The notes below the pieces were generated by a model. It worked only from the letters and a program-made list of their open reading frames with translations. It had not been told where the DNA came from and ran no database searches. DNA of 64,000 nt from Deltaproteobacteria bacterium (GTDB lineage: Bacteria > Desulfobacterota > GWC2-55-46). The stretch's first letter is position 1. Every line of letters begins with the position of its first letter. The position numbers were made by a program, and so were the translations under genes. Below, in pieces: positions 1 to 64,000 of this stretch. Location: contig JACPGB010000014.1 of assembly GCA_016182655.1 (NCBI GenBank), positions 1-64,000 on the forward strand, read 5' to 3'.

Positions 1-45
1 ATAATCAGCCATTAAGGCACAACCCCAAAAATAACGGAGGCCACT

Positions 46-2295
46 ATGCAGTCGTTGACATTACATTACGACAATTCAATTGGCTTTCAGGCGCCTTTGC
101 TCTGCGTCTGGTATCCCGGCGGCGGCGGGTTCGAGGCCGAGCCGGTCTCATCCGACCAGTTCGGCCCGGTCTTTAAAGTAGATGTCGAGAGGCCGAGCTT
201 CTCGTTCAAATTCAGGGACAGGCACGGCGCGTGGGAGCCCACGGGGCTCGACCGTGAGTTCATCCCCTACGGGCGCATCTCAGGCCCAGGCATCCTCGAC
301 GAGGTATGGTGCAAGGCGGACAAGCCCTTCATCTATCCCATCACGCCGAGGCATGTGGAAGGGGAGTCCGCCGCAGACTTACTCGGCAGGCTCCGTTTTA
401 ACGACGCGTCTTACATCCCCGGCACCGGCGGGTTTTCCGGGCTCGGCGCGACCCAGTTGGAGGACGGGCGCATACTCTTCGGCCTCTACCACCCGAACGC
501 CGCGCGCGTATTCGTTCGCGGCAACTTCAACAACTGGCAGAGGCCCGGCGCGGACAAGGAAGAGAAGTCGAAGTTCATAGAGCTGAACCTTTATCGCGGG
601 TATTTCGGCGTGCCCAACACATGGCTCGCGATAACCGACAAGGCGAAGCCCGGCGACGAGTACGAGTTCTGCGTATTCGGCGGCGTGCCGCCCGACGACA
701 GGAACCGCCTCATGCGCGACTGCAAGGACCCGTACGCGAGACAGCTCGGCGCGGATTTTGCCCGCAACAACTCCGTAATCGTGAACCCGTCTTACCAATG
801 GGCCGATTCAAACTGGAAGACCCCGGAGATGAGCGACCTCATCATCTACGAGCTATCGGTTTTCGGCTTCACCGAGGGCGACTACGACATACCGCAGGAG
901 ATAAGGGGCAAGTTCAGGGGCGTGACGGAGAGGATAAGGCGCGGGTACTTCAACGACCTCGGCGTGACGGCTCTCTCCATCATGCCGCTTGGAGAGGTGC
1001 CCTCGATGCAGGGGCCGAAATCGATGGGGTACGACCCGTCTCTGCATTTTACGGTCGAGAGGGACTTCGGCGGGCCGAACGACTTACGGGAGCTCGTTAA
1101 CGAGGCGCACAACCACGGGCTCGCCGTCATCTTCGACATGGTCTTCAACCACACCTCCAACGACTTCAACCCGCTCTGGCAGATGATACCCGAGCACCCC
1201 AGGGAGATTACCCGGAACGAGGGCGGGCTCTACTTCAACGGCCAGTCGGACTGGGGCAACAGGCTCGACACCTGGAAGTCGGATGTCCAGAACATGCTCA
1301 TCGACTGCTGTAAGGCGTACATAAAGGAGTACCACGCCGACGGGTTCAGGTTCGACGCGACCCAGCACGACAGGTGGATGTCCGCCGAGTTCCTCCACAG
1401 GAACGCGTGGGAGTTGCGCGGCTATAAGCCCGATATCCTCCTTATCGCCGAGAACCTGCCGAACCAGAGCGATCTCAACCTGAACGGCTATGACGGCTAC
1501 GCACAGTGGAGCGACTTTTTCCACGACAAGGTGAAGTCGCTTCTCCGCGAAGGCGTCTACGACAACCAGGACCTTAACAACACGGCGAACCTCGGGGACA
1601 TCTTCTACTTCTGCAAGCCGCAGTTCGCCTCTCACACGAACAATGTCGTAAATTATGTCGAGTCCCACGACGAGACGTCCCCGGCCTTCGAGGTGGGGAC
1701 GAACCCGTCTCTGGGTAACGGGGCCGCCAAGGACAGGAAGAGCAGGCTCGGCCTCTTCGCGACGATGACGGCTCTGGGCCAGCCGATGCTCTACATGGGC
1801 GGCGAGTTCAACCCGGAGCGCGACAGGATGGTCGTCCGCTTCGACTGGCCGCGCGATCTTAACTCGCACGGCTTCTTTCAGTGGGCGAAGCGGGTCATCA
1901 GGCTCCGGAGGCGTTACCCGGGCTTGAAGATACACGGCTTTAACCCGGCTGAAGAGGGGAAGTTCTCGTGGATACTCGGGCCGTGGATGGGCGGGGAGAG
2001 GGGAGGCGGTCAGAAGGTCGTCGGCTGGAGGGCACAGCCCAACGGCGCTCCGAACGACGCGCTCGCGGTGCTCCTGAACTTTGAGAACCACGATGTGTCC
2101 GTGGACCTCGACCTCGGCATGCCCGGCTCGTGGGTCAAGCTCGCGGACATCGAGAATGTGAACGACATCGCGCCCGAGGGTACGAACTCCACGGGAGACC
2201 CGGCGACGATAAGGTCGGCCGACGGAAGGTTCGCGGGCTTCAACCTGCCGTCGTCGTCGGCGTTCATCTACAAGTGGGAGTCGCCTGCGGTCTGA
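46..2295 (+). CDS. GH13 alpha-amylase / branching-enzyme-like protein with CBM48
   Basis: A 749-residue glycoside hydrolase family 13 protein that should act on alpha-1,4/1,6 glucans, probably glycogen in the cytoplasm, since no signal peptide is visible. An N-terminal extension is followed by a CBM48-like beta-sandwich (about residues 130-240, with VRGNFNNWQ) and then the TIM barrel. All four GH13 signature regions are present: DMVFNHTS (from D364), GFRFDATQ with the presumed nucleophile D437, IAENL with the acid/base E469, and VESHDE with D542. A GGAGG-type ribosome site precedes the ATG. The architecture resembles GlgB, but branching, debranching and hydrolysing members cannot be separated by eye. 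No other glycogen gene is in the window. Confidence 0.88.
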   Translation: MQSLTLHYDNSIGFQAPLLCVWYPGGGGFEAEPVSSDQFGPVFKVDVERPSFSFKFRDRHGAWEPTGLDREFIPYGRISGPGILDEVWCKADKPFIYPITPRHVEGESAADLLGRLRFNDASYIPGTGGFSGLGATQLEDGRILFGLYHPNAARVFVRGNFNNWQRPGADKEEKSKFIELNLYRGYFGVPNTWLAITDKAKPGDEYEFCVFGGVPPDDRNRLMRDCKDPYARQLGADFARNNSVIVNPSYQWADSNWKTPEMSDLIIYELSVFGFTEGDYDIPQEIRGKFRGVTERIRRGYFNDLGVTALSIMPLGEVPSMQGPKSMGYDPSLHFTVERDFGGPNDLRELVNEAHNHGLAVIFDMVFNHTSNDFNPLWQMIPEHPREITRNEGGLYFNGQSDWGNRLDTWKSDVQNMLIDCCKAYIKEYHADGFRFDATQHDRWMSAEFLHRNAWELRGYKPDILLIAENLPNQSDLNLNGYDGYAQWSDFFHDKVKSLLREGVYDNQDLNNTANLGDIFYFCKPQFASHTNNVVNYVESHDETSPAFEVGTNPSLGNGAAKDRKSRLGLFATMTALGQPMLYMGGEFNPERDRMVVRFDWPRDLNSHGFFQWAKRVIRLRRRYPGLKIHGFNPAEEGKFSWILGPWMGGERGGGQKVVGWRAQPNGAPNDALAVLLNFENHDVSVDLDLGMPGSWVKLADIENVNDIAPEGTNSTGDPATIRSADGRFAGFNLPSSSAFIYKWESPAV

Positions 2296-2313
2296 GGATG
2301 CACGTGAAAAAAT

Positions 2314-2344
2314 GTTGGGTTACGCTTTGCTGACCCAACCTACG
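2314..2344. repeat. REP-like palindrome, family A (GTTGGGTTACGC type)
   Basis: An imperfect inverted repeat of the form GTTGGGTTACGC...ACCCAACCTAC just after the GH13 gene. The same unit recurs at 37586, 37663, 42137 and 42580, with a variant at 42084. It is an extragenic palindromic repeat with no coding capacity. Confidence 0.8.
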
Positions 2345-2369
2345 GCTGAGTTGTCCGGAGCCCAACGAC

Positions 2370-2443
2370 TGGATTCCCGCTTGAGATGCGCGGGAATGAT
2401 TGAATATGTCATTCCCGAGGTTTTAATCGGGAATCCAGTTTGA
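2370..2443. repeat. Palindrome of the ATTCCCGC...GCGGGAATGA type
   Basis: Two arms, ATTCCCGCTTGAGATGCGCGGGAAT and a second CATTCCCG...CGGGAATCCAG arm, form a pair of hairpins between the GH13 gene and the next repeat. This is an extragenic repeat; nothing in it looks coding. Only one clear copy was noticed in the window. Confidence 0.6.
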
Positions 2444-2458
2444 ATAAGGGGGTAATAT

Positions 2459-2571
2459 CTCACCCTCCCCTCAATCCCCTCCCGTCGAGGGAGGGGAGGT
2501 TAAAGATGCGAACTCATTATTAATTCCCTCCCCCTCGACGGGGGAGGGTCAGGGTGGGGGTGAAAAAAAGC
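2459..2571. repeat. CCTCCCC/GGGGAGG hairpin pair, family B
   Basis: Two adjacent palindromes rich in CCTCCC and GGGAGG separated by about 30 AT-rich bases. Related copies lie at about 16468, 16592, 17558, 17699 and 32011. All are intergenic and strongly self-complementary. Confidence 0.75.
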
Positions 2572-2595
2572 ATCCTCTCGATTCAATGTCAAAAC

Positions 2596-2630
2596 AAAAG
2601 CCGTAACCCTTCCGGGTTACGGCTTTTTTA
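2596..2630. terminator. Bidirectional intrinsic terminator
   Basis: A 12-bp perfect stem (AAGCCGTAACCC / GGGTTACGGCTT) with a 4-base loop, flanked by A-run and T-run. It can stop transcription from the GH13 gene and from the convergent ferritin-like gene. Confidence 0.9.
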
Positions 2631-2651
2631 ATCCAAAAAGAGAAAACGCCC

Positions 2652-3104
2652 CTACGCCGCCTTTTTCCAAGCCTTCGTGTTGATCGCGTTATCTATCCAC
2701 TTCAGGTGATTCTGCTCGTCCTGGTAGTTCCTCTCGATAAGGGTCTTGATGTTCGTCGGAAAGTCCAGCTTTACGGCGGCCCCGTACTTCTTGTTCATCG
2801 TCTCCTCGCCGCCCTTAAGCGCCTTCAACGCGCCTTCGGTCCCGGTAAGGGACCGCACCTTCGTGAACACATAGAGGACATAGCCCTTGATGTCGCGGGA
2901 GAACTCCGGCGGCTTCTCGCCGAGCGTTCGCAACTCTTCCGAGATGTCTTTTATGTGCCTCTCGTGGTCTATCCTGAACCGCTCGATATTCGCCTTTATC
3001 TCCTTTTCATCTATGTGGTGGAGCGTCTCCTGATACGCGAAGTAGGCGTCTATGTCGAGCTTGCAGAGCGAATGGAGTTCCTTGACCAAGTCCCTCTTTT
3101 CCAT
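2652..3104 (-). CDS. Ferritin-like four-helix protein (DUF2383-type)
   Basis: A 150-residue, mostly helical, charged protein with the periodic Glu/His pattern of ferritin-like bundles (DAYFAYQETLHHI, RIDHERHIKDI, YQDEQNHLKWIDNAI). It resembles the PA2169/DUF2383 family, whose function is poorly known; many are small metal-binding or stress proteins. The frame stays open upstream for 64 more codons, but AAGGAGG seven bases before the ATG at 3104 fixes this start, and the upstream stretch is Pro/Arg-rich and not protein-like. It is convergent with the GH13 gene across a shared terminator. Confidence 0.75.
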   Translation of the reverse strand: MEKRDLVKELHSLCKLDIDAYFAYQETLHHIDEKEIKANIERFRIDHERHIKDISEELRTLGEKPPEFSRDIKGYVLYVFTKVRSLTGTEGALKALKGGEETMNKKYGAAVKLDFPTNIKTLIERNYQDEQNHLKWIDNAINTKAWKKAA

Positions 3105-3256
3105 AAAGCCTCCTTGGTTGTAAACGCAAAAGGGGTTATCTATTAAGAGTATAGATGCTCTCCTGAGTGCGTTCAAGGGGGGCGGGCGTAAACAGGGGTT
3201 TCCATGGGCTTTGCGGTTGATCGAGGGAGAGTAAGGGGGTGAGGCGGGCAGGGTGT

Positions 3257-3802
3257 TTAAATCCCGGGGCTGTTCGAGAACTCGAAGACCCGGCATATGA
3301 CCATTGAGCGGCTCTTTACGCCGAGCTTTGCCATTATCCTCTTCACATGGTCCTTGACCGTATGCTCGCTTAAGGAGAGCGCGGAGGCTATGTCCTGGTT
3401 TGCGCCTCCCTTTATGAGCTCGGCCACGACCTGGGCCTCCCGCTCGGTAAGCCTGAAGGATTCACGGAACCGCGACATGTCGACCCTCCCGCGCCTCCTC
3501 TGCCTCTCGACGATGACCATCAGGTGGGAGGAATCTCCCCTATTCAGGGACGCCCTGTGGAGGGGGACTGTCCTCGTCATCAGCAACTCACCGTTAAGGA
3601 CGAAGCTTGCGGTCATTGGGGCGGACTTGGACCTCCTGCCGGAAAATGACAATATCTCGCGGGGCAAGGCCGCCTTTATCTCTTCCGGCGAAGCCTTAAG
3701 CAACTCTCCGGCTTCTTTGTTCAGGAAGACGAGTTCGCCGTTGGAGTCGAATACGAGTATCCCCGGAGGCCGCCTTCTGTGGATTGTGGGATCGAAGTCC
3801 AT
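3257..3802 (-). CDS. LuxR-type DNA-binding regulator with PAS-like N-terminus
   Basis: A 181-residue regulator. Residues about 10-95 look like a small PAS-like sensor (GILVFDSNGELVFLNKEAGELL), and residues about 115-175 form a clear LuxR/GerE helix-turn-helix (LTEREAQVVAELIKGG, then ALSLSEHTVKDHVKRIMAKLGV). There is no receiver domain and no membrane segment, so it probably senses a cytoplasmic signal or works constitutively. Its target is not evident; it is divergent from the PilZ gene, and the two may share the 3803-3958 control region. Confidence 0.85.
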   Translation of the reverse strand: MDFDPTIHRRRPPGILVFDSNGELVFLNKEAGELLKASPEEIKAALPREILSFSGRRSKSAPMTASFVLNGELLMTRTVPLHRASLNRGDSSHLMVIVERQRRRGRVDMSRFRESFRLTEREAQVVAELIKGGANQDIASALSLSEHTVKDHVKRIMAKLGVKSRSMVICRVFEFSNSPGI

Positions 3803-3895
3803 GCGTTGGCCTTTTGCCGCAGTTCGATTTTGAGAGATAGTCTTAATTTATTCCATAAGCGCGGTTTGTGTCAAGCAAAACCCCGGCTGGCGCCA

Positions 3896-3924
3896 TTGAC
3901 ATTTTCGGCGGGAAGTAATATATA
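3896..3924 (+). promoter_or_regulatory. Sigma-70-like promoter for the PilZ gene
   Basis: TTGACA at 3896-3901 and TATATA at 3919-3924 are 17 bases apart, a near-consensus pair. The expected transcription start near 3931 favours the ATG at 3960 over the GTG at 3933 as the PilZ start. Confidence 0.7.
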
Positions 3925-3959
3925 AGATGTAGGTGAAAAAAATAAACGGGGGCTTGAGG

Positions 3960-4232
3960 ATGGCGATAAAGAAGAGGGCGTTTCCGAGGACCGAATACAA
4001 CAGAAAGGGGCTCTGCGAAACGGGGCAGGGGGCTGATGTATTTGAGACCGAGATAATAAACTTGAGCCCTGCCGGGGCCTGCATCAAGGCCGAGAGGGAC
4101 CTCACTCCAGGCACGGTCGTCCGCCTCATGCTCACCATAAAAGACACCTTCATCCAATACCCCTGCCTCGCGGAAGTGAAGTGGGCGAGCCTTGGGACCG
4201 GATGCACGGCAGGCCTTGAGTTCCTCATCTGA
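3960..4232 (+). CDS. PilZ-domain protein (c-di-GMP receptor candidate)
   Basis: A 90-residue single PilZ domain. The RxxxR-type motif lies in RAFPRTEYNRKG and the (D/N)xSxxG motif in NLSPAGACIKAE, the two parts that wrap around c-di-GMP. The rest (TVVRLMLTIKD, AEVKWAS, GTGCTAGLEFL) follows the family's beta-barrel pattern. An alternative GTG start at 3933 adds nine residues but would sit almost at the predicted transcription start. Alone in its unit; given the type IV pili in the window a role in motility or matrix control is plausible but not shown. Confidence 0.82.
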   Translation: MAIKKRAFPRTEYNRKGLCETGQGADVFETEIINLSPAGACIKAERDLTPGTVVRLMLTIKDTFIQYPCLAEVKWASLGTGCTAGLEFLI

Positions 4233-4338
4233 CCTGCCGCTTAAACCGGAGTTTAAGTACGAGACCTTCCGACAAAACAAGCCGTACCTCGCATGAGTTA
4301 CAGCCTGTCTTCCGCATATCAATTCTGCCTGCCAGACA

Positions 4339-4545
4339 TTAGCTACCGTGTCTCTTCCTTTTCGCATGTTCTGACGGCCCTTTCCCGGCCTTTTCAGCAA
4401 CGTACCTCTTCGGGTCCGTGTCGAACATCTCCTTGCACTCGCGCGAGTCGAAGTAGAAGACATCGCCCTTGTACATGGACTGGAACATTGCCTTGTCCAC
4501 GCCGAACCTGTTATGGCAAACGGGGTCTATCTCCATCTCATCCAC
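4339..4545 (-). CDS. YHS-domain protein
   Basis: A 68-residue protein carrying one YHS domain: DPVCHNRF near the start, then VFYFDSRECKEMFDTDPKRYV. YHS domains bind metal through the Cys pair and often occur in copper-handling proteins or as stand-alone modules. AAGAGGTGG sits directly before the first ATG, so translation may instead start at the fourth residue (4536), with better spacing. The last ~15 residues are basic and low in complexity. Confidence 0.78.
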   Translation of the reverse strand: MDEMEIDPVCHNRFGVDKAMFQSMYKGDVFYFDSRECKEMFDTDPKRYVAEKAGKGPSEHAKRKRHGS

Positions 4546-4808
4546 CTCTTTTCTCTTTTCCCGTCATCCTGCTTAAATATTAATAAGAATCCGGAGCAGG
4601 GGCAAGTGGAGGGAGCGCGGAACGCGTATGGCGGCCTTGCATCCTCCTGCATCCAAAGAGTACTTCGAAATAGTCTTACCCTTCAGCCCCTTGCCAAAAA
4701 TCCCTGGTAGTGTTAATATTTTCCGGCTCTTTCGTCGATTTCCACTGTTATACTCAGATCAAGGATATATGGGCCCGGAAGGCGATCTCTCCGGGGTCCG
4801 CCCCTACA
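4546..4808. other. Intergenic region without a recognised gene
   Basis: The space between the divergent YHS gene and the STT3-like gene. Open frames here lack ribosome sites and protein-like composition. It probably holds the two promoters, but I could not place a convincing pair for either. Confidence 0.5.
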
Positions 4809-7112
4809 ATGCTTAAGCGAGAACACATCCGGAATGCCGTAGCAATAGCTATCATATTCCTGATAGGCGCGTACATACGCCTCATCCCGTGGGACAACTT
4901 CGTCACGAACGCGGGAATATACTTTCTGGAAGCCGACAACTACGAGCACTTCAGAAAAGTCCTCATCCTCCTGAAGCAGTTCCCGAACATCCCCGGCCAC
5001 GACTTCTACATGGGCTTTCCAGTGGGCACCGGAAACATCTGGGCCCCGCTCACGGACTTTTCCTTCGCCGTGATCATAAGGGTCTTGTCGTTCCTCCCGT
5101 CGGTCGACGGGGACATAGCCTACATCCTCGCGACGCTCCCGCCGTTCGTGGGCACGCTCGCGGTCATCCCGCTATACCTCTTCTGCCGGGAGGCCTTCGG
5201 TTTCAGGGCCGCTATCATCGCATCCGTCATATTCATACTCCTTCCGACGCACATATTCACGACGGTCGTAGGCAGGCCCGATAACGAGCTCTTCGAGCCG
5301 ATATGGGCGGGGATAACATTTTACCTCTACGCGCTTGCCGCGTTAGAATCGGAAAATGGAGAGGCCCGGGGAAACAGGCTTATCGTGATCTCCGCGCTCG
5401 CGGGCCTTTCCGCCGCCGTCTCGCTCTTATATTGGAGGGGCGCGGTCCTCTGGTGGTCGATACTCGGCCTCTATTCGTTTGTCATGGTATTCGGCTGGTC
5501 CTTCAAGGAAGGGAGGAGGTGGCTCGGCTTTTTCGTCTCAGGCGCGGTCGCATTCCTCACGATAGCGTTCGTCATAGCGTTCGTCCTCGTCTTCAACCCC
5601 TTTAGCTTGAAGGGCGGCACCGAGTTCAACGTGGTCTCGTGGTTCCATGTAATAACGGCGCTCCTCGGCGTAGCGTCATTCAGCGGCCTCGCCCTCGCGG
5701 TCTACCTTAAAAAGGAAAGGTCGGCGGGGACGGCAAAGGCGGCGGCCGCCGCCGTCGCGTTCCTTCTGGCCGTTTTCATCGTCTTCGCCATTATCTCTCC
5801 GTCTTTTTTCAAGGGGATAATGGCGGGGCTCGGGGTCGTCGGAGGCGGGAACAAGTGGACCTCTACTATCGCACAGTACAAACCGCTTTTGTCCGACGCC
5901 GGTCGTTTCAGCATAAAGGCACCGCTGGTGTTCTCGACCATATTCCTCTTCGTAAGCCCCATAGTCCTTCTCTCGCTCTCCAGAAAGTGGAGGCGCATTT
6001 CAGCCGCCGCGCTCTTTTTCGTCTTCGCCGGGTGGGCGCTCCTTGCGGTCACGCTCGTAAACGGCAGGTATGAGAACGTATATACATTGATAGTCGCCGC
6101 CACGGGCGGCGTCTTCCTGAATTCCATCGGCGGCTTTGTTGAGGCGCGCATAAAAGGCGCGTCCGGCAAGACCGCCGGGACGATAGCCGTCGCCGTGCTT
6201 ATCGTCATAGGGCTCCTCCCTTCGCTTTCTTTCTACAAGGGCCTTTCGCACACAGGGCCTTTCCTCATCGCCGGCGACCTCGAGGATACACTCTTCTGGG
6301 TCAGGCACAACACGCCTCCGACGAGCAACTACCTCGAGCCGCAGAAGAAGCCCGAGTACGCCGTCCTCGCCCAATGGGAGTTCGGCGGATGGATAGAGGC
6401 GGTGGCCCAGAGGCCGTCTGTGGCGACTGTGATGGGCACCGAGACCCACGGCATGAAGGAGTCTGCCGGGTTTTATCTCGCTGACGACGAGCGGGAGTTT
6501 TTGAAGATACTCGACGACAACGGCGTAAAGTACTTCATCCTCTCAAAGACCCTCGCCAACCTTCCGGAATATGCCGCTATCGTCGGCGTGGACCCATCCG
6601 GTTATGTGAACAGGAAGGTCCTGCCGGACGGCAGAGAGATCGTAGAGACAGGGCCCAGGTTCTTCGACCTCATAACTACAAGCCTGTATCTGAACGACGG
6701 ACAGAGGGCGGCCTCTCCCATCCCGTTCAGGAGTGTGCCAGGCGTCAGGCTCGTCTACGAGTGCCGGGGGCAGTCGGACTTCAAGGGCCTCCCTCAGGAG
6801 GTCAAGAAGTACAAGGTATTCGAGCGCGTCAAGGGCGCGATAGTAAAGGGCACTGCCAGGCCCGGGGAGACGGTTGCCATGGCCGGGCTCGTGATGACCA
6901 ACACCGGCAGGAAGTTCTTCGTCACCGCCGACACCTCAGCCGACGGGGAGGGCGTTTTCTACCTCAACTTCTTCTACCCGAACGTGGATATGAGGGAGGG
7001 GAAGACCGGGGTCGTCAGCGGCTACGTCGTCCAGGTCGGCAAAAAAAAGTACGACCTGCAGATATCTGAAAAGGACATCCTTGAAGGTAATGTGATATTG
7101 TTTGAGAAGTAA
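4809..7112 (+). CDS. STT3/AglB/PglB-like oligosaccharyltransferase
   Basis: A 767-residue GT-C membrane protein: about a dozen hydrophobic segments in the first 480 residues, then a soluble C-terminal domain. The first loop holds EADNYEH, matching the DXD-type metal site of STT3/AglB/PglB, which move a lipid-linked glycan onto protein Asn in the periplasm. The place of the family WWDYG signature holds WEFGGWI (from W523), so the motif is divergent. The ATG at 4809 is preferred because the family fold begins there; a GTG at 4710 would add 33 residues that do not look like protein. No strong ribosome site is visible. It could modify pilin or other surface proteins, but no glycan-assembly genes are adjacent. 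Confidence 0.7.
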   Translation: MLKREHIRNAVAIAIIFLIGAYIRLIPWDNFVTNAGIYFLEADNYEHFRKVLILLKQFPNIPGHDFYMGFPVGTGNIWAPLTDFSFAVIIRVLSFLPSVDGDIAYILATLPPFVGTLAVIPLYLFCREAFGFRAAIIASVIFILLPTHIFTTVVGRPDNELFEPIWAGITFYLYALAALESENGEARGNRLIVISALAGLSAAVSLLYWRGAVLWWSILGLYSFVMVFGWSFKEGRRWLGFFVSGAVAFLTIAFVIAFVLVFNPFSLKGGTEFNVVSWFHVITALLGVASFSGLALAVYLKKERSAGTAKAAAAAVAFLLAVFIVFAIISPSFFKGIMAGLGVVGGGNKWTSTIAQYKPLLSDAGRFSIKAPLVFSTIFLFVSPIVLLSLSRKWRRISAAALFFVFAGWALLAVTLVNGRYENVYTLIVAATGGVFLNSIGGFVEARIKGASGKTAGTIAVAVLIVIGLLPSLSFYKGLSHTGPFLIAGDLEDTLFWVRHNTPPTSNYLEPQKKPEYAVLAQWEFGGWIEAVAQRPSVATVMGTETHGMKESAGFYLADDEREFLKILDDNGVKYFILSKTLANLPEYAAIVGVDPSGYVNRKVLPDGREIVETGPRFFDLITTSLYLNDGQRAASPIPFRSVPGVRLVYECRGQSDFKGLPQEVKKYKVFERVKGAIVKGTARPGETVAMAGLVMTNTGRKFFVTADTSADGEGVFYLNFFYPNVDMREGKTGVVSGYVVQVGKKKYDLQISEKDILEGNVILFEK

Positions 7113-7162
7113 AAATAGTTTTTATAATCCCCATTGGTCCCCCTTTGAAAATTTGAGGCTAT

Positions 7163-7376
7163 CTCTAAAAATTAGGGATTTTTTCCGAGGTCAAGGAAGG
7201 GCGGAAATAAAAAGCGGAGCATATATGGCAATATGTGAGCAGTTTTATTTCCGGCCTGACGGTCCTCGCCGGACTGGCAAATCCGTATCAAATGACTTAT
7301 GATTCGGTTTGCCGCTGAAGCTCCAGTCGAGTCTGGCCCTGCGCCGAGCAGTCGGGAAAAATAACAATTTTTAGAG
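7163..7376. mobile_element. MITE-like element with inverted ends (family E), carrying a family D repeat
   Basis: The left end CTCTAAAAATTAGGGATTTT and the right end AAAATAACAATTTTTAGAG are near inverted copies. Bases 7163-7260 match, inverted, most of the element at 12474-12603. Bases about 7259-7352 are an inserted copy of another dispersed repeat (family D). There is no coding capacity. It lies just before the pyrophosphatase gene. Confidence 0.65.
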
Positions 7377-7389
7377 AGCAAGGAACTCC

Positions 7390-9033
7390 ATGCCCCTTAA
7401 AGACCAGACATTCGTAATCGGCCACAAGAACCCTGACACAGACTCTATCTGCTCGGCCATCGGCCTTGCTGAACTGAAACGCCTCGAAGGCCACTCCAAC
7501 GTCCTTGCCGCGAGGGCGGGAGACATAAACCCCCAGACCTCGTTTATCCTCGATTACTTCAACTCAGTTGCCCCGAGGTATCTCCCCAACGTATACCCGA
7601 AGGCCTCTGACGTCATGTCGACCGAGGTCGTGAAGGTCGGGGGTGCGACACCGCTCCTCAAGGTCATGGGCCTCATGCGGGAGGAGAAGATCAGGTTCAT
7701 CCCGGTCGTCGATCCGACCGGGAGGCCCGAAGGGGCGTTGACCCTCATGGACCTGGCGAGAAAACAGATGCTCGAGACCGACGGACAGAGGGAGGTGACT
7801 ACTACGCTCCCGAACATCGCCTCGGTCCTGAACGCCGAGGTCGCGCTCGACTTTATCGGAGGCGGGGACCGGACGTTCTCGCTTTTTGTAGGGGCGATGG
7901 GGGTGGATTCGTTCCTGGGCATCCTCGGCAAGAGCGACCCGAAGGGTTGCGCCGTTATCGTCGGAGACCGGGCCGATATACAGCGTAGGTCTATCGAGAA
8001 GGGGGTAGGCCTCCTCATAATAACCGGCGGGTTCAGGGTAGATGCCGAGGTGCTCGAAGAGGCCCGCGCCAAAGGCGTATCCATTATAATAACGCCGTCC
8101 GACACGGCGACCGCGGCACAGCTCGTGCGCCTGTCGACCCCGGCGAGGAGGGTCGTCGAGGGGAAGTTCGAGAGCGCCTCTGCCGACGAACTCGTCTCCG
8201 ACCTTAAGCACAGGCTTGCGAACTCGACGGGCATAATCGTTGTGGACCCCGAAGGCAGGATGCTCGGGATAGTCACCAAGACCAATATCCTACGCCCGCC
8301 GTCCTTGAACCTCATACTCGTGGACCATAACGAATTGTCGCAGTCCGTCGACGGCGCGGAGTCCGTCAACATCATAGAGGTGATAGACCACCACAGGATC
8401 GGCAACTTCCACACCATCCACCCGATCCCCTTTATCTGCGAGCCGGTCGGGTCGACTTCGACTCTTGTAGCCGAGCTCTTCAGGAGAAAGGGCCTTCCAA
8501 TCAAGAAGGAGACGGCCGGGTTGCTGCTTGGCGGCGCTCTCTCGGATACCGTCATCCTTAAATCGCCCACGACGACGCAGAGGGACAAGGATATCGTCGG
8601 ATGGCTCGAAGAGAAGTCCGGGCTCGACCACAGGGCCTTCGGGACCGCCATATTCTCATCCACATCGAGCCTCAAGGGGCGCGGCCCAGAGGCGGCCGTA
8701 GGGGGGGACTTCAAGGTCTTCGAGGCCAAAGGCAGGAAGTTCGGCATCGGCCAGTTCGAGACCATAGGGTTTGAAGAGTTCCACGAGGAGAGACTGAAAC
8801 TCAAGGACGAGCTCCTGAAGATCAAGGACAAGAAGGACCTGAAGCTCTCGGCCGTGCTCGTGACCGACATAGTCATGGGCACTTCCCTCTTCCTCGCCGT
8901 CGGTGAAAAAGAAGTCATGCTGAAGCTCGACTACCCTAAACTCGACGACGGCGTATATGAGCTCAAGAACGTCCTTTCAAGGAAAAAGCAGGTCGTGCCG
9001 CACATACTCGGCCTTTTCAATTCACTCTATTGA
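7390..9033 (+). CDS. ppaC: Family II manganese-dependent inorganic pyrophosphatase with CBS and DRTGG domains
   Basis: A 547-residue cytoplasmic enzyme hydrolysing pyrophosphate, of the long regulated kind. The DHH catalytic domain opens with VIGHKNPDTDS (H12, D16, D18) and resumes with LVDHNE (D312) and EVIDHHRIG (D333-H335), followed by a DHHA2 domain containing EPVGSTSTLVA. Between the halves lie a CBS module (about 72-130), a DRTGG-type domain (about 185-255) and a second CBS half (about 265-305), which in this family bind adenine nucleotides and tune activity. AAGGAA lies shortly before the ATG. Pyrophosphate removal would help the ATP sulfurylase and adenylyltransferases encoded downstream, though they are not in one operon. 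Confidence 0.92.
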   Translation: MPLKDQTFVIGHKNPDTDSICSAIGLAELKRLEGHSNVLAARAGDINPQTSFILDYFNSVAPRYLPNVYPKASDVMSTEVVKVGGATPLLKVMGLMREEKIRFIPVVDPTGRPEGALTLMDLARKQMLETDGQREVTTTLPNIASVLNAEVALDFIGGGDRTFSLFVGAMGVDSFLGILGKSDPKGCAVIVGDRADIQRRSIEKGVGLLIITGGFRVDAEVLEEARAKGVSIIITPSDTATAAQLVRLSTPARRVVEGKFESASADELVSDLKHRLANSTGIIVVDPEGRMLGIVTKTNILRPPSLNLILVDHNELSQSVDGAESVNIIEVIDHHRIGNFHTIHPIPFICEPVGSTSTLVAELFRRKGLPIKKETAGLLLGGALSDTVILKSPTTTQRDKDIVGWLEEKSGLDHRAFGTAIFSSTSSLKGRGPEAAVGGDFKVFEAKGRKFGIGQFETIGFEEFHEERLKLKDELLKIKDKKDLKLSAVLVTDIVMGTSLFLAVGEKEVMLKLDYPKLDDGVYELKNVLSRKKQVVPHILGLFNSLY

Positions 9034-9183
9034 ACAAATGACTCGATCCCCGGCATCCGCGGCCGTAGCCTGCCGACACCGCTTTACCTACCCGGTGGAC
9101 CAGCGGCATAAAATGGCTTTTTTATCGGCCATGAGGTGTGTTATATAGCATAGGGAGAGTCCCTCTGGCCTAACGAGAGGCGA

Positions 9184-9492
9184 ATGTCGAGCGAGCTTAC
9201 TGACAGGCAGAGGATAATCGAGGCGCTCAAGGGCGGGATGCTGACGGCAAAGGATATATCGAAGGCAGTCGGCCTCAAGGAGAAGGACGTCGTCGACCAC
9301 CTCCCGCACGTGGCGAAGTCCATCGATGCGAGAAAGGGCGGGGGGCTAAGGTTCGTAGTCGAACCGTCGAGGTGTCTGGATTGCGGTTTCGTTTTCAGGA
9401 AGAGGGAAAGGCTAAAGAGTCCGGGTAAATGCCCGATATGCAAAGGGGAAGGCATCACGGAGGCACGGTACGGGATATTGGACGGGGAATAA
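9184..9492 (+). CDS. HTH plus zinc-ribbon transcriptional regulator (COG3357-like)
   Basis: A 102-residue protein. Residues about 8-60 form a winged-helix DNA-binding domain (IIEALKGGMLTAKDISKAVGL, KEKDVVDHL), and residues about 66-95 a zinc ribbon with two CxxC pairs (CLDCGFVF and CPICKG). It matches the small HTH/Zn-ribbon regulators common in archaea and deltaproteobacteria, whose targets are mostly unknown. GAGAGG precedes the ATG. It is followed after 30 bases by the barrel gene, so it may be the first gene of that unit. Confidence 0.8.
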   Translation: MSSELTDRQRIIEALKGGMLTAKDISKAVGLKEKDVVDHLPHVAKSIDARKGGGLRFVVEPSRCLDCGFVFRKRERLKSPGKCPICKGEGITEARYGILDGE

Positions 9493-9522
9493 GGCATCTT
9501 TAACCTCAAAAAGGAGAGTTGG

Positions 9523-10440
9523 ATGAGACCGGGAGCAAGGAAGCTTCTACTGCCTATAGCCCTCTTTTTTTTATTCGCTTTTGCCGCGAACGCCGGGGCT
9601 GAGATAAAGCCGGAATTCAAGCTCAGCGCCGGATACAGGTCCGACGAGCTCAAGTGGAACATCGCCGGAGACTCCTCGGGGTGTTGCCCCAATACGCTCT
9701 CGGAGCTCCAGTGGACGGACGTCCGGAGCTTTAACGTAAAGGCCTCGATGAACGCGGATATCGGCAAACACATCTATACAAGGGCCTATGCCGACTACGG
9801 GTTCATATTCGCGGGGGACAATCAGGATTCCGACTACGCCGGGGACGACAGGACCCTTGAGTTCTCCCGCTCCAACAACAGCGCTGATTCAGGCAACCTG
9901 TACGACCTCTCAGCCGGTTTAGGGTATATAATAAGGCCGAGAAGGTCGAATGTCGCCCTCATCCCCATGATAGGGTATTCATATCACAAGCAGAACCTGA
10001 ACATAACCGACGGGTTTCAGACCTGGCCGCCGTCCGGCTCGTTCGACGGCCTGGACAGCTCTTATGACGCGCGCTGGGACGGCCCATGGGCCGGTTTGGA
10101 CATCAAGTTCCTGTTTGACAAGTGGACGGTCGCCGCGGCTTTCGAGTACCATGTGGTCGATTACTACGCGGATGCCAACTGGAACCTCCGTGATGACTTC
10201 GAGCACCCGAAGAGCTATGAGCATCTGGCGGACGGCGACGGGTTCATAAGCTCGATAACGGCGGATTACAGGTACAACGCCAGGTGGTCAGCCGGTATCG
10301 GGGTCGACTATCAGGACTTCCATACGGAGCCCGGAATAGACAGGACGTTCTTCTCGGACGGTTCGGAAGCGGAGACACAGCTTAACGAGGTCGTCTGGTA
10401 TTCGTATTCGCTCCTCATGTCGCTTAAGTACACCTTCTGA
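9523..10440 (+). CDS. Omptin-like outer-membrane beta-barrel
   Basis: A 305-residue secreted protein with a signal peptide (hydrophobic stretch ending about AANAGA) and an amphipathic beta-strand pattern throughout, ending in KYTF with a C-terminal Phe as barrel-assembly signals require. The overall layout (acidic loop AGDNQDSDY, a later DDFEH segment and the final LKYTF) resembles omptins such as OmpT and Pla. The omptin Asp-x-His dyad is not exact here: the segment reads D224-D-F-E-H228. It may be a protease or a relative that lost that activity. AAGGAGAG precedes the ATG. The next gene, a cytochrome, starts 20 bases on. Confidence 0.68.
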   Translation: MRPGARKLLLPIALFFLFAFAANAGAEIKPEFKLSAGYRSDELKWNIAGDSSGCCPNTLSELQWTDVRSFNVKASMNADIGKHIYTRAYADYGFIFAGDNQDSDYAGDDRTLEFSRSNNSADSGNLYDLSAGLGYIIRPRRSNVALIPMIGYSYHKQNLNITDGFQTWPPSGSFDGLDSSYDARWDGPWAGLDIKFLFDKWTVAAAFEYHVVDYYADANWNLRDDFEHPKSYEHLADGDGFISSITADYRYNARWSAGIGVDYQDFHTEPGIDRTFFSDGSEAETQLNEVVWYSYSLLMSLKYTF

Positions 10441-10460
10441 GTCTGTGAAAAGGAGGGTAT

Positions 10461-10856
10461 TTGCATAACAGGTATCTGCCCGCTGTCTTTGTGTTAGCGC
10501 TCGTCGCCCCGTCTTTTTCATGGGCGGCGCCTGCAATAGACAAGGCCTCGGTCGAGTGCATGGAGTGCCACGAGGAGGTCGAGGGGACTTTTCAGCACAC
10601 GGGCGACACGGGGCACGCAGTCGGGGTCGATTACTCGCTCGCCGCTTCGAGGAACCCCGGGCTTGTCAAACCAGCGAATATAGACCCTGCCATAAGGCTC
10701 GCCGATAATAATATCTCATGCGTCACCTGCCACAAGCCTTATGATGAGGCAACCCACGAATCGCTTGCCGCGGAGCGTGCATCCTCGGCCGTTGACCCGT
10801 TGCTTTCCGTCGATAACTCGAAGTCCGGCCTCTGCACCGCCTGTCACGCCAAGTAG
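10461..10856 (+). CDS. Small periplasmic tri-haem cytochrome c
   Basis: A 131-residue protein with a signal peptide (cleavage after about residue 22) and three CxxCH haem-c sites: CMECH (C33-H37), CVTCH and CTACH near the C-terminus. Extra His residues could serve as distal ligands. It should be exported and matured in the periplasm for electron transfer; the partner is unknown. Translation starts at TTG, supported by AAGGAGGG seven bases upstream. The close spacing to the barrel gene suggests one transcript. Confidence 0.82.
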   Translation: MHNRYLPAVFVLALVAPSFSWAAPAIDKASVECMECHEEVEGTFQHTGDTGHAVGVDYSLAASRNPGLVKPANIDPAIRLADNNISCVTCHKPYDEATHESLAAERASSAVDPLLSVDNSKSGLCTACHAK

Positions 10857-10979
10857 CTAAAAAAACAACCTTTGGGGGAAGTTTTCCTGTCAGGCCGCAG
10901 GGTACTGCCTGTTGCTTGTAATGAGGGGCAGCCGGCATAAGGGCTTCAACACGGGCCTGAATAAAAAAGGAAAAAAACC

Positions 10980-11008
10980 TTGACATGCCCCTGATCTTAT
11001 ATTATAAG
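10980..11008 (+). promoter_or_regulatory. Promoter of the riboswitch-led sulfur unit
   Basis: TTGACA at 10980-10985 and TATAAG at 11003-11008 have a 17-base spacer. Transcription would start about 25 bases before the riboswitch P1 stem. Confidence 0.7.
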
Positions 11009-11031
11009 TCTTAGTACAATTGAATATTGGA

Positions 11032-11141
11032 TTCTTATCCAGAGTGGCTGAGGGACTGGCCCGTTGAAGCCACAGCAACCGATACTTCGCGTATGTCAGG
11101 TGCTAAATCCAGCAAGGCGGGAAAGCCTTGGAAGATAAGAA
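11032..11141 (+). ncRNA. SAM-I (S-box) riboswitch
   Basis: The P1 stem pairs TTCTTATC (11032-11039) with GATAAGAA (11134-11141). Inside are the family hallmarks AGAGTGGCTGAGGGACTGGC, then GAAGCC-CAGCAACC, a P3 hairpin, the GGTGCTAAATCC box and GCAAGG. SAM-I riboswitches bind S-adenosylmethionine and normally shut off methionine, cysteine or SAM genes. Here it precedes a threonine-synthase-like gene and the sulfur genes behind it. Confidence 0.92.
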
Positions 11142-11150
11142 AGGAACCGT

Positions 11151-11186
11151 AACCTCTTCTTAGCTTCAAGAAAGAAGGGGTTTTTT
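11151..11186 (+). terminator. Riboswitch expression-platform terminator
   Basis: AACCTCTTCTT pairs with AAGAAGGGGTT-like sequence and runs into TTTTTT. The P1 3' strand lies just upstream, so SAM-stabilised P1 would let this terminator form. This fits transcriptional OFF control. Confidence 0.8.
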
Positions 11187-11295
11187 ATTGCCCGGAACGG
11201 GGCGGTTTTAGCTGAGCCGGGGCCGTTTTAGAGTGTTTGTTCCGCATCTGATAATGCGCACAAAAAGAGTTTAGGTATACAGGGAGGGTAGAGCG

Positions 11296-12390
11296 ATGAG
11301 CTACATGAGGAGTCTGAAGTGCAGGGAGTGCGGGAAGGAATACCCGAAGGAGGCGTTGCACGTTTGCGAGCTCTGCTTCGGCCCGCTTGAGGTCAACTAC
11401 GAGTATGACAAGATAAAAGAAGTGCTCACAAGGCACGCGATAGAGAAGAGGGCGCCGAACATGTGGCGCTATAAGGAGCTCCTTCCGCTCGACGGCGAGC
11501 CGTCGGTCGGCGCCCAGGTCGGGTTCACGCCGCTCATCCGGGCCAAGAACCTCGGAAGAGCGCTCGGCGTAAAAGAGCTCTACATAAAGAACGACGCCGT
11601 CAACTTCCCGACCTTGTCGTTCAAGGACAGGGTCGTCTCGGTCGCGATATCGAGGGCGAGGGAGCTGGGTTTTCAGATAATCGCCTGCGCCTCGACCGGC
11701 AACCTCGCCAATTCGGTCGCCGCGAACGCCGCGGCCTGCGGCATGGAGAGCTACGTCTTCATACCTTACGACCTCGAACAGTCGAAGATACTCGGGACCC
11801 TCATCTTCGGCGCGACGGTCGTCGGCATAAAAGGGACATACGATGAAGTGAACAGGCTTTGCAGCGAGATAGCCGGAAAGTACGGCTGGGCCTTCGTGAA
11901 CATCAACATCCGCCCCTACTACGCCGAGGGCTCCAAGACCTTCGGGTACGAGATAGCCGAACAGCTCGGCTGGAAGCTCCCGAAGCACATCATAGTGCCG
12001 ATGGCAGGGGGCTCCCTCATAACCAAGATATCGAAGGCCTTCAAGGAGTTCCAGAAGCTCGGGTTCGTGAAGCAGACCGATACGCACATCTACGGCGCGC
12101 AGGCGACCGGATGCTGTCCCATCATAAACGCCGTAAAGGAAGGCAGCGAGCTAATAAGGCCCGTAAAGCCCAACACCATCGCGAAATCGCTCGCCATCGG
12201 TAACCCCGCCGACGGCTACTACTCCGCGAAGGTCATAAAGGAGAGCGGAGGCTGGGGCGAGAGCGTAACCGACGAGGAGATAATCGCCGCGATGAAGCTC
12301 CTCGCCGAGACCGAGGGCATATTCGCCGAGACCGCCGGAGGCGTCACGCTCGGCGTAACGAAAAAGCTCATCGAGCAGGGGGCAAGCTGA
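11296..12390 (+). CDS. thrC: Threonine-synthase-like PLP enzyme, C-terminus damaged
   Basis: A 364-residue fold-type II PLP protein that would convert O-phosphohomoserine to threonine. It has an N-terminal zinc ribbon (CREC, CELC), the PLP lysine in LSFKDR (K110), STGNLANS, and AGGS phosphate-loop motifs. The C-terminus is abnormal: the frame stops soon after KKLIEQG, while the +1 frame continues (12381-12476) with a tail containing INSRLSEFDELV that looks like the end of a ThrC. The usual TGNGLKT segment, expected between them, is absent. Good ribosome site AGGGAGGG before the ATG. It lies behind a SAM riboswitch, an unusual place for thrC, so the product could serve homocysteine synthesis instead; equally it may be decaying or misassembled. 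Confidence 0.8.
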   Translation: MSYMRSLKCRECGKEYPKEALHVCELCFGPLEVNYEYDKIKEVLTRHAIEKRAPNMWRYKELLPLDGEPSVGAQVGFTPLIRAKNLGRALGVKELYIKNDAVNFPTLSFKDRVVSVAISRARELGFQIIACASTGNLANSVAANAAACGMESYVFIPYDLEQSKILGTLIFGATVVGIKGTYDEVNRLCSEIAGKYGWAFVNINIRPYYAEGSKTFGYEIAEQLGWKLPKHIIVPMAGGSLITKISKAFKEFQKLGFVKQTDTHIYGAQATGCCPIINAVKEGSELIRPVKPNTIAKSLAIGNPADGYYSAKVIKESGGWGESVTDEEIIAAMKLLAETEGIFAETAGGVTLGVTKKLIEQGAS

Positions 12391-12476
12391 ACGAGGTGAC
12401 GGTCATAAACTCGCGCCTCTCCGAGTTCGACGAGCTCGTAAAGGCCAACGGGAAAGAATACGCGCTCAAGGCATAA
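12378..12476 (+). pseudogene. Frameshifted 3' tail of the thrC-like gene
   Basis: After a run of five G (12378-12382) the +1 frame gives a 31-residue tail ending in KANGKEYALKA and a TAA that coincides with the left edge of the repeat element at 12474. Joined to the upstream frame it would still lack about 25 residues normally holding TGNG. This suggests an indel plus a deletion, or a sequence error plus a deletion. Confidence 0.55.
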
Positions 12477-12603
12477 AAATTGTTATTTTTCCCGATTTCT
12501 GCGTCAGGGCGAAAATAAAAGTGCTCACATATTACCCATATATGCTGCGCTTTTTATTTCCGCCCTTCCTTGACCTCGGAAAAAATTCCTAATTTTTAAT
12601 AGT
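12474..12603. mobile_element. MITE-like element (family E), 130 bp
   Basis: Begins TAAAAATTGTTATTTTTCCC and ends GGAAAAAATTCCTAATTTTTA. Reverse-complemented, it matches 7163-7260 and 7353-7376 closely, but without the inserted family D repeat. It sits between the thrC-like tail and the sulfite-reductase-like gene. Confidence 0.65.
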
Positions 12604-12692
12604 AAAATTCACTACCAGAGGCTTGTTGTTTCTGGTAATATAAAAAGACCGTATTTGACGGCTATTTCACGAAGGGAGCTTGGGATCGCGAG

Positions 12693-13658
12693 ATGACGGA
12701 CCACTTTATAGAGGACAAGACCACAAAGGTAAACGTAAACCTTGATAATGTCGGAGAGAGGGTAGACTTCAACGACCTTAAGTCCGGCGGTTTCATAAAG
12801 CAGAGACAGAAGGACCTGTTTGCCGTAAGGCTCCGTTGCCCCGGCGGCAGGATGGACACGAAAAAGCTCGTCGAGATATCGAAGATAGCGGACAAGTACA
12901 GCAAGAAGGGGGTCGTTCACTTCTCCTTCCGCCAGTCGCTCGAGATACTCTATGTCGATTACAAGGAGTTCAGGAACATAGTCTCCGAGCTCGAAAAGAT
13001 CGGCCAGAAGGTGGCTTCCTGCGGCCCGAGGGTCAGGGTCCCAACCGCCTGCGGCGGGTGCGAGTACAACCCGAACGGCCTTACCGACACCCAGGGGATG
13101 GCCGCGATGGTCGACCAGAAGTTCTTCGGCACGCCCACGCCGCATAAGTTCAAGACCTCATTCTCAGGTTGCCCGATAGACTGCGCGAGGACCAAGGAAA
13201 TGGACTTCGGTTTTCAGGGCATCGTCGAGCCAGTATGGGAGGACCCGCTCTGCACCGGTTGCACCATCTGCTCGGAGGCCTGCAAGGAAGACGCGATAGT
13301 CTCGGATCCGGACACGGGCAAACCCATATTCGACCCGAAAAAGTGCATTTTCTGCGGCGACTGCATAAGGGCCTGCCCGACCGAGGCCTGGAAGCCGAAG
13401 CGCTACGGACACATCGTCAGGATCGGCGGCAAGCACGGCAGGCACCCGATGGAGGCGCTTGAGGTCTGCACGTTCCTGCCGGACGACAAGGTCGCCGAGG
13501 CGATAGAGAAGACAGTAGAGTGGTACAACGCCAACGGCAAGCGCGGGGAGAGGATCGGGAACGCCATAAAAAGGGTCGGCGTTCAGAAGTACCTCGACTT
13601 CATGGAGCCTGTATTCAAGCACGGCTCCCCGGTAAACTATCTGGCGCCGGGGGTCTGA
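12693..13658 (+). CDS. Siroheme sulfite/nitrite-reductase-like protein with ferredoxin domain (AsrC/COG2221-like)
   Basis: A 321-residue reductase. Residues about 35-100 form the ferredoxin-like half domain. PTACGGCEYNPNG and FSGCPIDCARTKEM are the Cys motifs that hold the siroheme-linked 4Fe-4S cluster. A two-cluster ferredoxin insert follows (CTGCTICSEACKEDA and CIFCGDCIRACPTEAW). The likely reaction is six-electron reduction of sulfite to sulfide in the cytoplasm. The single-subunit size resembles AsrC and small Dsr-like proteins. Neighbours (TusA, sulfur carrier, APS reductase) support sulfite over nitrite. No strong ribosome site is visible; GAAGGGAG lies about 15 bases upstream. Confidence 0.8.
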   Translation: MTDHFIEDKTTKVNVNLDNVGERVDFNDLKSGGFIKQRQKDLFAVRLRCPGGRMDTKKLVEISKIADKYSKKGVVHFSFRQSLEILYVDYKEFRNIVSELEKIGQKVASCGPRVRVPTACGGCEYNPNGLTDTQGMAAMVDQKFFGTPTPHKFKTSFSGCPIDCARTKEMDFGFQGIVEPVWEDPLCTGCTICSEACKEDAIVSDPDTGKPIFDPKKCIFCGDCIRACPTEAWKPKRYGHIVRIGGKHGRHPMEALEVCTFLPDDKVAEAIEKTVEWYNANGKRGERIGNAIKRVGVQKYLDFMEPVFKHGSPVNYLAPGV

Positions 13659-13671
13659 GGGCCTTTTGTTG

Positions 13672-13757
13672 TCATTGCGAGGGGCTTTATCCGAAGCAAT
13701 CCCAAGTCGATGATTTATTAAAAGATGAGATTGCTTCGCTTCACTCGCAATGACAGG
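13672..13757. repeat. Palindromic repeat TCATTGCGAG...CTCGCAATGACA, family C
   Basis: The two outer arms TCATTGCGAG and CTCGCAATGA enclose a second inverted pair (GAAGCAATC / GATTGCTTC). A related copy is at 24204-24292. This is a widespread extragenic repeat type; no coding content. Confidence 0.75.
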
Positions 13758-13820
13758 AGGTTCATGCGGCCTCCCTTATAAAACCGTTTCTGAATCCAAT
13801 TTGAAGGCCAAAGGAGCCTT

Positions 13821-14057
13821 ATGTCAGATATAAAATCCAACGCACAACTCGACCTCCGGGGCGTCATGTGCCCCATCAACTTCGTAAAGACCAAGCTCAA
13901 GCTTGAAACGCTTGAAGCCGGAGAGGTATTGGAGCTCGTGCTCGATTCCGGTGAGCCCATCCAGAACGTGCCCAAGTCGATAAAAGAAGAGGGGCACAAG
14001 ATCCTGGAAGTCAAAAAGGAAGGCGAGTACTTCAGGCTGAAGATCCAGAAAGGCTGA
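13821..14057 (+). CDS. tusA: TusA-family sulfurtransferase
   Basis: A 78-residue TusA/SirA-like protein. The family signature is RGVMCPINFVKTKL, with the persulfide-carrying Cys at C17 in CPxx. These proteins relay sulfane sulfur as a persulfide between donors and acceptors. Its position between the sulfite-reductase-like gene and the MoaD-like carrier suggests that it delivers reduced sulfur to the carrier. The start ATG follows AAAGGAGCC. Probably co-transcribed with the next two genes. Confidence 0.87.
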   Translation: MSDIKSNAQLDLRGVMCPINFVKTKLKLETLEAGEVLELVLDSGEPIQNVPKSIKEEGHKILEVKKEGEYFRLKIQKG

Positions 14058-14100
14058 TTTTTCAAATACATACAAAAGGATTTTGAGGAGGATTGATAAG

Positions 14101-14382
14101 ATGGCGATAAAGGTAAGGATCCCCACCCCGTTAAGGAAGCTCACGAACGGCTCCGACGAGGTAGCGGCAGAGGGCAGGAACATCTCGGAGATAATAGAGA
14201 ACCTCGAGAAGAACTATCCGGGCCTTAAGGAGCGCATCTGCGAAGCCGACGGCAAGCTCCGCCGTTTCGTGAACATCTACCTGAATGACGAGGACATCAG
14301 GTTCAAGAAGAACCTCGAGACCGAGCTCAAGGAGAACGACGAGCTCTCGATCATACCCGCTATCGCCGGAGGCGCGTTTTGA
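14101..14382 (+). CDS. MoaD/ThiS-type sulfur-carrier protein ending Gly-Gly-Ala-Phe
   Basis: A 93-residue beta-grasp carrier. It matches MoaD/CysO/ThiS-like proteins (VRIPTPLRKLTNG, GLKERICEADGKLRRFVNIY, ELSIIPAIAGG). Active carriers must end in Gly-Gly so that the C-terminus can be adenylated and turned into a thiocarboxylate; this one ends GGAF, so two residues must be removed first. The JAMM peptidase encoded 1.5 kb downstream is the obvious candidate, as in QbsE/QbsD- and HcyS/HcyD-type systems. The start at 14101 follows GGAGG; the frame is open six codons further. The next gene overlaps its stop codon. Confidence 0.85.
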   Translation: MAIKVRIPTPLRKLTNGSDEVAAEGRNISEIIENLEKNYPGLKERICEADGKLRRFVNIYLNDEDIRFKKNLETELKENDELSIIPAIAGGAF

Positions 14383-14615
14383 AGAAGAGGATATATCTCA
14401 CATATCCGAAAGAGCAGGTCAAGGAGCCGCTTCTTTACCACGTCGGCAGGCTCTTCAAGGTCGTGACCAACATCCGTCAGGCCTCGATCTCCGATAAGAT
14501 AGGTCTTGTTGCCCTCGAGCTCGACGGCGAGCCGGAGGAGATAGACAAGGCTATCAAGTATTTCATAGACAACGGGGTCAAGGTCGAACCTATCGAGCTC
14601 GATATAATCGAGTAA
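14379..14615 (+). CDS. NIL-domain protein
   Basis: A 78-residue single NIL (ACT-like) domain: RIYLTYPKEQ, then VVTNIRQASI, then ALELDGEPEEIDKAIKYF and GVKVEPI. NIL domains bind methionine at the end of MetN, and NIL-ferredoxin proteins take part in an alternative homocysteine synthesis in methanogens. With the SAM riboswitch upstream this supports a link to methionine supply. It starts at a TTG overlapping the carrier stop (TTGA). The ribosome site GGAGG at 14368-14372 lies inside the codons for the carrier Gly-Gly, so translation of the two is coupled. Confidence 0.8.
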   Translation: MKKRIYLTYPKEQVKEPLLYHVGRLFKVVTNIRQASISDKIGLVALELDGEPEEIDKAIKYFIDNGVKVEPIELDIIE

Positions 14616-14637
14616 GCGGCCCTTAAGCAACCCATTT

Positions 14638-14666
14638 GCCCCGCCTCCTGGCGGGGCTTTTTTTTA
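14638..14666 (+). terminator. Intrinsic terminator after the NIL gene
   Basis: GCCCCGCC / GGCGGGGC stem with a short loop followed by eight T. It closes the riboswitch-led unit before the synthase promoter. Confidence 0.9.
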
Positions 14667-14680
14667 TAAAAACCCTTTAA

Positions 14681-14771
14681 ATAATAAGGTTATTTTTGTC
14701 TTTTCAGGTCTTAAAAAATTCTTGACAGGTTCACTAAGGTATTATAAACTTGATTAGCCTACTAAGGTATT
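14681..14771 (+). promoter_or_regulatory. Promoter with repeated TAAGGTATT-like operators upstream of the cysM-like gene
   Basis: TTGACA (14722-14727) and TATAAA (14744-14749) have a 16-base spacer. ACTAAGGTATT occurs twice (14733-14743 and 14761-14771), 28 bases apart, one copy inside the promoter spacer. A weaker relative, TAATAAGGTTATT, lies at about 14681. Such placing suits a repressor of sulfur genes, perhaps of the Rrf2 type, but the protein is unknown. Confidence 0.6.
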
Positions 14772-14847
14772 TTTGTGTCCCGCGTCTGGGGCCGGATAGC
14801 CTATCCGAATAGCTCGTAAAATTTTTATATCGCCGGAGAGAGATAGT

Positions 14848-15807
14848 ATGAGAGGACATAAATTCCTGGACGCCGCAGAGCCGGATAATGCCTTCAAAGC
14901 CCCCGCAAAGGGCTCGGTATTGGACCTCGTCGGAAATACCCCCCTCGTAAGGATAAACAACATCACAAAGGACCTCCCCTCCGATGTCGAGATATACGCC
15001 AAACTCGAAGGGTACAACCCCGGCGGGTCGGTAAAGGACAGAGCGGCGCTCTCGATGATACTCGACGCCGAGAACAGCGGAAGGCTCACGAAGGACAAGA
15101 TAATACTCGATTCCACCTCGGGCAACACCGGCATAGCGTACGCCTGGATAGGCGCGGTCAAGGGCTACAGGGTGGAGCTCGTCGTGCCCGCTAACGTGAG
15201 CGATGAACGCAAGAAAATACTCCACGCCTTCGGCGCGCACGTCATATTCTCGAACCCGCTCGAAGGCTCGGACGGCGCGATAAGGCTCGCCTGGAAGCTC
15301 TATGTCGATTCACCCGACAAATACTGCAAGCTCGACCAGTACAACAACCCCTCGAACCCGCTCGCCCATTACAACGGGACCGCGGCGGAAATAATCGAGC
15401 AGACTGACGGACGCGTCACGCACTTCATCGCCTCCATCGGCACCGGCGGCACGATCATGGGCACAGGCAGGCGCCTTAAGGAGTACAGGGAGGAGATACA
15501 GGTCATAGCTGTAGAGCCCGAGACCGCGTTCCACGGCCTCGAAGGCTTGAAGCACATGGCTTCATCCATAGTCCCGGGCATCTATCATGAAGAGGAGCTC
15601 GACTACAAGGTCCCGGCCCCTACTGAAGAGTCGTACAACATCGCGAAGAGGCTCGCGAGGGAAGAGGGGCTCCTTGTCGGCCAGTCCTCCGGGGCGGCCA
15701 TGTGGGGGGCGCTCGAAGTGGCGAAGAAGATAAAGAAGGGCGTAATCGTAGTCATCTTCCCTGACGGCGGGGACAAGTATTTGTCAACCAGGCTCTGGGA
15801 AGCATAG
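14848..15807 (+). CDS. Cysteine-synthase-family PLP enzyme (CysM/CysK-like)
   Basis: A 319-residue fold-type II enzyme of the cysteine synthase / cystathionine beta-synthase family. It has GNTPLVRINN, the PLP lysine in PGGSVKDRAA (K63), the substrate loop TSGNTG, and the phosphate loop GTGGTIMGTG; the C-terminus ends GGDKYLSTRLWEA. The family adds sulfide, or protein thiocarboxylate in CysO-dependent members, to O-acetylserine or O-phosphoserine. An N-terminal extension of about 20 residues precedes the core. Its place beside a JAMM peptidase, E1-like enzyme and GGAF carrier argues for a carrier-dependent synthase. GAGAGA precedes the ATG; it has its own promoter. Confidence 0.87.
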   Translation: MRGHKFLDAAEPDNAFKAPAKGSVLDLVGNTPLVRINNITKDLPSDVEIYAKLEGYNPGGSVKDRAALSMILDAENSGRLTKDKIILDSTSGNTGIAYAWIGAVKGYRVELVVPANVSDERKKILHAFGAHVIFSNPLEGSDGAIRLAWKLYVDSPDKYCKLDQYNNPSNPLAHYNGTAAEIIEQTDGRVTHFIASIGTGGTIMGTGRRLKEYREEIQVIAVEPETAFHGLEGLKHMASSIVPGIYHEEELDYKVPAPTEESYNIAKRLAREEGLLVGQSSGAAMWGALEVAKKIKKGVIVVIFPDGGDKYLSTRLWEA

Positions 15808-15812
15808 GGCGG

Positions 15813-15843
15813 CCTCTAAAAATTGTTATTTTTAGAATCGGCC
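15813..15843. repeat. Short family E palindrome
   Basis: CCTCTAAAAATTGTTATTTTTAGA lies six bases after the synthase stop codon. It is a solo version of the ends of the 7163 and 12474 elements. Confidence 0.55.
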
Positions 15844-15868
15844 TTAACTAAACGCAAAAGGATTGAAT

Positions 15869-16327
15869 ATGGCGCTTTTCGGACTCGACAAGGTTCTCGG
15901 CAAACCCGCAATAAAGATATCGCAGGCCATATACGACCAGATAGTACAGCACGCGAAGGACTCGTACCCGAACGAGTGTTGCGGCATACTCATAGGCGCG
16001 ACTATGCGGGTCCGGTGCGTCCTTTACATACACCCGACCGTGAACACTAACAAGGAGAGGTCGCAGGACCGTTACATCATCGACCCCCGCGAGATATTCC
16101 TCATGGACAAGGAGGCGAAGGCGCAGGGCGCGGAGATAGTCGGCTTCTACCATTCGCACCCCGACCATCCTGACAAGCCCTCGGCGACCGACAGGGAGTG
16201 GGGGCAGGCCGGGTACTCCTACATGATAGTCTCCGTGAACGGCGGCAAGGACGTATCCGTAAAGTCGTGGATATTCCACGACGAGAACGAGCCCTTCAAG
16301 GAAGAGAAGATAAAGTTAAGCGAGTAG
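15869..16327 (+). CDS. JAMM/MPN+ metallopeptidase (Mec/HcyD/QbsD-like)
   Basis: A 152-residue zinc peptidase. All JAMM residues are present: E36 in NECCGILIG, H95-S-H97, S105 and D108 in the HxHx7SxxD motif (HSHPDHPDKPSATD). Bacterial relatives trim the C-terminus of sulfur carriers (QbsD, HcyD) or release cysteine from CysO-Cys (Mec). Since the carrier here ends GGAF, removal of Ala-Phe is the most likely task, and release of the aminoacyl product is also possible. AAAGGA precedes the ATG at 15869; a TTG two codons upstream is less likely. A terminator follows. Confidence 0.88.
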   Translation: MALFGLDKVLGKPAIKISQAIYDQIVQHAKDSYPNECCGILIGATMRVRCVLYIHPTVNTNKERSQDRYIIDPREIFLMDKEAKAQGAEIVGFYHSHPDHPDKPSATDREWGQAGYSYMIVSVNGGKDVSVKSWIFHDENEPFKEEKIKLSE

Positions 16328-16395
16328 GATCGCTTCAATACCACCCCTTTTCAAGGCCGGACAAAACCGAAGGAACCATTGAAGGCGTAAAGAGC

Positions 16396-16425
16396 GCCCC
16401 TTTGCGAAGGGGCTTCTTTTTATTC
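16396..16425 (+). terminator. Intrinsic terminator after the JAMM gene
   Basis: GCCCCTT / AAGGGGC stem with a TGCG loop and a following T-rich tract. It separates the synthase-JAMM pair from the E1-like gene. Confidence 0.8.
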
Positions 16426-16467
16426 TCTCCTAGGGGCAAATAAAGAGCGGCTTGCCGTATTTTTTCA

Positions 16468-16698
16468 CCCCCTCCCCCTTGATGGGGAGGGGGTGGGGAT
16501 GAAGCGTGCCGGACAGGCAAGTCCGTAATTAATGACAGATGATTCGATTACCTCGGCGGCTCCATCCGACTTTGGCCGCGCGCCGAGCGCCTCACTCCCC
16601 TCCCGTCGAGGGAGGGGAAGTATTAGAAGATACCCCGCTGTCTTCCGCGGGGTAGTTCATTTCAATATCGTTCAGAGAATCGCGCGAGGAGATGTCGT
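16468..16698. repeat. Repeat-filled gap: family B hairpins and a family D copy
   Basis: Contains a CCTCCCC hairpin (16468-16500), a family D element (about 16508-16595: GCCGGACAGGCAA at the left, TTGGCCGCGCGCCGAGC at the right), a second CCTCCC hairpin (about 16592-16618) and a small TACCCCGC/GCGGGGTA hairpin (16631-16654). I see no gene. A promoter for the E1-like gene may lie near its end but is not clear. Confidence 0.6.
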
Positions 16699-17526
16699 AT
16701 GGACTTTACCGAAGAGCAGATAGAAAGATATTCAAGGCACATAATACTCCCGGAGGTCGGCGGCAAGGGGCAGGCGAAGCTCTTGAAGAGCAGGGTCTTT
16801 GTGCTCGGCGCCGGAGGGCTCGGCTCTCCGTCTTTGCTTTATCTTGCCGCGGCGGGTGTCGGCACCATAGGGATCGCCGACGGCGACTGCGTGGACTTAA
16901 GCAATCTCCAGAGGCAGATCATACACAATACCGAAAGGATCGGGAAGCCCAAGGTCTTATCGGCCAAGGAGTCGATAAACGCCATCAACCCGGATGTGAA
17001 CGTCAACGCCCACCACGGGAGACTCACCGTGGAGAACATCAGGGAGATAATCCGCGACTACGATGTCGTGCTCGACGGCAGCGACAACTTCCCGACGCGG
17101 TTCCTGATGAACGACGCCGCGTTCTTCGAGCAAAAGACGCTGGTGTCCGGCTCCATGTTCAGGTTCGACGGCCAGGTCGCGGTATTCAAGCCCTCCAAGG
17201 GGTTCCCCTGCTACAGGTGCCTGTACCCCGAGCCGCCGCCGAAGGGGCTTGTCCCGAGCTGTCAGGAAGCAGGCGTCCTCGGCGCGCTCGCCGGAGTCAT
17301 AGGCGTGTTGCAGGCCGTCGAGACCGTTAAGGAGATACTCGGCATAGGGGACTCCCTCGCCGGGCACCTATTGATATTCGACGCGCTCAAGATGACATTC
17401 AGGAAGGTGAAGGTCATGAAGGACCCCGAGTGCGCGCTCTGCGGCGAGAACGCGACTATAAAGGAGCTCGTCCAGTACGAGGAGCAGGCCTGCGAGTTCA
17501 GGGCGCCTTCGGCGTGCGAGCGTTGA
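16699..17526 (+). CDS. E1-like adenylyltransferase (MoeB/ThiF/HcyF type)
   Basis: A 275-residue member of the ThiF/MoeB superfamily, which adenylates the C-terminal glycine of a ubiquitin-like sulfur carrier. Visible motifs are the nucleotide loop GAGGLGSP (from G37), the Asn/Arg motif NLQRQIIH, DGSDNFPTR, the catalytic-type Cys in PSCQEAGVLG (C188), and zinc CxxC pairs CYRC and CALC. No rhodanese domain is fused, so sulfur must come from another protein such as TusA, or from sulfide. GAGGAGATG is close to the ATG. The natural partner is the GGAF carrier after trimming. Confidence 0.9.
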   Translation: MDFTEEQIERYSRHIILPEVGGKGQAKLLKSRVFVLGAGGLGSPSLLYLAAAGVGTIGIADGDCVDLSNLQRQIIHNTERIGKPKVLSAKESINAINPDVNVNAHHGRLTVENIREIIRDYDVVLDGSDNFPTRFLMNDAAFFEQKTLVSGSMFRFDGQVAVFKPSKGFPCYRCLYPEPPPKGLVPSCQEAGVLGALAGVIGVLQAVETVKEILGIGDSLAGHLLIFDALKMTFRKVKVMKDPECALCGENATIKELVQYEEQACEFRAPSACER

Positions 17527-17557
17527 TCAGGTTCAAGGGCGCAAACTAAAGGCATAC

Positions 17558-17738
17558 GCGCCCCCCTCTAACTTCCCCTCCCTTGACGGGAGGGGACAGA
17601 GGGGAGGGTGAACTTCGGCCAGGGCCAAAGTAGGTACGGAGTCTCCGGTTAAATCGATTCTCCTGCCGTTCGATATCGAATTGCCCGCCCGGCACGTTTC
17701 ACCCCCACCCCGCCTCCCCCGTCAAGGGGGAGGGGTTT
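17558..17738. repeat. Repeat-filled gap: two family B hairpins around an inverted family D copy
   Basis: CCTCCC hairpins at 17558-17611 and 17699-17738 flank a family D element in the opposite orientation (17615-17695). No coding content seen. Confidence 0.6.
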
Positions 17739-17767
17739 TGTAAGATACAGGAACCATACCCGAGCCG

Positions 17768-18964
17768 ATGAAAAAAAAGACCTACCTCCATAACCCGGCT
17801 ACCCTTAAGATAGACCTCATGCTCCGGGGCACGCGCATCGACGATCCCGTTGTGAAGGCCTGGGCGTGCGGCTCCGCGGGTGTCGACATAATGCTCCCGG
17901 AAAAGACGCTCGTGAACATCCCATGCAGGGAGGAGTTCACAAGGAACTCCCCTTACCTCATAAAAAAGAAGGGGAGCGGGTATCTTATAACCGACGGCGC
18001 GTCCGATGTAGAGGTCTCGCTCGTTGAGAAGCCTTCGTTCTACAACAGGCGCACTACGACCGGCGTCCCGTTTTCGAACATAGCGTCAGTCCACGGCAGT
18101 TATACGGTCATCACGCCTTCGCCCAGGTGCGACTTCTTCAACAGGAGTGTCGAGTGCAAGTACTGCGCCGGGAACTTCGACGTCACGGGCCGTGAAGGTG
18201 TGGTCTATTCGGTCGAGGAGGTCCTCGAGGCGGTCGAGGCTGTGTTGAAGGAAAAGGCCTCGGGGATAATATACTTTTCCATCGGCTTCAGCGATAACGA
18301 CGACGGCGGCCTCGGGTTCCTCAAACCCTATATCCTCGCGGTAAAGAAGAGCTTCAACTGCCTTGTGGCGGTAGAGGCCCTGCCGCCGAAGAAGAACCAC
18401 TGGATAGACGAGACATACGCGCTCGGGGCGGATTCCATCCTCTACAACCTCGAGATATTCGACAGGGAGCTCTTCGAGATAATATGCCCGGGGAGAGCCA
18501 CCCTCATCGGTCAGAAGAGGTATTTCGAGGCGCTCGAGCACGCGGCAAAGGTATTCCCGAACGGGACGGTCGCGTCCCACCTGATCGTCGGGCTGGAACC
18601 CCCGGGGTCGACCTGCATGGGCGTGGATTATCTCTCTGGCATCGGGGTCGTGCCGATACTGCCCATATACAGGCCGTCGGCGAACAGGGCTCTCCGGATA
18701 GAGCCGCTCGATACGGAGATAATACTCCCGGTCTACAAGCACCTGTATAAGTCGATAAAGAAGAACAAGATAAATGTAAACTGGGTCCGGGACATAAGCA
18801 TGGTAACGACCCCCGTGGAGCTTAAATCCATCGTGAGCGGCGAAAAACAGAAGTCGATAGTCGACGGGTTCTACAACTCCAGGCTCGGGAAGAAGACAGC
18901 CTGGGGGCTCGCAACGCTCCGGAGGAAGTTAAGGGTCATAGACAGGGATGACGATTCTGAGTAG
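17768..18964 (+). CDS. Radical SAM-like protein with unusual CX8CX2C motif
   Basis: A 398-residue protein of unknown function in the sulfur island. The presumed 4Fe-4S site is C121, C130, C133 (CDFFNRSVECKYC), spacing CX8CX2C rather than the usual CX3CX2C. Around it are radical SAM-like features: a following YCAGNF, the strand GIIYFSIGFSDND, and HLIVGLEPPG near the typical barrel glycine motif. Residues 1-110 form a separate N-terminal part not recognised. The gene lies between the E1-like gene and the anion transporter in the same direction, so a role in sulfur metabolism is likely but the substrate is unknown. It could instead use a non-radical Fe-S centre. Confidence 0.65.
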   Translation: MKKKTYLHNPATLKIDLMLRGTRIDDPVVKAWACGSAGVDIMLPEKTLVNIPCREEFTRNSPYLIKKKGSGYLITDGASDVEVSLVEKPSFYNRRTTTGVPFSNIASVHGSYTVITPSPRCDFFNRSVECKYCAGNFDVTGREGVVYSVEEVLEAVEAVLKEKASGIIYFSIGFSDNDDGGLGFLKPYILAVKKSFNCLVAVEALPPKKNHWIDETYALGADSILYNLEIFDRELFEIICPGRATLIGQKRYFEALEHAAKVFPNGTVASHLIVGLEPPGSTCMGVDYLSGIGVVPILPIYRPSANRALRIEPLDTEIILPVYKHLYKSIKKNKINVNWVRDISMVTTPVELKSIVSGEKQKSIVDGFYNSRLGKKTAWGLATLRRKLRVIDRDDDSE

Positions 18965-18999
18965 GGCATTTTTAAAAAAAACCGCCACAGGGGCTTACG

Positions 19000-20433
19000 G
19001 TGTCGATTGAGATAGACACAAGGCCCATCTGGGTGATACTCCTCCTGAAGGCCTTGAGGCCCGCCTTTTATCTGGCGGTCGTCCTTATCTTCTGGGGACT
19101 CATCGCGATGCCCACGCCCGAGGGGCTCTCGATCGAGGGGCAGAGGGCGATAGCGATATTCGCGGTCTGCCTCATCCTCTGGGTCTCTAATATCGTGCCG
19201 CTCGCGATAACGAGCATCTTTGCCATCGTGCTCGTGCCGGTACTCGGGGTGTTGCCAAAGAAAGAGACTTACGCGCTTTTCGGAAACGAGGCGGTCTTTT
19301 TCATACTCGGCGCGTTCATACTCGCCGGGGCCGTCATGCATTCGGGGATATCCAACCGTTTGGCGCTCAACATAATGAAGAGATTCGGCGGGTCTCCGAG
19401 GACGCTCCTCATATCCGTTTTCCTCCTCTCCGCCTTTCTATCGTTTTTCATGTCCGAGCACGCGGTCGCGGCCATGCTCTTCCCGATAGTGCTCGAGATA
19501 GCAAAGGGGCTCGGGTTGAAGCCCGGGAAATCCAACTACGGCAAGCTCCTCTTCTTCGCCCTTGCGTGGGGCTGCGTCATAGGAGGGGTCGCGACCTTCC
19601 TCGGAGGCGCGAGGGTCCCTCTCGCAGTCGGGATGCTTAAGGAGACGACGGGCGACACGATCGGGTTCCTTGATTATTCGGTCGCCGTCTTTCCGCTCGT
19701 GGTCATACTCCTTGCCGCCGGGTACCTGATACTGACGAGGTTCTTCCCGATAGACATAGAAGGAGTCGGGTCGGCGAGGGCGGTGCTCGAACGGAGGATC
19801 AAGGGGCTGGGGAAGCTATCGGTCATTGAGTACGCGACGGGCACGGTCCTCGTCTTCACCATCATCGGCTGGATAACGCTTGGAGAGGGCTTTGGGCTGG
19901 CAACGGTTGCGCTCACTTCGGTCGTCGTCCTCTTTGTCTTCAAGCTTGTGAAATGGAAGGACATAGAGGAGTACGTAAACTGGGGAATAATACTCATGTA
20001 CGGAGGCGCAATCGTCCTCGGCGCGGCGCTCGATAAGAGCGGGGCCGCGGCCTGGCTCGTCAAATCCTCGGTGGGCAACTGGGCGGGGTCTCCCTGGATG
20101 GCGTTCGCGCTCTTTTCGTTCCTCTCGATACTCCTTACGGCGGCGATGAGCAACGCGGCGGTAATAGCCGTGCTCCTGCCCGTGAGCCTGGGGCTCGCCT
20201 CAAAGCTCTCGATGGACCCGGCGGTCCTCACATACGCCATAGCAGTACCCGCCGGGCTCGACTTCATGTTCCCGATGGGGACCCCGGCGATAGCGATAGC
20301 GGCGTCGTCGAACTACATAAACGTAAAGGAGTCGGCCAAGGGCGGGTTTATCATGTTCATAACCGCATGGGTCGTCTTCAACCTCGTCGCGGCGTGGTGG
20401 TGGCCGCTAATAGGCATGGGGTACTCGCGATGA
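19000..20433 (+). CDS. SLC13/DASS sodium-coupled anion transporter, probable sulfate importer
   Basis: A 477-residue inner-membrane carrier with about eleven to twelve hydrophobic segments. It has the DASS pattern of two inverted halves: SEHAVAAMLFPIVLEIAKG in the first, AAMSNAAVIAVLLPV and PMGTPAIAIAASSNYINV in the second. Family members take up sulfate, thiosulfate or dicarboxylates with sodium. Because APS reductase, CysQ and Sat-CysC lie immediately downstream, sulfate is the best guess. Translation starts at GTG. Its stop overlaps the next gene (ATGA), so the two are translationally coupled. Confidence 0.82.
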   Translation: MSIEIDTRPIWVILLLKALRPAFYLAVVLIFWGLIAMPTPEGLSIEGQRAIAIFAVCLILWVSNIVPLAITSIFAIVLVPVLGVLPKKETYALFGNEAVFFILGAFILAGAVMHSGISNRLALNIMKRFGGSPRTLLISVFLLSAFLSFFMSEHAVAAMLFPIVLEIAKGLGLKPGKSNYGKLLFFALAWGCVIGGVATFLGGARVPLAVGMLKETTGDTIGFLDYSVAVFPLVVILLAAGYLILTRFFPIDIEGVGSARAVLERRIKGLGKLSVIEYATGTVLVFTIIGWITLGEGFGLATVALTSVVVLFVFKLVKWKDIEEYVNWGIILMYGGAIVLGAALDKSGAAAWLVKSSVGNWAGSPWMAFALFSFLSILLTAAMSNAAVIAVLLPVSLGLASKLSMDPAVLTYAIAVPAGLDFMFPMGTPAIAIAASSNYINVKESAKGGFIMFITAWVVFNLVAAWWWPLIGMGYSR

Positions 20434-20897
20434 AAAAGATGCTGATAGTGCTGTCGACCTCGGGGACCTCGGAGGAGGCTATAGACTACGCGGTAAAGAG
20501 GGCGAAGAAGGAAGGGAGCGGGCTTGTCGCGCTCTATCTCCTCGAGACCGGGCTCGCCAACGAGGTCTTTGACAAGTTCTCGGATATAGGCTTTATCGGG
20601 GACAAGCCCTCGACGCAGTTGTCCGAGTCCATCATGAAAGAATACCGCCAGAGGGGCTACGAAGAGCTCGGCAAGGTGCAGATAAAGGCGATGGAAGAGG
20701 GGGTCGAATTCGAGCCCCTGGTGGAGCAGGGCGACTTCATACAGAAAGTCCTCGCCACAATAAAGACCATGGACGTCTCCGTGGCCGTGCTTGTAAAGAG
20801 GCGCAAACGGAGCTTCGTTAAATACTTCTCAAGGTCCATGGCCGACGAGGTCAAGGAAAAGGCCCGGTGCGAGGTCGTGCTTTTCGAGGAGGGTTAG
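20430..20897 (+). CDS. Universal stress protein (UspA family)
   Basis: A 155-residue cytoplasmic protein. It opens with MLIVLSTSGTSEEAIDYAVKRA, the first strand and helix of the UspA fold, and ends with CEVVLFEEG, the last strand. The ATP-binding GxxGxxG loop is replaced by KRRKRSFVKYFSRS, so it may not bind nucleotide in the usual way. Its ATG overlaps the transporter stop codon, a common pairing of Usp proteins with carriers, suggesting that it regulates the transporter. The APS reductase gene begins directly after its stop. Confidence 0.78.
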   Translation: MKKMLIVLSTSGTSEEAIDYAVKRAKKEGSGLVALYLLETGLANEVFDKFSDIGFIGDKPSTQLSESIMKEYRQRGYEELGKVQIKAMEEGVEFEPLVEQGDFIQKVLATIKTMDVSVAVLVKRRKRSFVKYFSRSMADEVKEKARCEVVLFEEG

Positions 20898-21590
20898 ATG
20901 GATAGGAATTGGACTGAAGAGGAATTGAAAGAGGTAAACGCGTCGCTCGAAGGCAAGGGCCCGGGGGCCGCGATAAGATGGGTCGTCGAGAATTTCAAGC
21001 GTGACGAGTTCGCGCTCGCGTGCAGTTTCGCGGAGCTTACGCTTTTAGACCTCGTCGTTAAGATCAAGCCCGACGCGCGGATATTCTTTCTCGACACGGG
21101 GCACCTCTTCAAGGAGACGCTCGACGTCGTAAAGAGGGCGGAAGCCAAGTACGGGATAAAGGTCGAGAGGCACACCGCCTGCGTCACAGCCAAGGAGATG
21201 GAAGAAAAGTACGGCCCGGAGCTCTGGAAGACAAATCCGGACAAGTGTTGCGAGATATTGAAGGTCGAGCCCCTTAAAAAAGCCCTTTCCGGCCTCAAGT
21301 GCTGGATGACGGGCCTCCGGCGGACAGAGGCCTCGACAAGGGCCGGTGCGCCGGTCGTTATGTGGGACAAAAAGTTCAACCTTGTTAAGGTCAACCCCAT
21401 AGTCGATTGGACCGAGAAACAGGTATGGGACTACATCGCCGCGAACGACGTCCCGTACAATAAGCTCCTCGACGAGGGCTACCCATCTATCGGGTGCGAG
21501 CCTTGCACGTCCCCTGTAGCACCGGGCGAGGACCCGAGGAGCGGCAGGTGGGCGGGCAAGAAGAAGACCGAATGCGGGCTCCATAAGTAG
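20898..21590 (+). CDS. cysH: APS reductase (4Fe-4S, thioredoxin-dependent)
   Basis: A 230-residue assimilatory reductase turning adenylylsulfate into sulfite. It has the nucleotide loop region CSFAEL, LDTGHLFKET, and the iron-sulfur cysteines typical of APS-type enzymes: C117-C118 and C200-x2-C203. The catalytic Cys lies in ECGLH (C226) on the C-terminal tail. The Cys-Cys/CxxC set marks the APS-using rather than PAPS-only subtype. It follows the Usp gene with no gap and precedes cysQ by three bases, so the unit is a tight operon. Confidence 0.93.
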   Translation: MDRNWTEEELKEVNASLEGKGPGAAIRWVVENFKRDEFALACSFAELTLLDLVVKIKPDARIFFLDTGHLFKETLDVVKRAEAKYGIKVERHTACVTAKEMEEKYGPELWKTNPDKCCEILKVEPLKKALSGLKCWMTGLRRTEASTRAGAPVVMWDKKFNLVKVNPIVDWTEKQVWDYIAANDVPYNKLLDEGYPSIGCEPCTSPVAPGEDPRSGRWAGKKKTECGLHK

Positions 21591-21593
21591 CGC

Positions 21594-22388
21594 ATGGGAC
21601 TTGTCACGCTTGCAAAAGAGGCGCTCTCCGTCGCGCTTAAGGCCGGTGAGGAGATATTAAAGGTCTACGAGGGGGGCGACCTCAAGACGAGTTACAAGGA
21701 AGACAGCTCTCCCCTGACCGCCGCCGACGAGGCTTCGGACAGGGTCATATCAGAGGGGCTTAAAAGGATCGCGCCTGATATCCCGGTCCTTTCGGAAGAG
21801 ACGAAGGCCGAGCCGTATGTTGTGCGGAGAAATTGGAAGCGCCTCTGGATAATCGACCCGCTCGACGGCACAAAGGAGTTCATAAAAAGGAACGGCGAGT
21901 TCACGGTAAACATCGCGCTCGTCGAGGACAATAAGCCGGTTTTGGGTGTGGTCCACGCGCCCGCGCTGGGGGTTAGCTACTTTGGGGTAGTAGGCGAGGG
22001 GGCGTTCAGGATTGACAAGGACGGCGAGACCGTGATAAGGGTCTCGGACTACGGGCAGGGTCGGTTGAGGATAGTGGGGTCGAGGTCTCATGCCGGTAAA
22101 GAGCTTGAGGAGTTTGTGAAAAACACCGGGGACGCGGACTTCGTCTCCATGGGCAGTTCCCTGAAGTTCTGCCTCGTCGCCGAAGGCAAAGCGCATTTGT
22201 ACCCGAGGTTCGGCCCGACCATGGAGTGGGACACGGCCGCGGCGCACGCCGTTGTAAAGGCCGCTGGTGGAAGTGTAACGGACCTTGAGGGCAGGGAGCT
22301 CACTTACAATAAGGAAGACCTCTTGAACCCGTTTTTCATGGTCACGGGCGCGCCGTCGTTTCCGTGGCAGAGGTTTCTAAAAAAATAA
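21594..22388 (+). CDS. cysQ: 3'(2'),5'-bisphosphate nucleotidase
   Basis: A 264-residue member of the inositol monophosphatase superfamily. Metal-binding motifs are EET (about residue 68), IDPLDGTKEFI and, near the C-terminus, WDTAAAHAVVKAAGG. TKEF after DPLDG is characteristic of CysQ, which removes the 3' phosphate from PAP or PAPS and keeps the sulfate pathway from stalling. Its position between cysH and the sat-cysC fusion supports this. The start ATG is three bases after the cysH stop. Confidence 0.9.
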   Translation: MGLVTLAKEALSVALKAGEEILKVYEGGDLKTSYKEDSSPLTAADEASDRVISEGLKRIAPDIPVLSEETKAEPYVVRRNWKRLWIIDPLDGTKEFIKRNGEFTVNIALVEDNKPVLGVVHAPALGVSYFGVVGEGAFRIDKDGETVIRVSDYGQGRLRIVGSRSHAGKELEEFVKNTGDADFVSMGSSLKFCLVAEGKAHLYPRFGPTMEWDTAAAHAVVKAAGGSVTDLEGRELTYNKEDLLNPFFMVTGAPSFPWQRFLKK

Positions 22389-22398
22389 ATAATGGCTA

Positions 22399-22422
22399 CC
22401 TCTAAATAACAATTTTTAGAGG
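22399..22422. repeat. Short family E palindrome
   Basis: CCTCTAAATAACAATTTTTAGAGG, a nearly perfect palindrome directly after cysQ, matching the ends of the 7163 element. AAGAAGGAGG for the next gene follows 15 bases later. Confidence 0.55.
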
Positions 22423-22454
22423 AGCCTCAAACAGGAAGAAGGAGGATCTGTACC

Positions 22455-24167
22455 GTGTCAAACATCACCGCGCCGCATGGAGGAGTTCTAAAGGAGTTGA
22501 TCGTACCCGAAGCCGAGGCCGAACAGCTTAAAAAAGAGGCCCGCGACTTCGTATCCTGGGACTTGACCGAAAGACAGCTCTGGGACATAGAGATGCTCTT
22601 GAACGGCGGGTTCTCGCCGCTCGAAGGGTTCCTGGGCAAGGCCGACTATGATTCCGTCGTAAAGAAGATGAGGCTCGCTTCAGGCGTCGTCTGGACGATG
22701 CCCATAACGCTCGACGTGACCGAGGCGTTCGCGGAAAAGATAAGCGCCGGGAAGAATATCGCGCTCCGCGACCAGGAGGGCGTCCTCATCGCCGTCATGG
22801 CAATCTCCGACATCTGGAGGCCGGATAAGAAGGAAGAGGCGTTGAACGTCTTTAAGTCCGACGACACCGTCCACCCGGGCGTAAACTACCTCTTCAACAG
22901 GGCTCACCCCGTATACGTCGGCGGAAAGCTCAAAGGATTGGAGCTTCCGTCCCATTATGACTTCAAGTCCTTGAGGAACACGCCGAAGGATCTGCGCGAG
23001 AAGTTCAAGAAGCAGGGCTGGCACAAGGTCGTCGCCTTCCAGACGAGGAACCCCATGCACAGGGCCCATCAGGAGCTGACCTTCAGGGCCGCGCAGATGG
23101 TCGAATCCAACCTCCTCATCCACCCGGTCGTCGGCATGACGAAACCCGGCGACATCGACCACTATTCGAGGATCCGTTGCTACGAGCACCTCGTAAAGCA
23201 GTACCCCGAGCAGACGACGATGCTCTCGCTTCTTCCCCTTGCCATGAGGATGGGCGGGCCCAGAGAGGCCGTATGGCACTCGATAATAAGGAAGAACTAC
23301 GGTTGCACCCACTTCATCGTCGGCCGTAACCACGCCGACCCGGGCAAGAACTCCAAGGGCGAGGCCTTCTACGGGCCGTACGACGCGCAGGACCTTCTCG
23401 GGAGCTTACAAGCCGAGATAGGCATACAGATGGTCCCGTTCCAGGAGATGGTCTACGTGCAGGAGAGGGCGCAGTACTTCCCGGCCGACCAGATAGAAAA
23501 GGACATGACTGTGCTGAACATCTCGGGCACCGAGTTCAGGAGGCGTCTCATGCTCGGCCTCGACATCCCGGACTGGTTCTCGTATACCGAGGTCGTTAAC
23601 GAGCTCCGGAGGACCTACCCCCCGAGACACAAGCAGGGCTTCACTGTATTCTTTACGGGCCTATCGGGCTCCGGTAAATCGACGATAGCGAACGCCCTCA
23701 TGGTAAAGTTGATGGAGTCAGGCGGCAGGCCCGTTACGCTCCTCGATGGCGACCTCGTGAGGAAGAACCTTTCGAGCGAGCTCGGGTTTTCGAGAGAGCA
23801 CCGCGACTTGAACATCCAGAGGATAGGGTTCGTCGCCGGGCAGATAACGAAGAACGGCGGCGCGGCGATATGCGCGCCCATCGCCCCGTACGCGGCGACG
23901 CGTAAGGCCGTGAGGGAAGAGATATCGAAGTCCGGCGGCTTCATAGAGGTGCATGTGGCGACCCCGATAGAGGTCTGCGAGGAGCGCGACAGGAAGGGCC
24001 TTTACGCCAAGGCGCGCGCCGGCATCATAAAGGAGTTCACGGGCATCAGCGACCCCTACGAGGCACCGGAGAACGCGGAGCTCGTTATCGACACCCGCGA
24101 CTGCTCGCCTGACGAGGCGTCGCAGAGGATCATCTTGAAGCTTGAACAGATGGGGTTTATAAAGTAA
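22455..24167 (+). CDS. Bifunctional ATP sulfurylase / APS kinase (Sat-CysC fusion)
   Basis: A 570-residue fusion. Residues 1-390 are a homo-oligomeric Sat-type sulfurylase, with FQTRNPMHRAH (R198, H202, H205) and GRNHADPGKN. Residues about 393-570 are an APS kinase, with the P-loop GLSGSGKS (402-409, K408), DGDLVRKNL and the FTGISDPYE region. It activates sulfate to APS and then phosphorylates it to PAPS. Translation starts at GTG, with AAGGAGG nine bases upstream. The kinase is unexpected beside an APS-type reductase, unless PAPS is needed elsewhere; CysQ would recycle the by-product. It closes the sulfur island before a strong hairpin. Confidence 0.94.
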   Translation: MSNITAPHGGVLKELIVPEAEAEQLKKEARDFVSWDLTERQLWDIEMLLNGGFSPLEGFLGKADYDSVVKKMRLASGVVWTMPITLDVTEAFAEKISAGKNIALRDQEGVLIAVMAISDIWRPDKKEEALNVFKSDDTVHPGVNYLFNRAHPVYVGGKLKGLELPSHYDFKSLRNTPKDLREKFKKQGWHKVVAFQTRNPMHRAHQELTFRAAQMVESNLLIHPVVGMTKPGDIDHYSRIRCYEHLVKQYPEQTTMLSLLPLAMRMGGPREAVWHSIIRKNYGCTHFIVGRNHADPGKNSKGEAFYGPYDAQDLLGSLQAEIGIQMVPFQEMVYVQERAQYFPADQIEKDMTVLNISGTEFRRRLMLGLDIPDWFSYTEVVNELRRTYPPRHKQGFTVFFTGLSGSGKSTIANALMVKLMESGGRPVTLLDGDLVRKNLSSELGFSREHRDLNIQRIGFVAGQITKNGGAAICAPIAPYAATRKAVREEISKSGGFIEVHVATPIEVCEERDRKGLYAKARAGIIKEFTGISDPYEAPENAELVIDTRDCSPDEASQRIILKLEQMGFIK

Positions 24168-24171
24168 TTTG

Positions 24172-24200
24172 AATGAAGGCCCCCGAAGGGGGCCTTCATT
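24172..24200 (+). terminator. Strong hairpin after sat-cysC
   Basis: AATGAAGGCCCCC / GGGGGCCTTCATT stem of 13 bp with a GAA loop, directly after the gene. It lacks a long T-run but is a probable transcription end. Confidence 0.65.
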
Positions 24201-24203
24201 ATG

Positions 24204-24292
24204 CAGTCATTGCGAGCCGTGGCGAAGCAATCTCATCTTTAAGGTTTCAATGACTCTTGAGATTGCTTCGTCGCAAGCTCCTCGCAATGACA
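24204..24292. repeat. Palindromic repeat TCATTGCGAG...CTCGCAATGACA, family C
   Basis: Second copy of the repeat at 13672, with inner arms AAGCAATCTC and GAGATTGCTTCG. It ends 15 bases before the next start codon. Confidence 0.75.
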
Positions 24293-24307
24293 AGATGATA
24301 TGAAATT

Positions 24308-25483
24308 ATGAAAGACTTAAACGCCATAAAAAACGAGTTCGTCGCCTCAGCCGAATCGCTCAAGCCCAGGATACTCGACCTGAGCGACTCCATCTTCCGG
24401 ACCCCGGAGCTGGGGCTAAAAGAGTACAAGACCTCTGCCGCTATGCTCTCGCTCCTTAAAGAGGCTGGCTTCTCGGTCGAGGCGGGCACAGCCGGTATGG
24501 AGACCGCCTTCAGGGCGACATTCGGTAGCGGCAGGCCGTCGATCGCCCTCCTTGCCGAGATGGACGCTCTCCCCGGCATAGGCCACGGGTGCGGCCACAA
24601 CATCGCCGGCATGGCATCCATCGGCGCGGCGATATCTCTTGCCAATGTGCTCAAAAACCATCTCAAGGGCAGAGGCTCGCTCATCGTCCTCGGCACCCCT
24701 GCCGAGGAGCTCGGCAAGGGAAAGATAGAGATGGTGAAGCACGGCGTTTTCACTGGTATCGACGCCGCCATGATGGTCCACGGGTCGTCCAAACGTACGG
24801 TGGTCAAACACTTCCTCGGGCTCGTGCGCCTGAACTTCGTCTTCCACGGAAGATCATCCCACGCATCGGCCTATCCCGAAGAGGGGATAAACGCGCTCGA
24901 CGCAGTCATTCAGACCTTTAACGCCATCTCGGCGTTAAGGCAACAGTTACGCGGGGATGTCCGCGTACACGGCATAATCACCGACGGCGGAAAAGCGCCG
25001 AACATCATACCTGAGAGGTCTGAAGCGAGCTTCTATGTACGGGCGAAGGACCTGGACGAGCTCGCCTCCGCAAGGGAGCGCGTGATCAACTGCGCGAAGG
25101 GCGCGGCCATCGCCACGGGCTGTACGCTTGAGGCGAAAGAGGTCGGCGATCTTAACGCCCCAATGAAGCTGAACGACGCCTTCGCCTCTGTCTACAGGGA
25201 CTCTCTTGCCTTCCTCGGCCTCAAGGAAGACCCGTCGCCGGTCGAGAAGAACGTCGGGTCGTCTGACGTTGGCAATGTATCGCAGGAGGTGCCGACCATC
25301 CACCCGCATGTCCCCATCAGGGACGGCATAAACATCCACACGAAAGAGTTCGCCGAGGCGACCGTTACGCCCGACGGCCACCGCGCCCTCATGGAGGGGG
25401 TAAAGGCCCTGGGACTTACGGCAATAGACCTCCTCCTTGATGAGAAAAAGCTCGCCCTCGTAAAGGCAGACTTCAAGCCTTAA
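24308..25483 (+). CDS. M20-family amidohydrolase (AbgB/M20D-like)
   Basis: A 391-residue zinc hydrolase cleaving an amide, probably an N-acyl amino acid or a p-aminobenzoyl-glutamate-like substrate. Metal-binding motifs: GHGCGHN (H93, C95, H97), EELG and the late HP/HT positions. FHGRSSHAS marks the dimerisation lid domain insertion. The sequence resembles AbgB-type M20D enzymes more than DapE or ArgE. No clear ribosome site precedes the ATG, which follows the end of a repeat closely. It seems to be a single-gene unit. Confidence 0.8.
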   Translation: MKDLNAIKNEFVASAESLKPRILDLSDSIFRTPELGLKEYKTSAAMLSLLKEAGFSVEAGTAGMETAFRATFGSGRPSIALLAEMDALPGIGHGCGHNIAGMASIGAAISLANVLKNHLKGRGSLIVLGTPAEELGKGKIEMVKHGVFTGIDAAMMVHGSSKRTVVKHFLGLVRLNFVFHGRSSHASAYPEEGINALDAVIQTFNAISALRQQLRGDVRVHGIITDGGKAPNIIPERSEASFYVRAKDLDELASARERVINCAKGAAIATGCTLEAKEVGDLNAPMKLNDAFASVYRDSLAFLGLKEDPSPVEKNVGSSDVGNVSQEVPTIHPHVPIRDGINIHTKEFAEATVTPDGHRALMEGVKALGLTAIDLLLDEKKLALVKADFKP

Positions 25484-25664
25484 GCCTCCGGCCCCTCTTG
25501 ATAAAAAATCCGTAATCGAATATTATTTAACGGGGCGTGTGTGCGTTTGCTCACAGCCTCGGGCGCACTGCCGTGCGATTATCGGAAAAAGCGGTCCTCG
25601 CCCGGTCTGCCTCTGGTCTTCCCATCTCGAACGGTCCTTAAGACACTCAAAACGGAGAGTATTG
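25484..25664. other. Short gap, no gene seen
   Basis: The gap after the M20 gene contains frames continuous with the next gene but no ribosome site before 25650, where GGAGAG appears ahead of the chosen ATG. Presumed promoter region. Confidence 0.4.
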
Positions 25665-26231
25665 ATGTCGTTTACCCGCAAAAAGATCATCATAAACCCG
25701 TACCAGATAAGGCTCGCCATGAGCCTTTTCATCTACATCATCATCTATTCGGTGATACTCGGGTTCATAATATTCTACCCGCTGTACCAGGACCTCAATT
25801 ACGCGACCGACGCCGAGGAGCAGGCGAGGATATCGGCGACGGTCCTTTATCTGCACAAGCGTGTCTGGATAGGCCTCTTCGTGGCCGCCATGCTGGCGGG
25901 CATACACGCGATATTCTCTTCCCACAAGGTCGTGGGTCCCATGTACAGGTTCGAGGTCCTTGTCAAGGACCTCCTGGCAGGCAAATACGGTTCGCGGATA
26001 AGGATCAGGAAGGGCGACGAGTTCAGGGAGATGGAGGGGCTCTTGAACGAGCTCTCCGCTTTTTTGGAGCTTGACAGGAACAGGGCCTCCCAGTCCTTCG
26101 AGGACATAAAGAACAGGCTCGAGACCGTCCAGGCCATGCTCGACGCAGAGGGGGCGAAGTACCCGGAGGACGTCAAGCTCCATATACGGTCGATAATAAC
26201 GGAATTGAACAGCAGGGGATCCCGAAAATGA
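25665..26231 (+). CDS. Membrane protein with HAMP-like domain
   Basis: A 188-residue protein. Two membrane segments (about 17-40 and 70-88) enclose a short periplasmic loop, followed by a HAMP-like region (GPMYRFEVLVKDLLAGKYG, RIRKGDEFREMEGLLNEL) and a coiled coil to the C-terminus. It looks like the front half of a chemoreceptor or kinase without any output domain. AACGGAGAG precedes the ATG; upstream frame extension is not supported. It overlaps the following prepilin gene by four bases (ATGA), so the two act together, perhaps in pilus or secretion signalling. Function unknown. Confidence 0.65.
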   Translation: MSFTRKKIIINPYQIRLAMSLFIYIIIYSVILGFIIFYPLYQDLNYATDAEEQARISATVLYLHKRVWIGLFVAAMLAGIHAIFSSHKVVGPMYRFEVLVKDLLAGKYGSRIRIRKGDEFREMEGLLNELSAFLELDRNRASQSFEDIKNRLETVQAMLDAEGAKYPEDVKLHIRSIITELNSRGSRK

Positions 26232-26707
26232 CGGCAGGCCCCGTGAGAACGAAGGAGGGGGCGGCTTTACGCCGCGCGCGCGGCTTTACCGTCGTCGAGC
26301 TCCTCTTCGTCATGGGCATACTCGGAATACTCGCGGTCATCGCCATCCCGGCGTACACGTCCTTCATCCAGAAGGCGAGGGAGACGGCGGTCCAGACGAT
26401 GCTCTCCAAGATCAAGAAGGCCGAGGAGGTGCACAGGATCGCCGACTCCTCGGGGCTCTACGCAGGCGACTTTCAGGAGCTCGTCGCGACGGGTATTCTG
26501 TCCCCTGCCTCGGGAACAACGACGAGGGACGAGCACGACTACAGGTTCACGCTCGCCTCAGGTGTAGCCGGCGGCATCCCGTACTGGACGGTGAACGCTA
26601 ACCCCTTGAACGGAAGCGCCACGGTCCGCTGGTTCTTCATCGACGAGACCGGTGTAGTAAGGTTTGAGACAGGCGCTCCGGCCACCTCCACGAGCCCGCC
26701 GGTTTAG
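26228..26707 (+). CDS. Type IV prepilin-like protein
   Basis: A 159-residue prepilin. The class III signal is RARG-FTVVELLFVMGILGILAVIAIPAY, with cleavage expected after Gly19 and Glu at +5 of the mature form. The N-terminal leader is long and basic. The globular part (about 115 residues) has a predicted beta region ending in ETGVVRFETG and a Thr/Ser/Pro tail. Called a minor pilin or pseudopilin rather than the main pilin, which is encoded at 57747. Translationally coupled to the HAMP protein. Confidence 0.8.
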   Translation: MTAGPVRTKEGAALRRARGFTVVELLFVMGILGILAVIAIPAYTSFIQKARETAVQTMLSKIKKAEEVHRIADSSGLYAGDFQELVATGILSPASGTTTRDEHDYRFTLASGVAGGIPYWTVNANPLNGSATVRWFFIDETGVVRFETGAPATSTSPPV

Positions 26708-26834
26708 GCTTCCGCAGACCCTTCAGCCGCAATGGACTTGCAGGGGGAAATGTGATATATACTCCGTAACGAGGGCCGCCGCTTACGGCGCCGCGATCCG
26801 GCGGCGTCCGCGGCCAAAACACTACGGAGGTCTT

Positions 26835-28013
26835 ATGCAACACGGGTCCGAAAGGCCTGCAAGTCTCCATCTCAAACGTTTTTCACTCGCTCTCATCCTC
26901 GTAATACTCGCCATTTTCTCAATCCCACTCACAAATTCATTCGCGGATGAGCCGCGCGAAAGGACCGTCGAAGCTACAGGCATAGCGACAGTCTCGGGCG
27001 GCGATCTGGCCGTCGCGAGGGACGCCGCCGTCGCCGACGCGCTCAGAAAGGCGATAGAGCAGGCCGTCGGCACTCTTGTGGCCTCGGACACGCTCGTCGA
27101 GAACTACCAGCCCTTAAGGGACAATGTATACACGAAGACGGCCGGGTACATACGCTCGTATACGGTCATACGCGAAGGGCAGTCGCCGGGGCTCTATCAG
27201 GCCACGGTAAAGGCGATCGTGGCCATAGGCAACATAAAAGACGACCTCGGCGCGATGGGGCTCATGCAGGTCAAGGCCGAGCGCCCGAGGGTACTCTTCA
27301 TGATAGCCGAGAAGAACATCGGGAGGAGGTATTACGCCTTCTGGTGGTGGGGGAGATCCGAATACATGGGAGAATCCATAGACATGTCATCGGCGGAGGC
27401 ATCTCTCAAGGAGAAGTTCATGGAGAAGGGCTTCAATGTGGTCGACTCATCCGCCGGGACAGTCGTCATAGATGACGCCTTCAGGGTTGAGGACCTCTCA
27501 AGCGAGAGGGCCGCGCGGATCGGAAGGGACCTTAACGCCGAGGTCGTGGTATACGGCAAGGCGCTGGCCACCGCTGGCCCGCGGACGCCTGGGTCAAACG
27601 TAGGCTCTTACATAGCCGACATAACGGCGCAGGCGGTCAGGGTAGACGACGGCGTAGTCCTCGGCTCCGCAAAGGGACACGGCGTCTCACGGCACATATC
27701 CGAGGTCACGGGCGGGACAGAGGCGTTGTCAAAAGCGGCGATCGATGTAAGCGACAAGCTCATCGCGCAGATAGCGGCGAAGTGGTCTGGCGGCGCTCAG
27801 CCGGTGACATTGAAGATAACCAATATAAACGATTACAAGAGACTCTCCGACATTAAGAACGCCCTTAAGTCCAGAGTCCGCGGGGTCTCGGCGATATACC
27901 AGAGGAAGTTCGAGGGCGGAACTGCCGTCTACGGCGAACACCATAGATGCAACGCTGGAAGACGATATCCAGAGGCCGTGACGGCTTACCGGCTTTTAAC
28001 CAAGGAGCAATAG
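26835..28013 (+). CDS. FlgT/LPP20-like exported protein, 3' end probably frameshifted
   Basis: A 392-residue secreted protein: signal peptide (FSLALILVILAIFSIPL...SFA), then ERTVEATGIATV and ARDAAVADALRKAIEQAVGT, the pattern of FlgT-N/LPP20 domains, and a CsgG-like middle (ARIGRDLNAEVVVYGKA). The C-terminal 25 residues, from about 27925, look wrong (GEHHRCNAGRRYP); the +1 frame there reads NTIDATLEDDIQR, like the end of the family, and suggests a 1-base indel. ACGGAGG precedes the ATG. It heads a run of four envelope genes. Exact function unknown; relatives support flagellar or outer-membrane assembly. Confidence 0.65.
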   Translation: MQHGSERPASLHLKRFSLALILVILAIFSIPLTNSFADEPRERTVEATGIATVSGGDLAVARDAAVADALRKAIEQAVGTLVASDTLVENYQPLRDNVYTKTAGYIRSYTVIREGQSPGLYQATVKAIVAIGNIKDDLGAMGLMQVKAERPRVLFMIAEKNIGRRYYAFWWWGRSEYMGESIDMSSAEASLKEKFMEKGFNVVDSSAGTVVIDDAFRVEDLSSERAARIGRDLNAEVVVYGKALATAGPRTPGSNVGSYIADITAQAVRVDDGVVLGSAKGHGVSRHISEVTGGTEALSKAAIDVSDKLIAQIAAKWSGGAQPVTLKITNINDYKRLSDIKNALKSRVRGVSAIYQRKFEGGTAVYGEHHRCNAGRRYPEAVTAYRLLTKEQ

Positions 28014-28847
28014 ATGCGGAAAAAGTTTTTTGTCCTGTCGGCCGTGCTTCTCTTGATCGTAGCGGCCTGCGCAACCCCGCAAAGGCGCGTGCGCCCAAAT
28101 CCGTCGAACCCGGTCTATACGGTCGCGCTTCTCCCCATGTACAACGCGACGAACGACGTCGACGGGCCCAGGACCGTAAGGGACGAGTTCTTCAAAAGGC
28201 TCGACAACAAGAATTACCTCCCCAAACCCTTGACCGAGGTCGACCAGATACTCATGGACAGGATGGGCGTTACGCTCGGGAGCCAGTTGGAGCTTACGAA
28301 CCCCAGGGAGCTTGGAGAGACGCTTGGTGTGGACGGCGTCGTATACGGGTATCTCCTCAACTTTGACGATGTGACTACCGGCCTGTATAATATGAAAAAA
28401 GTAAGGGCCGCCTTCAAACTCGTCGATGTAAAGACAGGAAGGGTCGTCTGGGCGAGGGCCATGGGCGTAAAGAGCGGGATAGCCGGGGGCGACATCGGCG
28501 CTGGCGTGACGCTCCTTAAGGAGATGAAGGGGGACGGGATAGAGGACTTCAAGGACATAAAGGGTCTCTCCGAAATACCGGGCCTCACCGACTGGCAACT
28601 GCTCCGCGCCGGGAAGACCGAGAAGGTCGAGGACGCGGCTGTAATAGCGATAGGAGAGAAGCTCTTTTCCAAGGCGCTCGGGGTGCACCTTAGATTCGAG
28701 ACCGACGAGATGATTGACAAGCTCATGGCGAGCTTCCCGGCAGGGCCCGGGACGGCAAGGACCGTTGAGCCGGTAGAAGAGCCGAGGCCGAGAGACCTGC
28801 CGCCGCCACCGCCGCCGGGAAGGCCCATCCCGCCGCCGTGGAGATAG
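28014..28847 (+). CDS. GNA1162/DUF799-like lipoprotein
   Basis: A 277-residue lipoprotein. The signal peptide ends in the lipobox IVAAC (lipidated Cys19). The body has VALLPMYNATNDV, GVDGVVYGYLLNFDDV and VDVKTGRVVWAR, the layout of GNA1162/DUF799 proteins, which have a fold related to TolB/CsgG N-domains. A proline-rich tail ends PPPPPPGRPIPPPWR. It begins immediately after the stop of the FlgT-like gene. It is probably anchored in the outer membrane, facing the periplasm. Confidence 0.75.
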   Translation: MRKKFFVLSAVLLLIVAACATPQRRVRPNPSNPVYTVALLPMYNATNDVDGPRTVRDEFFKRLDNKNYLPKPLTEVDQILMDRMGVTLGSQLELTNPRELGETLGVDGVVYGYLLNFDDVTTGLYNMKKVRAAFKLVDVKTGRVVWARAMGVKSGIAGGDIGAGVTLLKEMKGDGIEDFKDIKGLSEIPGLTDWQLLRAGKTEKVEDAAVIAIGEKLFSKALGVHLRFETDEMIDKLMASFPAGPGTARTVEPVEEPRPRDLPPPPPPGRPIPPPWR

Positions 28848-28888
28848 TTGCGGGGAGCCTTAAAAACATGGTAAACGGAGGTACACCT

Positions 28889-29854
28889 ATGATAAAAAGC
28901 CTAAAGGCAGGAGGGGTAGCGCTCTTTGCGCTCGCGCTTCTTCAGGCCCCGTTCCTTGCCGGTTGCTCTCCCACTACGACCGGCGCGGTAAAAGACGACG
29001 TAACGCTCACCGGGCAGACGCAGAGGCTTGAGGGCGCGGGAGGTCTCTACAGGGGCCCCGAGTACAATATAGCCATACTCCACTTCGATAACAGGACCCC
29101 TTCGAGGGTCATAGGCGTCGGAGAAGCGGCATCCGAGATATTGAGGACCATCGTCAAGCAGTCCGGGTTGGAGCCCGTGATGCTCACGCGGGACGAGATG
29201 CGCGAGCAGGAGAGGCTCATTGAGCTACAGCAGTCCGGCGCGGTCAAGACCGGCAGGAAAGACGCGGCTGAAGGGTTCGCTTCCGTGGACTTCAGGATAT
29301 CCGGCGCGATAACGTCCTATTCGGAGCTTGAGGAATCCTCCGACGTCCTCCTTGCGCAGTCGAAAACCCGCATAGCGCGCGTCCAGGTCGACTACTCACT
29401 TGTCGATGTGGCCACAGGCATGAGCCTTGTGTCCGAATCCGGTGTCGGCGAGTACAGGAAAAAGACCGGCGGCGTCCTCGGCATGGGATCGAGGTCCACG
29501 GCCGACCCGGGGCTCCGTGACGGGGCCCTCAGGGACGCCCTCTCCAAAGCCATGACGAAGATGATAGAAAAGCTCAGCGCCATCCCCTTTACGACGAGGG
29601 TGGTGCTCGTCGAGCCCGGCGCGGTGGTCATAAGGGCGGGCACGAAGTCGCGCCTTGAGCCTGGCACGGTCATGGGCGTCTACAGGCCAGGGGCCGAGCT
29701 CATAGACCCGGATACCGGAAGGAGCCTCGGCAAGAGGGACAGGCTCGTAGGGGAAGTGATAATAACGGCGCACCAGAATGAGAAGATATCGGAAGCGTCC
29801 GTAAAGTCCGGCGCGGGTTTCCAGGCCGGGGATGTGGTCAAGGTTATAAAATAG
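28889..29854 (+). CDS. CsgG-like lipoprotein
   Basis: A 321-residue lipoprotein with lipobox LAGC (Cys25). The middle resembles CsgG/HfaB: YNIAILHFDNRTPS, VGEAASEILRTIVKQSGLEPVMLTRDEM, VDFRISGAITSYSE, RVQVDYSLVDVATGMSL. The C-terminal part (VVLVEPGAVVIRAGTKSRLEPGTVMGVY) resembles a small beta domain. CsgG forms an outer-membrane export pore for curli; relatives serve attachment or envelope stress roles. The start at 28889 has AACGGAGG; a longer frame begins at 28838 without a good site. Part of the lipoprotein operon. Confidence 0.75.
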   Translation: MIKSLKAGGVALFALALLQAPFLAGCSPTTTGAVKDDVTLTGQTQRLEGAGGLYRGPEYNIAILHFDNRTPSRVIGVGEAASEILRTIVKQSGLEPVMLTRDEMREQERLIELQQSGAVKTGRKDAAEGFASVDFRISGAITSYSELEESSDVLLAQSKTRIARVQVDYSLVDVATGMSLVSESGVGEYRKKTGGVLGMGSRSTADPGLRDGALRDALSKAMTKMIEKLSAIPFTTRVVLVEPGAVVIRAGTKSRLEPGTVMGVYRPGAELIDPDTGRSLGKRDRLVGEVIITAHQNEKISEASVKSGAGFQAGDVVKVIK

Positions 29855-29864
29855 GGAGGTCTTG

Positions 29865-31076
29865 ATGAACAGGTTCCTGGGCGCTTTTTCCATCCTTCTG
29901 CTCGCGGCCTTTGTCTTTTCCGGGTGCGCGAAGCAGATGCCGAAGTGCGACGGCATAGAGGACAACCCGGCCCACCACTACAGGATGGGCATGGAGCTCC
30001 TTGACCGGAAGAAGCTGGATGAGGCGGCTTCCAAATTCGAGCGAGCCTCTTACTGCGACGATACATACGGCCCGGCCCACGCGGGGCTCGCAATCGTCGA
30101 GGCGATGAGGGCCGCCGTCAAGAAGGACAACGCGTATAAGAAGGTCGATTCCGAGCGCGCTACCGAGCATTTGAAGGCCGCGTACAAGAACGCGTCGAGA
30201 CCCGAAGACGAGTTCGCCTACCACCTCGCCTCCATGCGCGTCTATACTATACTGAAGGCCTCGAAGAACTGGCTGGGAGAGGTCGAGGACGACTACAAGG
30301 ACGCCATGAAGCTCAAGGTCGACGAGAAGAAGCTCGTCTACTACGACGGAGGCGAGGCCGCAAGCTATTTTATGGGCGCGGCGTATCTCGAGGCCCGGGA
30401 GTTCCAGAGGGCGCGGGACATGTTCGGGAATGTGATCGGAGCAAAGGCCGAATCCAAGTGGGCCTCACGCGCAGAAAAAGGCTGGAAGAAGACGGATAAG
30501 ATCGTGAGGGCCCTTGCCGGGACGACCCTCGGGGACGCGGGCAAGGAAATAGCGTTAAAGGATTCCGTCGGAAGGGCCGACATGGCCGCTCTACTCATAG
30601 ACGAGCTCAAGGTCGACAAGCTCTTCGCCGGCAGGATCCCTCTTGCGATGAATGATAAAAAGAAGGCCGAGTTCGTACCGGCCGACATGTTGGGGAACCA
30701 GTTCAGGGAGGAGGCCGAGACCCTCATGAAATGGAATGTGAGGGGCCTGGAGCCCATATACGACGAGACGACGAAGGCCTATCTCTTCAAGCCCGAGGAC
30801 CCCGTGACGAGAAAGGAGCTCGCATTCGTCATCGAGGACGTGCTCTTGAAGATAACGGGGGATGAGGGGCTCGCCACCGCCTACTTCGGCCACGAGAAGT
30901 CGCCGTTCCCGGACGTCGCGCCGTCCGCGGCGTGGTACAACGCCGTAATGAACGTCACGACCCGGAACATCATGGAAGGTGACCTCTCCGGCGAGTTCAG
31001 GCCTAACGACGCGGTAGACGGGGCGGAGGCGGTGCTTGCGGTAAGGGTATTAAGACAGCACTTGAATGTGCATTAG
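29865..31076 (+). CDS. Lipoprotein with TPR and SLH domains
   Basis: A 403-residue lipoprotein (lipobox VFSGC). Residues about 35-215 are helical repeats of the TPR type (AHHYRMGMELLDRKKLDEAASKFERA, AASYFMGAAYLEAREFQRARDMF). The C-terminal half contains SLH-like segments (SVGRADMAALLIDEL, PVTRKELAFVIEDVL, FPDVAPSAAWYNAVMNVTTRNIMEG), which bind cell-wall polymers. It may tether the outer membrane complex of its neighbours to the cell wall. GGGAGG precedes the ATG at 29865, 11 bases after the CsgG-like gene. Confidence 0.78.
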   Translation: MNRFLGAFSILLLAAFVFSGCAKQMPKCDGIEDNPAHHYRMGMELLDRKKLDEAASKFERASYCDDTYGPAHAGLAIVEAMRAAVKKDNAYKKVDSERATEHLKAAYKNASRPEDEFAYHLASMRVYTILKASKNWLGEVEDDYKDAMKLKVDEKKLVYYDGGEAASYFMGAAYLEAREFQRARDMFGNVIGAKAESKWASRAEKGWKKTDKIVRALAGTTLGDAGKEIALKDSVGRADMAALLIDELKVDKLFAGRIPLAMNDKKKAEFVPADMLGNQFREEAETLMKWNVRGLEPIYDETTKAYLFKPEDPVTRKELAFVIEDVLLKITGDEGLATAYFGHEKSPFPDVAPSAAWYNAVMNVTTRNIMEGDLSGEFRPNDAVDGAEAVLAVRVLRQHLNVH

Positions 31077-31126
31077 TCACTGAGAAAAAGCCGTTTTGAG
31101 GGTATAAGCCACCTTAAGGAGGAAGG

Positions 31127-31966
31127 ATGAGAAGACTCAAGGCTCTTATCATACCCGTTGTCCTGTTCCTTTTCGCGGTTGCGGCCTGGGCCGAGGTAAT
31201 GCCGCAGGTGACGGCCGACCAGAGGCAGGCGTTCGTGGCAGGCTCTATAGTCGTAAAGGGCGAGGCCGTCGCCGACAGGGACCTCCCGGCCGGACAGAGG
31301 AGGCTAATGGCTCTACGCGGAGCGAAGGTCGTGGCCTTCAGGGAAGTCGCGGAGTTCATGGACGGCGTGACAGTCACTGGCGAGACGACGGTCGTTAACA
31401 TGGCCGCCGAGTCCGACACCGTCCGCTCTACGGTACAGGGCATAGTCAAGGGCGCGGCGATAGTCAAGGAGGGCTACGACCCGCTCTCGGAGACGGCCGT
31501 TGTATACCTCTCGGTGCCTTTGACCGGCCCGAACGGCATATTCGGCCAGCTCATGCCCGATGTGGTGCAGATATTGCCGCCACCAGCGTTCCTGCCGTAC
31601 CAGCCGCCGCCCTCGATCGAGCAGGCGAGGCACGACGGCCTCATAATAGACTGCAGGTCGCAGGCCTTCAAGCCAGCGCTCATAAACAGGATAGTGACGA
31701 GGAACGGCGAGATGATATACGACCCGGCGCGCATAGCGCAGGACATACTCGTCGAGAGGGGCGCGGCCGAGTACACGAACGACGTCGGAAAGGCGAAGGC
31801 GCTCCTGTCCGAGCGGGGCTCATCGAACCCGCTTGTCGTCAAGGCGGGCGGCGTTGTGAAAGGGACCGACGTCGAGGTCTCACCCGACGACGCGTCACGG
31901 ATATTCTCGTCGAACCAGTCGGCCAACTACCTCGAGGGCGCGAAGGTAGTGTTCGTCCTTAGATAG
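31127..31966 (+). CDS. LPP20-family exported protein
   Basis: A 279-residue secreted protein with a signal peptide (cleavage about AWA-EV). The segment VVVKGEA...RRLMALRGAKVVAFREVAEFMDGVTV matches the LPP20 domain, shared with the first gene of the cluster, and VKGAAIVKEGYDPLSETAVVYLSVPLTG continues it. The C-terminal part has a CsgG/FlgT-like arrangement. AAGGAGGAAGG precedes the ATG. The cluster thus holds two LPP20/FlgT-like proteins, both periplasmic, around a GNA1162-like and a CsgG-like lipoprotein. Confidence 0.72.
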   Translation: MRRLKALIIPVVLFLFAVAAWAEVMPQVTADQRQAFVAGSIVVKGEAVADRDLPAGQRRLMALRGAKVVAFREVAEFMDGVTVTGETTVVNMAAESDTVRSTVQGIVKGAAIVKEGYDPLSETAVVYLSVPLTGPNGIFGQLMPDVVQILPPPAFLPYQPPPSIEQARHDGLIIDCRSQAFKPALINRIVTRNGEMIYDPARIAQDILVERGAAEYTNDVGKAKALLSERGSSNPLVVKAGGVVKGTDVEVSPDDASRIFSSNQSANYLEGAKVVFVLR

Positions 31967-32010
31967 TAACGTCAATGAACTACCGGTAGCAAGCAGCGAG
32001 GTATCTTCTA

Positions 32011-32098
32011 CACCTCCCCTCCCTTGACGGGAGGGGATTGAGGGGAGGGTGGAGTTTTTCACCCCCACCCTTACCCTCCCCCATAAAGGGGGAGGGTA
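32011..32098. repeat. CCTCCCC/GGGGAGG hairpin pair, family B
   Basis: Two palindromes of the family seen at 2459 and 17558, here between the LPP20-like and the barrel genes. No coding content. Confidence 0.75.
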
Positions 32099-32166
32099 AA
32101 TGCGCGGCAAGCCGCGTGGCATTAACCCTAAAAGAGAATAAAGAAAAATCCCTTCCGGAGGTGCAT

Positions 32167-32916
32167 GTGAAAAAGTTTTTGGCGGCTTCTTTGGTCTTTG
32201 CGGCAACCCTTGCGACCGCGGCGACCGCTTCGGCGGTAGTGGACGTCGAGGGCAGGTATTGGCTCACAAATATGGACGGCACGGTCCAGGTCTCGAACGG
32301 CGCCGTGGGCACCGAGCTCGACCTCACCGACGACCTCGGCATGGAGGACAAGAACTTCTTCGAGGGCAGGGTCACGCTCGAGCTCGGCAGCCACAAGCTC
32401 CGTTACGGCTTCGTGCCGCTTAAGTGGAGCGGCTCTACGACGCTTACCGAGTCCGTCACGTTCGCCGGGCAGACCTACACGGCGAACGCCGACGTGGACT
32501 CCGAATTGAACCTCGCGTACCACAGGCTCGGGTACGAGTACGATTTTATCGACATGCTCAACAACAAGCTCGGCGTGATAGTGGAGCTCAAGTACTTCGA
32601 CGGCGACGCCTCGCTCGCCTCCACCGCCCTCGGGCTTGACGAGTCGGAGTCGTTCAAGCTCCCGATACCGACCGTGGGTGTGGCCGCGCAGGTGGGCCTT
32701 CCGATGATATTCTCGGTAGGCGGCGAGATAACCGGCATCACGCTCGGGAGTTCCGCGTATCTCGTTGACGCCGAGGCGGCCGTGAATATAAAGCCCGCGC
32801 CGTTCGTCATAATCTCCGGCGGGTACAGGATATTCAAGATGCACGCCGAGAGCGACAACGATCTTGCGGATGTGACGCTCTCCGGCCCGTTCCTCGCCCT
32901 GAGGGCCGACTTCTAA
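32167..32916 (+). CDS. Outer-membrane beta-barrel protein
   Basis: A 249-residue exported protein with a signal peptide (FLAASLVFAATLATAATASA) and alternating hydrophobic strands to the C-terminal ALRADF, with the final Phe expected for BAM substrates. Early GRYWLTNMDGTV and NFFEGRVTLELGSHKLRYGF fit an eight-to-ten-strand barrel. The start is GTG at 32167, chosen because GGAGG ends five bases upstream; another GTG two codons before is too close. Probably a structural or small porin-like protein; no specific family recognised. Confidence 0.7.
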   Translation: MKKFLAASLVFAATLATAATASAVVDVEGRYWLTNMDGTVQVSNGAVGTELDLTDDLGMEDKNFFEGRVTLELGSHKLRYGFVPLKWSGSTTLTESVTFAGQTYTANADVDSELNLAYHRLGYEYDFIDMLNNKLGVIVELKYFDGDASLASTALGLDESESFKLPIPTVGVAAQVGLPMIFSVGGEITGITLGSSAYLVDAEAAVNIKPAPFVIISGGYRIFKMHAESDNDLADVTLSGPFLALRADF

Positions 32917-32950
32917 CTTTACAGGTTTCTCGTTTCACTCTGAATAAACG

Positions 32951-32990
32951 AGGGGGACTTCCGGATGACGGAAGTCCCCCTTTAGAGTTT
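32951..32990 (+). terminator. Hairpin between the barrel and mlaE genes
   Basis: AGGGGGACTTCCG / CGGAAGTCCCCCT stem of 13 bp with a GATGA loop, followed by a T-rich stretch. It probably ends the envelope unit. Confidence 0.75.
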
Positions 32991-33022
32991 TCGGCAAACC
33001 GTTAAGACTATGATGAAAATGA

Positions 33023-33808
33023 ATGGATACGCTTAAGAGATTAGGCAGGACTCTTCTGGAGAGGGCTCGGGTCCTCTTCGAGTTCTGGAAGATTATTTTC
33101 CATACGGCGGAATCCGTTATTTTCCGGTTCAACCTCGGACGCAAGGCCACCCTTGACGTCCTCCTTAAGCAGGTCTATTTTACAGCTTTCGAGGCGCTCC
33201 CGATAATCTCCTGGATAGCCCTCATCATCGGGCTCATCATCGTCACACAGTCCCTTTCCATTTTGCCGAGGCTCGGCGGAGAGGGGCTCATAGGGGAGAT
33301 ACTCGTCTGGGTCCTCGTAAGGGAGCTCGGGCCGGTATTCGCCTCCGTCATAGTGATTGCGAGGAGCGGCACCGCCATGGCCTCCGAGCTCGGTCTCATG
33401 AAGAGCTCGAACGAGGTCTCCGCGCTCGAGGTGATGGGGATAGACCCGATGCACTACCTCGTCGCGCCCCGGGTGCTCGGAGCGATGATAAGCGTATTCG
33501 TGCTGACGTTTTATTTCGAGGCGATATCGATATTCGGCGGCTACATACTCGCGGGCTTCGGGAAGAACATAGCCTTTTCCGTCTTCGTCGACTCCATCAT
33601 GCAGGCCATGGGCTTCATCGAGATCTCGGTCTCGCTCCTTAAAAGCCTCCTCTTCGGGCTTATTATCGGGACTGTCAGCTCTTATTACGGCTTAAGGGTA
33701 AAGAAGTCGATAACCGAGATACCGCAGGCGACGACAAAGGCCGTCATAGGGAGCCTCCGGCTCGTCTTCGTAGCCGACGCCGTCATAACCATACTGTTTT
33801 TCATCTGA
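33023..33808 (+). CDS. mlaE: MlaE/YrbE-family lipid-transport permease
   Basis: A 261-residue inner-membrane protein with about five to six membrane segments, of the MlaE family that pairs with an MCE protein to move phospholipids between membranes. ELGPVFASVIVIARSGTAMASELGLMKSSNEVSALEVMGIDP is the family's central conserved stretch, containing the coupling helix. It is the first gene of a compact unit with an ATPase and an MCE protein. The ATG follows ATGATGAAAATGA with only a weak site. Confidence 0.9.
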   Translation: MDTLKRLGRTLLERARVLFEFWKIIFHTAESVIFRFNLGRKATLDVLLKQVYFTAFEALPIISWIALIIGLIIVTQSLSILPRLGGEGLIGEILVWVLVRELGPVFASVIVIARSGTAMASELGLMKSSNEVSALEVMGIDPMHYLVAPRVLGAMISVFVLTFYFEAISIFGGYILAGFGKNIAFSVFVDSIMQAMGFIEISVSLLKSLLFGLIIGTVSSYYGLRVKKSITEIPQATTKAVIGSLRLVFVADAVITILFFI

Positions 33809-33813
33809 GTATC

Positions 33814-34503
33814 ATGGGAACGCTTGTCGATATAAAGTCTGTATCCTGCTACACCGAGGCGGGCCGCCCTCTTTTCGAGGACGCGAGCCTTTCTTTCTCG
33901 GACGGGGAGAGGGTGCTCATCATAGCGCCGCTCGCCTCCGGGAAAAGCGTCCTCATAAGGATGCTCGCCGGGCTCTCGACCCCGGACAAGGGGACCGTTA
34001 CGGTCCTCGGCGAGGATATAGCGGCGCTTGCGAAAGAGGATCTCAACAGGCTCAGGCAAAGGATCGGGTTCGTCTTTCACGACTCCGTCCTCATAAGCAA
34101 CCTCAAGGTCATAGAGAACGTCGCGCTCCCGCTTATCTATCACCGCTCCTCGCTTTCCTACGAGGAGGCGATGCAGGGGGCGGCAAGTCTGATCGCTGAG
34201 ACCGGTTTCAGGGGCGACCTCTGGGGGCTTCCGGGGATGCTCCCGCTTTACGCAAAAAAGGAAATTGCGCTCGCGAGGGCCTTGATATTAAAGCCTGAGA
34301 TAGTCATATGCGAGAACCTCTGGGACGGCCTCACGGATACTGAAAAGAGGGGCCTTTCGTTGCTCCTCCTCAAGTACCAGGAGTCGAACCCCGGGAGCCT
34401 CCTGATATTTACGGCCCTCTCGGATGCGGACGCGCCGCTCGTACGGCCGGGGCGCGTCTTAAGGATTGACGGAAGCAGGATAATAGAGGAATCAAGGGCT
34501 TGA
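33814..34503 (+). CDS. MlaF-like ABC ATPase with degenerate motifs
   Basis: A 229-residue ABC nucleotide-binding protein next to mlaE and mlaD, so it is in the MlaF position. Its ATPase motifs are eroded: the Walker A reads APLASGKS (38-45, K44 kept), the ABC signature LSGGM is LPLYA (143-147), the Walker B Asp is Cys166 although E167 remains, and the switch His is replaced (FTALSD). Overall the fold is intact (VTVLGEDIAAL, RIGFVFHDSVLISNLKVIENVALPL). It may hydrolyse ATP weakly, act only as a structural subunit, or pair with another ATPase. Confidence 0.82.
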   Translation: MGTLVDIKSVSCYTEAGRPLFEDASLSFSDGERVLIIAPLASGKSVLIRMLAGLSTPDKGTVTVLGEDIAALAKEDLNRLRQRIGFVFHDSVLISNLKVIENVALPLIYHRSSLSYEEAMQGAASLIAETGFRGDLWGLPGMLPLYAKKEIALARALILKPEIVICENLWDGLTDTEKRGLSLLLLKYQESNPGSLLIFTALSDADAPLVRPGRVLRIDGSRIIEESRA

Positions 34504-34504
34504 A

Positions 34505-35527
34505 ATGACGATAGGGCAGAAAGACCCGAGGTTCAAAAACCTCGAGATCAAAACTGGTATAATGGTTGTAATCGCCATTTTGGGGGTCGCGCTCGTCATG
34601 GCCTTCATAGGCCTTGAGAAAGACCTCTTCTCGGCGAAGTACAGGGTCTATTTCATATCCGAGAGCGGCTCCGGGTTTATAGAGGGGATGCCCGTCAAGC
34701 TATCCGGTTTCAGGATCGGGCGCGTAAGGAAGATAGAGCTTACCGAGGACGCGAAGGTCAGGGTCGCCGCCGAGATAAACAGGAAATACGAGCGCTGGAT
34801 AAGGGTCGATTCCGTTGCGCGCCTTTCCAAGGAAGGTTTTATAGGCGACTCCTACGTCGAGGTCACGGCCGGGAGCGCCGAGAGGCGCATGCTCGTCAAC
34901 GGCGACGCGATCTCGTATCTCAAGGAGGGCGGGATGGAGGAGCTTGTCGAAAAGGCCAAGCCTGTCTTGAACGAGATAACGGAGATCATCCATTATGTGA
35001 ACGACCCCGAGGGCGATATAAAGGTGATGCTCTCGAACCTCAAGGACCTCTCGATAGAGGCGAGGGAGACGAGGAAGGCGGTCGACGCCACGCTTAAGGA
35101 CGCCGGAAAGTCGATCAGGGACGCCGACAGGCTCGTCCTCGACATGAACGACAGGACAAAGGCGATAATCGAAAACGCGGACAGGACTATCTCCAGGCTC
35201 GACCCGGTCATCACGAGGATAGAGGAGATGGCCGGCAAGGCCGGGACCGCTTTTGACAAGCTCCCTGAGACGATGGAGAAGGTCGACCGCATAGCGGACA
35301 ACATGAAGCTCCTTACGGACGCGCTCGCGAAAGAGACCCCGAGGATAAGGGAGGCGCTCGTAAACGCGGACGAAACGCTTCGCGAGAGCAAGGATATGGT
35401 CAAAGGCATAAAAGGGAGCTGGCCCGTAAGGCTTATGGTCCCTCCGGTGAAGGGGCCGGAGCTCGTCCCGTTCGACGGCTATCTCCTCAACGGCGGCAAG
35501 CCCGCGCAGGTGAAAAAGACAGAATGA
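34505..35527 (+). CDS. mlaD: MlaD-like MCE-domain protein
   Basis: A 340-residue substrate-binding component: one N-terminal membrane helix (about 17-38), then an MCE domain (about 44-125: YRVYFISESGSGFIEGMPVKLSGFRIGRV, EGFIGDSYVEVTAG), then a long helical/coiled-coil region up to about 290 that could span part of the periplasm. MCE rings bind lipid. The extended helical tail is longer than in E. coli MlaD, resembling plant TGD2 or longer MCE proteins. It starts two bases after the ATPase stop. Confidence 0.88.
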   Translation: MTIGQKDPRFKNLEIKTGIMVVIAILGVALVMAFIGLEKDLFSAKYRVYFISESGSGFIEGMPVKLSGFRIGRVRKIELTEDAKVRVAAEINRKYERWIRVDSVARLSKEGFIGDSYVEVTAGSAERRMLVNGDAISYLKEGGMEELVEKAKPVLNEITEIIHYVNDPEGDIKVMLSNLKDLSIEARETRKAVDATLKDAGKSIRDADRLVLDMNDRTKAIIENADRTISRLDPVITRIEEMAGKAGTAFDKLPETMEKVDRIADNMKLLTDALAKETPRIREALVNADETLRESKDMVKGIKGSWPVRLMVPPVKGPELVPFDGYLLNGGKPAQVKKTE

Positions 35528-36462
35528 CAGGGTCGGGCAGGCTCATAGCGGTATTGATCGGTACCGGCTTCATCTTCGGGTGCGCGCCGCGCGCCGTGGA
35601 TCCGCATCCCGTGTCCAGGTCCGTACAGGAGCGGATGAGGGGTGTTGCCGAATACGGCGATGGGGACTACCACCGCGCCTTAGGGCGTTTCACGGAGGCT
35701 TTGAGGATGGACAGGGCCTCTGACGACAGGAAGTCCGAAGCCCTTGACCTCGTGGACATAGGCAGGGTATATATAGCGGTCAACGACTCTGTGTCCGCGC
35801 GCATGGCCCTCTCCGAGGCCGTGAAGCTCGCTTCAGCGGAGGGATACCGCGAGCCTCTCTCGGAGGCCTATGCCACGCTCGCCAAGGCGGACCTCATGGA
35901 AGGCGACAGCGGCGCGGCCCTTCTCCACATCGACGAAGCCTTAAAGGCCGGGGCGGCCCTTGACGGAAAAGGATCCGGCGGGAAGCTCAACCTCAAGGCC
36001 GCGGTCTTTTTATCCGATAACAGAGTTGGCGAGGCAATATCGGTCTTCGAGAAGGCGCTCTCCGTTAACGAAACCGCCGGAGATGACGGAGAGGCCGCCA
36101 ACTCCTTGAGGGGGCTCGGAGACGCCGCGTTCGCTTCCGGCGACCACGCTCTTTCTCTTAAATACTACGAGGCCGCGTACGCGAAAGACAAGAGGCTCGG
36201 CCTCTCGGGCAGGATAGCGCGCGACCTCTCAGGCATGGCCGAAGCCCAGCTCAGGCTCGGCAGGAAAGACGACGCGCTCTACCTCCTTGAGCGCTCCTAT
36301 TACGTCAGCCTGGGCGGGAAGGATATGTCGCTCGCCTCAAGGAGCCTTGAGCGGATGATATCAGTATACGAAAGCGCCGGTGACATTGAAAAGGCCCGCG
36401 GTCTCAAGGCCACGAAAGAGGGGCTTGAGACTGAAAGGAATACGGGCGAAACCAGGAAATGA
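35524..36462 (+). CDS. TPR-repeat lipoprotein of the Mla unit
   Basis: A 312-residue lipoprotein with lipobox FIFGC (Cys20) and several TPR-like helix pairs (YGDGDYHRALGRFTEALRMD, AYATLAKADLMEGDSGAALLHIDEAL, NSLRGLGDAAFASGDHALSLKYYEAAY). It takes the place usually held by MlaA, MlaB or MlaC in other Mla operons but is not related to them. Its ATG overlaps the mlaD stop (ATGA) and its own stop overlaps the next gene, indicating tight coupling. Likely an outer-membrane or periplasmic partner of the lipid transporter. Confidence 0.78.
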   Translation: MTGSGRLIAVLIGTGFIFGCAPRAVDPHPVSRSVQERMRGVAEYGDGDYHRALGRFTEALRMDRASDDRKSEALDLVDIGRVYIAVNDSVSARMALSEAVKLASAEGYREPLSEAYATLAKADLMEGDSGAALLHIDEALKAGAALDGKGSGGKLNLKAAVFLSDNRVGEAISVFEKALSVNETAGDDGEAANSLRGLGDAAFASGDHALSLKYYEAAYAKDKRLGLSGRIARDLSGMAEAQLRLGRKDDALYLLERSYYVSLGGKDMSLASRSLERMISVYESAGDIEKARGLKATKEGLETERNTGETRK

Positions 36463-37526
36463 AACCAAGGGTACTTGCGGTAGACGACGACGAAAGAAAC
36501 CTCGCGCTCCTGACGGCCAAGCTCGAAAGGGAGGGCTACGAGGTCGTGAACGCGAGAAACGGGATCGAGGCGCTCGCCAGGATCAGGCAGAACCCTCCGG
36601 ACTTGATCCTGATGGACGTCATGATGCCCCAGATGGACGGGTACGAGGCGCTCCGCCAGCTCAAATCCCGCGAGGAGACGCGCTATATCCCGGTCATCAT
36701 GCTCACGGGCAGGACCGAGATAGAGGACAAGATCCTGGGCTTCGAGGTCGGCGCGGAGGACTACATAAACAAGCCCTACAGCCTGCAGGAGGTCGCTGCG
36801 AGGGTAAAATCGCTCCTTCGCATGAGGGCCCTCCAGACGAGGCTCAGGGATACCGAGAAGATGGCGGCGCTCGGCGGTATGGTCGACGGCATAGCCCACG
36901 AGATAAGAAATCCGCTTACCGCCATCGGCGGCATGGCCAGAAGGCTCTCCGAAGGCGAGACCGACCCACAGCACAGGGAGTACGCCCAGTGGATAATAAA
37001 GTCGGTGGAGCGGCTTGAAAGGATGCTCCAGAGGATCGACGAGTACAAGCGCATACTCTCATCCACGCTCTCGCCCGGAGATATCAACAAGGTCATAGGG
37101 GAGGCCGTAAAGGACATAGAGGAGTTCATCGACGGGCAGAAGAAGGATATAAAGGTCGTCAAGCTCCTCATGCCGGAGCCGCCCGCCGTGAACCTCGATT
37201 ACGGCAATTTCAAGACCGCGCTCTACAACATCCTCCAGAACTCGGTCGAGGCGATAGACAAAAAGGGAGAGATAAGGGTCGAGACCATGCCGTCGCCGGA
37301 TTCCGTACTCCTCATCAGGATAACGGACACCGGCTCCGGTATAAGCCCGGATGAGATAAGGAAGATATTCAACCCGTTCCAGTCGTCCAAGTTCGAGGGG
37401 GCTGGGCTCGGCCTTACCATCACCTACAGGATTGTAATCGACCACGGCGGCGACATAGAGGTAGAGAGCAAGAAGGGTGAAGGAACGGTCGTCACCATTA
37501 AGCTACATCCAATCAGACAGAGATAA
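36459..37526 (+). CDS. Receiver-histidine kinase hybrid (REC-HisKA-HATPase)
   Basis: A 355-residue cytoplasmic protein. Residues 1-120 are a receiver with D53 (LILMDVMMPQMDG) and K-like switch residues (NKPYSL). Residues about 130-200 are the HisKA domain with phospho-His H147 (GIAHEIRNPL). The HATPase has N-box NILQNSVEAI, DTGSGI and GLGLTI. It has no membrane segment; input must come through phosphorylation of the receiver. It overlaps the TPR lipoprotein gene, so this sensor is part of the lipid-transport unit, an uncommon arrangement. The output regulator is not in the window. Confidence 0.88.
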   Translation: MKPRVLAVDDDERNLALLTAKLEREGYEVVNARNGIEALARIRQNPPDLILMDVMMPQMDGYEALRQLKSREETRYIPVIMLTGRTEIEDKILGFEVGAEDYINKPYSLQEVAARVKSLLRMRALQTRLRDTEKMAALGGMVDGIAHEIRNPLTAIGGMARRLSEGETDPQHREYAQWIIKSVERLERMLQRIDEYKRILSSTLSPGDINKVIGEAVKDIEEFIDGQKKDIKVVKLLMPEPPAVNLDYGNFKTALYNILQNSVEAIDKKGEIRVETMPSPDSVLLIRITDTGSGISPDEIRKIFNPFQSSKFEGAGLGLTITYRIVIDHGGDIEVESKKGEGTVVTIKLHPIRQR

Positions 37527-37585
37527 CCGGCCTTTTTTGGTGCGCCGCGCGTACCATTTGTGTGGGACGGTCATAATACGGAATT

Positions 37586-37694
37586 GTCGGGTTACGCTCC
37601 GCTAACCCGACCTACGAGACTGAGCTCGATCAAGTTGTTCGTAATTTTAAAGTCCCGGCCTTGTAGGTCGGGTTAGCGGAGCGTAACCCGACGC
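37586..37694. repeat. Two inverted family A repeats
   Basis: GTCGGGTTACGCTCCGCTAA...CGACCTACG at 37586-37616 and its reverse-oriented partner at 37663-37694, so the pair can fold into a large stem. Located after the receiver-kinase gene and before the end of nadB, possibly a transcription end. Confidence 0.75.
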
Positions 37695-37821
37695 AAGCAT
37701 AGGATGTGCTGTATCGCAAGTCGAATGCAAAAGTTGCTACACACCATTAAGCTGCGTAGACCTAAATCATCTCGTGCGCGCGGTATGAACAGGGTATGTG
37801 GGGCGGTTTTCGAGGCGCTCT

Positions 37822-39444
37822 TCAGGCCTTCGTGGGGTGGGGGAGCCGGAGGACCGTGTCCTTCAGGAAGTTCGCGTCGTCTTTTTCGGGATAATCCATG
37901 TTGTAGTGGAGGCCGCGGGATTCCTTCCTCTGCCGCGCGGACCTGATGATGAGTTCGGCGACGGTAGCGATATTCCTGAGCTCTATCAGATTATTGGTGA
38001 TCTTGAAGTCCCAGTAGTAGTCGTTGATCTCGTCCTTCAGAAGACCCATCCGCCGCTCTGCCCTCTCGAGCCTCTTGTCCGACCTAACAATCCCGACATA
38101 GTTCCACATGAAGCGCCTTATCTCGTCCCAGTTCTGCGTGATGACGACAGCCTCGTCGCTCACGATTGCGCCGCCCGGCTCCCACGCGGGGATGGACGGG
38201 ACGGCTTCTTTCGTGGTCTTTACTACCTCTCCGGCGTGCCGGGAGGCCCTCTCGGCTATGACGAGGGACTCAAGCAAGGAGTTCGAGGCGAGCCTGTTCG
38301 CGCCGTGCAACCCGGTGCAGGCGCTCTCACCGGCGACATAGAGCCTCTTTATCGTGGAGAGTCCGTCCGCGTCCGTTGCTACACCTCCGCAGGCGTAGTG
38401 GGCGGCAGGAACGACCGGTATCGGCTCCTTTGTAATGTCGATTGAGAACTCGAGGCACTTTCTGTAGATGTTAGGGAAGCGGTCTTTGAGGAACTCCGCG
38501 GGCCTTGAGGTCATGTCGAGGTAGACGCAGTCGTCGCCGCTCTTCTTCAATTCGAAGTCTATGGCGCGCGCCACTATGTCCCTCGGCGCGAGGTCGGCCA
38601 TGGGGTGGTGCCTCTTCATGAAGGCGTCGTTGTCCTTGAGCCTTAAGATCCCGCCTTCGCCCCGGAGCGCTTCTGATATGAGAAAGCTCTTTGCCTTCGA
38701 ATGGTACAGGCAGGTCGGGTGAAACTGGATGAACTCCATGTTGGCTATGTCTGCCCCGGCCCTGTATGCCATGGCTATGCCGTCCCCGGTCGCTATGTCC
38801 GGGTTGCTCGTATACAGATAGACCTTGCCCGCGCCTCCGGTGGCAAGGAGGGTAGCCTTGGCGAGAAAGGTATTCACCTCTCCGGCCGTCTTGTCGAGCG
38901 CATACGCGCCCCAGATGCCCTCCTCATCGGTCGGCCCGACGAACTTGGCGTGGGAGATTAGGTCTATGGCTATGTGGTTTTCGTAGACCTTTATATCAGG
39001 GTTAGTCTCGACGGCTGTGACGAGAGCCTCTTCGACCGCCTTGCCGGTAAGGTCCTCGGCATGTACTATGCGCCTCTTCGAGTGGCCGCCTTCCCTGCCG
39101 AGGTCGAGCTCGCGCTCGAGCCCGTTGACCCTGCTCGAAAACTTCACACCGAGCTGTATCAGTTCCTGGATGCGCGCAGGGCCGTCCTTTACGACGAGCT
39201 CGACTATGTCCTCGTGGCAGAGTCCGGCCCCGGCGTAGAGCGTGTCCTTTATATGGGCCTCGAATGTATCTTCCTTGCTTATGACCGAGGCTATCCCGCC
39301 CTGGGCGTAGAATGTAGCCGACTCCCTGATGGCGCGTTTGGTTACGACGGCTACGGTCCCGATTTGGGCGGCCTTGAGCGCGAAGCTCAAGCCCGCGATG
39401 CCGCTCCCGATGACCAGAAAATCTGTCCTTATCTCCACACTCAT
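37822..39444 (-). CDS. nadB: L-aspartate oxidase (NAD biosynthesis)
   Basis: A 540-residue FAD enzyme converting aspartate to iminoaspartate for quinolinate synthesis. FAD-binding GSGIAGLS (13-20), GGIASV, EFIQFHPT, SEALRGEGG, APRDIVAR, HYACGGV and CTGLHGANRLASNSLLE are all characteristic of NadB. Length is normal. AAAGGA directly abuts the ATG at 39444, so the GTG two codons later (39438) may be the true start. It runs against its neighbours and appears to be monocistronic; nadA and nadC are not in view. Confidence 0.95.
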   Translation of the reverse strand: MSVEIRTDFLVIGSGIAGLSFALKAAQIGTVAVVTKRAIRESATFYAQGGIASVISKEDTFEAHIKDTLYAGAGLCHEDIVELVVKDGPARIQELIQLGVKFSSRVNGLERELDLGREGGHSKRRIVHAEDLTGKAVEEALVTAVETNPDIKVYENHIAIDLISHAKFVGPTDEEGIWGAYALDKTAGEVNTFLAKATLLATGGAGKVYLYTSNPDIATGDGIAMAYRAGADIANMEFIQFHPTCLYHSKAKSFLISEALRGEGGILRLKDNDAFMKRHHPMADLAPRDIVARAIDFELKKSGDDCVYLDMTSRPAEFLKDRFPNIYRKCLEFSIDITKEPIPVVPAAHYACGGVATDADGLSTIKRLYVAGESACTGLHGANRLASNSLLESLVIAERASRHAGEVVKTTKEAVPSIPAWEPGGAIVSDEAVVITQNWDEIRRFMWNYVGIVRSDKRLERAERRMGLLKDEINDYYWDFKITNNLIELRNIATVAELIIRSARQRKESRGLHYNMDYPEKDDANFLKDTVLRLPHPTKA

Positions 39445-39454
39445 TCCTTTAAAA

Positions 39455-39723
39455 ATAGTAAAGTACAGGCCCCGGGTATCCGATAAGAATACGGGGCCTT
39501 CTGTGAAGAGTAAGACAATAGGGAGGCTTTGTCAAATTAAACTCTGGCCGGACGGGCAATGACATATCGATTTGATTGTGGGTCAAAAAGGCCTTAAGTG
39601 CCGATTTTGAACTCTGGCCGTGCGTCAAGCACTGTGACTTAAGTGCTTGCCAAATTTTCAGTTAAGTAATACACTTTAGGCGGGGAAAGTTCCTTTAGCC
39701 GGTGTGTATCCGAAGGGCGTTCA
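39455..39723. other. Intergenic region with a family D repeat
   Basis: Divergent gap between nadB and the transglycosylase. Bases about 39546-39650 carry a divergent family D copy (GGCCGGACGGGCAATG at the left, CTCTGGCCGTGCG at the right). Promoters of both genes should lie here; none was placed with confidence. Confidence 0.5.
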
Positions 39724-40362
39724 ATGTATAATAGGATGATAAATATATTTTTTTTGGGGGCCGTCGCCGTGTTCCTGCTCTCCGGCGCGGCATCGGCGGA
39801 CTTCTACAGGTATGTGGATGAGGACGGGGTCGTGCATATAACCAACGTCCCGACCACGACCAAGTACAAGTGGATGATGTCCGAGAGGAAGCCCAAGGCG
39901 TCGAACTCGACTGAGTCCGCCTCGTACAAGAAGACGACCTATTCCTCTTCCTCGAAGATCCCCACGAACTCCAAGTACGAGGATATCATCTACAACGCCG
40001 CGGAGCGCTACGGCATAGACCCGAAGCTCGTAAAGGCGATAGTAAAGGCCGAGAGCGACTTCGACTCCTCAGCCGTATCCATCGCCGGGGCGAGGGGGCT
40101 TATGCAGTTGATGCCCGAGACCGCGAGGATCATGGGCGTAAGAGACATACACGATCCCGAGGAGAATGTCGAGGGCGGCATAAGGTACTTGAGCAAGCTC
40201 CTTAAGATGTTCGACTGGAAGATACCGCTGGCCGTCGCCGCGTACAACGCCGGAGAGAACGCGGTATTGAAGTACGGGACGATACCGCCGTATTCCGAGA
40301 CGCAGACCTATGTGAAGAGGGTGCTCTATTATTACGGGAAGTATAAAAATACAGGGGCTTAG
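39724..40362 (+). CDS. Lytic transglycosylase (SLT family) with DUF4124 N-terminus
   Basis: A 212-residue exported muramidase. Signal peptide (FFLGAVAVFLLSGAASA), a DUF4124-type segment (DFYRYVDEDGVVHITNVPTT), a Ser/Lys linker, and an SLT domain from about residue 85: YGIDPKLVKAIVKAESDFDSSAVS, containing the catalytic Glu, then GARGLMQLMPETA and AAYNAGENAV. It cleaves peptidoglycan strands in the periplasm, possibly opening the wall for envelope machines. A nearby terminator (40389-40422) closes the unit. A second ATG four codons on is an alternative start. Confidence 0.92.
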   Translation: MYNRMINIFFLGAVAVFLLSGAASADFYRYVDEDGVVHITNVPTTTKYKWMMSERKPKASNSTESASYKKTTYSSSSKIPTNSKYEDIIYNAAERYGIDPKLVKAIVKAESDFDSSAVSIAGARGLMQLMPETARIMGVRDIHDPEENVEGGIRYLSKLLKMFDWKIPLAVAAYNAGENAVLKYGTIPPYSETQTYVKRVLYYYGKYKNTGA

Positions 40363-40388
40363 TGGCCCACGATAACTTAGGCATAACG

Positions 40389-40422
40389 ACCCCATAAACC
40401 GGAAGGTTTATGGGGTTTTTTT
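40389..40422 (+). terminator. Intrinsic terminator
   Basis: CCCCATAAACC / GGTTTATGGGG stem with GGAA loop and seven T. Confidence 0.92.
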
Positions 40423-40522
40423 AATGTCATTTGAAGTGCCATGTTTTTGAAGCGAAAACCGGTCTGGCTGTGATATATCTTATACGCATGCAATAACGGC
40501 AAAACACTGGAGAAAGGCAAGA

Positions 40523-42067
40523 GTGTCTGAAAAGCTGAAAGAAGAATTCCGGTTCCTTGACCGTTGGGCCGTCCCTCTGCTTATATCGTTCATCGCCTTG
40601 CGTTTTTTGTGGCTCCTTAACTTCCCCATATTCAACGACGAGGCCCTTTACATCAATTATTCCCAGCTGATGCACGCGGATTGGGACGGCGCCAAGTTTA
40701 TCTCTGTTGCAAATCCGAACCATGACTGGAAGCCCCCGCTGCTATATTGGTTTGGAGCGCCTTTTATCGGGTCGGCCGGGGACCCCCTGCTGACGGCAAG
40801 GCTGGTCTCGGCATCGGTCTCTATAATCGGTTTTTTATCGGTATATTATTTCGCGGGATATTTTTTTAATGATAAAAGGACCGCCTTCTGGACAGGCCTT
40901 CTCTGGATACTCAACCCGTTAGTGCTCTTTTATGACAGGGTGTTTATCGCCGAGACATTCGTCTATTCATTCTCGGCGGCGGCCCTCCTGTTCACATATC
41001 TTACGATATCGAAGAGCAGGTCGTTCATATTCCTCGCGGTGCCGTTCGGCGCTTTCGCTCTGTTATCAAAACAGTCGGGACAGCTCACTATCATCTCGCT
41101 CTTATTCCTTGCCTTGCCTGGTATCAAAAAAGCCGATGCCGGGCAACGCCGATGGAATATGGATTTTAAGAGCGCCCTCCTTGCCGCCGCAGTCGCGCTA
41201 CTATCATATCTGCTTTACCGGGTGATAATACCGGCGGAGTATTTCAGCGATTACGGGATGTTCATCGGGAGATGGACCTTTTCGCTCGCGGATCTGATGA
41301 AATTTCCTGTTGGAAGCTGGCTTAATAACCTTAAGATGGCGTATACGCAGTATTCGCATTACTACACCCTTATTTCGCTGGCGGCCGTATTGCTGTTCAT
41401 TTACTGCGCTTATAGAGGAGGCAGGCGTCATCGGATACTCCTTGCCCTTTTTCTTTTTAACACCTCTGCTGTCGTCTTCGGCTTAAGGTCGTTCAACGAG
41501 TACATATACAACACGTCCAACGCGGTCTATCTGACGCTGATACTTGGAGCCTCAGCCGGGCATATCATGGGCTTCGCCGAAAAAAAAGATGCCCCTCTCA
41601 TTAAATACATCTTTAAAAGTTCCGTGGCCATATTGCCGGTCCTGTGGATTTCCACCTTGCCCTGGTACTACGGCCCGGCTGAATCCTATATCGAGAAGTA
41701 CGGCACGCCCTGGATGGAGGAAAATTTTCTTTTGGGCTGGCCAAGCGGCTTCGGGATAAAGGAGGCGGTCGATCTGCTCCAAAAGGAAAGCGGCAAGACC
41801 GTTTATCTCGACCCGCAGCCCGGAAACCCCCGCACAGCCATACTTGTCTACAGGAAGAGATACCCTTCTCTTGAATTCATGCCTATAGACCGGAGCGTGA
41901 TAGACGGCCTTCATGACATCGACGCGAAAAAGGCGATATTCCTGTTCAGAGACAGGCCTGGACTCGAGTGGTCCGACAAGGTATTAAGGCACGATGTCTG
42001 CAAAAAAAAGATAATATTCAAAACAGTTGACCGGCAGATACCGCTCGTTTTCTGCAAAGGGGAATAA
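40523..42067 (+). CDS. GT-C membrane glycosyltransferase (GT39/ArnT-like)
   Basis: A 514-residue membrane protein with about eleven hydrophobic segments. FPIFNDEALYINYSQ in the first loop fits the acidic (DE) catalytic motif of PMT/ArnT enzymes, followed by KPPLLYW. These enzymes transfer sugar from a polyprenyl phosphate to protein or lipid on the periplasmic side. The start is GTG with AAAGG ahead. The reading frame is visibly less GC-rich than the neighbours (more TTT, ATA, TAT codons), suggesting different ancestry. It is flanked on the right by many repeats. Its acceptor is unknown. Confidence 0.75.
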   Translation: MSEKLKEEFRFLDRWAVPLLISFIALRFLWLLNFPIFNDEALYINYSQLMHADWDGAKFISVANPNHDWKPPLLYWFGAPFIGSAGDPLLTARLVSASVSIIGFLSVYYFAGYFFNDKRTAFWTGLLWILNPLVLFYDRVFIAETFVYSFSAAALLFTYLTISKSRSFIFLAVPFGAFALLSKQSGQLTIISLLFLALPGIKKADAGQRRWNMDFKSALLAAAVALLSYLLYRVIIPAEYFSDYGMFIGRWTFSLADLMKFPVGSWLNNLKMAYTQYSHYYTLISLAAVLLFIYCAYRGGRRHRILLALFLFNTSAVVFGLRSFNEYIYNTSNAVYLTLILGASAGHIMGFAEKKDAPLIKYIFKSSVAILPVLWISTLPWYYGPAESYIEKYGTPWMEENFLLGWPSGFGIKEAVDLLQKESGKTVYLDPQPGNPRTAILVYRKRYPSLEFMPIDRSVIDGLHDIDAKKAIFLFRDRPGLEWSDKVLRHDVCKKKIIFKTVDRQIPLVFCKGE

Positions 42068-42083
42068 GCAGTAGTAGTGGTAG

Positions 42084-42655
42084 ATTGGGCTGAGCGCAGT
42101 GAAGCCCAACAATCAAAAGACCGGACCAGCAAGACCGTTGGGTTACGCTCCGCTAACCCAACCTACCCGGCTTTAAAAATTCGGACTGTCTGGTTTAGGT
42201 TAAAAATTCTTTTTTTGTTTTTCAAAACCCCCCAGGCATGGGGTGAGCGACCTTAAGGGAGGTAGTGACGCGCGAGCAGGAGGGAGGATCGACGCGGAGC
42301 GCTCGGGGGAGGCGAGCGGTCCTCGCCGGACGGGCAAATCCGTATCGGACGGCAGTGCATCAGGTAGATTTAAGCGACCCGATTTGAAATTGGCCCCGCG
42401 CCGAGCGGTGGGAAGGGGAGGGCGGAGGGAGCGAAGCCCCATGCCGAAAAAAGCTTGGCAGGGCGCAAAAGGCTTTAGCAGAAAATTATGATAGCTCGAC
42501 AAGCGCATATCGGGTCACGAAATAATGGGTTCAGGTTGCAAGCCTGAACCCGCAATGAAAAGACCGGACCTGCAAGGCCGTTGGGTTACGCTTCGCTAAC
42601 CCAACCTACCCCTCTCCCGTTTTTCCTTGAATTCTCGCCACTTTTTGATATAAAT
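42084..42655. repeat. Repeat-rich intergenic block (families A and D, large palindromic element)
   Basis: Contains a variant family A unit (about 42084-42110), two 55-bp direct copies (42115-42169 and 42558-42612) each ending in a family A palindrome, a family D repeat (about 42311-42413), an enclosing segment with GGCATGGGG inverted ends (about 42225-42455) and a hairpin GGGTTCAGG/CCTGAACCC (42526-42551). A short frame at 42243-42491 has no ribosome site or protein-like content. I see no gene. Confidence 0.6.
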
Positions 42656-42685
42656 AGACAGGGAACGAAATAGAACGGAAAAGCC

Positions 42686-43243
42686 GTGAGCCAGATATTA
42701 AACCTGCCAAATAGCCTCTCCTTCGCGAGGATCGGGGCGGCGCCTGTATTCGCCTTCCTCCTCCTCTATCCGGGGGAGACGATGAGCATAGTCACTACGA
42801 TTATTTTTATTTTGGTCTGCATCACCGACTGGCTCGACGGCTACTTCGCGCGGAAGATGGGGATCATAACGACATTGGGCAAGTTCCTCGACCCTCTGGC
42901 GGACAAGCTCCTCATAACGACGGCGTTCATCATGCTCATACCGCTCGGGAGGGTCCCGGCGTGGATCGTCGCACTCATGATATCGAGGGAGATGGCGGTG
43001 ACGGGCCTGCGCGCCATAGCCTCGAACATGGGTGTCGTTATCTCGGCCTCCAGGCTCGGCAAGCTCAAGACCATCTCCCAGATAGTATGTCTCGTCCCGC
43101 TCCTCCTGCATTACCCCTTCATGGGTCTGGATTTTCATCTCATAGGCACGGTATTGCTCCTCGTCTCCTTCATGCTCACCATCTGGTCCGGGATCGACTA
43201 CTTCTGGAGCTTTTTCAGGAACCACAGCCTCCAGGGCAATTGA
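42686..43243 (+). CDS. pgsA: CDP-diacylglycerol-glycerol-3-phosphate phosphatidyltransferase
   Basis: A 185-residue inner-membrane enzyme making phosphatidylglycerol phosphate. The CDP-alcohol phosphotransferase signature is complete: DWLDGYFARKMGIITTLGKFLDP with both spaced aspartates after DG-AR. About five membrane helices. Translation appears to begin at GTG (VSQILNLPNSLS), the usual PgsA beginning. It precedes the haem sensor kinase by 105 bases and may be separately transcribed. Confidence 0.93.
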   Translation: MSQILNLPNSLSFARIGAAPVFAFLLLYPGETMSIVTTIIFILVCITDWLDGYFARKMGIITTLGKFLDPLADKLLITTAFIMLIPLGRVPAWIVALMISREMAVTGLRAIASNMGVVISASRLGKLKTISQIVCLVPLLLHYPFMGLDFHLIGTVLLLVSFMLTIWSGIDYFWSFFRNHSLQGN

Positions 43244-43348
43244 CGAAATCCGCGCGGTAGAGTAATATTCAGATAGCCTCGCACCTGGGATCCCCGCGCC
43301 AAAAAACGAGTCGCCCGGGAGATTCGTCCTGAAAGGCAAAGGCATAGG

Positions 43349-45307
43349 ATGAGGCTCAAGCTCACCAACAGGTTCGCCTTCTATATCGGCGGGATACTCC
43401 TTGCCGGCATACTCTCCCTTATAGCCTACGACATACATTCCAATTCCGTACTGCTGAGGGATATCGGCAGGAACGAGGCATCTCTGTTCCTCAACACCGT
43501 CTCCGAAGAGCTGTTCGTCTCCATGCGCTCAGGCAGTGGCAGGGCCGGCAACCTGGCGGTAATCGAAAGGTTCAAGAAACTCTCAGGCGTCGAGGACCTC
43601 CGCATCATCCACGGCGCGAGCCTGGATAAGCAGTTCGGCATAGAGGAGGGCGAGATACCGGTGGATGCCATGGACAGGAAGGCCCTCGAAGGGGTTCCCG
43701 CGTTCGGCCTGGAGTACAGGGACGGGCACAGGGCCGCGAGGCTCGTTATGCCCGTAACCATGAAGGAGGATTGCACGGGTTGCCATATCTCGCGTCCAGG
43801 GCAGGTGAACGGGGCGCTCTCCGTCAGCCTCTCCCTCGGAAAATACGAGGGCGTCATAGCCGGGCACACGAGGAAGTTCATTTACTGGGGAGGCGGCATA
43901 CTCGCCATTACTTCCATCGCCGCCCTCGTCCTTGTCAGGAGAAGGCTCCTTGATCCGATGGATAAGCTCAAGGAAGCCGCGCTCGCGATAGCCGGGGGAG
44001 ACTTAAGCTGGAGGGTCAGGCTCAGGACCGGGGACGAGATAGAGGACCTTGGAAGAGCCTTTGACGAAATGGCGGAGTCTCTGTCCGAGGCCACAGAAAG
44101 GCTCGAGTACCTGAGCGAGAGGCACTTGAAGCTTGTACAAAGCGCGGCCGACGCCATAGTGTTGAAGGACATAGGGACGAAGATGATAGTCGACGCAAAC
44201 CCGGCCGCTTCGGTCCTTACCGGCTATTCCGTCGATGAGCTCGCCAATACGCCCTCCGAGCGCCTCTATCCCCCGGGGAGGCAGGAAGAGTACAGGGAGG
44301 TCTTCAAAAGATGGGTCCACGACGGAAAGGGCTACCTCCACGGCGGGGCAATAGTAAAAAAGGACGGGTTCGAGGTGCCGATAGAGATTGCGGCGTCCGT
44401 GCTGACGCTCGACGGCAGACCCATGATGCAGGAGATATGGAGGGACTTATCCGAGCGCAAGGGCTTCGAGGACACCATAAGGCGCCACGTCGTGGAGCTG
44501 CAGGAGACCGTAAAGGAGAGGACGCTCGAGCTCAATAATTCCCTTAAAGAGCTCGGGGAAGCGTACCGGAAGCTAAAGGAGTCCGAACAGAAGCTGATCG
44601 AGGCCGCCAAGCTCGTCTCCCTGGGCGAGATGGGGGCCGGGATCGCTCACGAGCTCAACAGCCCCATAGCAGGGATATTGTCCATCACCGAGGCGCTCAT
44701 CAAAAGGACCCCCGACGACAACCCGAACCACCACCTCCTCATGAAGGTGAGGGAGGCCGCGGTGCGCTCCAAGTACATCATCATGGACATGCTCACCTAC
44801 GCGAGGCCCTCGAAAGGCGCGTTCGCCCCCATGTACCTGAACGAGACGGTAAAGGCGACCCTCGGGCTCTTTGCCTCTGAGCTGAATGTCGGGGCGATAA
44901 CCATCGTCGCCGATTACGAGCCGGGTCTCCCTGAGGTCTTCGGCAACCAGGGGCAGATGATGCAGGTGCTTCTGAACATCATAAAGAACGCGAGGGACGC
45001 CGTAGGCCCCGGCGGCACCATATTCATTTCGACGAGGTCCGTACAGGACAGGGAGGGTGTGTTCTCGGTCGTCGAGATCCGCGACACGGGCCCCGGCATA
45101 AAAGAAGATATAAGGGACAGGATATTCGACCCGTTCTTTACGACAAAGGAAAAAGGAGGCGGGCTGAACATCGGGCTCGGCCTCCCGATAGCGAAATCCA
45201 TAGTGAACGGGCACGGAGGCAGGATCGAGGCGTTCAACCACGAGGGAGGCGGGGCGGTATTCAGGATACGCTTCCCCGCACACAAAGAGGGGCTTACGGT
45301 CCCGTAA
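43349..45307 (+). CDS. Haem-c sensing histidine kinase (DUF3365-HAMP-PAS-HisKA-HATPase)
   Basis: A 652-residue membrane kinase. A first helix (about 9-28), a periplasmic DUF3365-like domain with a c-type haem site CTGCH (C142, C145, H146), a second helix (about 178-198), HAMP (about 200-250), PAS (about 262-385), coiled coil, HisKA with H434 (GIAHELNSPIAG) and HATPase with NILKNA-type N-box (NIIKNARDA), DTGPGI and GLGLPI. A haem in the periplasmic part suggests redox or gas sensing. It is followed at 45436 by a single-domain receiver, its likely partner. Confidence 0.9.
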   Translation: MRLKLTNRFAFYIGGILLAGILSLIAYDIHSNSVLLRDIGRNEASLFLNTVSEELFVSMRSGSGRAGNLAVIERFKKLSGVEDLRIIHGASLDKQFGIEEGEIPVDAMDRKALEGVPAFGLEYRDGHRAARLVMPVTMKEDCTGCHISRPGQVNGALSVSLSLGKYEGVIAGHTRKFIYWGGGILAITSIAALVLVRRRLLDPMDKLKEAALAIAGGDLSWRVRLRTGDEIEDLGRAFDEMAESLSEATERLEYLSERHLKLVQSAADAIVLKDIGTKMIVDANPAASVLTGYSVDELANTPSERLYPPGRQEEYREVFKRWVHDGKGYLHGGAIVKKDGFEVPIEIAASVLTLDGRPMMQEIWRDLSERKGFEDTIRRHVVELQETVKERTLELNNSLKELGEAYRKLKESEQKLIEAAKLVSLGEMGAGIAHELNSPIAGILSITEALIKRTPDDNPNHHLLMKVREAAVRSKYIIMDMLTYARPSKGAFAPMYLNETVKATLGLFASELNVGAITIVADYEPGLPEVFGNQGQMMQVLLNIIKNARDAVGPGGTIFISTRSVQDREGVFSVVEIRDTGPGIKEDIRDRIFDPFFTTKEKGGGLNIGLGLPIAKSIVNGHGGRIEAFNHEGGGAVFRIRFPAHKEGLTVP

Positions 45308-45435
45308 TCAGACGGCTTCGTTTTATATGTTTTTCAATGGCTTGGGCTGTTTTTTCTAAAAACGGCCAGGTGCCGAAAATTATATATTTTTTCAAGCTTT
45401 CATACTATCATCCGATAAATGAAAGGAGGCCGGGA

Positions 45436-45825
45436 ATGAGCGGAATGAAAATAAGAGGGAATGTCCTCATAGTCGATGACGAGGAGACAGTGGGTATCGG
45501 CATGTCCGAGATGCTAAAGGATGCCGGTTTTAACGCTATCTATGTCACCAACGGCTCTGACGCGGTCGTCGAAGCGCAAAAGTCACAGTATTCTCTCATA
45601 TTTATGGATATGGTAATGCCCGGGATGAACGGGCTTGAAACTTTCAGGAACTTGAAGAAGGTCAGCCCCGCGACAAGGGTCGTCCTCTTTACCGGTTTTT
45701 TCAAGGACGCGGAGAATACCATATACCAAGGCATCCGGGAAGGGATGATAGACGAATTCATAAGAAAGCCGTTCTTCGCGGAAGAGATCATCTCGACCGC
45801 CAGGAAGTACGCATCCTCCACTTGA
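45436..45825 (+). CDS. Single-domain response regulator
   Basis: A 129-residue receiver domain only: VLIVDDEETV, phospho-acceptor D58 in IFMDMVMPGMNG, switch Thr in FTG and Lys in RKPFF. Such CheY-like proteins act by protein contact rather than DNA binding. AAAGGAGG eight bases ahead of the ATG fixes the start; a longer frame upstream lacks such a site. It lies 128 bases after the haem kinase gene and is probably phosphorylated by it; it might influence pilus function, encoded next. Confidence 0.85.
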   Translation: MSGMKIRGNVLIVDDEETVGIGMSEMLKDAGFNAIYVTNGSDAVVEAQKSQYSLIFMDMVMPGMNGLETFRNLKKVSPATRVVLFTGFFKDAENTIYQGIREGMIDEFIRKPFFAEEIISTARKYASST

Positions 45826-45917
45826 GCGCGGATTGCTTTCGACGCCTGGAGGCCATAAAACATAGCTTTTACAATTAGTTATCTTGTCGGCGATTAAGGC
45901 CGGAAGGCCTATTTACC

Positions 45918-45946
45918 TTGACATGAAAAGTTAATTTTTATAATAT
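45918..45946 (+). promoter_or_regulatory. Sigma-70-like promoter of the pil operon
   Basis: TTGACA (45918-45923) and TAATAT (45941-45946) with a 17-base spacer, 46 bases before pilB. AT-rich surroundings support it. Confidence 0.65.
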
Positions 45947-45991
45947 AGGCGAGGATCGACAATTTTTGTCACCCTGATAATCGGATACTAA

Positions 45992-47689
45992 ATGACCGAC
46001 CGGATAGGCGAGCTTCTATTAAGGGAAAGGCTCATAACGCCTGAGCAGTTGAAGAAGGCGATAGAGGAGCAGAAAAAAAGCGGGGGCAGGCTCGGTTTTA
46101 ACCTCACGAAGCTCGGCTTTATAACCGAGAAGGACCTGACCGCGTTCTTAAGCCGCCAGTACGGCATTCCAACCATAGACCTGTCCAGCCAGGAAATAGA
46201 CCACGAGATAATAAAGCTCATCCCCGAGGACGTCGCACAGAAGTACCAGGTCATACCCATAAGCAGGACCGGCTCCACGCTCGTCATGGCCATGGCCGAC
46301 CCTTCGAACATCTTCGCCATAGACGACATCAAGTTCCTGACCGGCTACAACGTAGAGCCGCTCGTAGCCTCGGACGCCGCCATAAAGGCCGCCATAGAGA
46401 AGCTATACGAGACCCCGGAGATGGGGCTCGAGGGGGTGCTGACCGAGTTCGACGAGGGCGAGATGGAGGTCATCAAGGAAGAGGAAGAGGTCGATATTAC
46501 CGACCTCAAGAAGGCGGTCGAGGACGCGCCTGTCGTAAAGCTCGTGAACCTCATCCTTACCGACGCCATCAAGAGAGGCGCGAGCGACATACACATAGAG
46601 CCCTACGAGAAGCACTTCCGCGTAAGATACAGGATAGACGGCATCCTCCTGGAGGTGATGAAGCCTCCGATGAAGCTCAAGAACGCGATAGTATCGAGGA
46701 TAAAGATCATGAGCAACCTCGACATCGCCGAGCGGAGGCTCCCGCAGGACGGCAGGATAAAGCTCAAGCTCTCCAAGAACAAGGAGATGGACTATCGCGT
46801 CTCGGTCCTGCCGACGCTCTTCGGGGAGAAGGTCGTCCTCCGGTTGCTGGATAAGAGCAACCTCCAGCTCGACATGACCAAGCTCGGCTTCGAGGAAAAG
46901 GCGCTCAAGGACTTCATGACCGCCATCCACAAGCCCTGGGGCATAGTGCTCGTCACCGGCCCGACCGGGTCCGGCAAGACGACGACCCTTTACTCGGCGC
47001 TCTCCGAGCTCAACAAGATAAGCGAGAACATATCGACCGCCGAGGACCCGGTGGAGTTCAACCTCATGGGCATAAACCAGGTCCAGATGCACGAGGATAT
47101 CGGCCTCAACTTCGCGGCATCGCTAAGGAGCTTCCTCAGGCAGGACCCCGACATAATCATGGTCGGAGAGATAAGGGACTACGAGACCGCCGAGATCGCC
47201 ATAAAGGCGGCCCTTACCGGCCATATGGTCCTATCCACGCTCCACACGAACGACGCGCCCTCGACCGTAAACAGGCTCCTTAACATGGGCATCGAGCCGT
47301 TCCTCGTCTCCTCGTCCTGCAATCTCATACTTGCGCAGAGGCTCGCGAGGAAGATATGCAAGGAGTGCAAGGTGAAGCTCCCCATAGCCGAGAAGGTGTT
47401 GATCGACCTCGGCGTGGCCCCGCAGGAGGCGAAGAAGATGGAGTGCTCCAAGGGGAGCGGGTGCGCCGTATGCGGCGGCACCGGCTATAAGGGCAGGATA
47501 GCGCTTTACGAGGTCATGCCCTTTACGGAGTCCATAAAGGAGTTCGTCCTGAACGGCGCGTCTACCGCCGAGATAAAGAGAGCGGCGATAAAGGACGGGA
47601 TGAAATCGCTCCGCATGAGCGGCGTTACAAAGGTCGCCGAGGGCGTGACCACCATAGAGGAGATATTAAGGGTCACGATGGCCGATTAG
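45992..47689 (+). CDS. pilB: Type IV pilus extension ATPase
   Basis: A 565-residue PilB/GspE ATPase powering pilus assembly. N-terminal MshEN-type region (IGELLLRERLITPEQLKKAIEEQ, MAMADPSNIFAIDDI), then the motor: Walker A GPTGSGKT (G323, K329), Asp box with ISTAEDPVEF, His box TLHTNDA, and a zinc-binding tetra-Cys region (CKEC, CAVCGGTGYKG). The first domain may bind c-di-GMP in relatives. First gene of the pil cluster, behind a good promoter. Confidence 0.96.
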   Translation: MTDRIGELLLRERLITPEQLKKAIEEQKKSGGRLGFNLTKLGFITEKDLTAFLSRQYGIPTIDLSSQEIDHEIIKLIPEDVAQKYQVIPISRTGSTLVMAMADPSNIFAIDDIKFLTGYNVEPLVASDAAIKAAIEKLYETPEMGLEGVLTEFDEGEMEVIKEEEEVDITDLKKAVEDAPVVKLVNLILTDAIKRGASDIHIEPYEKHFRVRYRIDGILLEVMKPPMKLKNAIVSRIKIMSNLDIAERRLPQDGRIKLKLSKNKEMDYRVSVLPTLFGEKVVLRLLDKSNLQLDMTKLGFEEKALKDFMTAIHKPWGIVLVTGPTGSGKTTTLYSALSELNKISENISTAEDPVEFNLMGINQVQMHEDIGLNFAASLRSFLRQDPDIIMVGEIRDYETAEIAIKAALTGHMVLSTLHTNDAPSTVNRLLNMGIEPFLVSSSCNLILAQRLARKICKECKVKLPIAEKVLIDLGVAPQEAKKMECSKGSGCAVCGGTGYKGRIALYEVMPFTESIKEFVLNGASTAEIKRAAIKDGMKSLRMSGVTKVAEGVTTIEEILRVTMAD

Positions 47690-47831
47690 CCCCTCCGCGC
47701 TCCGTCCTTCCCGGCGGACTTACGGTTTTTTTGCGATTTTATGGCTTGGGCCATGTAACTTTAGTCCTTACGCCGCATATAAGGATGGTTTAAGATTTTA
47801 GAGGCGCTCGGGAGAGGCGCAGGAGGCTTTA
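47690..47831. other. Gap between pilB and pilT, nothing clear
   Basis: No frame with a ribosome site, no hairpin with a T-run. CAGGAGGC near 47819 is the pilT ribosome site. Confidence 0.5.
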
Positions 47832-48956
47832 ATGGCGGTAGAAGGCGGCAGTTCAAAACTCAGCCTGCAGGAGCTCCTCCGGGTCATGGTCGACCAGGGA
47901 GGCTCGGACCTGCACATCGCGGCCGGCTCCGCCCCGAGGATAAGGCTCCACGGCAAGCTCTCCCCAATGAACACCCCGGCCATGAACGGCGTAGAGACCA
48001 AACAGCTCTGCTACAGCATCTTGACCGACATACAGAAGCACAAGTTCGAGGAGGAGAACGAGCTCGACTTCTCCTTCGGCATAAAGGGCTTGAGCCGCTT
48101 CAGGGGCAACCTCTTCGTGCAGAGGGGCACCGTCGCCGGGGTCTTCAGGACCATACCCTTCAAGATAAAGTCGTTTCAGGAACTCGGACTCCCGAATATA
48201 ATCGAGGACCTCTGCAAGAAGCCCCGCGGGCTCGTCCTCGTAACAGGCCCGACCGGGAGCGGCAAATCCACGACACTCGCCTCGATGATTGACAAGATAA
48301 ACACTGAGAGGGCCGAGCACATAATAACGGTCGAAGACCCGATAGAGTACCTCCACAACTCCAAGACCGCGCTTGTGAACCAGAGGGAGGTCGGCTACGA
48401 CACCCACGCCTTCAAAAAGGCATTGAAGTACATCCTCCGGCAGGACCCGGATGTCGTCCTTCTTGGAGAGCTCCGCGACATGGACACAATAGAGACGGCG
48501 CTCACCATAGCCGAGACCGGGCACCTCTGCTTCGCGACCCTCCACACGAACTCCTGCGTCCAGACAATAAACAGGGTGGTCGACGTCTTTCCCGCGCACC
48601 AGCAGCCGCAGGTAAGGGCCGAGCTCTCGTTCGTCCTCGAAGGCGTGATCTCTCAACTCCTCATACCCAGGGCGGACGGCAAGGGCAGGGTCGTGGCGCT
48701 CGAGATAATGATACCCAACGCGGCCATAAGGAACCTCATAAGGGAGGATAAGATCCACCAGATATACTCCCAGATGCAGGTCGGACAGACCAAGTTCGGA
48801 ATGCAGACCATGAACCAGAGCTTCGTGAACCTCTACATGAGGAGGCTCATCTCGCTCGAAGAGGCGATAGGCAGGAGCTCCGAGCCTGACGAGCTCCGTC
48901 AGATGCTTTCGAACGCGGGAGTATTGAGGGGAGGCGCGCCTCCCGGGAGGACCTAG
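47832..48956 (+). CDS. pilT: Type IV pilus retraction ATPase
   Basis: A 374-residue PilT. Walker A GPTGSGKS (G139, K145), VEDPIEYLH, LGELRDMDTIE, TLHTNS and the diagnostic retraction motif AIRNLIRE near the C-terminus. N-terminal SDLHIAAGSAPRIRLHG is typical. It drives twitching and DNA uptake by depolymerising pili. It ends three bases before pilC begins. Length normal. Confidence 0.96.
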   Translation: MAVEGGSSKLSLQELLRVMVDQGGSDLHIAAGSAPRIRLHGKLSPMNTPAMNGVETKQLCYSILTDIQKHKFEEENELDFSFGIKGLSRFRGNLFVQRGTVAGVFRTIPFKIKSFQELGLPNIIEDLCKKPRGLVLVTGPTGSGKSTTLASMIDKINTERAEHIITVEDPIEYLHNSKTALVNQREVGYDTHAFKKALKYILRQDPDVVLLGELRDMDTIETALTIAETGHLCFATLHTNSCVQTINRVVDVFPAHQQPQVRAELSFVLEGVISQLLIPRADGKGRVVALEIMIPNAAIRNLIREDKIHQIYSQMQVGQTKFGMQTMNQSFVNLYMRRLISLEEAIGRSSEPDELRQMLSNAGVLRGGAPPGRT

Positions 48957-48959
48957 ATA

Positions 48960-50180
48960 ATGCCGACATTCGTATATACCGGAAAGACAGCGGCAGGCGA
49001 TATGAAAAAAGGCGAACTGCAGGCCGCCAACCTCGCCCAGGCGACAGCCGCGCTCAGACGACAGGCGATAGTGCCGGCCTCCATAAACCAGAAAAAGGCC
49101 GGCGGCCTCTCGCTTAGTTTTAAGATCCCCGGGTTTGGCGGGGGCGTCAAGACAAAGGAACTCGTCGTCTTCAGCAGGCAGTTCGCTACCATGATAGACG
49201 CCGGGCTCCCGCTCGTCCAGTGTCTCGACATACTCGCGAGCCAGCAGGAAAACCCCGAGTTCAAGAGGGTCCTCCTCGATGTAAAGGGCTCGGTCGAGGG
49301 CGGCTCGACATTCGCCGATTCGCTCCGCAAGCACCCCAAGGTCTTCGACGACCTCTATGTAAACCTTATAGCCGCCGGAGAGGTCGGCGGCATACTCGAC
49401 ACCATTCTTAACAGGCTCTCGGGTTTCCTCGAGAAGACCGAAAAACTCAAGGGAAAGATCAAAGGCGCGATGACATACCCGACAGCGGTCATCGTCATAG
49501 CCTGTCTCGTCGTCGCAGGCCTCCTCCTATGGGTCGTCCCGATATTCGAGGACATGTTCGCGGGCTTCGGCCAGGCCCTGCCCGCGCCGACTCAGATAGT
49601 CGTCAACTTGTCCAAAGCCCTCCAGCACTACTGGTACATGATGATAGGCGCGGGCGTCGGTATCGGTATAGGCCTTAACCGGGCGTACAAGGTCCCGAAG
49701 GGCAGAAAGGTCATGGACGCCATATTCCTCAAGCTCCCGGTCGTCGGCGACCTCATCAGAAAATCGGCCGTGGCCCGGTTCACGAGGACGCTCGGCACCA
49801 TGTTATCGAGCGGCGTGCCCATCCTCGAAGGGCTTGAGATAGTCTCCAAGACCTCGGGCAATGTCATTATCGAAGAAGCGATCATGAAGGCCAGGACGAG
49901 CTTGAGCCAGGGCAAGACGCTCGCCGAGCCTCTCATCGAGACAAAGGTCTTCCCGGGCATGGTCACCCAGATGATATCCGTCGGCGAGTCTACAGGCGCG
50001 CTCGACACCATGCTCACCAAGATCGCCGACTTCTACGAGGAGGAGGTCGACGCCGCGGTCGACGCGCTCACCTCCCTCATAGAACCGATGCTAATGGCCT
50101 TCCTCGGAGTAGTCGTCGGCGGACTCGTCATCGCCCTCTATCTCCCGATATTCCAGATCGCCGGCGCGGCGGCAGGCTAA
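48960..50180 (+). CDS. pilC: Type IV pilus inner-membrane platform protein
   Basis: A 406-residue GspF/PilC protein with two GspF domains (about 70-195 and 275-395) and three membrane helices. LVVFSRQFATMIDAGLPLVQCLDIL and FTRTLGTMLSSGVPILEGLEIV are the paired repeats. It couples the PilB/PilT motors to pilin insertion. Its start follows pilT by three bases; a 277-base gap filled with repeats follows. Confidence 0.96.
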   Translation: MPTFVYTGKTAAGDMKKGELQAANLAQATAALRRQAIVPASINQKKAGGLSLSFKIPGFGGGVKTKELVVFSRQFATMIDAGLPLVQCLDILASQQENPEFKRVLLDVKGSVEGGSTFADSLRKHPKVFDDLYVNLIAAGEVGGILDTILNRLSGFLEKTEKLKGKIKGAMTYPTAVIVIACLVVAGLLLWVVPIFEDMFAGFGQALPAPTQIVVNLSKALQHYWYMMIGAGVGIGIGLNRAYKVPKGRKVMDAIFLKLPVVGDLIRKSAVARFTRTLGTMLSSGVPILEGLEIVSKTSGNVIIEEAIMKARTSLSQGKTLAEPLIETKVFPGMVTQMISVGESTGALDTMLTKIADFYEEEVDAAVDALTSLIEPMLMAFLGVVVGGLVIALYLPIFQIAGAAAG

Positions 50181-50457
50181 AGCTCTGAAAACCTGGGGGG
50201 AACTTTCTATAGAAAGTGCTTGCGCACGGCAAATTCTCAAATCGAAATTTTTGAGCCGGTTAAAGTAATAACCGAATGATACAATTTGCCAGTCCGGCGA
50301 GGACCCCAGACCCCATTCAAAGATTTTTAGTTCCTGAAAAATTCCCCCTTTAGAAACCAGGGGGGAATTTTTCAGGAAAACCTATAAAAATTTTTTGGAG
50401 AGCCTCTGAGAGACACTTTATAGAAGCCTCTCTCAAGTTTTCAGCCCTCTAACTAAA
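50181..50457. repeat. Repeat-filled gap between pilC and pilS
   Basis: Holds an inverted family D copy (about 50224-50306, CCAGTCCGGCGAGGACC at one end), a hairpin GAAAAATTCCCCC / GGGGGGAATTTTTC (about 50336-50380), and AT-rich sequence before pilS. The hairpin may end the pilBTC transcript. No gene seen. Confidence 0.6.
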
Positions 50458-52110
50458 ATGCTCGTAGCACCGACAAATGCGTTAAGACAGAAGATCCTGG
50501 CCTTGATGGTCCTCCGGGTGGTGCTTGCGCTCGCCTTCCTGGGGATTACCACGTGGTTCCAGATAAAGGTCTACTCGTTCGCCCATCTGAACTTCTATCC
50601 GCTCTACGGGATAGTCGTTACGGTCGGGCTCCTGACGATCCTTTACGCGCTCGCGCTCAAGAAGGTAGAGAACCAAAGCCTTTTTGCGTACCTCCAGGTC
50701 ACGGTCGACATAGCGCTCGTGACCGTCATCGTCTATGTCACGGGAGGGACCGAGAGCTACCTCCATACTTTATATCCGCTCTCCATTTTAGGGGCCTCGA
50801 CCCTTTTGAGCAAGCGGGGCGGTCTTTACGCGGCGTCTCTGGCGTCCATCGCCTATGGCGTCCTCATTGACATGGACTTCTACGGGATGCTCCCGCAGAG
50901 GTTCAAGGTAATACACGCGATACCCGTGCAGGGCTGGGAAGAGGTCTTCACGACGGTAGCGACGAACATACTTGCCTTCTTCACCGTCGCGTACCTGACC
51001 GGGTATCTCGCCGAGAAGACCGCGAGGGTGGAAAAAGAGCTCGAGGAGAAGGAGATAGACTTCGAGGCGCTCGAACAGCTCAACAGACACATCGTCGAGA
51101 ACATATCGAGCGGCATAATGACGCTCGACGAGAAGCAAAGGATAACATCGTTCAACCGCGAGGCCGAGAACGTCACTGGCTACGCGCTTAAGGACGTCTA
51201 TTACAGGCCGGTCGAGGGGATATTCCCGGGTATGACGGACGGGCCCCTTTCCTCCGGGACGAGAGTTGAAAAGAGGTTCAGGCGCAGGGACGGCAACGAG
51301 ATCTACCTCGGCTTTTCCGTCTCGCAGGGGCAGGGCGCGGACTCATCCTCCATAATCATATTCCAGGACCTGACCCATCTTAAGGCGATGGAGGAACAGC
51401 TCCGCCGGGACGAAAAGCTCAAGGCCCTCGGCGAGCTCTCGGTCGGGATAGCTCACGAGATCAGGAACCCGCTCGCTTCCATCAGCGGCTCGATCCAGCT
51501 CCTCAAGGACGACTTGAGCCTCCAGGGCGAGGACATGAGACTTATGGACATCGTGCTCCGCGAGACCGAAAGGCTGAACCTCCTTATAACCGACTACCTC
51601 CTCTTCGCCAGGCCCGCGCGGGAGAAGAGGGAGACCGTCGACTTGAGCTCCGTCGTAAACGGCACCGTAACGCTCTTCAGGAACTCCCCGGAGGGCGCGT
51701 CGATGGCGGTCCGTGCCAATATACGGGACGGCATATTGGTCAAGGGCGACGAGCGACAGCTCGGGCAGGTCTTCTGGAACCTTTTTTTGAACGCCGCCCA
51801 CGCGATGGCCGGGGGCGGCTCGCTCTCCGTCTCTTCGAGGGTAGACTGGGGAAGCGGCCCTGACGCCGTCCGGAGGCCCTTTGCCGTCGTAGAGGTCGCC
51901 GACACGGGCAAGGGCATGGACACGGAGCTCCTTGGCAGGATATTCGACCCGTTCTTCTCCACAAAGGACTTCGGCACGGGGCTCGGGCTCTCTATTGTCC
52001 ACAGGATAATCGAGAGCCACGGCGGGACGATAACGGTAAAGAGCGCGGTCGGAAGCGGCACGGTCTTCACGATCAGGATACCCGTGCAAACACAGGGCGC
52101 ATTGAATTGA
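50458..52110 (+). CDS. pilS: PilS-like sensor histidine kinase
   Basis: A 550-residue membrane kinase with about six helices in residues 15-185 (the PilS multi-pass sensor that reads membrane pilin), a PAS domain (about 205-320), HisKA with H333 (GIAHEIRNPLASISG) and HATPase (NLFLNAAHAM, DTGKGMD, GTGLGLSIVHRI). In Pseudomonas and Geobacter, PilS controls PilR and hence pilA. Here pilR follows 14 bases later. No strong ribosome site; the ATG follows CTCTAACTAAA. Confidence 0.9.
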   Translation: MLVAPTNALRQKILALMVLRVVLALAFLGITTWFQIKVYSFAHLNFYPLYGIVVTVGLLTILYALALKKVENQSLFAYLQVTVDIALVTVIVYVTGGTESYLHTLYPLSILGASTLLSKRGGLYAASLASIAYGVLIDMDFYGMLPQRFKVIHAIPVQGWEEVFTTVATNILAFFTVAYLTGYLAEKTARVEKELEEKEIDFEALEQLNRHIVENISSGIMTLDEKQRITSFNREAENVTGYALKDVYYRPVEGIFPGMTDGPLSSGTRVEKRFRRRDGNEIYLGFSVSQGQGADSSSIIIFQDLTHLKAMEEQLRRDEKLKALGELSVGIAHEIRNPLASISGSIQLLKDDLSLQGEDMRLMDIVLRETERLNLLITDYLLFARPAREKRETVDLSSVVNGTVTLFRNSPEGASMAVRANIRDGILVKGDERQLGQVFWNLFLNAAHAMAGGGSLSVSSRVDWGSGPDAVRRPFAVVEVADTGKGMDTELLGRIFDPFFSTKDFGTGLGLSIVHRIIESHGGTITVKSAVGSGTVFTIRIPVQTQGALN

Positions 52111-52124
52111 AGAGGGATGCATTG

Positions 52125-53528
52125 ATGCCGAAGCAGAAGATACTCATAGTGGATGACGAGAAGGACATGCGAGACTTCCTCGAGATCATGCTCCGCAAGG
52201 AAGGGTACGAGGCGAGCTCTTTTGCGAGCCCTAAGGCGGCGCTGGACCTCTGCAAGAGCGAAAAGGTCGACCTCGTCATAAGCGACATAAGGATGCCGGG
52301 GATGGGCGGCGTCGAGTTCCTGAAGGCCCTTAAGGAGCTCGACCCGGACATACTCGTCATAATGATAACCGCGTACGCCTCGGTCGAAACGGCGATAGAG
52401 GCGATGAAGTCCGGGGCGTACGATTATTTCACCAAGCCCTTCAATATCGACGAGGTAAGGATCAATATCCGGAAGGCGTTGAAGCTTAAAAGCCTCGAGG
52501 AGGAGAACAGGCTCCTGAAGACCGACCTCAAGACCAAGTACGGCTTCGCCAACATAATCGGGACGAGCCCGAAGATGGCCGAGGTCTACGGCTTCATAAT
52601 GAGCATAGCGAGGACCAAGACCAACGTCCTCGTTACAGGGGAATCCGGCACGGGCAAGGAGCTCGTCGCCAGGGCCATACACATGGAAAGCGAGAGGAAG
52701 GACGGCCCGTTCATCGCCATAAACTGCGGCGCGATCCCCGAGAACCTGCTTGAAAGCGAGCTCTTCGGCCACCAGAAGGGCGCGTTCACCGGGGCGGTTG
52801 CGAACAAATCCGGTCTCGCCGAGGAGGCCGACGGAGGCACGCTCTTTCTGGACGAGATAACGGAGCTCCCGCTCCATCTCCAGGTAAAGATCCTCCGGTT
52901 CATACAGGAGAGGAATTTTAGAAGAGTCGGCGGGACGACGGACATCTCGGTCGACATACGCCTCATAGCGGCGACCAACAGGGACCCCGAGGCCGAGGTG
53001 AAGGCCTCTCGCTTCAGGGAGGACCTCTTCTACAGGCTGAACGTCATAAGGATAGATCTCCCGCCGCTACGCGAAAGGAAAGAGGATATCCCCATGCTTG
53101 CCCGCTACTTCATGGAGAGGTACGGCAGGGAGCACGGAAAGAACATAAAGCTGATATCCGAAGAGGCCCTCAAATGTCTTATGGGCTACGACTACTCGGG
53201 CAATGTCCGTGAGCTTGAAAATATAATGGAGAGGGCAGTGACCCTCGAGAACACCGAGGCCGTTACGGTCGAGGCGCTCCCCCCGGCCCTTAAGGAGAGG
53301 GCGGGCGCGCTGCAGGCCTTGCAGGCCGTCCCCCTGTCAAGCGGAGAAAACGCCTGCGCGCCATCCAATGTGGTGGACCTCGAGAAGACCGTCGAGGAGT
53401 TCGAGAAGGCTATCATCATGGACGCGCTCAAAAAGACCGGCGGCGTCAAGAAGCGGGCCGCGGAGCTCCTGGGCCTGTCTTTCAGGTCCATGAGGTATAA
53501 ACTCAGCAAATATGACATCCCCGAATAG
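52125..53528 (+). CDS. pilR: PilR, sigma-54-dependent response regulator
   Basis: A 467-residue NtrC-family activator. Receiver with D54 (LVISDIRMPGMGG), an AAA+ domain with Walker A GESGTGKE (G172, K178), the sigma-54-contacting GAFTGA loop (from G219), and a Fis-type helix-turn-helix at the C-terminus (KKRAAELLGLSFRSMRYKLSKY). It should activate pilA from the sigma-54 promoter at 57645, using the palindromes at 57545 and 57568. AGAGGG precedes the chosen ATG; the next gene overlaps its end by 17 bases. Confidence 0.95.
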   Translation: MPKQKILIVDDEKDMRDFLEIMLRKEGYEASSFASPKAALDLCKSEKVDLVISDIRMPGMGGVEFLKALKELDPDILVIMITAYASVETAIEAMKSGAYDYFTKPFNIDEVRINIRKALKLKSLEEENRLLKTDLKTKYGFANIIGTSPKMAEVYGFIMSIARTKTNVLVTGESGTGKELVARAIHMESERKDGPFIAINCGAIPENLLESELFGHQKGAFTGAVANKSGLAEEADGGTLFLDEITELPLHLQVKILRFIQERNFRRVGGTTDISVDIRLIAATNRDPEAEVKASRFREDLFYRLNVIRIDLPPLRERKEDIPMLARYFMERYGREHGKNIKLISEEALKCLMGYDYSGNVRELENIMERAVTLENTEAVTVEALPPALKERAGALQALQAVPLSSGENACAPSNVVDLEKTVEEFEKAIIMDALKKTGGVKKRAAELLGLSFRSMRYKLSKYDIPE

Positions 53529-55800
53529 GCCCCTTTCCCGCGTGCTCGCGGCGATCTTCCTTGCTGCGCTCGGCGCGCTCATCCTCGTCATCTCATACCA
53601 GAAACAGCACTGGGATACAGACATCCTCTGGGCGTTGAAGAGCGGGGAATGGATACTCTCGCATCTTGAAGTCCCGAAGACCGACCCGTTCTCGTACACG
53701 TTCGGCGGAAGGCCATGGGTGGACTTCACCTGGGGCTTCCAGGTCATGGCGAGGGTCTTTTACTCATATCTCGGCGAGTGGGCGGGACTCTACGTCCTGC
53801 AGGTGGCGCTCATCTCGGCGACGTTCGCCTTCATGTACGTGACCCTCAGGCGGACGGTCGAGGGCATTTGGCCCGTGGTCGCGCTCATGTACCTCGCGTT
53901 CATCACCGCTCACGCGAGGTTCCTTATAAGGCCGCACCTCTTCGAGTACTTCTTCGTCTCCCTCTACTTCATGCTCTTTACGCTCTATGAGAGGAAGAAC
54001 AGGCCAGTTTATCTCTACGCCCTGATACCGCTTCAGGTCGTCTGGGTGAACGTCCATTCGAGCGCGGTGCTCGGGCTTTTCATGGCGGGCTCGTATGCCG
54101 CCGGCGAGATAATAGACGCGCTTCGCGAAAGAAGGTTCAGGCGCTCTCTTGAGGGCGATGTCAAAAGGTATTCGTTTATCGCGGCGGTCCTCCCCATAGC
54201 CGCGCTCCTTAACCCGTACGGGCTCAAGCTCGTCGTCTTCGCGTTCATCCACAACAGCGTGGACAACAAGGACGCATTAAGGCACATCGGCGAGTGGACG
54301 AAGCCTCACCTCAAGGAGCTGTTTTTTTATTTCTATCCCTTTCCAGTGGACCGCTTCGCCTTCACCGTGCTTGCGGCCGCAACGGCGCTCTTTATTCTGC
54401 TGAACTTCAGGAAGCTCAAGGCGAGGTCCGTCTTTCTCATGGCGGCGGCCGTCTATATGGCAATATCCCACGTCAGGTGGATCCAGCTCTTCGCGTTTTT
54501 CGCGGCCCCGGTAATCGCCCTTAACTTCGCCGGAGCGTTTGAGGAAAAGAAAGACAGGCCGATACTCAAGACGGCCGCCTTTTTGCTCTCGCTCTGCCTC
54601 GCCGGCGCGATCGCCTATGAGGTTGCGAGCCCAGGTTTCAGGAGGCACCTGGGCCTCGGCCTGAACGATGGGCAGTTCCCCTCGGGGACAGTGGACTTCA
54701 TGAGAAGGAACAAGATCAGAGGGAACATCTATAACGAATATGTCTTCGGCGGATATCTCATAAACGAATACCCTGAGGTCAAGGTCTTTATAGACGGGCG
54801 CACGCCCACTGTCTATTCGCCCTACTTCTATTGGACTTCCAGGCTTGTTAGCGACAGGAAGCTATGGGACAAGCTTGTGGACGAGCACTCGATAGACATG
54901 GCGCTCGTGAAGCTGGATAGCCCTTTTTGCGGAGACCTCCGCAAGAACGACGGATGGGTCCCGGTGAGCTTCGACCAGTCGTCTGTCCTCTTTCTGAAAA
55001 AAGACGGGCCTTTCGGGGATGTGGTCTCAAGGTTCGGGTTCAAGGAGCTTAACCCGTGCTCGGACTCATCCAAATACACGCTGCCGGAGGATACCGAAAA
55101 GCTGAAGGCCATAAGGCTTGAACTCAAAAGGGCGCTCGAAGAGGGGGCCGACGGGTACGCGAGGCCCCACAGGATACTGGGGCTCGTCGACTTGAAGCTC
55201 GCAGGCGAATATCTTGAGGAAGGGGCCTCGGAGCTGAAAAAGGCCTCCGGGATAGCCGGGGACGCCGACACCTGGTACGATTACGGGACGATACTCGGGA
55301 GGCTCAAAAAGAAGGAAGAGGCGACTGAGGCGTTCAAGAACGCCATAGGCGCCAACAAGGGATTCAAGGACGCCTACCTTGGTCTCGGGCTCGCTTACCA
55401 TGACATGAAGGAATATAAGGAGGCCGTCTGCTATCTTAGGAAGTACATTACGATGGCCGACGACAACTCCGACCTGGAGGCGTACAGGGCGCTCGGGCTC
55501 TCGAACTTCGAGCTCTCGAAGTTCGAGGAGGCGGCGGCGTATCTGAAGAGGGCCGCGTTCCTTGAAAACGGCCCAAAAGAGGCGGGGAACCTGAATTACT
55601 TTACGGCGAACGCCCTTATCGAGAGCGGTGAATTCGAAGAGGCGGCCGTCTATTACGAAAAGGCCTTGCGGCTCGACCCCGAGTACAGGGCCGTCTACAC
55701 AAACCTCGCGGACAGGTTCAAGGGCGATAGAAAGGGCGATATATTGAAAGGCGTCCTTCTGAAAGCCGCCCCGACAGGCAAACGGCCCGATGGACGATAA
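53512..55800 (+). CDS. GT-C-like membrane protein with C-terminal TPR repeats
   Basis: A 762-residue protein. About ten to eleven membrane helices fill residues 1-385. Loop 1 contains HWDTDILWALKSGEWIL, with acidic residues as in GT-C enzymes. The periplasmic part (about 390-540) is followed by four or more TPR units (TWYDYGTILGRLKKKEEATEAFKNAI, YLGLGLAYHDMKEYKEAVCYLRKYI). The arrangement resembles polyprenyl-phosphate-sugar-using O-glycosyltransferases. It overlaps pilR at its start and the next gene at its end, so it belongs to the pil operon; pilin glycosylation is the leading idea. No exact family recognised. Confidence 0.65.
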   Translation: MTSPNRPLSRVLAAIFLAALGALILVISYQKQHWDTDILWALKSGEWILSHLEVPKTDPFSYTFGGRPWVDFTWGFQVMARVFYSYLGEWAGLYVLQVALISATFAFMYVTLRRTVEGIWPVVALMYLAFITAHARFLIRPHLFEYFFVSLYFMLFTLYERKNRPVYLYALIPLQVVWVNVHSSAVLGLFMAGSYAAGEIIDALRERRFRRSLEGDVKRYSFIAAVLPIAALLNPYGLKLVVFAFIHNSVDNKDALRHIGEWTKPHLKELFFYFYPFPVDRFAFTVLAAATALFILLNFRKLKARSVFLMAAAVYMAISHVRWIQLFAFFAAPVIALNFAGAFEEKKDRPILKTAAFLLSLCLAGAIAYEVASPGFRRHLGLGLNDGQFPSGTVDFMRRNKIRGNIYNEYVFGGYLINEYPEVKVFIDGRTPTVYSPYFYWTSRLVSDRKLWDKLVDEHSIDMALVKLDSPFCGDLRKNDGWVPVSFDQSSVLFLKKDGPFGDVVSRFGFKELNPCSDSSKYTLPEDTEKLKAIRLELKRALEEGADGYARPHRILGLVDLKLAGEYLEEGASELKKASGIAGDADTWYDYGTILGRLKKKEEATEAFKNAIGANKGFKDAYLGLGLAYHDMKEYKEAVCYLRKYITMADDNSDLEAYRALGLSNFELSKFEEAAAYLKRAAFLENGPKEAGNLNYFTANALIESGEFEEAAVYYEKALRLDPEYRAVYTNLADRFKGDRKGDILKGVLLKAAPTGKRPDGR

Positions 55801-57547
55801 GACCCGGCGCGGGCTCCAAAGGTATCTGCCGCTTCTTCTCATACCGCTCGGGTTACTGCTTTATTCAAACGTCCTCGGCGCGCCGTTTGTATACGACGAC
55901 GAAGGGTACGTAGCCGCCAACCTCCAGATAACCTCACTCAGTAACTTCCTCGACTTTTCGGGCACAAGGTATGTGGGATTTTTGAGCTTCGCGCTCAATT
56001 ACGCCGCGGGCGGGCTTGTGCCCTTCGACTTCCACCTGACGAACATAGCCATACACATCGCGAACGCACTGCTTGTTTATGCGCTTGTGTCGACTGTATT
56101 CAGGACGCCCGCCATGAAAGGCGCGGGAGAGGGGGGAGTGGCGGTCCTCGTTGCCTTTACAGCCGCGATCATATTCCTCTCCCATCCGATAGAGTCGCAG
56201 GCCGTATCGTATGTGACCCAGAGGTTCACTTCCCTCTGCGCGTTCTTCTACCTCCTCGCCATCCTTCTTTACGCGAATAGCAGGCTTGCGCGGGAAGAAG
56301 GCAAGGGCTGGCTTGCCCGATACATGGGGTCGCTCGCGGCGACCGTCCTTGCAATGAAGACGAAGGAGATAAGCTTTACGATACCCTTCATGATAGTCCT
56401 CTTCGATCTCGTATTCTTCGGGGACGGGTTCAGAAAGGGCAAGTGGTTACGAGTCCCGTTCTATCTTACGCTCATCATAATACCGCTTTCCGTCCTCGGG
56501 CCAGACATCGGCCTCTCCGTTGCGCATGACACGAACGCCGAGCACTTAAGGAGCCTGCAGGTCCGCGACATCGGGAAGCTTTCCAAGATCACCTATTTAC
56601 TTACCGAGTTCAGGGTAGTCGTCACTTATTTAAGGCTGCTTTTCTTCCCTGTGAACCAGACCCTTGAGTATGATTATCCTCTGTCGCAGTCAATCTTTGA
56701 GCCTGCTACGCTCCTATCTCTCATCTTCCTGCTCTCGATCGCTCTCCTCGGGGCGTACGCGCTCTTCAAGTCGAAAAAAGGCGGGAGCCACTGGGGGGCC
56801 CTGTTCTCGTTCGGCATATTCTGGTTTTTCCTGGCGTTGTCCGTTGAGTCAACGATTATCCCTATACAGGACGTTATCTACGAGCACAGGGTCTATCTAC
56901 CCGGCATAGGGATCATTATCTCGTTCACGGCGGCGTTCTTTTACGCCATGGACCGTGTTTCATCGAGAAGGGGCAGGGAGGTATCAAGGGCCGTTGCCGC
57001 GGCAGTCCTCCTTATTATCGTATGCCCGGTGCTTTTTACAACGCTTTATCTGAGGAACCGCGTCTGGACGGACGAGATGGCGCTCGTAACCGACTCTATA
57101 TCAAAGGCGCCGGGGAAGACCAGGCTCTATTATGCGAGGGGGCTTCTGTACCTCAAGAAGGGCGGATATTGGGAAGCCCTCTCAGACGCCAACGAGATAT
57201 TAATCCGTGAGCCGATGGTCGCGGAGGCTCATAATTTGAAAGGGGTGGCGTATTCCGGCCTTGGAGACCACGAGAGCTCGGTCAGGTCTTTTTCGACGGC
57301 TCTCTCTCTTAACCCCAACTACGAAGTCGTCTACCTCAACAGGGCCATATCCTACTCGGCAACCGGAAGACACAAGGAGGCATTGAACGACCTCTCAAGG
57401 GCCGCCGAGGTCTACCCCGGGTTCTCCGAGTTCATGAGATCTCGGACAGCGGGAGAGGCCTTCGGGGACCTGATAAAAAAATGCAAAGGAGAGAGACTCC
57501 CTGGGTGTAAACATCTCATCCCATTTCAACAAAGTACGGGGTATTGA
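55790..57547 (+). CDS. TMTC/PMT-like GT-C glycosyltransferase with TPR repeats
   Basis: A 585-residue membrane protein of the TMTC (O-mannosyltransferase-like) type. The first periplasmic loop carries FVYDDEGYV (D36-D37), the catalytic acidic pair, and later HLTNIAIHIANALL and VSYVTQRFTSL are typical. About ten helices up to residue 420, then three TPR units (RLYYARGLLYLKKGGYWEALSDANEIL, GVAYSGLGDHESSVRSFSTAL). It would transfer sugars from a lipid carrier to Ser/Thr of exported protein. It starts inside the preceding gene and lies directly upstream of the pilA control region. Confidence 0.75.
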   Translation: MDDKTRRGLQRYLPLLLIPLGLLLYSNVLGAPFVYDDEGYVAANLQITSLSNFLDFSGTRYVGFLSFALNYAAGGLVPFDFHLTNIAIHIANALLVYALVSTVFRTPAMKGAGEGGVAVLVAFTAAIIFLSHPIESQAVSYVTQRFTSLCAFFYLLAILLYANSRLAREEGKGWLARYMGSLAATVLAMKTKEISFTIPFMIVLFDLVFFGDGFRKGKWLRVPFYLTLIIIPLSVLGPDIGLSVAHDTNAEHLRSLQVRDIGKLSKITYLLTEFRVVVTYLRLLFFPVNQTLEYDYPLSQSIFEPATLLSLIFLLSIALLGAYALFKSKKGGSHWGALFSFGIFWFFLALSVESTIIPIQDVIYEHRVYLPGIGIIISFTAAFFYAMDRVSSRRGREVSRAVAAAVLLIIVCPVLFTTLYLRNRVWTDEMALVTDSISKAPGKTRLYYARGLLYLKKGGYWEALSDANEILIREPMVAEAHNLKGVAYSGLGDHESSVRSFSTALSLNPNYEVVYLNRAISYSATGRHKEALNDLSRAAEVYPGFSEFMRSRTAGEAFGDLIKKCKGERLPGCKHLIPFQQSTGY

Positions 57548-57582
57548 CAAAAATTGTCATTATTTTCTGACAAAAAATGTCA
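57545..57582 (+). promoter_or_regulatory. Twin palindromic upstream sites, probable PilR enhancer
   Basis: TGACAAAAATTGTCA (57545-57559) and TGACAAAAAATGTCA (57568-57582) are 15-bp palindromes 23 bp apart, about two helical turns, and 60-100 bp above the sigma-54 promoter. This is the expected distance for an NtrC-type activator such as PilR. The first overlaps the end of the preceding gene. Confidence 0.75.
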
Positions 57583-57644
57583 CCTTAACAGGGGTGGACA
57601 TATGAGTGGTCAGCTAACTAACTGATTTTTATTGTTTTGTTGTT

Positions 57645-57660
57645 TGGCATGGCAGTTGCA
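57645..57660 (+). promoter_or_regulatory. Sigma-54 promoter of pilA
   Basis: TGGCATGGCAGTTGCA has GG and GC separated by 10 bases, the invariant -24/-12 layout of RpoN promoters. Transcription should start near 57671, leaving a leader of about 75 bases before pilA. Confidence 0.85.
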
Positions 57661-57746
57661 AATTACTACTAACCAAGAGATTCAAGTTTCTGGCTAAAGG
57701 GCCGAAATTAATAAAAGCTGATAAAACCCCCTAAAGGAGGAGACAC

Positions 57747-58145
57747 ATGCTGCAGGAGATACTCAAAAGGATAAAGAGGGAGGAAGGCTTCACGCTCGTC
57801 GAGCTCTTGATCGTCGTGGCCATCATAGCCATACTCGCGGCCATAGCCATCCCGCAGTTCACGAAGTACAGGCTCCGCGGCTACAAGACCGAGATAGACT
57901 CCGACGCGAAGAACGCCTATACCGCCGCGCAGGCGTACCTTACCGACAACCCGGGTGGCACGGTCGACTCGCTCAATAAGCTAAAGACCGGCGGGTATCA
58001 GAAGTCAAGTAACATAAACTTCAAGGATGGCACAATGACCCTCAGTGTCGGCATCATAAGGATCAACAGCGGCGTGGCAGGCCTCGCCGACAATAACGCC
58101 GTCATCCACTACAACGGCAGGATAGACTTCCCGAACGCGCCCTGA
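57747..58145 (+). CDS. pilA: Major type IV pilin
   Basis: A 132-residue prepilin with a 14-residue basic leader ending EEG and the mature start FTLVELLIVVAIIAILAAIA, with Glu at position 5. The mature protein is about 118 residues, longer than the ~60-residue Geobacter pilin, with a short globular domain and no visible disulfide pair (no Cys). AGGAGGAGA precedes the ATG, and a strong terminator follows. With the sigma-54 promoter and PilR sites in front it is very likely the main pilin; surface Ser/Thr and Asn could be sugar sites for the neighbouring glycosyltransferases. Confidence 0.94.
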   Translation: MLQEILKRIKREEGFTLVELLIVVAIIAILAAIAIPQFTKYRLRGYKTEIDSDAKNAYTAAQAYLTDNPGGTVDSLNKLKTGGYQKSSNINFKDGTMTLSVGIIRINSGVAGLADNNAVIHYNGRIDFPNAP

Positions 58146-58166
58146 CGCGTAGCCTGGGATTATCTG

Positions 58167-58205
58167 AAAAAAAAGGAGGGACCTCCCGGGTCCCTCCTTT
58201 TTTTT
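58167..58205 (+). terminator. Intrinsic terminator after pilA
   Basis: GGAGGGACC / GGTCCCTCC stem flanked by A8 and T9 runs; strong and possibly bidirectional. Confidence 0.92.
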
Positions 58206-58246
58206 GCCCGGACCCACTTTATTAAACGCGCCCAATCTCGTATAAT

Positions 58247-59914
58247 ATGAAGCCTATGGCGTCCCAAAGCCCCGTTGCCTCAAAAAAGACCGTCCTCCTC
58301 GTATTCTGGATAGCCATACTGGTCCTTTCGTGCCTCTTCGCGTTCGAGCTCATGGAGGGGCGGCTCTCGGCATCGAGGAGGGGAGGCGACAGCGCCTTCT
58401 ACGTCCTCCTCGCAAAGGCAATCGCCGCAGGGCAGGGCTACGCCGACATAAACATCCCAGGCGCGCCGCCGCATACGCAGTACCCGCCGCTACTGCCGCT
58501 CGTGTTTTCGCCGTTCGTCGCGGCCTTCGGCTTCAACATCCTGTTTTTGCGCGCTATCGTCCTCGCCTTCGGGGTCGCATCCATTTGCGCGATAAGGTCG
58601 TACTTCGGGCGGGGCTGGGCCGCCACACTCATCGCGCTCCTTACTATCACGAACTTCTACTACATTTTTTTCATGAGAGAGCTCATGACCGAGGTCCCGT
58701 ACGCGTTTCTTTCATTCCTCGCGCTCTTCTCCGCCGACAGATACCTCGCGGATAAAAAAAGAAGTTACCTTGTCCTATTGCCGGTATTTATAACCCTCGC
58801 ATACATGATGAGGATGATAGGGGTCACGCTTTACGCCGGGACCATCGCGGCGCTCGTGGCAAGCGCGCTCAAGGGGCAGGAGAGGGTGCAATGGAAGACG
58901 ATCGCTTTTGTCGCGGTGTCGGGTCTCGTGGTATTCGCCGCATGGGAGGCGAGGAACGCGGTGTTTAAGGACGGCGCGGCCTCCACTTACTCTTCCATCT
59001 TCATGCAGGCTGATTATTATCTGGAAGACAAGGCGGGGGTGAGCGCAGGGACGCTCGTTGAGAGGGTGTACAAGAACTATGGCTATTACCACCACGCGCT
59101 CCCGAGGACCGTCATTATATGGTCGGGTATGAACGAATTGCTCACCAGGCCCCAGCTCTTTGGGCTGGAGCTTCTTGTCCTGGGTCTCACTTTCACGGGG
59201 TTTCTCGACGACCTCCTCAGGAAGAGAGGCCCGAAAGACTTCTACTTCCTCTTCTACATGGCTCTCCTCATCTGCTGGCCGGTCTACGGCACTGGGGACG
59301 CCAGGCGATATATGGTCCCCATCGTACCGCTCGTCTACTTCTACTGCGCAAAGGGAGCGCACTTCCTGGCAGAGTCTTTTAGAAGATCGAAGAGCACCTC
59401 TCCGCTTAACGCGGCCGCTGTTGCGGTCCTCCTCGTTTTTCTCGTCATCAACATCGCCGAGGTCAGGTACATGCTCGATCCCTCGTTCATCGCAACGAGG
59501 TTTAACGCTGTCTCAAGCTTTGTTATGCGGGACTTCGGCAGGAAGATCGAAAGGATAGAGCCCGCCGCCTTCGAGGCCTCTTCATCCTACAAGGAATACG
59601 GCGAGTGCTATAAAAGATACACCGACACGGCCTTCGAGATGAGGGACGTGCTCAATTCCGACGACATCATCATGGCCAGAAAACCCGAAGTCGTCTCGCT
59701 CATCACGGGCGGATATGCCCTAAGGTTCCCTTTCACGAAAGACAAGGAAAAAACAGGCGCCTTCATAACCGCAAAAGGCGTCGACTACATCCTCCTCGAC
59801 ACATGCAACCCCGAAGGCCGCGAATACCTCGTCCCGTATATCATCGAGAACAGCTCGAAATTCTCTGTCCTCTCCTCAGGCCCCGCGGGCGCGGAACTGC
59901 TCAAGGTAAGGTAA
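58247..59914 (+). CDS. ArnT/PMT-like GT-C glycosyltransferase
   Basis: A 555-residue membrane protein with about ten helices. First-loop GGDSAFYVLLAKAIAAGQGY and the following PHTQYPPLLPL fit the ArnT/GT39 pattern (acidic residue then a PPL segment). A C-terminal soluble part holds a ligand-binding-like region. It is the fourth GT-C gene close to the pilin. TATAAT at 58241-58246 lies directly before the first ATG, so if that is a promoter the real start may be the ATG at 58256; no ribosome site is visible for either. Confidence 0.72.
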   Translation: MKPMASQSPVASKKTVLLVFWIAILVLSCLFAFELMEGRLSASRRGGDSAFYVLLAKAIAAGQGYADINIPGAPPHTQYPPLLPLVFSPFVAAFGFNILFLRAIVLAFGVASICAIRSYFGRGWAATLIALLTITNFYYIFFMRELMTEVPYAFLSFLALFSADRYLADKKRSYLVLLPVFITLAYMMRMIGVTLYAGTIAALVASALKGQERVQWKTIAFVAVSGLVVFAAWEARNAVFKDGAASTYSSIFMQADYYLEDKAGVSAGTLVERVYKNYGYYHHALPRTVIIWSGMNELLTRPQLFGLELLVLGLTFTGFLDDLLRKRGPKDFYFLFYMALLICWPVYGTGDARRYMVPIVPLVYFYCAKGAHFLAESFRRSKSTSPLNAAAVAVLLVFLVINIAEVRYMLDPSFIATRFNAVSSFVMRDFGRKIERIEPAAFEASSSYKEYGECYKRYTDTAFEMRDVLNSDDIIMARKPEVVSLITGGYALRFPFTKDKEKTGAFITAKGVDYILLDTCNPEGREYLVPYIIENSSKFSVLSSGPAGAELLKVR

Positions 59915-60014
59915 TTTTTTTTGGGGGGACTTTCTGGAAAAAGAAAGCGGGACAGGAATGTCCCGCCTATCCGCTCGATAGGCGGGGCATTCCAACCGCG
60001 CCTTGTTTTGAGGA

Positions 60015-60899
60015 TTACTTGCGCTCCAGGGGCATATCCTTGATATCCACCGAGGTATGTCCGAACTCCTGGAACCTGTTCGTCTTGACCTTGATGTCGC
60101 ACGGGTTGCAATGGCCGTAGGCGTTGCAGGGTCTGTAGATGTCTTCTATGTCGAATGCCGGGTCGATGATGTTGCCGATGGGGGCTCTCCCTTCATAGAG
60201 GTCGCTGTGACACCTGTAGACCGAGCCGTCGGAGCCCATGATGAGCTCTGTAGTCTTGCAGAGGACGGACTTTTCGAACTTCTTGTCGCAGGCCCCTTCG
60301 TATTTAAGCGTGCCGTGCATCTTGCCATCGTGCTCGCCAAGAAACTCCTTGAAACGGAAGTCGATGCCCAGAGCCTCGCACTTTTTCTGCGCCTCGCGTA
60401 CGATTGCCTCCTGCGAGGGGTGGAGGACCCCCCAGATGCCAATGGAATATCCGGCGTTCTGGAGCTTCAATACCTTTTTGACGAGCGGCTCGAGCTCCAT
60501 CGTCTCCGGGTGGTAGCTTACGCGGATCGAGGCGTAGGGCGACTTTCTCTTTACGCGGTCCGGGTCGATCTTTTTCATGAACTCGTCCTCGTCGAACTGG
60601 AGGTTCGTGAGGATGTCGATGTTCAACTCGGGCTTTATGTGGTTGATGATGTAGATGAAGTCCTTGTGCAGGCTCGGCTCCCCGCCCTGGAAGGTTATGG
60701 GGAGATCGTCCCGCGAGATTATCCTGTTAATGCCCCGCACCCACTCCTCGCCGGAGAGCCTCTTTTTGACGAAGCCGTCCTTGCCGAATTTGTTTATGCA
60801 GTATGAGCACGACAGGTTGCACGCGAGCGTGAAGAACGCGGCTATGTAGTTGTAGTGTTCCGGGATCCGGATGGGTTTCAAGTCGGTCATATTCGTCAC
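60015..60899 (-). CDS. Radical SAM protein with SPASM-like tail
   Basis: A 294-residue enzyme. The 4Fe-4S motif is CNLSCSYC (CX3CX2C) near residue 27, followed by ITFQGGEPSLH, the radical SAM GGE motif. Towards the C-terminus several Cys (LCKTTELIMGSDGSVYRCHSD, CNAYGHCNPCD) look like SPASM/twitch auxiliary clusters, used for peptide or complex substrates. Its start overlaps the end of the GT9 gene by four bases, so the two form a unit with the genes behind. Substrate unknown; the setting suggests surface-glycan or lipid modification. Confidence 0.82.
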   Translation of the reverse strand: MTNMTDLKPIRIPEHYNYIAAFFTLACNLSCSYCINKFGKDGFVKKRLSGEEWVRGINRIISRDDLPITFQGGEPSLHKDFIYIINHIKPELNIDILTNLQFDEDEFMKKIDPDRVKRKSPYASIRVSYHPETMELEPLVKKVLKLQNAGYSIGIWGVLHPSQEAIVREAQKKCEALGIDFRFKEFLGEHDGKMHGTLKYEGACDKKFEKSVLCKTTELIMGSDGSVYRCHSDLYEGRAPIGNIIDPAFDIEDIYRPCNAYGHCNPCDIKVKTNRFQEFGHTSVDIKDMPLERK

Positions 60900-61828
60900 T
60901 CCTGGAGCAGTTTGTCTATTTCAGACAAGACCCTCTCGGGCCTTATCTCATACATGCATGGCGTCTCCTTGACGCATGTGGTCGACAGGCACGGCAGACA
61001 GTCGTATTCCTTCGACGGCAGGAGCTTTACGCCGTTCTTCACATATACTTCGGTGGATAATGTCGGGCCGAAGAGGGCGACTACCTTTTTATTGAGCGCG
61101 TGGGCTATGTGGAGCCCGAGGCTGTCGTTCGTGACGAGGAGCCTGCAAGAGTTTATCCACTCGATGTACTCTTCTATCGATTTAAGACCCTGTTGCCAGG
61201 ATATGGTGTATTTGCCCCCGACGAGCTTCTCCAGGTCCTTCCAGTACTCGGGCGGCCACGCCTTTATAGGCCACTTCTCCCCGACATTGTGGTTGAACCC
61301 TATGTCGAAGGTCTCCTTTGAGGTCGGCTGGTAGCCTATGGTCGGTATCTCGCCCTGCCACTTGGAGCCTATCATCTCGAAGAGGAAGTCTTCCCAGTAC
61401 TTTTTGTTGGCGAGCTTGTCCTTCTGGCTTAAGCACAGCTCGAGGACATGCTCGCTCCCGTCGTAGGCGAGCGCCGAGCCTGTCTCAGGGTCGAACCTGA
61501 AGCCGTACCTTCTCCACGCCGTGAGGGAATCAGCGAATGCGCAGATGCCCGCGACCTTCTCGAGGTTTATAACAGTATCGAACCGCTCCGCGCGTAACTG
61601 AAGGACGGTCGTCAGGTCGTACGGCATGATCCTGTGGATATAGGGGTTGCCCTTGAGGAGCGCTATGGCCTTCTCATCGACGAGCCATGTGACATGCGCG
61701 TCCTTGAACCTGTTAAGGAGGACGGTCGAGCGGAGCACATCCCCGAGGCTCGTCTTCCGGCTTATCTCGCCTACGAGCGTCTCAGAGTAACCGAGCTTTA
61801 TTATGAGGACCCTCTGTGTATTACCCAT
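60896..61828 (-). CDS. GT9 family glycosyltransferase (heptosyltransferase-like)
   Basis: A 310-residue cytoplasmic GT-B enzyme. VLIIKLGYSETL and SLGDVLRSTVLLNRFKDAHVTWLVDEKA open the N-terminal half as in WaaC/WaaF-type proteins, and LVTNDSLGLHIAHALNKKVVALFGPT is the diagnostic GT9 motif in the second half. A Cys-rich segment (CLPCLSTTC) near the C-terminus follows the motif, common in deltaproteobacterial GT9 proteins. Probably adds heptose or a related sugar to lipopolysaccharide core or another surface glycan. Confidence 0.88.
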   Translation of the reverse strand: MGNTQRVLIIKLGYSETLVGEISRKTSLGDVLRSTVLLNRFKDAHVTWLVDEKAIALLKGNPYIHRIMPYDLTTVLQLRAERFDTVINLEKVAGICAFADSLTAWRRYGFRFDPETGSALAYDGSEHVLELCLSQKDKLANKKYWEDFLFEMIGSKWQGEIPTIGYQPTSKETFDIGFNHNVGEKWPIKAWPPEYWKDLEKLVGGKYTISWQQGLKSIEEYIEWINSCRLLVTNDSLGLHIAHALNKKVVALFGPTLSTEVYVKNGVKLLPSKEYDCLPCLSTTCVKETPCMYEIRPERVLSEIDKLLQE

Positions 61829-61857
61829 TTGCCAATACCCCTTCTGAAGCGATTATC

Positions 61858-62373
61858 TCATTTCCCGGCAAATCCATCCAGAGCCTTGACGATTGCAATT
61901 TCCTTGAGCGCGTCCTCGTGCACGGCTGACGGGAAAAGCCCCATACGCTCGAACCCCCTTTTCCTTATAAGGTATTCTATAAATGAATTGGCTCTCAACC
62001 TGAATATCCTGAGGCGGAGAAGAAATGCGGCGTCGCATGCTATATGGAATGCGAGCCCCATGAAAAGCGCGAAGATGGCGGCGGAGCCGATGAGGAGCGA
62101 GGCCGCGAGCACCGCAACTACGAACTCGAAGGTGTGGAAGGCCTCGAAGTTCAGAAAGTCGGGCCTCCCCCAGGAATCCCTCAGCGCCTCGTGGTAGCGG
62201 AACATGTTTGTAACGCCAAAGTCCCTGAAGCCGTTGTGAAAGAGGTATTCGAGGTAGTGGTCGATGTCGATAAGGACGGAGCCCGCGAAGAATAAAGCCG
62301 AGTCCTTCCCGAGCGCCGGGTAGAGCACGGCGGAGGCGAAGCCCCCGAGTATCAGATGGTCCTTGAGCCTCAT
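61858..62373 (-). CDS. Small membrane protein with conserved His/Asp residues
   Basis: A 171-residue protein with three to four hydrophobic segments. Conserved-looking acid/His pieces VLIDIDHYLEYLFH, HTFEFVVAVL and AFHIACDAAFL resemble integral-membrane metal-dependent hydrolases of the YdjM/DUF457 type. Its start overlaps the stop of the upstream radical SAM gene by four bases, so it is co-translated with it. Function not recognised. Confidence 0.6.
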   Translation of the reverse strand: MRLKDHLILGGFASAVLYPALGKDSALFFAGSVLIDIDHYLEYLFHNGFRDFGVTNMFRYHEALRDSWGRPDFLNFEAFHTFEFVVAVLAASLLIGSAAIFALFMGLAFHIACDAAFLLRLRIFRLRANSFIEYLIRKRGFERMGLFPSAVHEDALKEIAIVKALDGFAGK

Positions 62374-63866
62374 TTGCCTTTGAGGGCCTTCAACCCCTCT
62401 TCCTTCGTGAGTATCTCATCCGAGTGCTTGAAGTTCTCGAGCACGAAGCTCTCGTATATTCCGCGCAAGGTATTCACGAACGAAAACTTCATCGGGTAGA
62501 TCCGCGTCTTCACAAGATACGCCTTCACGAGATAGTACATGAGGAAATAGAGCCTCGGAAAGGGGAGCTTTATGAGGGTGTTCACTATAAAGTCCCTCGT
62601 CCACGGCTTCCAGAGGCAGACGGTCGATAGAAGCGAAAGGTTCCTCTGCAGGAGCTTTTCCTTTTCAGTAAAGCACTTCAGGGGCGATGTCGACTGGTAG
62701 CTCATGTGGAGCTTGTCGAAGTCCCCGTCGAAGTCGCCCCTCTTTATCGCGTAGTTGGCAAGCTCGGTTCCCGGGTAGGGGAAGAAAAGAGGGAATTCGC
62801 CAAGCGCGACCCTGCACCTTAAATTGAGGTCCAATGATTCTATGTCCTCAGCGATCGAGGTGCCTGGGATGGCGAAGATGGTGTTCGAGAAGGTCGGCAC
62901 ATTGTACTTGTGGCAGAGGTCGAATGCGTCGGTCATCGTCTCCTTCGTCATGTTCCGTTTCAGGACCTCGTTACGCACCTTGTCGTTACCGCTCTCGATG
63001 GACATCGATAACGACGCGAGCCCGGCCTTCTTGAGCTTCCTCATAATGGAGTCCGTCAAGAGGTTCGCGCGCATGAGGCAGTGGAACGGCACGCCTATCT
63101 CTTTCGGGTATCTCTCCGAGAACTCGTCGAGCCATTCGTCGTCCTTCAACACGAATATGTCGTCATAGAACTTTATGAACTGCGTTTCATAATTGTTTTT
63201 CAGGACCTTGAGCTCGGCGATGACCCTCTCTACACTCATGCGCGAGGCGAGCACCCCTTTGCCCTTGTACAACAAGTTGTATTTGTGGTTGAAGCAGTAG
63301 GTGCACTTGTACGGGCAACCCCGGCCTATCATGAACGAGCGCATCGGGAAGCGCCCGAGACGGGTCGTCGAGTAGAAGAGGTCGCGGTCGAGGAACGGGA
63401 GGTCGTCGAGCGCGCGCCGCCTCTCCCTCATGACCGGCGGCTGTCCTTTTTTGAAGTTGTTCTTTGTGACGATGTTGGGGATGTTGTCGAAGGATGCGCC
63501 GCGCTCTATGGCGGATAGCAACTCCGGCCATGCGTCGTCTCCCTCTCCGGCGCAGAGCGCGTCGAACGGGTGGCGCTCGATTATCTCGGGGAAGAACGTC
63601 GCGTGCGGGCCGCCTATGACGCTCTTTACATCCGGCTTCATCCCCTTTATGAAGTCGTTGGCCGCGATGTAATACTTGTGCTCGCCGGTCTTTGCGCTGA
63701 AGGCGACGATGTCCGGCGAGAAGCCCTTGACCTTTTTCTCAAGGTCGCCGTCGGCGAGCACCGCGATGGCGGTCTCGTGCCCCTTTTCCTTGGCAAGGGC
63801 AGAGAGGAGCATGATACCCATCGGGTCTATGTACTCGACATCCTTTATGACAAAGAGTATCTTCAA
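62370..63866 (-). CDS. B12-binding-domain radical SAM protein
   Basis: A 498-residue enzyme of the cobalamin-dependent radical SAM class. Residues 1-150 form a B12-binding-like Rossmann region (DPMGIMLLSALAKEKGHE, VIGGPHATFFPEII), and residues about 180-400 the radical SAM barrel with GCPYKCTYC (CX3CX2C). SMSIESGNDKVRNEVLKR is typical for the family. Such enzymes methylate or rearrange lipid, hopanoid or glycan groups. The DxHxxG cobalamin motif is not obvious, so B12 may not be bound. It lies upstream of the GT9 genes in one minus-strand unit. Confidence 0.85.
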   Translation of the reverse strand: MKILFVIKDVEYIDPMGIMLLSALAKEKGHETAIAVLADGDLEKKVKGFSPDIVAFSAKTGEHKYYIAANDFIKGMKPDVKSVIGGPHATFFPEIIERHPFDALCAGEGDDAWPELLSAIERGASFDNIPNIVTKNNFKKGQPPVMRERRRALDDLPFLDRDLFYSTTRLGRFPMRSFMIGRGCPYKCTYCFNHKYNLLYKGKGVLASRMSVERVIAELKVLKNNYETQFIKFYDDIFVLKDDEWLDEFSERYPKEIGVPFHCLMRANLLTDSIMRKLKKAGLASLSMSIESGNDKVRNEVLKRNMTKETMTDAFDLCHKYNVPTFSNTIFAIPGTSIAEDIESLDLNLRCRVALGEFPLFFPYPGTELANYAIKRGDFDGDFDKLHMSYQSTSPLKCFTEKEKLLQRNLSLLSTVCLWKPWTRDFIVNTLIKLPFPRLYFLMYYLVKAYLVKTRIYPMKFSFVNTLRGIYESFVLENFKHSDEILTKEEGLKALKGK

Positions 63867-63890
63867 TACGGTTCGGACCTTTTAGGGATT

Positions 63891-64000
63891 TTATTCCGCG
63901 GCAACGGCCCTTCTCGTGGGGTTGCCGTACCTGGCGCGCTCGGTTACGCGCACCTCCCAGAAGAGCGAGAATATGGCGCTTGCGACACTCGCGATGTTCT
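63891..64000 (-). CDS. Partial gene at window edge
   Basis: The last about 36 codons of a minus-strand gene end with TAA at 63891-63893. The visible end reads IFSLFWEVRVTERARYG and then NPTRRAVAAE. No family can be assigned from this piece; the direction and 24-base gap suggest it leads the radical SAM unit. Confidence 0.5.
   Translation of the reverse strand, partial: NIASVASAIFSLFWEVRVTERARYGNPTRRAVAAE

Follow-up and report, generated by a model that had tools for sequence, protein, structure and literature searches.

A variant radical SAM protein as a possible dedicated partner of a DASS-type importer in a sulfate-to-cysteine gene island

The gene at positions 17768-18964 (forward strand) of the window, as we call the whole 64,000-nucleotide stretch of Desulfobacterota DNA analysed here, encodes a 398-residue variant radical SAM protein (rSAM) that lies directly upstream of a DASS/SLC13-type anion symporter (DASS) in a sulfate assimilation island. 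This adjacency is constant among relatives, and in another class of the same phylum the same slot is filled by a homologue without the cluster motif (X). The reading we favor, with a confidence that approaches an even call without reaching it, is that rSAM, whose scaffold is the radical SAM fold, is dedicated to DASS in an accessory or regulatory role, with a [4Fe-4S] cluster and SAM probably still bound in the lineage of the window.

The open reading frame is intact and single copy in its 2.9-Mb genome. Its product comprises a mostly beta N-terminal domain (residues 1 to about 110), a cluster loop (117-148), a TIM-like barrel, and C-terminal helices ending in RRKLRV. A first-pass annotation, made from the sequence alone, had proposed a radical SAM-like protein with cysteines at 121, 130, and 133, and all three stand exactly there, in the context RC121DFFNRSVEC130KYC133 (codons at 18128-18166, forward strand), as putative SAM-[4Fe-4S] ligands. 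Across 51 aligned homologues C121 and C130 never vary (51/51 each), C133 is kept in 50/51 and C240 in 49/51, and the cluster cysteines are conserved within the clade. Of 17 distant relatives, the 16 that cover the region all share the CX8CX2C spacing, true MSMEG_0568/NitD proteins among them. Because the motif is conserved this widely, it is real and under constraint rather than a chance arrangement. The spacing does depart, as the annotation had noted, from the canonical CX3CX2C, the form carried by LipA, BioB, and ThiH, but it is not peculiar to this protein; judging from the aligned sequences, it is the norm of the NF045502 and MSMEG_0568/NitD families. A scan of genome contigs with the single protein gave no match, and an alignment-based scan with the family gave 52 loci, in genomes that are mostly metagenome-assembled. 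The Nitrospinae member at L121:9472-10692 has a glutamine in place of the third cluster cysteine, in a single MAG where it may be an error, and retains the gene order SiR-CysH-rSAM-DASS.

Profile searches place rSAM above the cut-offs of both Pfam Radical_SAM (PF04055; residues 116-275, 31 bits, cut-off 29.5, E 3.5e-7) and NCBIfam NF045502 'variant_rSAM' (residues 58-309, 171.4 bits, cut-off 125). The MSMEG_0568 family model TIGR04043 scores 110.3 bits, below its cut-off of 303.7, with an alignment that begins at residue 16. Since the NF045502 and TIGR04043 alignments start at residues 58 and 16, the N-terminal stretch is largely a known part of the family. The earlier statement that the first 110 or so residues match nothing thus survives only in that no function is attached to them, and the idea that they are unique to rSAM was dropped.

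In a maximum-likelihood tree, a branch with 100/99 support separates 48 sulfur-island proteins from the rest. Ten NitD-type proteins adjoin them and other NF045502 members stand apart, although long branches leave the order among the outer groups unsure. Among named plasmid matches, the nearest are likewise MSMEG_0568 proteins, with 25-29% identity. NitD is part of the seven-gene Nit1C cluster, which is needed for cyanide assimilation, and a relationship to COG2516 biotin-synthase-related enzymes has been described for it (PMC1199592, PMC8567248). The papers found on NitD, NF045502, or MSMEG_0568 members assign them no reaction or function, and literature on CX8CX2C/CX9CX2C radical SAM enzymes, MSMEG_0568, and radical SAM pseudoenzymes yielded nothing on the family of rSAM. 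Among the loci compared, two (L036:5210-6883 and L040:9478-10989) encode a NitD-type radical SAM protein fused to an MSMEG_0567 GNAT acetyltransferase in one polypeptide, and a third (L046:5364-14024) shows the family in yet another setting, with a nitrogenase-component-1-like gene between two divergent radical SAM genes of NF045502 type.

The barrel that the annotation had suspected is present in the predicted fold. An AlphaFold2 model built from the 51-sequence alignment has a mean pLDDT of 83 and a pTM of 0.85, and is least certain in the cluster loop (124-126 and 134-141). Its top Foldseek matches in the PDB are mostly radical SAM barrels, namely lipoyl synthase (LipA, 4e-7), ThiH, biotin synthase (BioB), PylB, and NifB, and the rSAM model contains a partial or full TIM barrel of this type. 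Sequence searches of the PDB with rSAM, the family profile, and the X profile found no credible relative. Across the 51 homologues there are no auxiliary-cluster cysteines, C240 being the only conserved cysteine besides those of the CX8CX2C motif, so a LipA/BioB-type sulfur-insertion mechanism is unlikely. On this evidence rSAM is a genuine but unusual member of the radical SAM family, for which enzyme activity is predicted.

The island around rSAM runs from sulfate to cysteine, with all features on the forward strand. A SAM-I riboswitch (S box; 11032-11141; RF00162, 98.1 bits, E 1.7e-22) stands at its head, as it does in 11 of 16 relatives scanned, and is followed after 154 nt by a threonine-synthase-like PLP enzyme with an N-terminal zinc ribbon (11296-12390). 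Next come a siroheme/4Fe-4S sulfite reductase (SiR; 12693-13658), a small gene for a TusA/SirA-like sulfurtransferase (13821-14057), a MoaD/ThiS-like sulfur carrier of the SAMP1 family (14083-14382), a small stand-alone NIL domain protein (14379-14615), a CysM/CysK-type cysteine synthase (14848-15807), a JAB/desampylase-like metalloprotease of Mec+-like type (15863-16327), and an E1-like MoeB/ThiF adenylyltransferase without a rhodanese domain (16699-17526). The rSAM gene opens the second half, followed by DASS (19000-20433), a UspA-type universal stress protein that often follows DASS (Usp; 20367-20897), CysH (APS/PAPS reductase; 20898-21590), CysQ bisphosphate nucleotidase (21594-22388), and a bifunctional ATP sulfurylase/APS kinase (22455-24167). 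The placement of rSAM between an E1-like gene and a transporter of this type is therefore as first described; sulfate as the substrate of the transporter is the inferred part of that description.

The island is syntenic across several phyla, and the order from MoaD/CysM through rSAM-DASS is retained in relatives down to about 40% identity, so that the constant company of rSAM with SLC13 and sulfur genes holds. The most distant full-length member, at the Nitrospinae locus L121, lies in a SiR-CysH-rSAM-DASS arrangement with no MoaD or CysM detected upstream. A second ThrC homologue (39% identity) is encoded elsewhere in the genome, so the island copy may act not as ThrC but as a homocysteine synthase that depends on O-phosphohomoserine. 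GC-rich palindromic repeats lie on either side of the MoeB gene (16469-16621 and 17571-17735), one palindrome being a terminator-like stem immediately before the rSAM gene. Further out (13669-13706 and 24256-24293) is a dispersed repeat of the ATTGCGAGG...GCAATCTC type.

The importer belongs to a subfamily of its own. It matches TIGR00785 at 256.7 bits (cut-off 198.6), and a DASS search recovers members at 43% identity or more, cleanly apart from other DASS proteins at 32% or less. The two SNT substrate motifs of DASS dicarboxylate carriers are absent: the first is replaced by (S/P)EHAVAA, with E153-H154 strictly conserved where dicarboxylate carriers have N-T, and the second reads SNA/SNS or SHA/SHS wherever a homologue extends over it. 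The conserved EH is a possible sequence signature of a sulfate-type DASS subfamily. No SulP sulfate permease, the one other carrier type looked for, is encoded in the genome, which makes DASS the likely sulfate importer. DASS hits had been flagged as containing internal TGA/TAA codons; recoding was rejected, the stops found in the sample checked sitting at gene ends.

The gene directly upstream of DASS is rSAM or X at 123 of 123 distinct loci of this motif-bearing subfamily, a count that ignores the relatedness of the genomes and covers loci found by homology to DASS beside rSAM or X, so that a more distant partnerless DASS could be missed. The adjacency extends to Binatia, Myxococcales, and Nitrospinae records in which the other neighbours differ. 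In the sample of relatives, 58 of 60 genomes with rSAM also have DASS, and the two with rSAM only have their hits at or near contig edges. Six genomes have DASS only: two hold partial copies compatible with assembly gaps (G012 and G061), and the other four carry X. Among the seven genomes of the class without rSAM, G012 and G061 contain only this partial DASS, and G041 has no rSAM gene, close DASS, or JAB. The strictly conserved, altered substrate motif of DASS argues that rSAM or X and DASS form a specialised unit.

X was recognized at the four DASS-only loci (L142-L145), where the gene upstream of DASS encodes 239-270 residues with no Pfam match. The family, of about 260 residues (about 220-290), was read at 65 loci, 62 from the class of genome G123 and three more (L142-L144); X is directly upstream of DASS at all 65, and a C-x(2-14)-C-x2-C motif occurs in none. 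Of 277 genomes in the class of G123, 65 have DASS, 66 have X, 64 have both, and 210 have neither. In the one DASS-only genome DASS starts at the edge of a contig, and the two X-only genomes have a broken or fragmentary X; shared descent ignored, the hypergeometric log10 P for this co-occurrence is about -59. X is intact and strongly conserved in about 60 genomes. Frameshifted or split copies stand beside an intact DASS in G327 and G332.

The relationship of X to rSAM is clear from profile alignment (hhalign 99.7%, E 1.6e-26, 229 collinear columns from rSAM residue 146 to the C-terminus), and X is nearer to the sulfur-island clade (8.8e-30) than to NitD (8e-9), and the match is weakest to other NF045502 members (2e-5). 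Both the N-terminal domain and the entire cluster loop are missing from X. In what would be the barrel core and the C-terminal part it retains E154, K193, F196, Y217, G220, D222, F263-P264, P296, T348-P349, and RRxLRV. A C-terminal RRxLRV...S(F/L)(D/E)S(A/S)GL tail is common to X and several cluster-bearing members, the S(F/L)(D/E)S(A/S)GL part having been lost in the subgroup of the window protein. C240, R251, and E277 are conserved in the cluster-bearing clade; in X the first two are mostly lost and the third partly kept. Since the cluster is present in the NitD and NF045502 outgroups, it appears to be ancestral and to have been lost in X, on an inferred rooting. At the one X locus annotated in full, the genes Rrf2-CysK-SiR-X-DASS-CysH-CysD-CysN make up an assimilatory sulfate operon that is otherwise complete, leaving import as the main step for X to serve. 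That a protein without the cluster loop fills the slot argues that radical chemistry is dispensable at the DASS locus in this lineage, and hence for a role there that does not need it.

We hypothesize that a DASS-type importer feeds the assimilatory sulfate pathway and that rSAM, descended from a NF045502/NitD-type radical SAM enzyme, would be its dedicated partner. The lineage of the window would have kept the CX8CX2C site and the barrel, and the other class would have shed the cluster loop and the N-terminal domain while keeping the place and the barrel core. Because the importer was kept as a neighbor through loss of the catalytic center, the rSAM/X family most likely serves the importer. 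The job common to both forms could be docking on or gating the importer or, alternatively, passing on its substrate or a metabolite of the pathway, or sensing either; a physical interaction with DASS, and any direction given to the regulation, would be part of this hypothesis. With its CX8CX2C site and barrel retained, the window-lineage protein probably binds [4Fe-4S] and SAM, and this binding would be an extra of the cluster-bearing forms that may serve to sense SAM or sulfur status. An accessory or regulatory role is the most economical reading of a job shared at the DASS locus. A further-reaching version, which we offer tentatively and on the doubtful side, is that the radical SAM fold was recruited as an obligate partner of a sulfate-importing DASS in two forms at one locus, one that keeps [4Fe-4S]/SAM and may report SAM or sulfur status, and a pseudo-radical-SAM form without the cluster loop and N-terminal domain.

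Several observations count against a partner role. Near-invariance of the three cysteines in the cluster-bearing clade is what selection for catalysis would produce, and this strict conservation implies that a SAM/Fe-S function, whether sensing or real catalysis, is selected in the lineage of the window. X may have a different function, given that it has mostly lost C240 and R251 and only partly retains E277. The frameshifted or split X copies next to an intact DASS in G327 and G332 also weigh against it. Gene adjacency is not physical interaction, and we know of no established regulator class of Fe-S/SAM sensors on the radical SAM fold.

The first of these points also favors a catalytic scavenger, in which DASS would import an organic sulfur anion such as a sulfonate and rSAM would cleave its C-S bond, or otherwise free sulfite or sulfide, for SiR and the MoaD/CysM route. 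The predicted LipA/BioB/ThiH-like barrel, conservation of the cluster and of SAM-site residues, and a DASS substrate motif unlike that of dicarboxylate carriers fit this model, and Nit1C relatives serve nitrogen scavenging from cyanide (PMC8567248, PMC1199592). We nevertheless hold it to be unlikely, since DASS also occurs in operons with complete sulfate activation and reduction alongside X, which is incapable of radical SAM chemistry, and the lack of SulP (among carriers, the type looked for) points to sulfate as the imported anion. It is also conceivable, at much the same low level as the model taken up last, that the DASS adjacency is inherited operon structure around an ordinary orphan radical SAM enzyme, with X putting a decayed copy to some unrelated use. 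Operon order can persist through inheritance, and the papers found give NF045502/MSMEG_0568 members no function; yet the adjacency persists across phyla, at 30-91% identity and with differing remaining gene contents, and X is intact and strongly conserved in about 60 genomes.

The first-pass annotation had suggested sulfur transfer or cofactor synthesis, which received no direct support: auxiliary-cluster cysteines are absent, the most faithful partner is the importer rather than E1/MoaD, and a cluster-less homologue fills the slot in another class. In a ThiH-like model, rSAM would use radical chemistry to make an acceptor, or to modify a protein, that receives sulfur from a MoaD thiocarboxylate (MoaD-COSH), which MoeB/TusA would form and CysM consume. 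A known analogue exists in ThiH-ThiS-ThiF, the predicted fold has ThiH as one of its best structural matches, and most cluster-bearing loci have MoaD, MoeB, CysM, and JAB immediately before the gene. At L121 and the annotated cluster-less loci, the gene and DASS occur with no MoaD, JAB, or MoeB detected beside them, which demotes the MoaD/E1 system as the chief home of the rSAM gene, and to our knowledge CysO-CysM-Mec+ type pathways run without any radical SAM enzyme. We regard this model as improbable.

Nearly all work on radical SAM proteins regards them as catalysts, and here a barrel protein and an importer form a co-inherited pair both with and without the catalytic cluster. The pair is deep and intact, making a non-radical role of the family directly testable by genetics in cultivable relatives. 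The rSAM/X-DASS pair further points out the likely sulfate importer in a large group of uncultured bacteria, and it may give a handle on the unexplained NitD of cyanide assimilation.

Compared with known systems, the island most resembles sulfur-metabolism operons with ThiS/MoaD, JAB, E1 without rhodanese, and SirA (Iyer et al. 2006, row 4e; PMC1779556), in a paper that also describes CysO-CysM-Mec+ type operons, and the Wolinella protein-thiocarboxylate pathway. It shares with them MoaD, JAB, E1, and TusA/SirA, as well as CysH, ATP sulfurylase, sulfite reductase, and APS kinase. It differs in having rSAM and DASS (with Usp) instead of an ABC sulfate transporter, and in adding the threonine-synthase-like gene, the NIL protein, and a SAM riboswitch at its head; the rSAM-DASS pair brings two unexplained parts to known thiocarboxylate-type cysteine operons. 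Among protein families, rSAM resembles NF045502 in its above-cut-off score and in the CX8CX2C spacing of the tested members, and differs in its own clade, in a C-terminal RRxLRV extension missing from most other members, and in its linkage to DASS and sulfur genes. The BioB-LipA-ThiH group shares the barrel and provides the best PDB fold matches (E about 1e-6), whereas rSAM has CX8CX2C, lacks auxiliary cluster cysteines, and has no PDB sequence match. TIGR04043/NitD is the sister clade, with the same N-terminal domain, cluster spacing, and barrel; rSAM is set apart from it by a score under the cut-off, a separate clade (100/99 support), 25-29% identity, and a locus that carries, in place of the nitrilase, GNAT, and AIRS genes of the Nit1C context, sulfur genes and DASS.
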